Shown: positions 1-34,576 of the stretch, one piece after another
Numbering within the stretch: the first letter of the stretch is position 1
How the letters are laid out: each line of letters opens with the position of its first letter
Origin: an uncultured Chthonomonas sp.
Lineage (GTDB): Bacteria; Armatimonadota; Chthonomonadetes; Chthonomonadales; CAJBBX01
Direction: 5' to 3'
Length of the DNA stretch: 34,576 nucleotides
Assembly (NCBI GenBank): GCA_903885605.1
Contig: CAISJD010000025.1
Coordinates: forward strand, 1 to 34,576
The notes under the pieces: generated by a model
The model's database searches: none
What the model was told of the DNA's origin: nothing
What the model saw: only the letters and a program-made list of their open reading frames with translations
Made by a program: the position numbers and the translations under genes

Positions 1-568
1 CGACAGGATAGGCCTTGGACTCGGGACTTGCGCCGAAGTCTCCGGGCTTCACCGGACCCGGCGACGCCAGCCACGCCCGCGCCGACATGGGCCGCGCCAA
101 AGCCTGCACCCCCGCAACCCGCACGCTCTGAAGCATCCCGGTGGCGGCATCGATGGAGGCCGTGAAACCGGCATAGGAGACCTCGAGGCGGCCGCCGCGG
201 CGGCGCATGGCCTGCGACGAAGCCTGTGGGCCGGCCACGACCTCCACCAGCGCCTGCCTGCCGGGCGGCACGGCGCAGGAGAAGACCAGCAGGTCCTCGG
301 CCCGGGGTTGCGTCGGGGTGGTGAGCGTGGCTCGCCAGTGCGGACGCCCCTCGCGGATGGCGAAGGCGACCTCCTTGCCTCCCATGCGGAGCCGCACGCC
401 CCGCCAGTCGATGACCGAGCGCGCGGCCAGGCTGCCGACGGGCAGTTCCACCACGGCGGCGCCCGACCACTGCGTCGGGTTGAGCAGCCGAATGGCGGCC
501 ACCCGATGCGAAGCCGTGATCGCCGATCCGATGGCGGGAGGCGTTACCGCAGGCGCCGATGGGGTCAT
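1..568 (-). CDS. Unknown protein, 3' part outside window; possible glycosidase beta-domain
   Basis: The frame is open from an ATG at 568 to the window edge, giving at least 189 residues. An AAGGAG site lies 6 bases upstream of the ATG. There is no signal peptide. Around residues 30-45 it reads LLNPTQWSGAAVVELPVG, which recalls the asparagine-proline-tryptophan strand seen in the C-terminal beta region of GH38 alpha-mannosidases. That resemblance is weak and the motif would be unusually close to the N-terminus, so the function is unassigned. The rest is beta-rich in appearance, with many Val, Leu and Trp residues. The first 45 codons and the upstream region are duplicated at 4179-4363, where the copy is truncated. 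It diverges from the helicase gene at 706 across 137 bases. I am sure it is a gene but not what it encodes. Confidence 0.75.
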   Translation of the reverse strand, partial: MTPSAPAVTPPAIGSAITASHRVAAIRLLNPTQWSGAAVVELPVGSLAARSVIDWRGVRLRMGGKEVAFAIREGRPHWRATLTTPTQPRAEDLLVFSCAVPPGRQALVEVVAGPQASSQAMRRRGGRLEVSYAGFTASIDAATGMLQSVRVAGVQALARPMSARAWLASPGPVKPGDFGASPESKAYPV

Positions 569-618
569 GGAGGTCTCCTTCGCCGTATCTATTGCACACT
601 GGTTCGCCGTGTTCCTGC
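434..618. repeat. Direct repeat copy A (5' end of the gene at 1-568)
   Basis: Bases 434-580 align without gaps to 4179-4325 with 8 mismatches in 147 (about 95% identity). From 581 to 618 similarity falls to about two thirds but the register is kept, ending at a shared GTGTTCCTGC. The copy covers the first 45 codons, the ribosome-binding site and part of the upstream region. Both copies have the same orientation and flank the helicase/DprA island. Confidence 0.9.
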
Positions 619-705
619 CATGCGTTCCGTGGCGCTGCGTCGGTGGGGTATCGTGCCGGGCATGGGACGTCCGGGCGTGCAGCCCGGCCCGGTGGAGGCT
701 CTGTG

Positions 706-2787
706 ATGCGGTTCCGTGAGCAGCGCGCGCTGGAGTTGCTTCGGGCGGGTACCGGGGTGGCCGATGCGACGTTCAGGCCTGGGCAATGCGAGGCCATTCA
801 GCACATCGTTGAGGGACGTGGCAGGCTGTTGCTGGTGCAGAAGACCGGTTGGGGGAAGAGCAACGTCTACTTTATCGCGGCCAAGCTCCTCCGCGAGGGC
901 GGGCTGGGCCCGGCGCTCCTCTTCTCTCCCCTGCTCGCCCTGATGCGCAACCAGATCGACGCGGCGGTTCGGATGGGTGTCCGCGCGCTGACCATCCACT
1001 CGGATAATCAGGAGGAGTGGGGCCAGATCGAGCAGGCAGTGGAGGCGGACCAGGTCGATGTCCTCCTCATCTCGCCCGAGCGCCTTGCCAACGCGCGCTT
1101 CATGGCCGACGTGCTCGCCGGGATCGCCGCGCGCGTCTCGTTGATCGTCATCGACGAGGCCCACTGCATCTCGGATTGGGGGCACGACTTCCGTCCGCAC
1201 TATCGCCTGATCGAGCGGATGTCCCGGAACCTCCCCGCGACGACGCATCTTGTGGCGACCACGGCTACCGCCAACAACCGCGTGATGGCAGACCTGCGGG
1301 ATGTGCTCGGGCCGCAGCTCACCGTGGCCCGGGGCGACCTGCGCCGCCCGTCGCTATCGCTGCAGACCATCCGGATGCCTGACCAGGCAGATAGGCTCGC
1401 ATGGCTAGCCCGCCAACTGACCCAACTACCTGGTTCAGGCATCATCTATGTTCTGACCAAGCGCGATGCACAGACAGTGGCTGCGTGGCTCCAGTCCCGA
1501 GGCCACAATGTCGCAGCCTACACCTCCGAGACCGGCAGCGACCGCATAGGCCTGGAACAAGCCCTGTTGAGGAACCGCGTCAAGGCGTTGGTGGCCACGT
1601 CGGCCCTGGCGATGGGCTTCGACAAGCCGGATCTGGCGTTCGTGATCCACTTTCAGACCCCCGGCTCGGTGGTGGCCTACTATCAGCAGGTGGGCCGAGC
1701 CGGCCGGGCATTGGAGCGGGCTCGTGGCGTTCTTCTCAGCGGAGCCGAGGAGGCCGATATCAACGACTTCTTCATCACGACGGCATTCCCGACGCGCGAT
1801 GAGGCGGCGGCGGTCCTGGGAGCACTCGAGGCGGAGCCGTCCGGGTTGTCGGTCTCGCAGATTCTGTCACGGATCAACGTCAGCCGGGCAAGGACAGAGA
1901 AGACCCTCCAGCTGCTCTCGCTGGAGTCCCCGCCGCCCATCGCCAGGGCAGGCCTTCGCTGGCAGTTGACGGCCGCACGGCTGGGCGAGGGGTTCTGGGA
2001 TCGCGCTGACCGGCTGACGGCGTTGCGGCGCCAGGAGCAGCAGCAGATGCAGGAGTACGTCGCCCTGAATGGCGGCCACATGGAGTTTCTGGTCCGTGCG
2101 CTTGACGGCGATCCGGGCCCCGACCTGCCCCCATCGCTGGCGCCCCTGAGCGCCGAGGTTGACCGGGTACTGACTCAGGCGGCTCGCGTGTTCCTGCGGC
2201 GGACCAGCGTCGATATCGAGCCACGTGAGCGGTGGCCGGGTGGTGGCCTGCCGATCTGGGGGCTGAGCGGACCCATCGCTCTGGAGCAGAGGGCGCAGCC
2301 CGGCAAGGCGCTCTCGATTTGGGGCGACTCCGGCTGGGGCGAGTTGGTGCGGCAGGGCAAGTACGTCGATGACGGCTACTCCGACGAGCTGATCGGCGCC
2401 TGCGCAGGCCTCGTGGCGCAATGGCGACCCGAGCCACCGCCCGCGTGGGTGACATATGTCCCGTCCCGACGACGTCCTGTGCTTGTGGCAGGTTTTGCCC
2501 AGCGTCTCGCTGCGGCTCTGGGGCTGCCATGCCTTGAGGCCCTGGTGAAGACACATGACACCGCCGAGCAAAAGGACATGCTGAACAGCGCACAGCAGGC
2601 CAGGAACCTTGACGGTACAATCGCAGTGACCGACGTCGCCAGGCCGTCCGGACCAGTCCTTCTGGTCGATGACATCTGCGACTCCCGGTGGACCCTCACC
2701 GTCTGCTCCTGGCTCCTGAGATCATCGGGAAGCGGCCCGGTGTGGCCGATGGCCCTTGCGCTGGCCGGCGGCGGCTCTCGAACATGA
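706..2787 (+). CDS. RecQ-like DNA helicase fused to a C-terminal phosphoribosyltransferase domain
   Basis: This is a 693-residue superfamily 2 helicase. Motifs visible in order are RPGQ (24-27), Walker A KTGWGKS (46-52), [10 protein letters not shown] (74-83), DEAH (150-153), TATA (186-189), the motif V segment ending GFDKPD (to 309) and QQVGRAGR (327-334). The cysteine zinc site and HRDC domain of standard RecQ are absent. Residues about 580-693 form a phosphoribosyltransferase domain with [13 protein letters not shown] at 651-663. This matches the PRPP-loop signature, with D-S-R-W where T-T-G-x is usual. The ATG at 706 is chosen because GGAGG lies 7 bases upstream; an open extension to 559 has no such support. 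The stop overlaps the next start as ATGA, so the two genes are probably translationally coupled. Known: RecQ-PRTase fusions occur, and PRTase/DprA pairs form the ShosTA defence system. A defence or DNA-uptake role here is inferred. Confidence 0.9.
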
Positions 2788-3983
2788 ACCTCTCACCCGA
2801 TACGCAAGCTGCCCTCCTCCTGACAGCGCCCCTCCTCCTTGGAGGGGCGACATCCGACGCCCAGCCGCTGACGCCCGGCGAGGCCAAGCGCCTGGTCCGC
2901 ATGCTTGCCGGAGACGGCGACACGCTCTCCGCGCTACTCACCCCCGACTCGCCGGCGGTCGGCCGTGCAGCGTCCGTCGTCTCCGCCGATCGGCTCCGCA
3001 TCCTGCTGCAGCGTGGTTTCCTGCTATCCCAGGCCATCGAGGCATGGCAGACGCGTGCGATCTGGGTGCTGGGACGTACCGATGCCGGCTATCCTGTCCG
3101 CCTGGTGGAACGCCTTGGCGAGGATGCGCCGCCAGTGCTGTACGGTTGCGGCGACCCCGGCTTGCTTCAGGGCGGCGGACTTGCCGTCGTCGGTAGCCGC
3201 AAGGTGGATGGCGCTCTGATGGAGTACACCCGGGGTGTGGGCGCCTTGGCGGCGTGCGCCCGCGTGACCGTAGTATCAGGCGGCGCCCGCGGCATCGACC
3301 AGGCGGCCATGAGCGGCGCGCTGGCCGACGATGGTTCAGCGATCGGTGTACTCGCAGACAGCCTGGCGCGGGCGGCAATCGTGCGTGAGCACCGCGATGC
3401 CATCCTGGACGAACGGCTGACGCTGGTGTCACCCTACGACCCGGCCGCGGGTTTCAACGTGGGCAATGCGATGCAGCGGAACAAATTGATCTATGCGATG
3501 TCCGACGCGGCGCTGGTGATGTGCTGCGACACCGGTGTGGGCGGCACGTGGGCAGGCGCCGTCGAGCAACTGGGTAAGCTCCGCCTCGTGCCGGTATGGG
3601 TGCGCCCTGATCGGTCGAGTGCCGGCCTCCTCGCCCTGCAGCAGAAGGGGGCATTGACGTGGCCCGAGCCCAAGGGCCCGGAGGCGCTTGCAGAGGTCCT
3701 TCGGTCGGCGCAGGCCGCATTCGCCGAGGCCGGCGGCGATGAGCCTGCAACCGCGGCGACTTGCGCGATGGACCATGGCGCCCGCCTGCGCGAGACCCTG
3801 GGTGCGAGAGGCCTGGCCAGGACCGAGGTGGAGATAGCCGCCGACCTGAGCCTTCCATCCGCGGAGGTAAAGGCGCTGTTGCGACGCCTTGTGGCGGACG
3901 GCTCACTGGAGAAGTTGGTCCGTCCGGTTCGTTACCGCATCCGGACGTATGCGCCCACGCTGTTCGATCCCGATGGCCTATAG
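2784..3983 (+). CDS. DprA/Smf-like DNA-binding protein with C-terminal winged helix
   Basis: This 399-residue protein starts at the ATG inside the ATGA overlap with the helicase gene. The DprA Rossmann core lies at about 115-300. It has GSRK at 137-140, the nucleotide/ssDNA loop SGGARGID at 165-172, and an [15 protein letters not shown] segment at 232-246 equivalent to the DprA R-N-R-x-I-x-x-L-S signature. Two canonical positions differ: the usual AH after GID is AA here, and the acidic residue after the LVM strand is replaced by cysteines. Residues 335-390 look like a winged helix. The N-terminal 110 residues resemble the helical domain of DprA-like proteins. Known DprA loads RecA on incoming single strands; DprA-like proteins also serve as ShosA in ShosTA defence. 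Being coupled to a helicase-PRTase fusion, rather than with topA or other housekeeping genes, favours a specialised module. Confidence 0.88.
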
Positions 3984-4139
3984 GGTTCCGGCAGGAGGCT
4001 CCAAGCCACGATCGGCAACCCGAAGGGATGCACGGCCTGGTCGCAGTCCTTCGCGCCGGCAGAGGGGGAGTTGCCGCTGACGTCGGCGGAGCGGGTAGGT
4101 CGGGAAGCCTGAGGTCCTTGCTTCGCCGTCGGCTACGGG

Positions 4140-4313
4140 TCAGGTGCGGGGTTGCCTGCGGCACTCAGGCATGCTCGCGCCGACGGGCAGTTCCACCATG
4201 CCTGCGCCCGACCACTGCGTCGGGTTGAACAGCCGAATGGCGGCCACCCGATGCGAAGCCGTGATCGCCGATCCGATGGCCGGAGGCGTTACTGCAGGCG
4301 CCGATGGGGTCAT
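4140..4313 (-). pseudogene. Truncated paralogue of the gene at 1-568
   Basis: The ATG at 4313 corresponds exactly to the ATG at 568, and an AAGGAG site is kept at the same distance. The first 45 codons match with few changes: for example LLNPTQW becomes LFNPTQW, and AAVVELP becomes AGMVELP. After that the reading runs into 12 unrelated residues and a TGA at 4140-4142, giving only 57 residues. The body of the gene is missing, and the 156 bases between its stop and the DprA stop (3984-4139) contain nothing I recognise. It looks like a paralogue whose body was lost when the helicase/DprA genes arrived or by later deletion. It could still be expressed as a short peptide, but I see no reason to expect function. 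Confidence 0.75.
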
Positions 4314-4363
4314 GGGGCTCTCCTTGGCTCCATCAGCCGCGCACGGGTGCGCGGTGTTCCTGC
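4179..4363. repeat. Direct repeat copy B, downstream of the DprA gene
   Basis: Second copy of the repeat at 434-618, in the same orientation with a constant offset of 3745 bases. The left boundary at 4179 is abrupt: no similarity to copy A is seen to its left, which marks the truncation point of the pseudogene. Confidence 0.9.
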
Positions 4364-4632
4364 ACGGGTGTGGTTGCGCCGAGCGAGCCGGCGACGGACC
4401 CATCCAGGCGTCGGTTGCGCGGGCGTACCTCAGCTTGTACTCACAGATACGAAAAAAACCAGCGTCTCTGGCTCGATTCGCGGTATACCGATGGTGGTCC
4501 TCGTTCGCTGGGCGCCCCATAGGCGGCCCCGCCTCCAGCGCTTGCGCGCCCCCTCGTCGCCTCCCCCGCGTCCCCTTGCCGCGTAGCGGCCGAGATACCA
4601 CGTCCGTCCTCCATGAAAGGAGTTGACGTCTC
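4314..4632 (+). other. Intergenic region upstream of bL25
   Basis: These 319 bases hold the upstream half of direct repeat copy B, a terminator-like hairpin reading on the minus strand (4452-4473), and the leader of the bL25 gene with AAAGGAG at 4616-4622. I saw no tRNA and no convincing promoter hexamer pair, though a bL25 promoter must lie here or further upstream. Confidence 0.5.
4452..4473 (-). terminator. Intrinsic terminator-like hairpin, minus strand
   Basis: Read on the minus strand, AGCCAG-AGACG-CTGGTT forms a short stem and is followed by seven consecutive T (4458 to 4452). This is the only hairpin with a long T tract that I found in the window. No minus-strand gene ends just before it, so it would stop read-through from the iron-sulfur gene beyond bL25, or antisense transcription into the DprA island. 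Confidence 0.5.
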
Positions 4633-5247
4633 ATGAAAGATGATAGGAGCCTTACGTTGCGTGCAGAGCCCCGCAACGTTCTCGGTAAGCCGGCCAAGCA
4701 GCTGCGCAAGGCGGGTCTGGTGCCCGCGTCCGTCTACCGGCACGGAAGCGAGTCGGTCCACGTCACCGTGGCCGTCCCTGAGTTCCAGAAGGTCTACCAG
4801 AAGGCCGGGACCTCAACTCGGGTCCAGCTATGCATCGGCGAGGACGCGGCCATGCAGGTCCTGGTGCACAAGGTAGATCGGCATCCCATCAGCGGGACCT
4901 TCCTCCACGTCGAGCTGCTCGAGCTCCGCATGTCCGAGATCACCACCGTGGATGTCCCGCTCCGCTTCGTGGGTGAGGCGCCGGCGGCCAGGGTGTTCGG
5001 CGCGGCCATCGTTACGGAGAGGGACCACCTGCGCGTGGCGGCCCTGCCCGCCGACCTGCCGGGGCACATCGATGTGGACCTCTCCGCGCTTGAGGCGCCC
5101 CTCGACAGGATTCGCGTCGGCGACCTGCCGCTTCCCGCCGGCGTGACCGTGCTGGGGAGCCCCGACGAGGTCGTCGCGTCCGCCGTGCCGAAGTCGAAGC
5201 GCGAGGAAGCCGCCGAGGCTGCCGCGGAGGCCGAGCCTGCCGCGTAG
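4633..5247 (+). CDS. rplY: 50S ribosomal protein bL25, CTC/TL5 long form
   Basis: This 204-residue protein binds 5S rRNA in the large ribosomal subunit. The N-terminal L25 domain (about 1-95) contains the typical LRKAGLVPASVYRHG stretch (25-39) and an HVELLEL segment near 93-99. The C-terminal beta domain (about 100-190) contains DVPLRFVGEAP and ends in an Ala/Glu-rich tail. The two-domain length is that of the CTC general-stress/TL5 form rather than the short E. coli form. AAAGGAG lies 10 bases before the ATG. The usual pth neighbour is not next to it: the iron-sulfur gene converges from the right. It is the only clear housekeeping gene in this part and marks the chromosome side of the helicase/DprA island. 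Confidence 0.95.
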   Translation: MKDDRSLTLRAEPRNVLGKPAKQLRKAGLVPASVYRHGSESVHVTVAVPEFQKVYQKAGTSTRVQLCIGEDAAMQVLVHKVDRHPISGTFLHVELLELRMSEITTVDVPLRFVGEAPAARVFGAAIVTERDHLRVAALPADLPGHIDVDLSALEAPLDRIRVGDLPLPAGVTVLGSPDEVVASAVPKSKREEAAEAAAEAEPAA

Positions 5248-5261
5248 CCTGCTTCCGTGCC

Positions 5262-5289
5262 GCCGCCGACGCCAACCTGCGCCGGCGGC
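5262..5289. terminator. GC-rich hairpin between convergent genes
   Basis: GCCGCCGACG and CGCCGGCGGC pair in 9 of 10 positions around an 8-base loop. It lies between the stop of bL25 (5247) and the stop of the oppositely transcribed iron-sulfur gene (5305). There is no T tract, so termination is inferred from position and symmetry. Confidence 0.5.
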
Positions 5290-5304
5290 TGCGTGCCGGG
5301 GCGG

Positions 5305-6387
5305 CTAGGGCTCCCGGCGATGCTCGTGCGCGGCGGCGCGCCACGCCTCGTCCAGCGTAGCGGGCACTTCGGGTCGCGCGCCATGGCGGCGCCCGAGCCG
5401 CATGGAGCCGGTCGGGCATGTGGTGACGCAGAGGCCGCAACCGATGCAGCGATCGGCGTTAAATGCGACCCTCGCGTCGCCGGCGGTCAGCGCCGCCATC
5501 GGACAGCGATCGATACAGGCGAGGCATCCGCTGCAGCCGTTCTCGTGAAAGGTCGCGATGAACGCGCTCGCCACGGCGTCAGCCGGCCTGGCGTTGCCCC
5601 GCAAAGACCTCAGCACGCCGCAACAGCATGCGCAACAGCAGCATAGGAACGCGGGCTCGCGGGAGTTGCTGGGCTGCAGCACCAGGCCGGCGTCGTCGGC
5701 CATGTCGATGACCCTGTGCACCTCGGCCGCCTCAATCGCCCTGCCGCGGCCGGTGCGCACGTAGTAGTCGGCCCAATCCCCGAACACCAGGCACGCCTCC
5801 CGCGGCGCTCCGCAGCCCTTGCCGGCCACGTCGGCTGCGGCGCGGCAGATGCAGGGCGCCACGGCGAACCGCGACTGCGATGCGACCAGTTCGTGCGCCT
5901 GCTCGTAGGGCAGGGCGTGCCGGTCGGGGTCGATGCTCCGGTTGATCGGGATGGTCCGCATCTGCGGCGCCGAGGCGGAGTGCGCCCCGTCCCCCGCCGA
6001 GCCGTAGTAGACCGCCAGGTTGCGGATCAGGCCCGAGCTGAGGTTGTTGACCTGGAACTCCCAGATACCGACGACAAACGGAACCGCCTGGTACAGCGTG
6101 GGTCCGCACTCCGGGTACACCGCGAAGATGAGCCCCTTCCGTGCCATCTCAAGCAGCCGGCGATCGGCCTCCCTCGTGTCGAGGCCGGCGCGTGCCGCGA
6201 TCGCCGATGCGTCCTCGCGGTCCAGCGTGAGGTGGAGCGCCAGATCAGCCTCCTCAACGGTGAAGAGCCGCTTCAGGAGCGTGATCTCGGAGCCGCGCTT
6301 GGTCGGCGCGAAGCCCCCGGGCAATCGGTCCAAGCGCTCTGCCAGCCGGCGGAAGACGGCGTCGTCAGGGTTCGCGGTCACATCCAC
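5305..6387 (-). CDS. 4Fe-4S dicluster protein with winged-helix-like N-terminus and extra cysteine clusters
   Basis: A 360-residue cytoplasmic protein. Two ferredoxin motifs lie near the C-terminus: Cys 285, 288, 291, 295 and Cys 314, 317, 320, 324, each ending in CP. Upstream is a dense cysteine block CCCCACCC (249-256), and earlier Cys 179, 181, 192 and 199 could bind a further metal site. Residues about 35-95 look like a winged helix. The start is a GTG at 6387 with AAAGG about 9 bases upstream; no ATG occurs until residue 81. Related proteins are usually annotated only as 4Fe-4S binding proteins of unknown reaction. Electron transfer or redox sensing is plausible. It converges on bL25 and diverges from the glycosidase gene, so it is probably transcribed alone. 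Confidence 0.8.
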   Translation of the reverse strand: MDVTANPDDAVFRRLAERLDRLPGGFAPTKRGSEITLLKRLFTVEEADLALHLTLDREDASAIAARAGLDTREADRRLLEMARKGLIFAVYPECGPTLYQAVPFVVGIWEFQVNNLSSGLIRNLAVYYGSAGDGAHSASAPQMRTIPINRSIDPDRHALPYEQAHELVASQSRFAVAPCICRAAADVAGKGCGAPREACLVFGDWADYYVRTGRGRAIEAAEVHRVIDMADDAGLVLQPSNSREPAFLCCCCACCCGVLRSLRGNARPADAVASAFIATFHENGCSGCLACIDRCPMAALTAGDARVAFNADRCIGCGLCVTTCPTGSMRLGRRHGARPEVPATLDEAWRAAAHEHRREP

Positions 6388-6492
6388 GGTCAGAGGCCTT
6401 TCGTTCGGTCGATGGCACGCCGATGTTATGGCACGAAACGCCGACGCACGTGGTAGAGTGCCCTGAACGGGTGCGCCGCCGCACTCCGCCCT

Positions 6493-6520
6493 TTGGCCTT
6501 TCGCCTTTTGGCTTTATACT
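6493..6520 (+). promoter_or_regulatory. Candidate sigma70-type promoter for the glycosidase gene
   Basis: TTGGCC (6493-6498) and TATACT (6515-6520) are separated by 16 bases. The -10 hexamer matches the consensus in five of six positions and the -35 in four. It lies in a relatively AT-rich patch about 45 bases before the ATG at 6566. It is a sequence match only. Confidence 0.4.
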
Positions 6521-6565
6521 TTGGACTCCAGACTTCCGCCGCTTGACCCCCGAGGAGCGCCAACC

Positions 6566-9500
6566 ATGCACATCGCGCTGTCGGTCTTGCTTCTCGCCGC
6601 ACCAGCGGCGGCCGAGCCTACCACCGGTACGACCATCATGGAGGCCCGCTTCGGCCGCGCCGAAATCGATACCGTGCGCCCCGCGCTCCGGTCGCTGACG
6701 CTCCGGCGGTCGGGCGGGGCGCTGGAGCCCCACTCGATCCTGGCGCCCATCGGCAGCCCCTGGCCGCGCGGCGTGGCGGGATGGGCCGAAGGCGGCTACA
6801 CCTACGCGGTGGATGCGGCCGGCAGGCGCTACGAGAGCCGCTACCTGCGCCCGGACCGCGTGGTCACGAGCGCACCGGGAAAGCTGATCCTGGAGGGCGT
6901 GAAGCTGGCGGCGGGGCCGGACGAGAAGCCCGTAGCAACCGAGCGCTGGGTGCTTTGCACCGTGGGCGGCGACCTCTCGTGGAGCGTGGAGCGGCGTTGG
7001 CTCGTCCCCTTCACGGCGCGTCTGGCCGGTACGCCGGGCCTCTTCTCCTCCTTCCGGCGCGCCACCGACGCCGAGCTGCTGCCCAACTCCGTGACGCACA
7101 CGCTCTGGGTGCAGCCGGATGGCCTGCGCTCCTGGTTCGATCCCACCTACCGGGCGTGGCCCGCCGACTACAAGCTCTCGGTGGACAACTGCGCCGTCGT
7201 CACCAAGCCCGACACATGGGCCGTGGCCAAGCTCTGGACCAGCTGGCACGCCGAGGCCGACCCGAAGCTGACGGTCAAGGGCGGACACCTCTATCGCAGA
7301 GGCTTCTTCGGCTGGCGAGCCGAACTGGGCGCGGTCTCTTCGCCGGTGATGCCGCGGACCTACCGTGCGGGCGAGGTCGAGCGCGTGACGCTGACCGTGG
7401 CGACCGTCGACAAACGCGCCACAGGCTACCAGTTGGCCGCCCATGTGCCGGACAAGGAGGTCCAGGGCGCCCTCCAGAGCTTCTACGCATCGCTGCTCAA
7501 CGGCGGCGTGGTGAACGACCAGAAGCACTTCAACTTCGGCAACGAGACGGACGGCTGGTACTACGACGGCTCGACCTGGATGCAGGGCCTGGCTTTGGCG
7601 GCGGGCGTGCCGGCGGCAGGCAAGACGGCGCAGGATCCGTATGACGTGGCCTCCGCCTTCCGAGGCCACCTGGCAGCCATCGTGGGGACGCTGGACCCGA
7701 CCGGCCGCGCCAACTTCGGCTACGACTGGGGCGGCGGGTTCGCCGATGCGCGGCTGAACAACGTCATCGGCGCACGGGAGTACCTGCTCCATACCGGCGA
7801 CCTGGCCTTCGTCAAGCAGATCCTGCCGGACCTGGAACGCGGCGTGGGCTGGTTCCTGGCGCGCCGCAAGGAACATGGGCTGGCCGATCTGGGCGAGGTG
7901 GCGCACTGGTACTACGACGCCATGCCCAGCAGCGGCGTGAACGCCAACCACAACGCCCTGCTCTACCGCGCGTGCCGGCATCTGGCGGAGATGGAGGGCG
8001 CGGCAGGCCATGGCGACAAGGCGCGCACGTACACAGAGATCGCCGACGAGGTTCGGGCGGCCTTCAACGCCCTCCTCTGGAACGAGGAGGCGCCCGGCGG
8101 CCCGCGCATTACCGACTGGATCGCGCACAACGGCGAGAAGGTGACCTACGCGGCCGACGTCTGCCAGTTCCCGGCCGTGGCGTTCGGCATGGTCCCGCAG
8201 GACCGCGCGCGCAGGCTGCTGGCCACGCTGGACCGGCGCATCGCCGAACTGGAGCGCGACACCGGCTACACGGGCTCGGCCTCGCTCTCGGCCTACTGGC
8301 CCGTGCCCGATCACATCAACGGATTGGCCTGGCAGCGCGCCTTTCCGATCTACATGAACTGTGGCTCGTTCCTCTCGATCACCTACTACGAGATCATGGC
8401 GCGCATCCAGGCCGGCGACATCGACGGCGCGTGGGAGCGCATGAGGCGCTTCAGCCAGGGCATCCGGCGGCACAGCGGCGCGGGCAACAACTGGGTGACC
8501 GTCAAGGGCGAGGTGGCCGCGGGGGCCGACGAGCCATACCTGTCGGACATGGTGGTGGTTCCCGCGGCTCTGGTGCGCGGCTTCCTCGGCATCGAGCCCA
8601 CGTGGGACCGGCTCGTGGTGCGGCCGCACCTGCCAAAGGGCTGGAAGCGCGCCTCCGCAGAAATCCTCTACAAGGGCGTGCGGACGCGCGTAGACATCGA
8701 GGGCCAAGAGGTCACGGTGACGCCGCTGGGCCGCGCGTTTACGCCCGCCAAGTCCCTCACGTGGGAGGTTCGCTCCGGGCCCGCGGCCGAGTGGCAGATG
8801 ACGGTATCGCGCCACTTCGCCAACGGCGCCACCCCGCCGCGGGTGAGCGCGGGCATCGACCTGCACGGCGGCTCGGCGGTGACGCTCAGGCGCGTCCGTC
8901 CCGCCCACGGACTGGGCGGGCGCTGGTCCATGGACGCGCAGGGCGTCCTGGGTGCGGAGGGACCGATGGCGTTCGGCCTGCCGGGCCCGCTCCCCGGCAT
9001 AGGTTCCGCGCGGTTTGAGGGCCAGAGCCACCTGTCGGCACCGAACCCGGGAGCCTTCAGCTTCGGCCCGACGGAGAGCTTCACGGTGCAGTGCCGGTTC
9101 CAGACCAATGCGCAGGATAGCCGCGTGCTGGTCTCCCGGCCGAACGCCTACTGCCTCTACGTGAAGGAGGGCAAGCTGGCCGCGTGGATCATGCAGGACG
9201 GCCTCGCGCACCGCGAGGCGCTGGGCAGCGGCCAGGCGGCCGACGGCGCATGGCATCACGCCGCCGCCGTCTACGACCGCCGCGCACAGCGGCTCGCCCT
9301 CTACCTCGACGGCAGGCTTGACACTCCGGACGGCTCGCCCGCCCCGGCGAACCCCGTCGCAATCTCCGCCATCGGGGCCTCCACCAGTGGCGCGCCGGTG
9401 AGCATCGGCGGCCTGGGCCAGGGCTTCCGGTTCATCGGCTCGATAGCGGATGTGCGTATCCATGCCGGCGCCCTCACGGCCGGCGAGTTTTCCTACCCGT

Positions 9501-9892
9501 TGGTGAGGGACGAGAGCGTACCGACGCCGCGCCTCTCGGCGAAGGGCGAGTACACCAGCAGCGTGTGCGACTGGGGCCAATCCGTTTCGCTGCAGTCTAT
9601 GGAATTGGAGTGCGCCCTCAACGGCGGCTCTGTCCATGCCGTGCTGGAGTGCTCCGGCGACGGCTTCAGGACCGTGGGCAAGAGGGTGGCGGTCGTGATC
9701 CGGAGCGGGCGCCGGAGCTACGCGCTACCGACTGGCCCATGGCGCTACGCCCGCATCCGGCTAGCCCTCACGGCAGGCAAAGACAGCCGGCGGACGCCAC
9801 AGGTGACCTGGGTCCGGTTCCGAGCGCAGGCGGCGAGTGTGGATCCTGCTCACGGCGTGCAGGGACTTGCGGCCCCGACGGCGCATCTATAG
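6566..9892 (+). CDS. Secreted six-hairpin glycoside hydrolase with C-terminal LamG domain
   Basis: A 1108-residue protein. The ATG at 6566 is chosen because GAGGAG lies 8 bases upstream and the protein then begins with a signal peptide (MHIALSVLLLAAPAAAEP). Residues about 300-700 have the look of an (alpha/alpha)6 barrel related to GH78/GH63-type enzymes. Visible are FGNETDGWYYDGSTWMQG, a YDWGGGFADAR stretch, and the closing segment with a VVRPHLPKGW motif typical of the beta cap after such barrels. Residues about 815-975 form a concanavalin-like LamG fold (FTVQCRFQT, WHHAAAVYD, ALYLDGRLD), probably glycan-binding. I cannot name the GH family or substrate. The DUF1080 and GH95 genes follow on the same strand, which suggests polysaccharide breakdown outside the cytoplasm. 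Confidence 0.82.
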   Translation: MHIALSVLLLAAPAAAEPTTGTTIMEARFGRAEIDTVRPALRSLTLRRSGGALEPHSILAPIGSPWPRGVAGWAEGGYTYAVDAAGRRYESRYLRPDRVVTSAPGKLILEGVKLAAGPDEKPVATERWVLCTVGGDLSWSVERRWLVPFTARLAGTPGLFSSFRRATDAELLPNSVTHTLWVQPDGLRSWFDPTYRAWPADYKLSVDNCAVVTKPDTWAVAKLWTSWHAEADPKLTVKGGHLYRRGFFGWRAELGAVSSPVMPRTYRAGEVERVTLTVATVDKRATGYQLAAHVPDKEVQGALQSFYASLLNGGVVNDQKHFNFGNETDGWYYDGSTWMQGLALAAGVPAAGKTAQDPYDVASAFRGHLAAIVGTLDPTGRANFGYDWGGGFADARLNNVIGAREYLLHTGDLAFVKQILPDLERGVGWFLARRKEHGLADLGEVAHWYYDAMPSSGVNANHNALLYRACRHLAEMEGAAGHGDKARTYTEIADEVRAAFNALLWNEEAPGGPRITDWIAHNGEKVTYAADVCQFPAVAFGMVPQDRARRLLATLDRRIAELERDTGYTGSASLSAYWPVPDHINGLAWQRAFPIYMNCGSFLSITYYEIMARIQAGDIDGAWERMRRFSQGIRRHSGAGNNWVTVKGEVAAGADEPYLSDMVVVPAALVRGFLGIEPTWDRLVVRPHLPKGWKRASAEILYKGVRTRVDIEGQEVTVTPLGRAFTPAKSLTWEVRSGPAAEWQMTVSRHFANGATPPRVSAGIDLHGGSAVTLRRVRPAHGLGGRWSMDAQGVLGAEGPMAFGLPGPLPGIGSARFEGQSHLSAPNPGAFSFGPTESFTVQCRFQTNAQDSRVLVSRPNAYCLYVKEGKLAAWIMQDGLAHREALGSGQAADGAWHHAAAVYDRRAQRLALYLDGRLDTPDGSPAPANPVAISAIGASTSGAPVSIGGLGQGFRFIGSIADVRIHAGALTAGEFSYPLVRDESVPTPRLSAKGEYTSSVCDWGQSVSLQSMELECALNGGSVHAVLECSGDGFRTVGKRVAVVIRSGRRSYALPTGPWRYARIRLALTAGKDSRRTPQVTWVRFRAQAASVDPAHGVQGLAAPTAHL

Positions 9893-9959
9893 GCCGACAA
9901 CGCCGGACCTCGGCGCCGATAGGCACGCCGGCACGGTGCGAGATACGAAAGGACTACGA

Positions 9960-10685
9960 ATGAACTGCATGAACTGGACGCGGGGGGCTCTGGCGGCGGT
10001 CGGTTGCCTGGCGGCCGTCGGTGTGGCGGGCGCTCAGGATGCCGCCAAGCCCAAGGTGGTCAAGCTGCCGACCAAGGCCCCCAGGGGCGCTGTGGTGCTG
10101 CTTGGCAAGAACGCCACCGACGTCGCCGCCAACTGGTACCAGCGGCGGACGACCAATGACGCCGGATGGACCATGGACGCTGCTGGAGTGGTGACGCACC
10201 CAAAGCACGCCTACGACATCACGAGCAAGAAGGAGTTCGGCGACTGCTTCATCCACGTCGAGTTCCAGTGCAGCGCCGATGCCGACGGCAAGCCGCTCGA
10301 CGGCGGCAACTCGGGCGTGGGCCTGCAGGGGCGCTACGAGATCCAGATCAACAACTCATTCGGCAAGGCCGCCGAGATGCATGAGTGTGGCGCCGTCTAC
10401 GACCGCGTGGCGCCCATCGTCATCGCTTCAAAAAAGGCCGGCGAGTGGCAGACCTACGACATCAAGTTCACCGCGCCCAAGGTGGCGGCCGACGGCGCCG
10501 TCACCGCCCGGCCGCGCGTCACCGTCTGGCAGAACGGCATCCTGATCCAGGACAATACCGAGATCCCCAGCCCCACGGGCATCCAGTACGGCGACTTCAA
10601 GGGCGAGGTGGCGGTGGGTCCCATCGTGCTGCAGGGCGACCATGACGTCGTCAACTACCGGAATATCTGGGTGAAAACCAAGTAA
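9960..10685 (+). CDS. DUF1080 (3-keto-disaccharide hydrolase type) secreted protein
   Basis: A 241-residue protein with a signal peptide ending near GVAGAQDAA. The start at 9960 has AAAGGA 6 bases upstream. The DUF1080 beta-sandwich shows GNSGVGLQGRYEIQI and a later segment with GPIVLQGDHDVVNYRNIWV, both family hallmarks; the latter usually reads GPIxLQDHGxxVxFRNIxI. Some members of this family hydrolyse 3-keto-glucosides made by Gfo/Idh-type oxidoreductases. Two such oxidoreductases are encoded in this window, but not adjacent to it. It follows the glycosidase gene by 67 bases and is followed by a hairpin, so it may end the first transcript. Confidence 0.88.
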   Translation: MNCMNWTRGALAAVGCLAAVGVAGAQDAAKPKVVKLPTKAPRGAVVLLGKNATDVAANWYQRRTTNDAGWTMDAAGVVTHPKHAYDITSKKEFGDCFIHVEFQCSADADGKPLDGGNSGVGLQGRYEIQINNSFGKAAEMHECGAVYDRVAPIVIASKKAGEWQTYDIKFTAPKVAADGAVTARPRVTVWQNGILIQDNTEIPSPTGIQYGDFKGEVAVGPIVLQGDHDVVNYRNIWVKTK

Positions 10686-10696
10686 CCCGTACCTGC

Positions 10697-10724
10697 GCGC
10701 GGGATGGGGCTTCCCTTCCCGCGC
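10697..10724 (+). terminator. Hairpin between the DUF1080 and GH95 genes
   Basis: GCGCGGGA (10697-10704) pairs perfectly with TCCCGCGC (10717-10724) around a 12-base loop. It starts 12 bases after the DUF1080 stop and ends 28 bases before the GH95 start. There is no T tract. It could partly terminate or set the relative expression of the two genes. Confidence 0.4.
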
Positions 10725-10751
10725 CACGTGAGGGGCCGCGAGGAGGTCGAC

Positions 10752-13238
10752 ATGAGCGATTTGGGTATCACTCGGCGTGGTTTCCTGGCCGCCTCGGCGG
10801 CGGCCTCCTCGGCTATCGGGCGTGGAGGGCCGGCAGCGGCGGCGCCTCCGCAGGAGCGCCTTCGGCTCTGGTACGAGGCGCCTGCGGAGCGCTGGCAGGA
10901 CGCCCTCCCGCTGGGCAGCGGCCGCCTGGGCGCCATGGTCTTCGGAGGCGTTGGGCACGAGCGGATCGCGCTGAACGAGAGCTCGGTCTGGTCCGGCTCG
11001 CCGGAGGATAACGACCGGCCCGACGCGCATGAGGCCCTTCCCGAGATCCGCCGCCTGCTGGCCGAGGGCAGGAACGCCGAGGCCGCCGACGCGATGATGG
11101 CGCATTTCACCTGCAAGGGGTCAGGCTCAGGCAACGGCAACGGCGCCGACGTGCCCTTTGGCTGCTACCAGGCCCTGGGCGACCTGACGCTGGACTTCGG
11201 CGACGCCTCGGGAGGCGTCTCCGGCTACGTGCGTGAGCTGGACCTCGCCACGGCTACCGCCTCGGTCACCTTCACCCGGCGCGGCGTGCGCCACACGCGC
11301 ACAGTCATCGCTTCGGCCCCTGACGAGGTGATCGCCATCCATCTGGCTGCCGACAAGCCGGGTTGCGTCTCGTTCCGGGCCGGCCTGACGCGGTCCCAAA
11401 GACGGCGAACCGCGGCCTCGGGGCCGTCCGAGCTCCTGATGACCGGTGTGCTGAACGATGGCCGCGGAGGCGCGGGCCTTGCCTACGCCGCCCGCCTCCG
11501 CGCAGTGGCCGAGGGCGGGTCCGTCCGCACCGACGGCGAGACGCTTATCGTGGAGGAGGCCGACTCTGTCCTGCTCCTGCTGGCCGCAGCCACCAACTAC
11601 AGGGGATTTGCAGGACGCCGCACCGCCGATCCGCTCGCCGCCACTCGAGAGGATGTGGCAGAGGCTGCCGTCAAGGGCTACGAACGGCTCCGGCGCCGCC
11701 AGAAGGCCGATCATGCCCGCTGGTTCGGCCGCTGCTCCCTTCGCCTTGGCCCGGAGGCGCCCACGCCGAACGCACTGCTTCCCACGGACAAGCGGCTGGT
11801 CGCCTTCGCCCGCGGCGCCGACGACCCGGGCCTGGCCGCGCTCTACTTCGCCATGGGCCGCTACCTGCTAATCGGCTCCTCGCGTCCGGGTGGCCTGCCC
11901 GCCAACCTGCAGGGGCTCTGGGCCGAGGAGATCCAGACGCCATGGAACGGCGACTGGCACCTCGACATTAATGTGCAGATGAACTACTGGCCCGCGCAGG
12001 TCTGCGGCCTCGCCGAGCTCCAGGAGCCGCTGAACAAGCTGATCGCCTCGCTCGTGGCGCCGGGCCGCAAGACCGCCGAGGCCTACTACGCCGCCCGCGG
12101 ATGGGTCGCGCACGTCATCACCAACCCGTGGGGCTTCACCGCGCCCGGTGAGCATGCCTCGTGGGGCGCCACGGTCAGCGGCTCGGCGTGGCTCTGCCAG
12201 CACCTCTGGACCCAGTACGCCTACACACGCGACCGGGCGTTCCTCGCCTGGGCCTACCCGATCCTGAAGGACTCAGCGCTCTTCTACCTGGACAACCTCT
12301 GGGAGGAGCCGAAGCGCAAATGGCTCGTTACGGGCCCCTCCAACTCGCCGGAGAACAGCTTTCGCCTGCCCGACGGACGCACCGCGGCGGTCTGCATGGG
12401 CCCGACGATCGATATGCAGCTACTCCGGGAGCTCTTCGGCAATACCGCCCGCGCCGCCGCCATGCTGAAGGTCGATCCCCAGCTGCGATCCGAGCTCACG
12501 GCGAAGGCGGCCCGCCTGGCGCCCAACCAGATCGGCCCGGACGGCCGCCTGCAGGAGTGGCTGGAACCCTACCCCGAGCCGGAGCCGCACCACCGCCATG
12601 TCTCGCCGCTCTACGCCCTCCACCCCGGCGAGGAGATCACGCCCTGGGGCACGCCCGAGCTCGCCGCCGCCTCGCGCAAGCTGCTGGAGGGCCGCGGAGA
12701 TGAGGGCACCGGCTGGTCGCTGGCCTGGAAGGTGAACTTCTGGGCGCGGCTGGGCGACGGCGACCGGGCGCACCGGCTCCTGCGCATGCTGCTCCGCCCC
12801 GTGGCTTCCACAGAGATGAACTACATGGGCGGCGGCGGCTCCTCGAACAACCTCTTCTGCTTCCACCCGCCCTTCCAGATTGACGGCAATTTCGGCGGCT
12901 GCGCGGGGATCGCCGAGATGCTGCTTCAGAGCCATGGCGGGCGGGTGAGCCTCCTTCCGGCCCTGCCTGCCGCCTGGCGCGACGGCGCCTACACCGGCCT
13001 GCGCGCGCAGGGCGAGATCCGGGTGGACCTGGAGTGGAAGGACTGCGCGGCGACGATCGCCCGGGTCAAGGCGCCGCCTGGCGTGGTGGTTCATCTGGCG
13101 CCGCCGCCCGGGCAGGAGATCTGCCGGGTCTCTGCTGACGGGATTGAGGTGCTGACCCACGGTGACGGCGACGTTCGAACCTGGACCACGCGGTCGAGCA
13201 TGACCTACGCGGTGACCTTCAGGAAGAAGCCCGCCTGA
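10752..13238 (+). CDS. GH95 family glycosidase (alpha-L-fucosidase or alpha-L-galactosidase type), Tat-exported
   Basis: An 828-residue enzyme. AGGAGG lies 5 bases before the ATG at 10752. The N-terminus carries a twin-arginine signal ([11 protein letters not shown]), so it is probably exported folded. The GH95 N-terminal domain begins near 38 with [14 protein letters not shown]. The (alpha/alpha)6 catalytic part includes [11 protein letters not shown] (405-415), Glu602 in LQEW as the likely general acid, and Asp711 in IDGNFGG as the likely base. In characterised alpha-1,2-fucosidase AfcA two asparagines (NIN) activate the base. Here the first is Asp405 and only Asn407 is kept, so substrate or mechanism may differ. 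It is followed by a strong terminator and converges on the GH106 gene. Confidence 0.92.
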
Positions 13239-13245
13239 CGCGGAG

Positions 13246-13275
13246 CGGGCCGGGGTCCCATGCGACCCCGGCCCG
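13246..13275. terminator. Strong hairpin between convergent GH95 and GH106 genes
   Basis: A perfect 12-bp stem, CGGGCCGGGGTC with GACCCCGGCCCG, around a 6-base loop. It lies between the stops at 13238 and 13293 and could serve both strands. It has no T tract. Confidence 0.7.
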
Positions 13276-13292
13276 AACGCCGGTAGCGAGGT

Positions 13293-16200
13293 TTACTTCA
13301 GCTCGACTGAACGGGCGCTCTCCAGCACGACCGGGCCGAGGAGACCCGACTCCAGGAGCGGGCTCTCCTTGCGGTAGAAGCGCCAGCTGGTGAAGGTCAC
13401 CCGCTCCGTGGCCGGGCGGGTGCCGCCGCCGTAGAGCCAGTCGGGCCACCGGGCGATGGTGTCGCCCCGCCACTCCACCTCGTCGGGTAGCTGCTCGTCG
13501 CCGATGAGGCGGTTGGGCCAGAGGTTGGTCACCTTCACGGTCAGCGTGTTGGCGCCGGGCTTCACCAGCCCGGTCACGTCGATGACGAACGGCTCCTTCC
13601 AGAGCGTTCCCGCGGGCTTCCCGTTGACCTCGACCTCGGCCATGTTCTTCACGCGGCCCAGGTCCAGGCGCAGCGCGCAGCCGGGGGCCACCTGCGCCGG
13701 AGCCACGCGGAAGCCGGTGTTGTAGGTGGCGGTGCCGGAGAAGTAGCGTACCCCGGCGTCGGTATGGTCGGGCCACGAGATGAGCGCGGGCAGCGTCACC
13801 CGCGGCGGGGCGCCGAGGCCGGGCGGGAAGCTGACGGACCATGGCCCGCGAACGGCCGCCGACGAGGCGCCGGTGGTCTTGACCATCACCGCCTTGCCGG
13901 CGGGCAGTTGCAGCGTGTAGGTCCCCGCGGCCCACGGGGTGAGGCTCAGCCCACCGGCGGGCCGGCCGGCCACGGCGTAGCGCGGCTTCACGACCCCGCC
14001 GCCCGGTCCCAGCATCGCGATGCCGTTCTCCGGCGTCACCACCGTGGCCTCCTTGCCGTTCAGCCGGTAGGTGATCGTCAGCTGCTTCACGACCAGCGGC
14101 GTCGGGTCGCCGAAGACGGTGTTGCTCGCCGTGATCTCGGTCTGGCCGGTGGCGACCATCCCGCTCACGCGGTCGGTGACGTCGGCTCCGGGGCGGCCGT
14201 CCACCGGGGCGTAGGTGGCTCGAACGACCTGCAGCTGGGGCGCCGCCGCCTTCGGCTCCGACGTGGCGAAGCGGACCGCCGTGGCTGCAGGCTTGCCCGC
14301 CGGCTTGCGGAAGACGACGAAGACGGAGCCCGCCGGGTCCAGTTCCAGCTGCACCTCGGTGCGGCCGGCGGCGGCGCTCCAGGCCGCGGCCGGGGCCATG
14401 CGGCCGCTGTCGGGCCACCAGAGCTCGGGCTGAACGCCGGTCACGCGGAACGAGCAGCGCACCGAGACGGCTCGCCGCTGCTGGTTGGAGACGAACCACC
14501 AGTCGCTCCGGGGGGTCAGCGTCCGCTTGCCGTCACGGCTCATGACGGGGTCCTGCGTGCGGTGGATCGACATGAGGCGAGAAGCCGCCGGGTCGCCGAG
14601 CGCCTTGAAGTCCGGACCTACCTTCAGTCCTTTCAGCACCAGTCCCGGCTCGATGCCCCAGATCACCTGTCCCTTGCCGAAGAGGTGCGCCTTGGTCGTC
14701 TTGCCGTCGGCGGTACCCCAAACCTGGTCGGCGATCTGCTTCACGGCGTCGTCGCAACCGGGATAGCCGCCCAGCCCCGGCGCGAAGGCGGGCTTCGGGC
14801 CCAGCACGGTGGCGCCCAGGGCCACCAGTTCGCCGATGCGCTTCAGTGTCTCGGGCCGCATGCAGGGGCTGTCCGGCAGGACGAGCAGGCGGTAGACCAT
14901 GCCCGAGGGGAGCACGATACGGCCGTTCCGCACGGTGGCTCGGGAGAGGACCGACGTGTCGCAGCAGTCGTAGTCGTAACCCGCCGGCAGCGAGGGCGGC
15001 AGCAGGTCGTTGGGCGCGTCATCGCCCACCCATGCCAGTACGTCGGCGGAGAAGCGCCCCGCCTGCAGCATCTGCTGGCACCGCGTGACATAGCGAATCC
15101 ACTCGGAGGCCGGCCGCCACCAGGTCACGGTCCGCTCGAAGTGGGTGCCCCAGGGGCCCATGGTGAGGCCCGGCACGAGGCCCGTCCAGGGCTGGTGCGC
15201 GTAGCGGTGGAAGATGCACCGATTGACGCCCTCGCAGAAGACGGCGTCGCCCAGCGCCTTGATGGAGTAGGGGTCCACCAGCCAGCGGCCCTGCCGGTCA
15301 TCGGCGGTGAAGGACTCGGCGCCGACGAACTTGCGCCCGTAGACGTGCCCGATGGAGGCAGCCAGCTTGGAATTGCCCGTGCCGCCGCCGACCCAGAACT
15401 CGGACATGGGGATGTCGGCGTAGCCGCCCGCCTGGATGTTGTCGAAGATGCCGTTGCCGTAGGGCTCCGAGGAGGACTTGAGCCCGGTCCGCTTGCCGAT
15501 GTCGGCCATATAGCTGTAGTAGCTCTCGGACCAGAGGTCGGCGATCACCCGTCGGAAGTCCCAGAGGAACCGCTCGCTCTCGGGCAGGCTCTCCACCACG
15601 CGGCCGGAGACCACGGGGAGCCAGGTGAGCAGGTCGTAGCCGGTGCGGGTGCGGAACTCCTGGCGCATGCGGCCGGTCCAGTTCTGGCATCCGGTCTCGT
15701 AGCTGTCGATGAGGACGTTGTTGAGCACCCTGGGCGCCAGCGGCCCCAGCGTCTTCAGCAGGTCCGCCATCATGCCCGTGCGCCAGAAGGTCTCGACGGA
15801 GCCGCGGTCCAGCTTGTCCACCTCAAGGCCCCGGGCCTCCTCGGTGGCCGGCGCGTTCTGGGCCCCGGTGAGCGTGTAGCCGAAGCGCATGACGGTCCAG
15901 TTGCCCTCCGGGACCTCCCAGAACAGCTGGCCGTCCAGGTGCGCCTTGCCGCTCAGGTCCACGATGGAGGCCCTCGGCGTGACGGCGCCCTCGGCCTTGC
16001 CCGTGAAGTTGGGGCGGAGGCGGTCGGCGCGGTCGAACCCGGCCTTCACGCGGATGTCGGTGATGCGGGCCGGTTCGCCCTGCGGCGTGGGGAAGGCCAA
16101 CACCGCAACATCCTTGTAGTAGCCCAGCCGCGAGGGCGGCATGGCCAGCGAGCCGGCGAAGCGCTTGCCGCCCACCACCTGCGTCTCGGACCAGGTGAGC

Positions 16201-16598
16201 ATCTTCATGGCGTCGTCGGGCTTCACCCAGGGGCCGCCGCTGCTGGACCAGCCGCCGCAGTTGTGGGCGCAAATCTCGATGCCCCGCTTGCCGGCCTCCT
16301 CCATGGCGAACTTCATCAGCTCGCGCCACTGGTCGGACATGAAGGGCACGGGGCCGGACGGGAGGCCGCAGTCGACGTTGAATATCTGCGCGCCGCCCAG
16401 GCCCACCTTCTGCATGGCGGCCAGGTCGGCGGCGATGCCTTCCTTGGTGATGTTGCCGTTCACCCAGTGCCACCAGGTGTGCGGCTTGGCCGAGGCGGGC
16501 GGGGCCTTGAAGCCGGCCTCCAGCGCGTCCGGCGCAGCGTGGGCGAGGTTAGCGGCGAGGGCCAGGGCGGCCAGCGCCGCCGGCAGGGACGTTCTCAT
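13293..16598 (-). CDS. GH106-type glycosidase (alpha-L-rhamnosidase family), secreted
   Basis: A 1101-residue protein with a signal peptide (MRTSLPAALAALALAANLAHA). The hallmark HTWWHWVNGNITKEGI lies near residue 41, followed by AHNCGGWSSSGGPWV near 112; both are typical of the GH106 barrel. A C-terminal carbohydrate-binding-like beta region ends with the GTLWKEPFVIDVTG segment near 1000. Two ATG codons compete: the one at 16607 abuts GGGAGG with no spacing, while that at 16598 has it 9 bases upstream, so 16598 is preferred. That Shine-Dalgarno is inside a strong inverted repeat (16606-16652). The hemolysin III gene lies 67 bases upstream on the same strand. Known GH106 members remove L-rhamnose from pectin or secondary metabolites; the substrate here is not known. 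Confidence 0.9.
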   Translation of the reverse strand: MRTSLPAALAALALAANLAHAAPDALEAGFKAPPASAKPHTWWHWVNGNITKEGIAADLAAMQKVGLGGAQIFNVDCGLPSGPVPFMSDQWRELMKFAMEEAGKRGIEICAHNCGGWSSSGGPWVKPDDAMKMLTWSETQVVGGKRFAGSLAMPPSRLGYYKDVAVLAFPTPQGEPARITDIRVKAGFDRADRLRPNFTGKAEGAVTPRASIVDLSGKAHLDGQLFWEVPEGNWTVMRFGYTLTGAQNAPATEEARGLEVDKLDRGSVETFWRTGMMADLLKTLGPLAPRVLNNVLIDSYETGCQNWTGRMRQEFRTRTGYDLLTWLPVVSGRVVESLPESERFLWDFRRVIADLWSESYYSYMADIGKRTGLKSSSEPYGNGIFDNIQAGGYADIPMSEFWVGGGTGNSKLAASIGHVYGRKFVGAESFTADDRQGRWLVDPYSIKALGDAVFCEGVNRCIFHRYAHQPWTGLVPGLTMGPWGTHFERTVTWWRPASEWIRYVTRCQQMLQAGRFSADVLAWVGDDAPNDLLPPSLPAGYDYDCCDTSVLSRATVRNGRIVLPSGMVYRLLVLPDSPCMRPETLKRIGELVALGATVLGPKPAFAPGLGGYPGCDDAVKQIADQVWGTADGKTTKAHLFGKGQVIWGIEPGLVLKGLKVGPDFKALGDPAASRLMSIHRTQDPVMSRDGKRTLTPRSDWWFVSNQQRRAVSVRCSFRVTGVQPELWWPDSGRMAPAAAWSAAAGRTEVQLELDPAGSVFVVFRKPAGKPAATAVRFATSEPKAAAPQLQVVRATYAPVDGRPGADVTDRVSGMVATGQTEITASNTVFGDPTPLVVKQLTITYRLNGKEATVVTPENGIAMLGPGGGVVKPRYAVAGRPAGGLSLTPWAAGTYTLQLPAGKAVMVKTTGASSAAVRGPWSVSFPPGLGAPPRVTLPALISWPDHTDAGVRYFSGTATYNTGFRVAPAQVAPGCALRLDLGRVKNMAEVEVNGKPAGTLWKEPFVIDVTGLVKPGANTLTVKVTNLWPNRLIGDEQLPDEVEWRGDTIARWPDWLYGGGTRPATERVTFTSWRFYRKESPLLESGLLGPVVLESARSVELK

Positions 16599-16605
16599 GG
16601 GCTGC

Positions 16606-16652
16606 ATCCTCCCGTGCGGGGTTTACCCGGTTAGTCTAGCCCACGGGAGGAT
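16606..16652 (-). promoter_or_regulatory. Inverted repeat that would hide the GH106 ribosome-binding site
   Basis: ATCCTCCCGTG (16606-16616) and CACGGGAGGAT (16642-16652) are perfect 11-base inverted repeats. The 25-base loop contains a smaller CGGG/CCCG stem. In the minus-strand transcript the 3' arm contains GGGAGG, the GH106 Shine-Dalgarno. The structure could repress translation or act as the terminator of the upstream hemolysin III gene. There is no T tract. Confidence 0.6.
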
Positions 16653-16665
16653 ACGCCGGCGTCAC

Positions 16666-17334
16666 TCAGCGGCCGGGCAGCAGGTAGAGCATGAAGACCC
16701 AGTGGCAGACGCTGCCGCCCAGTACGAAGAGGTGCCAGAGGTCGTGCGATCCGAAGACGCCCGGCCAGAGCCGAGGCCTACCGCTGGCATAGACGGCTGC
16801 GCCGAGCGTATAGGTGATGCCGCCCGCCAGCAGCCAGCCGATGGCCTCTGGCGGCAGGATGCGGCGAAGGCTCGGCACCATGGCGGCCGCCATCCATCCG
16901 AGCCCGATGTATAGCACCAGCCGAACCCAATGCGGCGTGCGGGGCACAAACAGAACCACCGCCGAGCCGGCGAGGGCGATGCCCACCACCACGCCGAAGA
17001 GCGACCAGCCCAGCGCCCCCCGTAGCGTCACGAGGCACATGGGGATGAAGCTCCCCGCGATGAGCAGCGTGATGGCCGCGTGGTCGAGCCGCATCAGCCA
17101 CTCCTGCGCCCGCGGCGACACGGGCAGGCCGTGGTAGATGCCGCTGGCCATATAGAGCATGATAAGCGTGGCGCCGTAGAGCGAGAAGCTCACCACCCGC
17201 CACGGCTCCCCGTGGGACCAGACGATGAGCAGCACCATTCCTGCCACGGACAGCGCGGCCCCCGCGAAGTGCGACAAGGCGCTGAAGGGCTCCCGAAGGC
17301 CCCGGCGCCGACGATCCGTCGTTGTATTGCTCAA
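16666..17334 (-). CDS. Hemolysin III / PAQR family membrane protein
   Basis: A 222-residue integral membrane protein with about seven hydrophobic segments. Family motifs are seen: EPFSALSHFAGA near the start, SGIYH followed by LDHAAITLLIAGSF, and a final HDLWHLFVLGG. The Ser/His, Asp and two His of these motifs are the metal-site residues of PAQR receptors. No ATG precedes the first membrane segment, so I place the start at the TTG at 17334, which has AAGGGG 10 bases upstream and gives the usual family length. Upstream extension of the frame is open but runs into the neighbouring gene. It diverges from the Gfo/Idh gene at 17462. The cellular role of bacterial members is poorly defined. Confidence 0.85.
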   Translation of the reverse strand: MSNTTTDRRRRGLREPFSALSHFAGAALSVAGMVLLIVWSHGEPWRVVSFSLYGATLIMLYMASGIYHGLPVSPRAQEWLMRLDHAAITLLIAGSFIPMCLVTLRGALGWSLFGVVVGIALAGSAVVLFVPRTPHWVRLVLYIGLGWMAAAMVPSLRRILPPEAIGWLLAGGITYTLGAAVYASGRPRLWPGVFGSHDLWHLFVLGGSVCHWVFMLYLLPGR

Positions 17335-17461
17335 CGGAACACTACCCCTTGCTGCCGGAAAGGACCGGCGTCTGCATATGCTACCACTGCTGCGGCGGCA
17401 GGAGTTCCGCAGGGCGCCGTCGAACAGAACCCAGAGACCGTCACGGGTGAGGTGAGAGACC

Positions 17462-18760
17462 ATGAGCACCGGCAGTAAGCAGCAGACCCTGAGCCGCCGA
17501 GCCTTCGTCGGAGGCGCGGCCGGAGCCGCATGCATGATCGGCGCACCGGCATCGGCCGCCCGGACCTACCGCGCCAACGAGAAGCTGCGCATCGGCGTCA
17601 TCGGCGTGGCCAACCGCGGGTGGGCCAACTTCGAGGGCGTTATGGGCGAGGAGATCTGCGCCGTCTGCGACGTGGACGACAGCTACCTCTACTCCGTCGC
17701 CCAGCAGTTCCCGGACGCGGCGCAGTTCCGCGACTTCCGCAAGCTGCTGGAGATGCCCGGCCTGGACGCGGTGGTCGTCAGCACGCCGGACCATACCCAT
17801 GCGCCCGCCACCGCCGCGGCCCTCCGCGCAGGCCTCCATGTCTACTGCGAGAAGCCGCTGACGCACACCGTGCAGGAGGCGCGCATCGTGGCCGGACTGG
17901 CGGCCAAGCACAAGCGCGCCACGCAGATGGGCACACAGATCCACGCCGAGCCCAACTACCGCCGCGTGGTGGAGCTTGTTCAGGCCGGAGCCGTCGGCAC
18001 GGTCCGCGAGGTTCACGTCTGGTGCGGCGGCGCCTACAGCGGCGGCGCGCTCCCCACCGACCAGCCGCCCGTGCCCGTGGGCCTCGATTGGGACCTCTGG
18101 CTCGGACCGGCCCAGCCCATCGCCTACCACCCCCGCTTCGCGCCCTTCGTTTGGCGCAGCTGGTGGGCCTTCGGCAACGGCCGCCTGGGCGACATGGCAT
18201 GCCACCACATGGACCTCTCCTTCTGGGCGCTGGGCCTGCGCCGGCCCACCACCGTGGAGGCCCAGGGCCCACCCGTCGATGCCTATTCGTGCCCCGAGTG
18301 GCTGGAGGTGCGCTACGCCTTCCCGGCCACCGACAAGCGGCCGGCCGTGGAGCTCACCTGGTACGACGGCGATCGCCGGCCCGCCAAGCTCCCCGAGCCC
18401 TTCCGCAGCGGGTGGGGCGCCGGCACGCTCTTCGTGGGCGACAAGGGCATGCTCCTGGCCGACTACGGCCGCCGCATCCTCCTGCCGGAGAAGCAGTTCG
18501 AGGGCTACCAGGCCCCGGCGCCCACCATTCCCGACAGCGTAGGCCACCATCAGGAGTGGATCAACGCCTGCAAGACCGGCTCGCCTACCACCTGCAACTT
18601 CGACTACGCGGGTGCGCTGACCGAGGCCGTGCTGCTCGGTTGCGTCGCCTATCGCGCCGGAGCCAAGCTGGAGTGGGACGCCGCCAAGCTCACCGCCCGG
18701 GGATGCCCCGCCGCCGACAAGCTGATCCGCGGCACGCACCGCCAGGGCTGGCAAGTCTAG
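17462..18760 (+). CDS. Gfo/Idh/MocA family NAD(P)-dependent oxidoreductase with Tat signal
   Basis: A 432-residue protein. GAGGTGA lies 6 bases before the ATG. The N-terminus has a twin-arginine motif (SRRAFVGGAAG, Arg12-Arg13) and hydrophobic stretch, so the enzyme is probably exported with its cofactor bound. The Rossmann nucleotide site is at about 43-53 (RIGVIGVANRG). The catalytic-loop EKP is at 130-132, and the substrate-side motif with MACHHMD is at 245-251. Family members oxidise sugars or cyclitols at a hydroxyl. The octaheme cytochrome gene begins 26 bases after the stop, so the two are probably co-transcribed. A link in which electrons pass from the oxidoreductase to the cytochrome is conceivable but unproven. 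Confidence 0.92.
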   Translation: MSTGSKQQTLSRRAFVGGAAGAACMIGAPASAARTYRANEKLRIGVIGVANRGWANFEGVMGEEICAVCDVDDSYLYSVAQQFPDAAQFRDFRKLLEMPGLDAVVVSTPDHTHAPATAAALRAGLHVYCEKPLTHTVQEARIVAGLAAKHKRATQMGTQIHAEPNYRRVVELVQAGAVGTVREVHVWCGGAYSGGALPTDQPPVPVGLDWDLWLGPAQPIAYHPRFAPFVWRSWWAFGNGRLGDMACHHMDLSFWALGLRRPTTVEAQGPPVDAYSCPEWLEVRYAFPATDKRPAVELTWYDGDRRPAKLPEPFRSGWGAGTLFVGDKGMLLADYGRRILLPEKQFEGYQAPAPTIPDSVGHHQEWINACKTGSPTTCNFDYAGALTEAVLLGCVAYRAGAKLEWDAAKLTARGCPAADKLIRGTHRQGWQV

Positions 18761-18786
18761 ATCGACGACGTAAGGAGAGCAGCACC

Positions 18787-20196
18787 ATGACACGAACCGC
18801 GAGAATGGCCGTATGGGCGATGATGCCCGCGGCCCTGCTGGCGATGACCGCCGCCCTGGAGTCCGGCATCTGGGCGCAGGGCAAGGCGAAGCCCGCCGCC
18901 AAGCCCGCGCAGAAGGCCGCCCAGAAGCCCGCTGTCGAACCCGCCGGGCCGCCCGTCTCTGCCGAGGGCAAGCGCTGCCTCGGCTGCCACAACCAGGTGA
19001 CCCCCGGCGTCGTAAAGGACTGGCTGGGCAGCAAGCACTCCGCCATGGGCATCGACTGCGCCTCCTGCCACGTCGAGGCCGGCAAGGGCGACCGGCCCGA
19101 CGCCAAGAACCACCACGGGTTCAAGATCGCCGTCATCGTGACGCCCAAGACCTGCGAGGGCTGCCATGAGAGTGAGGCCAAGGAGTTCCAGGCCAGCCGC
19201 CACGCCGACGCCGCCAAGTTCATCGGCAGCCTCGACAACGTGCTGGGCGAGGCTGTGGGCGGCGGACCCGTGGCCGACGCGGGCTGCAAGCAGTGCCACG
19301 GCTCCACCGTCGCCATGAAGGATGGCAAGGTCGACCCGGCCACGTGGCCCAACACCGGCATCGGGCGCATCAACCCCGACGGCAGCAAGGGCGCCTGCAC
19401 CTCCTGCCACTCGCGGCACGCCTTCAGCGTGGCCCAGGCCCGCACGCCCGAGGCCTGCGGCAAGTGCCACCTCGGTCCGGACCACCCGCAGAAGGAGGTC
19501 TGGGAGGAGTCGAAGCACGGTAGCCGATACCACCAGGCCCTTGCCCTGGGCGGCAAGCAGGGGCTCACCGACCCGGCAGGCAAGTGGCTACCCGGCAAGA
19601 GCTACTCGGCCGGTCCCACCTGCGCTAGCTGCCACATGAGCGCTACCCCCAGCATCCCGGTGACGCACGACGTCGGCAAGCGCATCAGCTGGACGCTCCG
19701 CCCGGCCGTCAGCACCAAGCTACCCGAGTGGGAAGCCAAGCGCAAGGATATGCAGGACGTCTGCACCCAGTGCCACAGCCGCAGCACCGTGAACGGCTTC
19801 TATACGCAGTTCGACCGCGTGGTGGGGCTCTACAACGAAAAGTTTGCCACGCCCGCCAAGGCCATCATGGATGGCCTGACCGCCTCCGGCAAGCTCACAG
19901 GCCAGCCCTTCGACCACAAGATCAAGTGGACCTACTACGAGCTCTGGCATCACGAAGGCCGCCGCGCACGCCACGGGGCCGCCATGGCCGGACCGGACTA
20001 CGCCTGGTGGCACGGCATGTACGAGGTGGCGAAGAACTTCTACACCGAGTTCATTCCCGAGGCCCGCGAGCTGGACCCGGCGCTAGTTGACAAGGTGATC
20101 AAGGGGATGCCCGAGCACGACTGGTTCACCAAGGGCATGTCCAAGGCGGACCTGGAGGGGGTCATCAAGTTCTACCAGGGCCGTTACGCTCCGTAA
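18787..20196 (+). CDS. Octaheme c-type cytochrome, hydroxylamine-oxidoreductase-like
   Basis: A 469-residue periplasmic protein. AAGGAG lies 9 bases before the ATG at 18787. A signal peptide (to about residue 30) is followed by an Ala/Lys/Pro linker. Eight CxxCH motifs begin at Cys64, 91, 123, 167, 204, 224, 279 and 326. After the last two come THDVGKRISWTLRPAVS and ELWHHEGRRARHGA, segments typical of HAO-type octaheme proteins. Tyr405 lies in AGPDYAWWHG; whether it equals the cross-linking Tyr of oxidative HAO needs an alignment. Oxidative members make NO or N2 from hydroxylamine or hydrazine, and reductive members (epsilon-HAO) reduce nitrite. No NapC/NrfH-type quinol partner and no cytochrome c maturation gene is in the window. 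It follows the Gfo/Idh gene directly. Confidence 0.93.
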   Translation: MTRTARMAVWAMMPAALLAMTAALESGIWAQGKAKPAAKPAQKAAQKPAVEPAGPPVSAEGKRCLGCHNQVTPGVVKDWLGSKHSAMGIDCASCHVEAGKGDRPDAKNHHGFKIAVIVTPKTCEGCHESEAKEFQASRHADAAKFIGSLDNVLGEAVGGGPVADAGCKQCHGSTVAMKDGKVDPATWPNTGIGRINPDGSKGACTSCHSRHAFSVAQARTPEACGKCHLGPDHPQKEVWEESKHGSRYHQALALGGKQGLTDPAGKWLPGKSYSAGPTCASCHMSATPSIPVTHDVGKRISWTLRPAVSTKLPEWEAKRKDMQDVCTQCHSRSTVNGFYTQFDRVVGLYNEKFATPAKAIMDGLTASGKLTGQPFDHKIKWTYYELWHHEGRRARHGAAMAGPDYAWWHGMYEVAKNFYTEFIPEARELDPALVDKVIKGMPEHDWFTKGMSKADLEGVIKFYQGRYAP

Positions 20197-20218
20197 CGCC
20201 GGCAACACCCCGTGCCCC

Positions 20219-20254
20219 GAGGGCCCCGCATCCCGCACGGATGGCGGGGCCCTC
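20219..20254. terminator. Strong hairpin between the cytochrome gene and the HEAT membrane protein gene
   Basis: GAGGGCCCCGC and GCGGGGCCCTC form a perfect 11-bp stem. The 14-base interior can pair further (ATCC with GGAT). It lies between two convergent stop codons (20196 and 20269). There is no T tract. Confidence 0.7.
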
Positions 20255-20268
20255 CTGCTGGGTTGGCC

Positions 20269-22374
20269 TTACTTCGCGGCCAGGGCGGCCACCTCAGGCG
20301 AGTGCGCCAGCGTCAGGTCGATGATCCGGGCTACGCAGGCGTCCGGCTTCGCCTCCCATTTGAGGTCCGTGCCGGATGCCTGGGCCGGCAGCCGCAGTTG
20401 CCTCGCCGGCCCATCACCGGCGATGAAGAGGCGCCCGCGCCGCACATCGTAGGGCGCGCCCGACACCGTCAGCGTCTCGATCGCCGGGCCGGCCTTCGGC
20501 AATATGCGGGCATACTTCCACGTTCCGAACTTGTATCGGTCTAAATCCACCCGGCAATACTCCGCGTCCGGTGGCCCGCCCCAGGAGGCGCCCCATCCCC
20601 ACCGGTCCTGGCTGTCGTCGTACCGGGCCCGGCTGATGATGAGGCACGCGACCGTGGGAGCGTGCGCCCTATCGCGGACCACCAGGGCCAGCGCCGTGAT
20701 GCCCCGATGCCGGCCCTGGGCGAGGAGCATGGCCTTGGAGAGGCGCGCCACACGGCTCTGCGCGCGCACCGACGCGGGCGGGATGGGCGCCTCATGTCCG
20801 AGGACCGCCGCCGCCTGGGCGCGGGCCGGCGAGCCGCCGGCCAGGCGCGCCGTGGCGGCATCTTGGGACCGCGCCAGCCTGGCTAGGGCGGCGCGCGCAC
20901 GAGGGCTTCGGCTCTGGCCCAGGGCGTATATCGCCGAGTCGCGCCACATGGGATCGGCCTCCGCCAGGCGGGCGAGGCCGTCGACGTCATCTGACTTCGT
21001 CAGGGCCTCGACGCCCTGTTCGGCGGCACGGAGGGTCTTGATGATGTCGGCGGCGTTCGGGGTCCGCCGCTCGGCTGCACCGTCGGGCATCGATATGGCA
21101 GGTTCGGTCGACGGCATGGGCTGAACCGGGCCGCCGGCGCCGGCACGGTACTGCTGCGCGGCGACCGCCTCACGGTGCGCCTGGACGAGCTCCTTGGACC
21201 GGGTCATCGGGGCCAGCCGGGCGTCGGCGCGCCTGTCGCCGGAGGCCAGCACGACCCGCGCCAGAGCGACCGCCGCCCTCCACCGCTGGGGATCGCCGGC
21301 GGAGCCGGCGATCGCCGCCAGCGGCCGCAGATGCCGGGCATCGGCCTGCCTCCCCGCGGCATCCATGGCGGCCTGGCGCGGCAGGTCGGTCTGGTACGCC
21401 GGCGAGGATCCGGTGCGCGGGGCGGCCAGCACGGCGCTGATCGCCTCGACGGCCTCGGCCTGCTGAAACCGGCCCAGGGCGTAGATCAGGCGCGCTCGCT
21501 CGGGCTCATCCCCGTAGCCGTAGGGCGAGCGCAGCGCCTTCGGGTCGGCGGCCGCCTGTATCAGGACAGGAAGTACGCCGTCGTCGCCCTGCTCGCCGAG
21601 CACCATGGCCGCGCGGTAGCGTGTGTCCGCGTCCGTACTCCGGAGCGCCGCCTGCGGGTCCACGCGGGCATAGGCCTGCGAGGCCCTCTGCAGCTCGTAG
21701 GGCGATCTGCGCGGGTCGGGGTCGGCGATGACCGTCCGCAGCGCCGCGGCGTCGCGGGACGCCTCCAGCCGGTTCGCGTTCAGAACCCGCCCGCGGAGTG
21801 ACGGGCCGCAGGCGACGCCGCCGACAGTCAGCGCCACCAGCGCGGCGACGGCGGCGACGGCCGCGCTGCGCAGGGCGCCGGGGCGCCATTGCAGCGACCG
21901 CGCAAGGGCCGCCGCAACCACGGCGAGGAGGACGCCGACGATGTAGAGCCCGAAGACCGCGGTGGCCGGGCCCATGGTCGTTCGCGGCAGCAGCAGGATC
22001 ACCGGCCAGCCGGCGACGGACCCCGAGGCCAGCCCGGCCAGGGCCCACCGACGGATGGTCGGCGTCTCCGCCCATCGGACCACCGCTATCCCCGCGAGGA
22101 TGCCGCCCGCCATGGCGCCGATTGGGAAGCCCACGATGACGCCGAGCATCAGGCCGATGGGCATGTCGGCGTTCCTGCTGTACCCCGCGGCCTCCAGCGC
22201 CCAGCCGAGGCCGCCGCCCAGCGCCGGACCCAACGCGATGGACCCCGCAACGGACCCAGCGGCCACCGACGGGACGTGCGCACCCCGCTTCCGCCAGTAG
22301 AGCGACACGATGAGAGCCGTGACCCCGACGGGAACCAGCAGCAGCAACAACCCGAAGAGCACGCTTGTCTCCAA
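20269..22374 (-). CDS. Membrane protein with HEAT-like repeats, unknown function
   Basis: A 701-residue protein. The start is a TTG at 22374, with a perfect AAGGAGG 6 bases upstream. The first 190 residues hold about six hydrophobic, Gly/Ala-rich segments. Residues about 210-545 are helical and Ala/Arg-rich, with several degenerate HEAT-like units (AAMVLGEQGDDGVLPVLIQA, IYALGRFQQAEAVEAISAVL, SAIYALGQSRSPRARAALAR). The final 150 residues look like a beta-containing domain (GRLFIAGDGPARQLRLPAQA). I recognise no named family. It begins 30 bases after the stop of the GH32 gene on the same strand, so the two form an operon; a membrane anchoring or regulatory role next to the GH32 enzyme is speculative. 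Confidence 0.7.
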   Translation of the reverse strand: METSVLFGLLLLLVPVGVTALIVSLYWRKRGAHVPSVAAGSVAGSIALGPALGGGLGWALEAAGYSRNADMPIGLMLGVIVGFPIGAMAGGILAGIAVVRWAETPTIRRWALAGLASGSVAGWPVILLLPRTTMGPATAVFGLYIVGVLLAVVAAALARSLQWRPGALRSAAVAAVAALVALTVGGVACGPSLRGRVLNANRLEASRDAAALRTVIADPDPRRSPYELQRASQAYARVDPQAALRSTDADTRYRAAMVLGEQGDDGVLPVLIQAAADPKALRSPYGYGDEPERARLIYALGRFQQAEAVEAISAVLAAPRTGSSPAYQTDLPRQAAMDAAGRQADARHLRPLAAIAGSAGDPQRWRAAVALARVVLASGDRRADARLAPMTRSKELVQAHREAVAAQQYRAGAGGPVQPMPSTEPAISMPDGAAERRTPNAADIIKTLRAAEQGVEALTKSDDVDGLARLAEADPMWRDSAIYALGQSRSPRARAALARLARSQDAATARLAGGSPARAQAAAVLGHEAPIPPASVRAQSRVARLSKAMLLAQGRHRGITALALVVRDRAHAPTVACLIISRARYDDSQDRWGWGASWGGPPDAEYCRVDLDRYKFGTWKYARILPKAGPAIETLTVSGAPYDVRRGRLFIAGDGPARQLRLPAQASGTDLKWEAKPDACVARIIDLTLAHSPEVAALAAK

Positions 22375-22404
22375 GGCCTGCCTCCTTGCCGATCCCCCGC
22401 CGCG

Positions 22405-23985
22405 TCAGCCTTGGCCGGGGGTGATGCCCTCCAGTTGCCAGAGGTCGAGCGACAGCAGCGCCGCCTCCGACCCCTGCGCCCGCAGCGAGAGGCCCGTGCT
22501 GTCTGTCCGGCCCGGATAGACGCGGACCGTAAGGCACTGCCGCCCGTTGACGAAGACCTCGAGCACACTACGGTCGATGAAGACCCGCAGCTTCAGCGTT
22601 TCGCCCGGCGCCAGGTAGAGCGGCGCGATCTCCGGCGCGCGGCACTCGGCGTCGGGCAGTTCCGATGAGTAGGCCGTATCGACCAACACCACGCTGTCCC
22701 GCGACTCGTTGAAGCGCGTCCAACCGTCGCTCCGGTCCCAGTCCACATAGCCGCGGTGGCGGGTGAAGGCGATCCGCGTGAACTCGGCGCGGTCCGGCGA
22801 CCGGAGCACGTTCAGCTCCACCCACTGGGCCGCCATGGGGTCGATCTCGGCCACGACCTCCGCCACATCGCCCCGCACTCCCTCCAACGTCACCTCGCGG
22901 TTGGCGGGCAGGGTCATGGGCGACGCCTGCGTGTGGCCTCGCCGTAGCGATGCCAGGTCGCCGGCGGGCTCCATGCGCAGGTCGTCGCGCCCGGCAAGCG
23001 TCAGCCGCCGGGGCAGGCTCATGACCTGGTTCCAGCCGGGCGTGGGCTTGGCGGCGTTCACGTTGAAGAGGGCGATCACGCCGCCGCCGCCGTCAGGCGT
23101 GGCCGTGGGCGCGTGGACGCCGCCGGGGTACCATGGCCCGAAGGTGAACCTGCCGCCGCTGGTTGCCACGAGCTTCTGGCGCTCGGTATCGTAGTCGCCC
23201 AGCAGGTAGTGCGCGCCGCTCATGTGGCTGTAGTGGAGCAGTATATGCCGGTCGCCGATGGGCCAGAAGTAGGGGCAGCCGCCGTCGTCGCCGGGCAGGC
23301 CGAAGATATCGCCCTCCACCAGCGGGTGGAGGTACTCCCACGCCACCAGGTCCGGCGAGCGGAAGAGGAACTCGGCGCGGGTCCGCTTGCCGCTGGGGCC
23401 GTGGGGTAGCGTGCCGCCGGAGACCGAGTAGTAGAAGCCGCCCTGCTTCCAGATGCACGGGTCGTAGATGAAGTTGATCGCTCCCGGCGGCACGGGCGCA
23501 CCGCCTACGCCGGGCATGGCCTCGCCGCCGGCGGTGGGCGTCCAGATCGGGCAGGGGTTCGGCAGCACGGCGCCTCCGGTCACCTTGCGCCAGTCCAGCA
23601 GCCACGGGTCCTCGGCCACGGCCACCATGTTGCCGAGTTGGTGCCCGTGGTACATGGCGATGACACGGTGCTCCTCCACGAGCGTGGAGCCCGACCAGCA
23701 GGACTCCTCCGGTCCGGGCGCGATGGCGTAGGGCAGGTCGCTCCAGTGGACCAGGTCCGGGCTCACGGCGTGGCCCCAGTGTGGGCGCGGGTCGGCGGGC
23801 GGGAAGGCCTGGTAGAAGAGGTGCCACCGGCCCCGCCAGAAGCAGAGCCCATTGGGGTCGTTGAGGGCGCCCTCGGGGCTGACGAAGTGGTAGAGCGGGC
23901 GGTAGCGGTCCGAGGCGAAGGCCTCGCGCGATCGTGCGAAACGGTCCATCTCAGCGCGCCCCTCGGGGCCCAGGTCATCACGCAT
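22405..23985 (-). CDS. GH32-family protein with altered catalytic motifs
   Basis: A 526-residue protein without a signal peptide. Two ATG codons are possible: 23985 has GAGGAG 9 bases upstream, while 23991 has it only 3 away. The five-blade propeller (about 30-330) has NDPNG at 42-46, with the nucleophile Asp43. The transition-state RDP motif reads YDP (174-176). The general acid/base motif, normally ECP, reads GCP (236-238) in DDGGCPYFWPIGD. The C-terminal beta sandwich (about 355-526) shows RVFIDRSVLEVFVNG, as in levanases and invertases. The glutamate loss means a nearby acid (Asp233 or Asp234) takes over, or the protein binds rather than cuts fructosides. It shares an operon with the HEAT membrane protein. 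The family call is firm; activity is not. Confidence 0.88.
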   Translation of the reverse strand: MRDDLGPEGRAEMDRFARSREAFASDRYRPLYHFVSPEGALNDPNGLCFWRGRWHLFYQAFPPADPRPHWGHAVSPDLVHWSDLPYAIAPGPEESCWSGSTLVEEHRVIAMYHGHQLGNMVAVAEDPWLLDWRKVTGGAVLPNPCPIWTPTAGGEAMPGVGGAPVPPGAINFIYDPCIWKQGGFYYSVSGGTLPHGPSGKRTRAEFLFRSPDLVAWEYLHPLVEGDIFGLPGDDGGCPYFWPIGDRHILLHYSHMSGAHYLLGDYDTERQKLVATSGGRFTFGPWYPGGVHAPTATPDGGGGVIALFNVNAAKPTPGWNQVMSLPRRLTLAGRDDLRMEPAGDLASLRRGHTQASPMTLPANREVTLEGVRGDVAEVVAEIDPMAAQWVELNVLRSPDRAEFTRIAFTRHRGYVDWDRSDGWTRFNESRDSVVLVDTAYSSELPDAECRAPEIAPLYLAPGETLKLRVFIDRSVLEVFVNGRQCLTVRVYPGRTDSTGLSLRAQGSEAALLSLDLWQLEGITPGQG

Positions 23986-24122
23986 GGTCATTCACTCCTC
24001 TGCCGCGTAGGTTCGACGGAGGCGCGGTCCCGTTCCTGCCTGCGGCGGGCGCGACGGATCCGACCTGTTCAGCCGCGCCCCGTATCCCGGCGCGAGGCGC
24101 GATCCATCGCCCGCCGGCGTCT

Positions 24123-24478
24123 GGCTTTCGCTGCCCGACGACTGAAGTCGCTGCAACGAACGGCACGAAGTGCCCCTCCGGGCACTCCCGACCGCCCACC
24201 GCGCCGAGGTCTCCGCCGAGTCGCCGAAGGGCGACTTCCCGCCGTTGGTTGCCGCGGTTTCAACCGCCGGGGTCCAGGCTTTCGCTGCCCGGCGACTGAA
24301 GTCGCGGCAACGAACGGCACGAAGCGCCCCTCCGGGCACTCCCAAACGTGCACCGCACCGAGGTCTCCGCCGAGTCGCCGAAGGGCGACTTCCCGCCGTT
24401 CGTTGCCGCGGTTTCAACCGCCGGCTTCCCGACGGCAACGAACGGCTCGAAGCGCCCCTCCGGGCACTCCCGACCCTC
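24123..24478. repeat. 154-bp tandem repeat with internal palindromes (2.4 copies)
   Basis: Unit 1 (24123-24276) and unit 2 (24277 to about 24422) are near-identical direct repeats starting GGCTTTCGCTGCCC. A shortened third copy runs about 24423-24478. Each full unit contains CGACT-GA-AGTCG, a GTCGCC-GAAG-GGCGAC hairpin, and an outer inverted pair: in unit 2, 24304-24318 is the exact reverse complement of 24395-24409. The array lies in a 562-base gap (23986-24547) between the GH32 start and the PepC stop. The rest of the gap (23986-24122) holds only the GH32 ribosome-binding site. No real coding sequence is seen; open frames through it are low-complexity Ser/Arg/Ala products. It resembles REP/BIME-type intergenic elements. 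Confidence 0.85.
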
Positions 24479-24493
24479 AACCAGACACGCCAA

Positions 24494-24520
24494 GGGCGGC
24501 CCCTGTCCGGCGGGCCGCCC
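24494..24520 (-). terminator. Hairpin after the PepC-like gene
   Basis: GGGCGGCCC (24494-24502) and GGGCCGCCC (24512-24520) are perfect 9-base inverted repeats with a 9-base loop. It begins 28 bases beyond the stop of the minus-strand peptidase gene (24548), so it probably ends the five-gene operon. Confidence 0.6.
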
Positions 24521-24547
24521 CTGGTACGCTGTTTGGCGCTCCGCGGC

Positions 24548-25900
24548 CTATGCCAGGGCGCCCATGGGGTCCCACGGGTGCAGATGAACCGGCTCGGCCT
24601 CCAGCGCCTTCAGCAGCTCCTCGGGCAGGTAGGCCTTCTCCACGGCGACCTCGTAGTTGAACTCGTCGAACCAGGCATCGGACATGAGCATAAAGCCCTT
24701 GTCGCCGCCCTTGTCGCCCCAGCTATTCTCCACGCGCCACTTGCGGGGCTTGCCGTCGTCGTCCAGGTCGACGCCGCTGAAGACCATGGCGTGGTTCATG
24801 GAGCTCTCGCCGTAGTCCAGCCGCTCGGCCTTGGTCAGCGCGAAGTCGGTGCCGTAGACGCTCGGGTAGTCGTAGAGTTCCAGGTCCATCATGCCCAGGT
24901 CGCGGTCGAAGCACTTGCCCACGTCGCAGCCGAACCAGACCGACTTGCCGTCCTTGATCATGGCGATGGCGGCGGCCTTCATGGCGTCCAGCGAGACGTT
25001 GAGGTACTTGACGATCTGCCCCTCCAGCACGTTGCCCAGGTAGTCGACGGTGTAGACCGTGTTCATCTGCTTGGCGGCCTGCGGGCAGTGGATGAGGCAG
25101 ACCATGGCGTCGAGGTCGACGGCGCAGTAGCGGGCGTAGAACTCCTGCGGCGTGAGGAGGCCGTCGCGGTGGAAGTTCTTGTCCTTGTCGCGCCACTGCC
25201 ACTCAAAGCCGGCCGGCGGCTCGCCGAGGTGGATCGCGAGGATGCGGTAGACCTCGTCCAGCATGTCGGACTTGCGCGCGCGAAGCTCCTCAACCGGCGC
25301 TCCGGCCTGGTAGTCGCGGCGCAGGGCGGCGGCGAACTGGCGGAGCTTCAGCGTCAGCCGGTCACAGAGCATGCCGGTGCTGGAGCTGCTTTCGGTCTCC
25401 GGCATCACCTCCTTGGGGACGACGCCGTACTTGCGGACGACGTTGACGAACATGTCCCACTGCCCGCCGTCCTGGATGGGCGACTGGCAGAGGAAGGCGA
25501 TGAGGCGGCCGTCGGTGGGCTCGTCCAGCGTGGCCAGGATGCTCTCGAGGAAGTAGTTGGCCTTCTCCAGCTTGTCCCAGAACATGGGGTAGTTCTGCGA
25601 CAGCTCGAAGTTCTCCATGCCCAGCTTCTCGGCGGCCGCCATTCGCACGGTGTTGAGCCCGGCGAAGAGCCAGCAGCGCCCGCTGCCGTTCTGGCTGGTC
25701 GACTCGCCGGCCTTGGTGACGTGGGAGTAGGTGTGCCGCGCACGGAGGACCGCCTCGCGGTTCATGGCGATGCCCCGGACGCTGGTCTTGGTGACGGCGT
25801 TCAGGGCCACGCGGTTGCGGGGGTCGGAGCGGAAGGCCGACTGCATCCGGGCGAGCGCGTCGGCGGGAATAGCGGTCGGGCGGCTGTTGGGTTCGGGCAC
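24548..25900 (-). CDS. pepC: Peptidase C1B: aminopeptidase C / bleomycin hydrolase
   Basis: A 450-residue papain-fold cysteine peptidase without a signal peptide. The catalytic set is intact: Gln70 and Cys76 in QNGSGRCWLFA, His370 in MNHAMVFSGVD, and Asn392 in ENSWGD. Length matches PepC/Gal6 enzymes, which form hexamers with the active sites inside and trim short peptides from the N-terminus. The start is a GTG at 25900 with AAGGA about 10 bases upstream. It is the last gene of the minus-strand operon, 29 bases after the lipoprotein gene. Its usual job is peptide catabolism; here it could digest peptides brought in by the OppA-like protein or process the small peptide encoded at the start of the operon. 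The second idea is speculative. Confidence 0.94.
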   Translation of the reverse strand: MPEPNSRPTAIPADALARMQSAFRSDPRNRVALNAVTKTSVRGIAMNREAVLRARHTYSHVTKAGESTSQNGSGRCWLFAGLNTVRMAAAEKLGMENFELSQNYPMFWDKLEKANYFLESILATLDEPTDGRLIAFLCQSPIQDGGQWDMFVNVVRKYGVVPKEVMPETESSSSTGMLCDRLTLKLRQFAAALRRDYQAGAPVEELRARKSDMLDEVYRILAIHLGEPPAGFEWQWRDKDKNFHRDGLLTPQEFYARYCAVDLDAMVCLIHCPQAAKQMNTVYTVDYLGNVLEGQIVKYLNVSLDAMKAAAIAMIKDGKSVWFGCDVGKCFDRDLGMMDLELYDYPSVYGTDFALTKAERLDYGESSMNHAMVFSGVDLDDDGKPRKWRVENSWGDKGGDKGFMLMSDAWFDEFNYEVAVEKAYLPEELLKALEAEPVHLHPWDPMGALA

Positions 25901-25929
25901 TGCGGTGAGTTCCTTTCCTGGCGCCGCGG

Positions 25930-27555
25930 CTACTTCGCCACGGTGGTGGTGATATGCGGGAGGTGGCCCATGAGGCCGTCGCGGAGGCCGCGAACACGAG
26001 GCTTGTGCAGCTCCACGTCGCGGAGGTGGAAGAGCGGCGCCCAGGGGGCGTCATCGACGGCGATGCGCTCGGCGTCGGCGTAGAGCTTCATGCGCTTGGC
26101 GGTGTCGGGCTCGATATCGGCGGCGTCGCAGAGCTTGTCGAACTCCGGGTTGCTGTAGCCCACCTGGTTCTCGTTGGAGCCGGTGCGGAGCATGAGCGAG
26201 AGGAAGTTCTGCGGGTCCAGGTAGTCGGCCGACCACCGGAGCAGGTAGCAGGGCATGTTACCGTTGGCCCGCTGGGTGAGGAACTGCGCCCACTCCACCT
26301 GCTGGAGGTCCACCTCGATGCCCAGGTTGCGCTTCAGGTCGCTCCGCACCGCGATGGCGGCGTCCTCGATGTACTTGTAGCCCTGCCGGAAGGAGATCGT
26401 CAGCCTCGGGAAGCCCTGCCCTCCGGGGAACCCGGCGTCGGCGAGGAGCTTGCGGGCCTTGTCGGGGCTGAACGCGAGGCCGGCCGGCTTGTCGTTGCGG
26501 CCCGGCACGCCCGGCGGCACGATGCCCTGCGCCTTGACGGCGGTGCCCTGCAGGGCGATCTGGATCACCGTGTCCTTGTCGATGGCCATGGCGAAGGCCT
26601 GCCGCACGCGCTTGTCCTTGAAGGGCTTGAAGTCCTGCTGGTTCAGCGCCAGGTACCAGACGTTGGCCCGGGAGAACTCGCGGAGCTGCTTGGAGAGCTC
26701 GGGGTCTTTGCGCAGGCGCGGCAGGTCGGCGCGCTGGATGTCGGTGATGTCGAGCCCGTCGCCCTCGAACTTGGTCTGCCGCGCGTTGCTGTCGGCGAGT
26801 ACGGGCCGCTCGATGCCGTCCAGCACCGGCTTGCCCAGGTGGTAGTCCGGGTTGGCGGCCAGCGTGACGCTGTAGCCCAGCCGGTAGTCGGCCATGGCGA
26901 AGGGCCCCGTGCCGATGACGGTCAGCTCGCTGAACTTGCCGCCCTGCTTTTCGATGGCTTCGCGGCAGACCACGTAGGCGGTCGGGTAGGTGAGCTTGCC
27001 CAGGAAGTAGGGCTTGCGCTTGTCGATGGTGATCTGCAGCGTCTTCGCATCGATCGCCTTGAGGCCGCGGAGCGTGGGCGTGCGGCCGTCGGCCACGTCC
27101 GCGGCTCCGTCGATGTCCAGCAGGTAGCTCCGGCAGGTGGGCGACTTGGTGGCCGGCAGCAGGGCTCGGGTGATGGACCAGACGAAGTCCTCGGCGGTGA
27201 CCACGCGCTGGTAGGGCTTGTGGAACTTCACGTCGCCGCGCAGGTGGAAGGTGTAGGTTCGGCCGTCGGGGCTGATCTCCCACTTCTCGGCGATGTTGGG
27301 CACCACCTCGTTCTTCTCGCTCCACATCACCAGGCCCTCGTAGACCTGCATCAGCATATCGATGGTGTCGCCGTCCTCCACCAGCGCCGGGTCCAGCGTG
27401 GTGGGGCGCGATTGCATGGCGTAGCGGAAGACGTTGGGGCCCTTGACGGTGTAGGCCCAGCGAGCGGCTCCGCCGTCCTTGCGGCCGCAGCCGGCGAGCG
27501 CGAAGGCGGCGAGAAGGGCGGCGGCGAACAGGGACCGGCGCAGCGGCCAGGACAT
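25930..27555 (-). CDS. Oligopeptide ABC transporter substrate-binding lipoprotein (SBP family 5)
   Basis: A 541-residue lipoprotein. The ATG at 27555 has AAGGAG 9 bases upstream; an upstream open extension lacks such support. The signal peptide ends in the lipobox LAGC (Cys23). The mature part has the SBP_bac_5 pattern: TLDPALVEDGDTIDMLMQVY near 50, the segment with GRTYTFHLRGDVKFH near 100, and the late segment with YSNPEFDKLCDAA. No permease or ATPase genes are in the window, so it either uses components encoded elsewhere or acts as a peptide receptor. It lies 29 bases after the UroD-like gene and 29 before the peptidase gene, which supports a peptide-uptake-and-breakdown unit. Confidence 0.93.
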   Translation of the reverse strand: MSWPLRRSLFAAALLAAFALAGCGRKDGGAARWAYTVKGPNVFRYAMQSRPTTLDPALVEDGDTIDMLMQVYEGLVMWSEKNEVVPNIAEKWEISPDGRTYTFHLRGDVKFHKPYQRVVTAEDFVWSITRALLPATKSPTCRSYLLDIDGAADVADGRTPTLRGLKAIDAKTLQITIDKRKPYFLGKLTYPTAYVVCREAIEKQGGKFSELTVIGTGPFAMADYRLGYSVTLAANPDYHLGKPVLDGIERPVLADSNARQTKFEGDGLDITDIQRADLPRLRKDPELSKQLREFSRANVWYLALNQQDFKPFKDKRVRQAFAMAIDKDTVIQIALQGTAVKAQGIVPPGVPGRNDKPAGLAFSPDKARKLLADAGFPGGQGFPRLTISFRQGYKYIEDAAIAVRSDLKRNLGIEVDLQQVEWAQFLTQRANGNMPCYLLRWSADYLDPQNFLSLMLRTGSNENQVGYSNPEFDKLCDAADIEPDTAKRMKLYADAERIAVDDAPWAPLFHLRDVELHKPRVRGLRDGLMGHLPHITTTVAK

Positions 27556-27584
27556 GGGCTTGGGCTCCTTGGGGGCCGCCGGCG

Positions 27585-28682
27585 CTAGCGGACGGCCAAC
27601 TGGCGGGAGAGGTCGAGGTACCGCTTGATCCCCTCCGGCGTTACGTTCCACGGGATATGGTTGCCGACGCACATAAAATACCCGTCGGACATCCGGGCTG
27701 TCTCCGCCATGGAGGCGACCATGGCGCGGATCTCGTCGGGATCGTTGCGGGTCAGCACGCGGTTGTCACCCTCGCCGGCCAGCACGCAGTTCGGGTGGCG
27801 CCGGGCGATCGCCTTGAAGTCGGTGTAGGGTTCGGTGACGATGCCCGTGGCGCCGCAGGCCATCACGTCGTCGGCGTAGGCATCCATGCGGCCGTCCGAC
27901 ATGAAGATGACGCGCTTGCCGGCCGCCCGGGCGATGGACCAGAACTCTTCGTACTGGGGGAAGATGTGCTTGTTCATCCACGCCCGCGAGCAGACGGGGC
28001 CGCGTGTGTTGACGATGTCGTCATGGCAGACGATGAACCGGATCGGTAGCCGCGCGAAGGTGCGGAAGACGCGGCGATTGATCTCTGCGAACTCCTCCAT
28101 GACGCGGTCGAAGCGCGGGTCCAGGCAGGCCTCCATGAAGAGCTCCCAGCCGAAGACGAGCAGGGGCCACATGAACATGGTGTTGTAGAAGCCCGTGCCG
28201 GCATCGCTCCCTTCCGGCGCCTCATCGCCCCATTCGGCGGGGTAGTAGGAGCGGTAGAGTCGGTAGAGGGCCTCCTCGTCGCGGTAGTCGCGGCTCTCCA
28301 CCACGGGGATTGCGCTGTAGTCGGCGCTCTCCAGCGGCGAGTAGGCGAACACCTCGTCGAGGCTCTTGCAGGCGTGGCCCCAGTCCCAGCGCCAGGTCTC
28401 GCCGTCGCCCCACCGCACGTGGTGGCGGCCGTCGGCGTCGCCTGACGAGCTGTGGGACCCGAGGTCGAGCTCCGGGCGGGGGCGGGGATCGTCGGTCTCG
28501 GGCGCTCCCAGGCCCAGTTCGGGATAGAGCTCCGCCAGGCGCAGGCGGCACTGGCGGGGGTGGTCGTAATAGTCGATGCCGGTTAGGTAGGTCTCGGCGT
28601 CGGGGCACGACCAGTGCTCCCAGTGGGCCACCTTGCGCGGCCCCGCGCCCATGTAGGTCAGGTATCGATCCGACGGCGTCAT
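27585..28682 (-). CDS. Uroporphyrinogen decarboxylase family protein (methyltransferase-like branch)
   Basis: A 365-residue protein. Its ATG overlaps the stop of the kinase-like gene as ATGA (28679-28682), so translation is coupled. The UroD-type TIM barrel shows ICHDDIVNTRGPVCSRAWMN near 233-253, AAGKRVIFMSDGRMD near 270-285 and VLAGEGDNRVL near 315. This is the UroD-superfamily branch that includes MtaA/CmuA-like methyltransferases and many uncharacterised proteins from glycan-degrading bacteria. No heme genes are nearby, so a true HemE role is unlikely. No corrinoid-binding protein is visible either. Its placement between a kinase-like gene and a peptide-binding lipoprotein is unexplained. 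Confidence 0.85.
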   Translation of the reverse strand: MTPSDRYLTYMGAGPRKVAHWEHWSCPDAETYLTGIDYYDHPRQCRLRLAELYPELGLGAPETDDPRPRPELDLGSHSSSGDADGRHHVRWGDGETWRWDWGHACKSLDEVFAYSPLESADYSAIPVVESRDYRDEEALYRLYRSYYPAEWGDEAPEGSDAGTGFYNTMFMWPLLVFGWELFMEACLDPRFDRVMEEFAEINRRVFRTFARLPIRFIVCHDDIVNTRGPVCSRAWMNKHIFPQYEEFWSIARAAGKRVIFMSDGRMDAYADDVMACGATGIVTEPYTDFKAIARRHPNCVLAGEGDNRVLTRNDPDEIRAMVASMAETARMSDGYFMCVGNHIPWNVTPEGIKRYLDLSRQLAVR

Positions 28683-29704
28683 GCCATGCCCTCCCGGAGC
28701 CGGGCGGCGATGGCCCGGCAGGCGTCGTCCAGCTGATGGAGCCCATCGGGGACGGTCAGGCGAGTGACCGGCGCTCGGGCGGCGGCTTCCGCCAGCAGGC
28801 TCATGCGTCCGGGCTGCCAGCCCATGGCCTCGACGAGCCGGGCCGAGAAGGAGTGGCGAACCAACTCTATGATAGACGCCGAGCCGGGCAGCGGGTGCAT
28901 GGCGAGGGCGCCGTTCTCGCGCCGTTCGGGCAGAAAGATGCCTCCCAGCGGCAGGACGCGGTCCGAGAAGCCGGCCCCGAGTTGCTCCACGGAGATCACG
29001 CGCTTGTCGGCCCGAGGATGCACCAGGGGCAGCGCCTCGGCTTGCAGGCCCAGCCGGGCCACCGAAGCGGGCCAGAGGCGCATGGCCGCGAAGCCCGGAC
29101 GGACGCCGATGCCCGTGGGCGTGCGCTGCAGGATGGCCACGTCGTCCGCGTGGAGCGGCAGGCCGCACCGGGTGAGGCCGGCGGCCAGGGTGCTCTTGCC
29201 ACCCGACTGCGAGGCGAGGAATAGGACCGCTCGCCCGTCGACCTCCACCGAGGAGGCGTGGATCGCCGCCGCTCCGTTGGCCTCGAACCAGACCGAGAGG
29301 ACGGCGCCGAGAAGCTGCGTGGCCCGGAGGTCGGGGTCCGGCTCAGGCCAGTCCCGGTAGCCGATGCTGTCGCCGCGGAGCAGGTAATCGCAGGAGTAGA
29401 GCTGCAGGTGGAGCCCTTCGGGGCATCGGCGAACGGTGATGGAGGGCACATCCCGCCAGCCCCAGGGACTCACGAAGCAGGGCTCGGATGCAGGCACGCG
29501 CAGGTCGGCGGGTCGGATGGCGACGGCCGGGCCGGAGCCCGCAAGAGGCAATGGGTACTGCACCGCATCCGGGTAGTCCAGAGCAAGGCCGTAGGCTCGG
29601 TAGAGGGGCAAGGGCGTCTGGTTCCGGTGCGGTAGACAAGCAGACGCAGCCCAAGGCAGGCTGGCTGCCCGGAGCTGCGTCAAGGTCTGATTGTGCGGGC
29701 GCAC
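28679..29704 (-). CDS. HPr-kinase-like P-loop protein (RiPP-associated HprK type)
   Basis: A 341-residue protein. A P-loop ASQSGGKST (164-172) is preceded by AIHASSV (148-154) and followed by LHADDVAIL, with Asp187-Asp188. This is the layout of the HPr kinase C-terminal domain, without the bacterial HPr kinase N-terminal domain. The first 110 residues are distinct (LYRAYGLAL near 34-42). Known relatives phosphorylate the C-terminal residue of lasso peptides (ThcoK/PadeK type) or sit in other RiPP and PqqD-linked clusters. The start is a GTG at 29704, 21 bases after the small peptide gene; its ribosome site is weak, so a later start is possible. Its stop overlaps the UroD-like start. No HPr or PTS gene is seen, so a role in sugar control is less likely. 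Confidence 0.83.
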   Translation of the reverse strand: MRPHNQTLTQLRAASLPWAASACLPHRNQTPLPLYRAYGLALDYPDAVQYPLPLAGSGPAVAIRPADLRVPASEPCFVSPWGWRDVPSITVRRCPEGLHLQLYSCDYLLRGDSIGYRDWPEPDPDLRATQLLGAVLSVWFEANGAAAIHASSVEVDGRAVLFLASQSGGKSTLAAGLTRCGLPLHADDVAILQRTPTGIGVRPGFAAMRLWPASVARLGLQAEALPLVHPRADKRVISVEQLGAGFSDRVLPLGGIFLPERRENGALAMHPLPGSASIIELVRHSFSARLVEAMGWQPGRMSLLAEAAARAPVTRLTVPDGLHQLDDACRAIAARLREGMA

Positions 29705-29725
29705 AGAGGCGCCGCGAGTGATCGC

Positions 29726-29851
29726 TTAGGTGAGGGTTCCGGTAGCGAGGTCGTCGCCGGGGCCGCCGGCGTTGCCCGCGGTAAGGTCCAGCAGCGAACC
29801 CCAGTCCGTCAGGACCGGCTCTTCGTAGGGCTGAACTTCAGTGACATTCAT
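29726..29851 (-). CDS. Candidate RiPP precursor with lasso-type leader motif, 41 residues
   Basis: The ATG at 29851 has GGAGG 8 bases upstream; an in-frame ATG at 29866 has poorer support. Residues 9-24 fit the lasso leader pattern Y-x2-P-x-L-x3-G-x5-T exactly: Tyr9, Pro12, Leu14, Gly18, Thr24. Cleavage after residue 25, by analogy, leaves a 16-residue core GNAGGPGDDLATGTLT. Gly1 of the core and Asp8 or Asp9 could form the macrolactam ring of a lasso peptide. The core is glycine-rich and has few bulky residues to hold a threaded tail, so another modification class is possible. It is the first gene of the operon and is followed by an HPr-kinase-like gene, a known tailoring partner. No lasso B or C protein is in the window. 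Confidence 0.72.
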   Translation of the reverse strand: MNVTEVQPYEEPVLTDWGSLLDLTAGNAGGPGDDLATGTLT

Positions 29852-29908
29852 TGCGGCAGCCTCCATGGTGTTCCCCGGGTGCACAAGCAGTCACACACCT
29901 AGGGTCCA

Positions 29909-29914
29909 AGTATA
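29909..29914 (-). promoter_or_regulatory. Candidate -10 element for the peptide/kinase operon
   Basis: TATACT on the minus strand, five of six consensus bases, lies about 58 bases before the ATG at 29851 in an AT-richer patch. No good -35 partner is seen. A second TATACT lies further upstream at 29975-29980. Confidence 0.3.
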
Positions 29915-29947
29915 CAGGTTACGCCGACAGGCGAACGGAAAACACGC

Positions 29948-29963
29948 AGGAGCGTTGGCTCCT
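29948..29963 (-). terminator. Short hairpin with T run after the thioredoxin-like gene
   Basis: AGGAGC-CAAC-GCTCCT on the minus strand forms a 6-bp stem with a 4-base loop, followed by GCGTG and TTTT. It lies 30 bases beyond the thioredoxin-like stop (29993) and upstream of the candidate -10 at 29909, so it would separate the two minus-strand transcripts. Confidence 0.45.
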
Positions 29964-29992
29964 AGCAGGCGATCAGTATAGCACCCAGGTCC

Positions 29993-30421
29993 CTATAGCC
30001 GTTTGGAGCCCCTGTACGAGGCCAGTCGGCCGAGCGCCACCGCGAGTTCGTCGGCGGGCATGACGCCCCGAATCGAACTGACCACGGTGCCGTCGGCCTT
30101 CAGGAAGAAGAGGCGCGGGAAGGAGGTGACCCCCAGGCTCCGGGCCGACTGCAGCCCCTCCTTCTCGGCGTTCAGCTTCACGTTGACGAACTTGCGCGAC
30201 GCAGTGACGACCGCCGGGGCCGTAAAGACGTCACGGTCCAGCACCTTGCAGTAGGTGCACCAGTCCGTGTAGAAGTCCACCATGATCAGCTTGCCGGTGC
30301 GCTTCGCCTCGCGTTGCGCCGCGGCGTAGGAGCGGGTCCAGGTGATGCCTCGTGCGAGGGCTGGGAGTGACGAGAGGCACGCCATCAAGGCGGCTATCAC
30401 GATAGCGCGGGTCATACGCAT
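29993..30421 (-). CDS. Secreted thioredoxin-fold protein
   Basis: A 142-residue protein with a signal peptide (MRMTRAIVIAALMACLSSLPALARG). The thioredoxin fold carries the active site FYTDWCTYCKVLD, and SFPRLFFLKADG provides the cis-proline loop. It resembles the DsbD-gamma/DUF255-type thioredoxin-like domains rather than cytoplasmic TrxA. The likely role is disulfide or haem-cysteine reduction outside the cytoplasm; the octaheme cytochrome is about 10 kb away, so a link is only a guess. The start at 30421 has a weak GGAG about 12 bases upstream; an ATG two codons later is also possible. It diverges from the ThuA operon across a 233-base region containing an interrupted inverted repeat. Confidence 0.85.
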   Translation of the reverse strand: MRMTRAIVIAALMACLSSLPALARGITWTRSYAAAQREAKRTGKLIMVDFYTDWCTYCKVLDRDVFTAPAVVTASRKFVNVKLNAEKEGLQSARSLGVTSFPRLFFLKADGTVVSSIRGVMPADELAVALGRLASYRGSKRL

Positions 30422-30450
30422 TCGGTTGAGGTCTCCAGCAGTGTCAGGGC

Positions 30451-30511
30451 GCCGGACAGCGCACAGTGGCACCATTATGGACCGTCCACCCCGCCATTGC
30501 CACTGTCCGGC
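30451..30511. promoter_or_regulatory. Interrupted 14-base inverted repeat in a divergent promoter region
   Basis: The right arm TGCCACTGTCCGGC (30498-30511) is the exact reverse complement of GCCGGACAG (30451-30459) joined to TGGCA (30467-30471), with 7 extra bases between them. A minus-strand CATAAT (30474-30479), a possible -10 for the thioredoxin-like gene, lies between the arms. It could be a regulator site or a hairpin. Confidence 0.35.
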
Positions 30512-30654
30512 GGCGGATGGGTTCCGACGCCCAGACTGCCAGGCCCACCGGGCCGCATTGTCGACGGCGTTACCGTGTGCGAGGCAGGGATTGCCGCATC
30601 GATGCCGAACCTGTAGGGGCGGCGGTTGCCGTGATCTCTACGAGGGGGTGCGGG

Positions 30655-32358
30655 ATGCGAAGAGTGGCTGCGGGATGGGCGGCGATTGCCGCGTTGGGTC
30701 TGTCGCTGCTGCCCTGGGCGGCGGGCGCGCAGGCCATGGCCGGGCCGGAGGAGACGGCGCGCATCCAGGCCGCGCTGCCGGACCACGCGCCCGCCAAGCC
30801 GCTGAAGCCGCGGCGGCTGCTCGTCTTCGACCTCAACGTCATCTACGGCGGGCACGGCTCCATCCCCACCGCCAACACCGCCTTCACGCTCATGGGCAAG
30901 AAGACGGGCGCCTTCGAGACCGTGGTGAGCCGCGACCCGGCCGTCTTCTCCGCCGAGAGCCTGAAGACGTTCGACGCCGTCTTCTTCAACAACACCGTGG
31001 GGAACCAGTTCACCGATCCCACGCTGCGGCGCAACCTGCTGGAGTTCGTGCTGGGCGGCGGCGGGCTCATGGGCGTCCACGGAACCACCGTGGGCTTCAC
31101 CCGATGGGACCAGGGCGCGGCCGACGACTGGCCCGAGTGGGGATGCATGCTGGGCGGGCGGGGCGCCAACCACCGCGCCGCCGACGAGGCCGTGCTGGTC
31201 CGCAACGAGGATCCGCTCCATCCGGTGACCGCCATGCTGGGCCACGACTTCCGCGCGGCGGATGAGTTCTTCCGCTTCAGCCCGCCCTACTCCCGCGAGC
31301 GGGTCCGCGTGCTCCTGAGCCTGGACAACGCCCGATCGGCGGCCCTGCAGGGCATCGACCGCCTGCCCCGGATCCGCGAGGACGAGGACTACGCCGTGGC
31401 CTGGGTGCGCAACTACGGCCGGGGCCGCGTCTTCTACTCGTCCATGGCGCACAACCCCAAGGTCTTCTGGGACCCGGCCATGCTCAAGTTCTACCTCGCC
31501 GCCGCGCAGTTCGCCCTTGGGGACCTGCCCGCGCCCACCGTTCCCAGCGCCAAGCTGACCCCGGCCATCCGGGCGCAGGAGAAGCTGGGGTGGCGGCTGG
31601 GCGTCGAGGCCTACACCTTCAGCCGATACAACCTCTTCGAGGCCATCGAGAAGACGGCGGCGCTGGGGCTGCCCTACATGGGCGGGCTCAGCTTCCAGAA
31701 GGTAGGCGGCGGCATCGACAAGAACTTCGAGCCCGGCCTCAGCGACGAGGAGCTGCAGCAGGTCCGCATGAAGCTCGACGCCGCCGGCATCCGGATGCTC
31801 ACCTACTACATCCAGGACATCCCCGGCGACGAGGCGGGATGCCGGAAGGTCTTCGAGTTCGGCAAGAAGATGGGCATTGAGGTCTTCATGTCCGAGCCTG
31901 CCCTGGCGGCGCTGCCGACCATCGACCGCTTCTGCAACGAGTACGGCATCAAGGTGGGGCTCCACAACCACGACCAGAAGGCCTCCCCCAACACCTGGAG
32001 CCCGGAGGCCATCCTCAAGAGCTGCCAGGGCCTCAGCAAGATGGTGGGCGCTGCGGCGGACGTGGGCTACTGGATGCGCGGCGGGCAGGACCCCATCGCC
32101 GGCATCCGCAAATTGGGCGATCGCCTCATAACGCTCCAAATGCACGACCTGCACGAGATCACCGCCAGTGGCCATGACGTGCCATGGGGAACCGGGGCGG
32201 GCAGGTCCGAGGCGCTCCTGCTGGAGATGCACAGGCTGGGCATCAAGCCGGTCATGTTCGGCCTTGAGTACAGCTACAAGTTCGAGAACAACCTGCCGGA
32301 GATCGCCCAGACCATCCGCTTCTTCGACGGGCTGGCGGCGCGGACCGCCAGGCCTTGA
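30655..32358 (+). CDS. Fusion of ThuA-like domain and xylose-isomerase-like TIM barrel, secreted
   Basis: A 567-residue protein. GAGGGGG lies 6 bases before the ATG at 30655, and the protein begins with a signal peptide (to about GAQAMA). Residues about 52-275 are a ThuA/trehalose-utilisation domain with a glutamine-amidotransferase-like fold: FDAVFFNNTVGN, GGGLMGVHGTT, then GRGRVFYSSMAHNP. Residues about 310-560 are an AP-endonuclease-2/xylose-isomerase-like barrel (WRLGVEAYTFSRYNLFEAI, VGLHNHDQKASPNTW, LQMHDLHEI). The two halves are usually separate neighbouring genes. The stop overlaps the TTG start of the Gfo/Idh gene. The trio suggests conversion of keto-sugars, perhaps outside the cytoplasm given the signal peptide. 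Confidence 0.88.
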   Translation: MRRVAAGWAAIAALGLSLLPWAAGAQAMAGPEETARIQAALPDHAPAKPLKPRRLLVFDLNVIYGGHGSIPTANTAFTLMGKKTGAFETVVSRDPAVFSAESLKTFDAVFFNNTVGNQFTDPTLRRNLLEFVLGGGGLMGVHGTTVGFTRWDQGAADDWPEWGCMLGGRGANHRAADEAVLVRNEDPLHPVTAMLGHDFRAADEFFRFSPPYSRERVRVLLSLDNARSAALQGIDRLPRIREDEDYAVAWVRNYGRGRVFYSSMAHNPKVFWDPAMLKFYLAAAQFALGDLPAPTVPSAKLTPAIRAQEKLGWRLGVEAYTFSRYNLFEAIEKTAALGLPYMGGLSFQKVGGGIDKNFEPGLSDEELQQVRMKLDAAGIRMLTYYIQDIPGDEAGCRKVFEFGKKMGIEVFMSEPALAALPTIDRFCNEYGIKVGLHNHDQKASPNTWSPEAILKSCQGLSKMVGAAADVGYWMRGGQDPIAGIRKLGDRLITLQMHDLHEITASGHDVPWGTGAGRSEALLLEMHRLGIKPVMFGLEYSYKFENNLPEIAQTIRFFDGLAARTARP

Positions 32359-33689
32359 GCGCCGCCACCGGCCTCACGCGCCGTGATCTGGCCCTGGGCG
32401 CGGCGGCCGTGCCCCTCCTCCTACCATGGAAGGCGCGAGGCGAGCCGGCGCCCAGCGCCCGCATCACGGTGGCCGTCATCGGGCTGGGCGCCATGGGCAT
32501 GGGCCACCTGGCCTACTGCCTGGGCGACCGCGCGGTGCAGCTCCTTGCCCTCTGCGACGTGGACCGCGTGCGCCGCGACGACGGCATGCGCCGCGTGGAG
32601 GCCGCCTACGGCGCGGATGGCGCCCGCTCGGTTAAGCCGTACAACGACTACCGAGACATCCTGGCCCGGCCGGACATCGACGCCGTGCTCATCGCCACGC
32701 CGGACCACTGGCATACTCCCATCTCCGTCGACGCTGCCAAGGCGGGCAAGGACGTCTACTGCGAGAAGCCGATCAGCATGACCATCGCCGAGGGGCGCCG
32801 GCTGGTCAACGTCATGCGCGAGCACGCCCGGGTCTTCCAGACCGGCACGCAGTACCGATCCATCACCACCATCCGCAATGTGGTCCGCTTCGTGCGGCGC
32901 GGCGGCCTGGGCAAGGTGAAGCACGCCTTCACGCTCTGGTCGCGCACCGAGGGCTCCTACACGCCGGTCTGCTACCCGCTGCCCGCCGAGCCCGTGCCCG
33001 ACGGGCTGGACTGGGACCTCTGGGTCGGCCCGGCCCCGTGGCGCCCCTACAACAGCCGCTTCCACCGCAACCCCGTGCCGGGCGTGGTGCCCTGGGCCTT
33101 CTGCGAGGACTTCGGCGTGGCCTCCATCACGTGGCACCACTCCCACGCGGCCGACGTGGCGCAATACGCGCTGGGCGTCGAGGAGACCGGGCCGGTCGAG
33201 ATCATCCACCCCTCCTCCAACCGGTATCCGACGCTCACCTTCCGCTATGCCGACGGCACGCTGCTCCACCTGGTGGAGGACTGGGGCATGGTGAGCAACA
33301 CCTACCACGCCGTGCCCGCCGGCGCGCGGCTGGAGGGCAACTTCGGCGGCGTCTACGTGGGAGAGCGGGGTTGGGTCACCTCCATGACCGGCGCAGGCCG
33401 TCTGGAGGGCGCGCCGGAGAGCCTCTTCGAGGAGATGGAGATGCCGCGCCACGAGGCGGGCTGGGGCCAGGCCCACCACGGCAACTGGCTTGAGTGCATC
33501 CGCACCCGGAACCGCACCAGCACCGACGGCGAGCTGGGCCACCGTTCGGCCTCGCTGGGGCATCTGGCGCACATCGCGTACAAGCTCCAGCGGAGCCTGA
33601 AGTGGGACCCCGTGCGCGAGGTCTTCCCCGCCGATCCCGAGGCCAACCGTCTCTGCTCGCGCGCCATGCGTGAGCCGTGGCGGCTGTAG
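32355..33689 (+). CDS. Second Gfo/Idh/MocA family oxidoreductase with Tat signal
   Basis: A 444-residue protein starting with a TTG at 32355 that overlaps the upstream stop as TTGA. The twin-arginine signal is TRRDLALGAAAVPLLL (Arg9-Arg10). The Rossmann site GLGAMG lies at 43-48 and EKP at 137-139; ATPDHWHTP precedes it. It belongs to the same broad family as the protein at 17462 but is clearly a different subgroup. The tight coupling to the ThuA/isomerase fusion points to a shared pathway, such as oxidation of a sugar followed by isomerisation. No ATG suits the Tat signal, so the TTG start is fairly secure. Confidence 0.9.
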   Translation: MSAATGLTRRDLALGAAAVPLLLPWKARGEPAPSARITVAVIGLGAMGMGHLAYCLGDRAVQLLALCDVDRVRRDDGMRRVEAAYGADGARSVKPYNDYRDILARPDIDAVLIATPDHWHTPISVDAAKAGKDVYCEKPISMTIAEGRRLVNVMREHARVFQTGTQYRSITTIRNVVRFVRRGGLGKVKHAFTLWSRTEGSYTPVCYPLPAEPVPDGLDWDLWVGPAPWRPYNSRFHRNPVPGVVPWAFCEDFGVASITWHHSHAADVAQYALGVEETGPVEIIHPSSNRYPTLTFRYADGTLLHLVEDWGMVSNTYHAVPAGARLEGNFGGVYVGERGWVTSMTGAGRLEGAPESLFEEMEMPRHEAGWGQAHHGNWLECIRTRNRTSTDGELGHRSASLGHLAHIAYKLQRSLKWDPVREVFPADPEANRLCSRAMREPWRL

Positions 33690-33699
33690 GAGGCCCCCC

Positions 33700-34576
33700 A
33701 TGCGACCCATCCTGGCCGTCCTGCTCCTCTGCCTGTCCGCCGCATCGTCCACCGCCGAGCGCTTCCCTGTGAAGCTGAACGAGCACACGCGCCTGGGCCA
33801 GCGCTTCACCTCCAAGCTGCCCGTGGCTGATGTGTACGTCTCCATGCCCAGCTGGTCCGACAACGAGGGCGGGCTCACGCTCACGCTCTGGGATAGCCCC
33901 GCACGGGGCCGCTCGCTGGCGCGGCGCGTGCTCACGGGCGTGCGGGACAACGAGACGGTGGGTGTCCGCCTGACCCGCTCGCTGCCCGCCGGATCCTACT
34001 ACTGGGAGATCAGCGACCGCACCGGCCAAACCGCCATCGGGCTCTACTGCGACGACCTGCCCGCCGCCACGCCCGACTGCGCCTACTACGACGGCGCGCC
34101 CAACCCCCGGCGCGCGTTCCTCTTCGAGGTGGCCACGTCGCTGACGCCGCTGAAGCGCGAGGCGCTGCTCGTGGCCGACCTGGCGCCGGGCAAGCCGCGC
34201 GCCGTGCGGGAGCAGGCCTGCCGGGGCCTGGCGCGCATCGGCACCGCGGCCTGCGTGCCTGCCCTGAGCCCGATGCTGGCCGACGCCGACCTGGCGCATA
34301 TGGCGCGCTTCGCGCTGGAGGGCAACCCGTCGCCGCAGGCCGGCGCCGCCCTCCGCGCCGCCCTGGCGCGACTGAGCGGCCCGAGGCTGGTGGGGGTCAT
34401 CAACTCCGTGGGCGTGCGCCGCGACCGGGCCGCCACGCCCCGGCTGGCGCAGCTGCTGAATGCCGGCGATGCCGCCGTGGCCGCCGCCGCCGCCGCCGCG
34501 CTGGGGCGCATGGGCTCGCCCGAGGCGGCCTCGGCGCTGACGCGGGCCTGGGCCTGGGCGTCCGCGTCGCTGCGGA
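33700..34576 (+). CDS. Secreted HEAT-repeat protein, 3' part outside window
   Basis: Open from the ATG at 33700 to the window edge (at least 292 residues). AGGAGG lies 6 bases upstream and overlaps the stop of the Gfo/Idh gene, so it is the third gene of the operon. A signal peptide (MRPILAVLLLCLSAASSTAE) is followed by a beta-rich part (about 20-145, with SYYWEISDRTGQTAIGLY) and then helical HEAT-like repeats from about 150 (EQACRGLARIGTAACVPAL, AAAAALGRMGSPEAASALT). Similar proteins are common next to ThuA and DUF1080 genes in glycan-degrading bacteria. The catalytic content, if any, is in the missing part. Confidence 0.8.
   Translation, partial: MRPILAVLLLCLSAASSTAERFPVKLNEHTRLGQRFTSKLPVADVYVSMPSWSDNEGGLTLTLWDSPARGRSLARRVLTGVRDNETVGVRLTRSLPAGSYYWEISDRTGQTAIGLYCDDLPAATPDCAYYDGAPNPRRAFLFEVATSLTPLKREALLVADLAPGKPRAVREQACRGLARIGTAACVPALSPMLADADLAHMARFALEGNPSPQAGAALRAALARLSGPRLVGVINSVGVRRDRAATPRLAQLLNAGDAAVAAAAAAALGRMGSPEAASALTRAWAWASASLR

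Follow-up and report, generated by a model that had tools for sequence, protein, structure and literature searches.

Octaheme cytochrome c gene and its upstream neighbor

The window, i.e., the whole 34,576-nucleotide stretch of DNA analyzed from an uncultured Chthonomonas sp., encodes an octaheme cytochrome c (P0001) at 18787–20196 on the forward strand, which also carries the other window features given below. The open reading frame comprises 469 amino acids and a stop codon, with no internal stops in its translation. A probable ribosome-binding site, AAGGAG (18772–18777; inferred from the sequence), is positioned 9 bases 5′ of the ATG, and the protein begins with a probable Sec signal peptide of about residues 1–31 (18787–18879), which has its hydrophobic maximum at residues 7–25 and an approximate end point. 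Eight CxxCH motifs start at residues 64, 91, 123, 167, 204, 224, 279, and 326: CLGCH (18976–18990), CASCH (19057–19071), CEGCH (19153–19167), CKQCH (19285–19299), CTSCH (19396–19410), CGKCH (19456–19470), CASCH (19621–19635), and CTQCH (19762–19776). When the letters of the protein were shuffled 5000 times, the mean number of CxxCH motifs was 0.03 and the maximum was 2, against 8 in the real protein.

The fourth motif is the putative site of the catalytic heme, as we presume from the heme order of hydroxylamine oxidoreductase (HAO). Asp232-His233 (19480–19485) aligns with the Asp-His pair of HAO, to which we ascribe a presumed catalytic role. Two further segments were placed by alignment: ELWHHEGRRARHG (19939–19977), the signature of the clade to which the protein belongs, and GPDYAWWHG (residues 402–410; 19990–20016), which corresponds to the region of HAO Tyr467. 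The aligned column of the latter contains no Tyr, and its His409 is invariant in the clade. The first-pass annotation had reported eight CxxCH sites, THDVGKRISW, and ELWHHEGRRARHG, and all of these were found in the translation of 18787–20196.

The window genome (G000; 5.6 Mb, 100% complete) has one copy of the octaheme gene. Two sister species also possess it, an uncultured Chthonomonas (Loc090907-8-6m; 94% identity) and an Armatimonadetes genome from Lac Pavin (92%). In another genome of the same family (G008; L076 2783–3795), the gene is reduced to a truncated, frame-broken remnant.

The upstream neighbor (17462–18760) encodes a Tat-type Gfo/Idh oxidoreductase (PF01408/PF19051; Tat assigned from an SRRAFV motif), and 26 bases separate its end at 18760 from the octaheme start at 18787, as originally noted. 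Its nearest family is the BT_2158 glycoside 3-dehydrogenase (325 bits, below the cut-off of 750), the founder of which is described in the available text of PMC11300592 as periplasmic and required for disaccharide use. Profile matches to GH106, GH95, GH32, and a 3-keto-disaccharide hydrolase bear out the sugar-degradation neighborhood that had been proposed for the window.

Family assignment and active site

The PF13447 score of the octaheme, 98.4 bits, exceeds the cut-off (21.9) and places the protein in the HAO-type octaheme superfamily, and all 8 heme motifs were in register with the other 48 rows of the alignment. The closest solved structures were Ignicoccus hospitalis 4qo5 (5.6e-45) and then Nitrosomonas europaea HAO (NeHAO, 1fgj; 5e-23). 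The family profile ranked the solved chains in the order of 4qo5, 6h5l (Kuenenia), NeHAO, and Kuenenia HAO and hydrazine dehydrogenase. An AlphaFold model built from 21 family members was weak (mean pLDDT 57.6, pTM 0.48) and was used for confirmation of the superfamily only; conclusions at the residue level were drawn from sequence alignments. In a Foldseek search with this weak model, all 10 matches with E≤0.001 were HAO-type octahemes, with TM-scores of about 0.3, and the top two were 4qo5 and the Kuenenia “reducing HAO-like” complex.

A tree of 49 rows was constructed from the window protein, its relatives, and three solved chains, with no epsilon-HAO, BOGUAY_0691, or ONR rows. The window octaheme and 29 relatives formed a 30-member clade (support 100/98) that spans at least 8 phyla, with about 47–59% identity to the octaheme outside the genus. 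Its sister group comprised two plasmid proteins, from Desulfosarcina ovata and Desulfobaculum (97/92), and the next group out was of the Ignicoccus type (100/100). In the 49-row tree, the octaheme lies outside the 4qo5 sub-clade, in the neighboring group. NeHAO, Ruegeria HAO, Kuenenia HAOr, and ten further same-phylum proteins were located on the opposite side of a 100/100 split, which was robust to the removal of the three longest rows (100/99), although long branches remain a caution. The HAO-type label of the first-pass annotation thus stands for the superfamily, but not for the HAO clade proper, since the protein falls on the Ignicoccus side of the split. The same-phylum proteins on the HAO side represent a second octaheme lineage in this phylum (L016–L018, L020, L022–L026, and L028).

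Three known enzyme types were considered and judged not to fit. The hydrazine dehydrogenase model NF052343 (NCBIfam) gave 72.1 bits against a cut-off of 900. Octaheme nitrite reductase (ONR) and NrfA were set aside because the sequence has no CxxCK; ONR matched the family profile over about 80 positions only. The third was oxidative HAO of the Nitrosomonas type, from which the tree separates the octaheme with the support given above.

NeHAO has eight aligned hemes and the Asp-His pair in common with the octaheme. However, its cross-link tyrosine, Tyr467, sits in GGWTYTEGW (within NPGGWTYTEGW, 1fgj residues 461–471), and the corresponding segment of Ruegeria HAO, which has haoB next downstream, is NPGGFTYSNGW. 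On the octaheme, Tyr467 falls on W407 when counted from the shared glycine and on W408 in the HMMER placement. The earlier proposal that Tyr405 is equivalent to Tyr467 is contradicted by the alignment, in which Tyr405 is 2 columns out of register relative to the anchoring glycine. As judged from these alignments, the octaheme has no counterpart of the cross-link tyrosine. The residue directly before the anchoring glycine is His in 32 of 32 proteins (the 30-member clade and the plasmid pair; His409 in the octaheme) and Tyr (WYG) in all ten same-phylum proteins on the HAO side. A 2025 study describes, in the text available (PMC12758564), His in reductive HAO-like enzymes at the position where oxidative forms have Tyr. 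His409 of the clade appears to be in line with this rule, the column being matched by sequence only.

These results bear on whether the octaheme is an oxidative hydroxylamine or hydrazine dehydrogenase. Its superfamily and conserved Asp-His pair are compatible with such a role; however, the missing Tyr467 counterpart, a tree position apart from NeHAO and Ruegeria HAO, and the low score of the hydrazine dehydrogenase model make it highly improbable.

The other solved relatives each differ from the octaheme. Ignicoccus 4qo5, the best solved relative and on the same side of the tree, belongs to a separate sub-clade, has Asp-Val in place of the Asp-His pair retained in the octaheme (D232-H233), and carries another C-terminal motif. 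Kuenenia HAOr (6h5l_A) also lacks the tyrosine (WWWG, compared with WWHG in the octaheme) and retains Asp-His. However, it groups with oxidative HAO (99/93) on a long branch and, according to the title of 6h5l, associates with another protein in a complex.

Partner genes in the window genome and neighborhoods of relatives

As previously claimed, the window showed no NapC/NrfH gene; across the window genome, the PF03264 profile gave no match either. This profile was found in 20 of the 26 genomes searched and was absent from 5 of the 11 same-phylum octaheme genomes (G000, G001, G035, G073, and G065). A divergent NapC/NrfH may escape detection because PF03264 gave no match in G162 either, although an NrfH-like partner lies in locus L049 of that genome. 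The profile search of the window genome found neither NrfD (PF03916) nor a nitrate-reductase-type molybdoenzyme; its two PF00384 matches resemble NuoG or formate-dehydrogenase-type proteins. The window genome encodes the hydroxylamine reductase Hcp (TIGR01703, 738 bits) and an NirA-like siroheme reductase that scored below its cut-off and may act on nitrite. Cytochrome bd is present, and no heme-copper oxidase was found in this genome.

The first-pass annotation also suggested a search for partner cytochromes elsewhere in the genome. The genome does encode other multiheme proteins, although their positions tie none of them to the octaheme. CxxCH sites in the genome numbered 295 in total against 271 for a reversed-pattern control, and, therefore, only clusters were followed. 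The survey covered CxxCH clusters among the first 100 of the 295 sites and a PF09699 search, and its counts are lower bounds. At least six proteins have four or more CxxCH (the window octaheme, one each in L057, L058, and L111, and two in L110). On contig C201 (L110 6683–10962), two genes lie close together, one for a DmsE-like protein with nine CxxCH and the other for a protein with eight CxxCH and a lipobox-like N terminus, a few kb from the NirA-like siroheme reductase; this pair is suggestive of an outer-membrane electron conduit. Four large PF18582 proteins (hydrazine-synthase-alpha middle domain), with two or three CxxCH each, are encoded at L059 4954–7806, L060 6412–10044, L061 4248–8480, and L062 1954–6012.

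In the same genome, a tetraheme gene lies directly behind or overlaps a Tat-signal oxidoreductase-like gene at L057 5671–7322 and L058 5768–7400. The partner gene encodes either an aldo/keto reductase with a Tat signal or a similar protein that has no Pfam match, and three species of the genus share such pairs (sister loci L116–L119). With the window pair, there are three oxidoreductase-cytochrome pairs in the genus, and among the six proteins listed above, three follow a Tat-type oxidoreductase-like gene. A Tat-like motif occurred in 6 of the 110 called genes in 11 stretches of the window genome. Most of these stretches had been selected for nearby heme genes, and the second Gfo/Idh gene of the window escaped the motif pattern. 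We regard the pairing of oxidoreductases with cytochromes in this genus as suggestive; it was recognized after the fact, and none of the eight other same-phylum loci (L068–L075) has the octaheme pairing.

The octaheme may be envisioned as a periplasmic electron sink for the Gfo/Idh sugar 3-dehydrogenase encoded next to it, which would be exported by Tat and re-oxidized by the octaheme. The 26-base spacing, adjacency in all three species of the genus, resemblance to BT_2158, and the two further multiheme genes behind Tat-signal aldo/keto-reductase-like genes all agree with this possibility. However, no such neighbor was found beside the octaheme in any of the 8 other loci, and relatives in other phyla have nitrogen-related neighbors. 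Moreover, NAD(P) stays tightly bound in Gfo/Idh enzymes, and cytochrome reduction is not a known activity of this family. We consider this role very unlikely. A combined reading, in which the genus pairs Tat-exported NAD(P)-type sugar oxidoreductases with multihemes and the octaheme passes 3-keto-sugar electrons to nitrite or hydroxylamine in place of NapC, also appears to have little chance of being correct. The two-way proposal of the first-pass annotation is accordingly narrowed: a reductive nitrite/hydroxylamine enzyme is the best supported, whereas a sugar electron sink appears very unlikely.

We examined the neighborhoods of 23 relatives (L033–L055) in named genomes outside the genus; L056 was excluded because its best segment covered residues 162–235 at 30%. 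The counts for these 23 loci are based on longest-ORF-first gene picking, which took wrong-strand ORFs in high-GC loci; genes in the Armatimonadota loci were picked by codon usage instead. In 7 of the 23, a conserved gene of about 493 amino acids with five CxxCH is located 3–64 bases downstream of the octaheme. The one scanned (L040) matched PF03264 (2.6e-8) and the NrfH model (1.7e-12, below its cut-off). Two of the seven (L049 and L050) have a common upstream gene, which was an ammonium transporter in the scan of L049. In five others (L035, L036, L038, L039, and L054), a tetraheme gene lies downstream of the octaheme together with two more conserved genes. Of these loci, L036 was scanned in full: the two additional genes encode an FeS protein and an NrfD-type protein, and next come genes for a NapA-like molybdoenzyme (610 bits, short of the NapA cut-off) and a NapG-like protein. 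A similar cluster is described in Thermosulfurimonas in the accessible part of PMC5276818. No nitrogen partner set was seen near the octaheme in the remaining 11 of the 23, and several of the contigs end near the octaheme gene.

A NapC/NirT gene lies directly upstream of the octaheme in both the Desulfosarcina and Desulfobaculum plasmids. The Desulfosarcina ovata plasmid (L065 96–16241) carries the octaheme with NapC/NirT, hcp, FprA, norR, and nitric-oxide reductase. A Tn3 transposase is also encoded near this octaheme, and L065 is a possible mobile nitrosative-stress island.

The eight other same-phylum loci encode no further protein with three or more CxxCH near the octaheme. In another Armatimonadota family, a siroheme NIR_SIR/PCP_red/Fer4 gene (L068 8461–9378) overlaps the octaheme start by 4 bases. 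An FAD oxidoreductase (L071) and a 3-keto-disaccharide hydrolase (L072) neighbor the octaheme elsewhere in the phylum. In L073 (G065), 35 bases separate the octaheme relative from an upstream hydrazine-synthase-alpha-domain gene (9080–12058), and a Tat-motif gene is found about 5 kb from the octaheme.

Some of these loci are relevant to whether the octaheme reduces sulfite, tetrathionate, or another oxyanion, or acts as a broad-specificity electron-transfer cytochrome. The siroheme neighbor in L068 could be a sulfite enzyme, the Marithrix relatives adjoin SoxY and flavocytochrome sulfide dehydrogenase genes, and octaheme enzymes are described as promiscuous in the available text of two studies (PMC6449678, PMC8840924). 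However, informative neighborhoods more often contain Nap, NrfH, Amt, Hcp, or Nor genes, and the octaheme retains the HAO Asp-His pair. We consider these activities unlikely, albeit conceivable.

Probable function and biological meaning

Since the cross-link tyrosine is missing, the protein falls in the present clade, and its relatives have nitrogen neighborhoods, we favor a reductive role. The octaheme is probably a periplasmic reductive HAO-type cytochrome c, most likely a nitrite and/or hydroxylamine (or NO) reductase that forms ammonium or hydroxylamine. The location in the periplasm, the coordination of heme 4, the substrate, and the product are all inferred. Reduction would take place at a five-coordinate heme 4 without a tyrosine cross-link. 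The product would be ammonium, or hydroxylamine that cytosolic Hcp then takes to ammonium. Electrons would have to arrive by a route other than a recognizable NapC/NrfH, such as other periplasmic multiheme cytochromes. The host is a lake bacterium that degrades plant sugars and probably has a microaerobic or anaerobic lifestyle. Because a nitrate reductase was not seen in its genome, nitrite would need an outside source. The octaheme may act as an overflow sink for electrons or as a nitrosative detoxifier, using nitrite made by neighbors.

Enzymes of the epsilon-HAO type, compared here by description, resemble the window protein as Tyr-less octahemes (Nautilia profundicola HaoA and Caldithrix abyssi epsilon-Hao). 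As presented in the accessible text of the respective studies, the Nautilia HaoA system has Hcp in the same cell (PMC3701875), similar to the window genome, and Caldithrix epsilon-Hao works without NapC (PMC5317091), which is comparable to the window genome with no NapC detected. In contrast to the epsilon-HAO type, a Nap cluster and NapC/CycB were not found in the window genome, whereas partners are present in relatives.

Another octaheme, the orange cytochrome BOGUAY_0691 (511 amino acids) of Guaymas Beggiatoaceae, has nitrite reductase, hydroxylamine oxidase, and hydrazine oxidase activities according to the available portion of PMC6449678. Marithrix, a large sulfur bacterium related to the host of BOGUAY_0691, has a member in the window clade, and taxonomy and size suggest that BOGUAY_0691 is an ortholog of this clade. 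The same portion reports that Ca. Thioglobus, which has a homolog of this octaheme, does not grow on nitrite as the sole acceptor. This non-growth counts against a reductive role, as do the possible NirA-like enzyme, the 11 of 23 partnerless relatives, and the absence of NapC, NrfD, and nitrate reductase matches in the window genome.

Among other Armatimonadota, the Hebobacteria are described in the text available of PMC10290634 as having Hao-like genes (4 of 13) and Hcp genes (9 of 13). Our literature search joining Armatimonadota with octaheme found nothing. The present results extend a known kind of enzyme to a new host and do not reveal a new enzyme. Because the octaheme is probably reductive, its annotation as a “hydroxylamine oxidoreductase” of nitrification would be wrong. 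The results place a probable reductive octaheme in freshwater Armatimonadota that degrade sugars, and the usual quinol partner was not found with it. The present study also defines a well-supported octaheme clade across at least 8 phyla, the gene neighborhoods of which point to nitrate/nitrite ammonification.

Follow-up and report, generated by a model that had tools for sequence, protein, structure and literature searches.

The described systems closest to the locus reported here are lasso peptide pathways that include an HprK-like kinase. In the paeninodin (PadeK), ThcoK, SyanK and pseudomycoidin (PsmK) systems the genes form a cluster and phosphorylation occurs at the C-terminal Ser (PMC9266682). 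BsfK of Bradymonas sediminis targets core Ser3 and accepts Thr at this position, phosphorylation being boosted by B1, and the BsfA leader carries Ile at position -2 (PMC10368454). We analysed a stretch of DNA of 34,576 nt from an uncultured Chthonomonas sp. (Armatimonadota), referred to here as the window and comprising the entire contig C25, in which a small gene (A) lies next to a gene encoding an HprK-like protein (K; Table 1). The genes adjoining this pair encode a URO-D-like protein, a solute-binding protein and a thioredoxin. Inspection of the window around A-K revealed no gene for a lasso B or C protein, in agreement with an earlier interpretation of this DNA, hereafter the sequence-only reading.

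Table 1. Features of the A-K locus and their positions in the window
Feature	Position	Strand	Remarks
URO-D-like gene (PF01208)	27585..28682	-	Shares 4 nt with the 3' end of the kinase gene
Predicted lasso-type HprK-like kinase gene, K	28679..29704	-	GTG start; first base 21 nt past the stop of A
Lasso precursor gene A, MNVTEVQPYEEPVLTDWGSLLDLTAGNAGGPGDDLATGTLT	29726..29851	-	41 aa plus stop codon (the 41 codons without it, 29729-29851); exact leader motif, conservation in three genomes, independent profile
Predicted core, GNAGGPGDDLATGTLT	29729..29776	-	Cleavage site predicted from Thr(-2)
Leader peptide, residues 1-25, ending in YEEPVLTDWGSLLDLTA (Thr at -2)	29777..29851	-	Motif position and alignment with the leaders of 20 further kinase-linked precursors
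Ribosome-binding site, GGAGG	29860..29864	-	8 nt 5' of the ATG of A; from sequence, kept in both sister genomes
Promoter-like block, TGTATACTTGGANCNTAGGTG	29896..29916	-	Upstream of A; conserved in all three genomes, putative function

Precursor gene A and the adjacent kinase

The predicted peptide of gene A matched the lasso leader motif Y9-x2-P12-x-L14-x3-G18-x5-T24 exactly. The motif alone was dropped as evidence, since strict matches at the DNA level were about equally common in a reversed control (two in the genome, one in the control). The NCBIfam lasso leader model NF033521 scored gene A at 17–18 bits, just under its cut-off of 19. A profile of 29 positions, built from 20 precursors located near related kinases in other genomes and excluding gene A, identified gene A as the only significant match in its own genome (E=1.5e-6; 5.6 Mb). 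The orthologues of gene A in two sister genomes were detected with E values of 1.7e-6 and 6e-5, and across all three genomes no further match below E=1 was obtained with this profile.

The sister genomes (G001 and G002) are Chthonomonas-like MAGs of the same genus within the Armatimonadota, all three genomes being drafts, and in both of them the kinase gene lies side by side with a gene for a 41-aa precursor. The sole change in the core across the three genomes was Leu/Ile at residue 10. Nucleotide changes in gene A were mostly synonymous for so short a frame, with dN/dS ratios (NG86) of 0.19–0.33 for the entire ORF and 0.09–0.17 from Tyr9 on. By these sequence measures gene A is under purifying selection, and its conservation and context lift the ORF above chance. 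The sequence-only reading had proposed a RiPP precursor carrying a lasso leader motif, preceded by a good ribosome site and followed 21 bases later by an HprK-like gene; the profile match and the retention of the short frame in both kinase-carrying relatives bear out the precursor, and site and spacing were recovered as described (Table 1). Lack of conservation in such relatives had been named there as a refutation, which did not materialise.

If cleavage takes place one residue past Thr(-2), the predicted core begins with Gly1 and carries Asp8 and Asp9 as candidate ring acceptors, in line with the lasso rule of Gly, Ala, Ser or Cys at core position 1 and Asp or Glu at positions 7–9. Position 3 is Ala. 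Since the core contains no Ser, Thr12, Thr14 and Thr16 are the candidate sites of phosphorylation by K; many of the kinase-linked precursors in the set have a C-terminal Ser and a few have Thr. Asp at core position 8 is common to gene A and the precursors of loci L057, L058, L059, L060 and L065. The core tail, LATGTLT, contains no bulky plug residue, as had been remarked before, which makes threading of the product doubtful. Cores without obvious plug residues were also found in the closest intact clusters, for example in L058 (GPSSGSTDGLSGSGGT).

Judged by its sequence, K is a lasso-type HprK-like kinase, a member of a known family. The kinases of the sister genomes are 86–89% identical to K; as there is little conservation between the species over the first ~20 residues, the assignment of GTG as start codon is tentative. 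The predicted catalytic residues are His149, Lys170, Ser171, Asp187 and Asp188 as numbered from the start of the 341-aa frame (subtract 5 for alignment A1, whose first residue lies five positions further on), and the His, Gly-Lys and Asp-Asp positions were invariant in a kinase alignment of 35 sequences. The spacing of His, Lys-Ser and Asp-Asp is that given for BsfK (PMC10368454). The Walker A motif of K reads AxxSxGKS as against the full GxxGxGKS, with two of the three glycines of the BsfK motif replaced (by Ala and Ser), which may weaken nucleotide binding; the first Gly is likewise Ala in 18 of 67 relatives. Divergent Walker A motifs (for example SGNLSGKT and SSHGGGKS) were also observed in the closest kinases, L057–L062, most of which are encoded in lasso clusters.

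A match of K to the NCBIfam model HprK_rel_A (TIGR04352) was confined to the P-loop region and scored 32.6 bits, not reaching the curated cut-off of 200. The structure model of K (pLDDT 90.6) had its best matches among PEPCK and HprK folds; PEPCK and HPr kinase are two families related in fold. A profile of the related kinases extended to solved HPr kinases. Scanning of GTDB genomes retrieved 80 kinase relatives from many phyla, and 65 of the 78 loci scored contained a cyclase in the fetched flank, as detected with profiles built in this analysis. The loci lacking a nearby cyclase include the two loci of the genus, several at contig ends and some distant matches. This distribution, together with the retention of the key catalytic residues, upholds the earlier assignment of the neighbour of A as an HprK-like gene. 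The URO-D-like gene was ruled out as a tailoring enzyme: its orthologues (73–76%) are present in four genomes of the family that lack the kinase, and it probably lies outside the pathway.

The remote enzyme locus and its relationship to A-K

The sequence-only reading had suggested that the missing enzymes might be encoded elsewhere, and a search of the whole genome for C and B proteins revealed a full set on contig C82 (about 43,050-45,660), where genes for a PqqD-like protein (E; Pfam PF05402), a B2 protease (NCBIfam NF033537, 60.8 bits, cut-off 33) and an asparagine-synthetase-like cyclase (C) are contiguous and arranged head to tail. The best NCBIfam match of the cyclase was the lasso cyclase model NF033535 (183.7 bits, below its exception-level cut-off of 525), and its SGGLDSS motif is intact. 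E and C abut other genes directly or nearly. The same trio was found in both sister genomes, on a contig other than that of A-K, and in none of the three genomes was a leader-like small ORF present close to the trio. Measured from contig ends, the distance between the two loci is no less than about 37 kb in the genome under study (4.7 kb plus 32.3 kb), about 29 kb in G002 and about 15 kb in G001. In these three genomes the precursor is therefore not clustered with the B and C genes, clustering being a customary criterion for lasso pathways and not a strictly defining one. The promoter-like block of A was not seen upstream of E, and no promoter common to both loci was found.

Further matches to asparagine synthetase (C22, C105 and C120) and to PqqD (C76 and C5) were obtained in the same genome, and a search of plasmid records gave no match. 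Two other kinase-like loci were set aside, one on contig C3 adjoining a glycosyltransferase-like gene (by appearance), and one on C165 (L016), where no lasso B2 or C was found. The latter (6431-9380) is a cassette of a PqqD-like protein, an HprK_rel_A-like kinase and a nucleotidyltransferase-like protein, adjoining a small protein that combines a hydrophobic stretch with a tail rich in His, Asp and Thr.

The five best relatives of the cyclase outside the genus (L058, L057, L061, L060 and L059) are also the five best of the kinase. Overlap between the top-five lists of kinase and cyclase averaged 2.8 in intact loci and 0.64 in 505 mismatched pairs; full overlap occurred in one of these 505, a test limited by the fact that the cyclase pool itself had been fetched by kinase similarity. 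In both trees the kinase and cyclase of the genus fell into a 16-row group of identical membership, with the phylum-mates outside, and the branch dividing off this group had moderate support (80/93 and 83/58). C and K agree in their five nearest relatives outside the genus and in their tree group, as pieces of a single ancestral cluster would. The shorter proteins B2 and E did not share the nearest relatives of the kinase (rho 0.09 for B2).

In the phylum-mates the genes form single clusters, in the order C-A-K-E-B2 in G087 and E-B2-C-A-K in G072. The precursor of the G087 cluster, which continues with a nucleotidyltransferase gene after B2, is a lasso-type protein of 159 aa (L037, 6973-7452, minus strand) with the leader fused to an endosialidase-chaperone domain (Peptidase_S74, PF13884, 37.8 bits). 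In G072 the lasso kinase gene is directly followed by a gene resembling a P450-reductase fusion, by its appearance in sequence (L038, 7698-10889, plus strand).

Proposed pathway and alternative explanations

We consider it probable that A-K and E-B2-C constitute a split lasso pathway, in which the remote operon works in trans on the product of the precursor-kinase locus. By analogy with characterised systems (PMC9266682, PMC10368454), the PqqD-like protein E would bind the YxxPxL leader of A, and K, helped by E, would probably phosphorylate a core Thr hydroxyl, perhaps that of the C-terminal Thr16, before the leader is removed. B2 would then cut A after TA, and C would form a probably threaded macrolactam by linking the amine of Gly1 to Asp8 (or Asp9). 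A tentative proposal, to which we assign a rather low likelihood, is that Thr phosphorylation by a kinase subgroup with divergent Walker A motifs and cyclisation in trans by the remote operon yield a Gly-rich, possibly unthreaded macrolactam carrying a phosphate. A and K belong to known families; it is the split arrangement that is unusual. The idea that the product might be a new class is unsupported on present evidence, as the cyclase, B2 and kinase belong to ordinary lasso families and plug-poor cores are not restricted to this genus.

The unlinked position of the two loci in all three genomes, the lack of a shared promoter block and the plug-free tail of A would also agree with A-K being a stand-alone phosphopeptide system without cyclisation, the E-B2-C operon then serving another precursor. 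This is unlikely, since no other precursor candidate was found in the genomes, the leader of A is complete, with Thr(-2) in place, a position read by E and B2 in known systems, and the cyclase and kinase point to a common ancestry. The displacement of A-K from the other lasso genes and the partial loss of the Walker-A glycines of K might suggest that what is left of an earlier lasso cluster is decaying here, but both genes are intact in all three species, A is under purifying selection and the kinases are closely similar, the catalytic residues are invariant, and the nearest relatives, L057–L062, have divergent Walker A motifs too, so that decay appears very improbable. Nor is there much to recommend the assumption that K is part of a metabolic operon with the URO-D-like and solute-binding genes and that the small ORF has a regulatory role or arose by chance: K does overlap the URO-D-like gene and the gene order is identical in all three genomes, but the URO-D-like gene also occurs in relatives without the kinase, the relatives of K are lasso-linked and the small ORF was found by a lasso-precursor profile, which makes this explanation exceedingly unlikely.

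If the split pathway is accepted as the preferred explanation, an orphan lasso precursor with a 'missing cyclase' can be assigned its enzyme by a search of the whole genome combined with matching of kinase and cyclase relatives. Split pathways of this kind would escape mining tools that demand an adjacent precursor and cyclase.

Comparison with known lasso systems

The kinase-tailored clusters of PadeK, ThcoK, SyanK and PsmK resemble A-K plus E-B2-C in comprising a precursor, B1, B2 and C proteins and an HprK-like kinase. In contrast to these clusters, A-K is not linked to E-B2-C, and the core of A ends in Thr. BsfK is an HprK-like kinase distant from K with the same spacing of His, Lys-Ser and Asp-Asp, whereas A differs from BsfA in that its core lacks Ser and has Ala as residue 3, and in that its leader has Thr at position -2.

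The kinases and cyclases closest to those of the genus are found in the intact clusters L057 (Acidobacteria gp7), L058 (a gammaproteobacterial MAG) and L059–L061, none of which has been characterised to our knowledge. Their leaders, such as YAPPHLKDWGSLSELTA-G, are like that of A, but unlike in the genus of A-K, cyclase and kinase lie within one cluster. Together with this genus, L057–L062 make up a kinase subgroup, spread over several phyla, in which the Walker A motif is unusual and the associated cores are poor in plug residues, and we know of no member of it that has been tested. A literature search of incomplete coverage revealed no lasso pathway in which the leader protease and the cyclase are encoded away from the precursor gene. 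The deiminase of citrulassin is a lasso peptide tailoring enzyme encoded elsewhere in the genome. Parts of the pathway are unlinked in citrulassin as they are here, but there the remote part is a tailoring enzyme, whereas in the genus of A-K it is the leader protease and cyclase that lie remote from the precursor.
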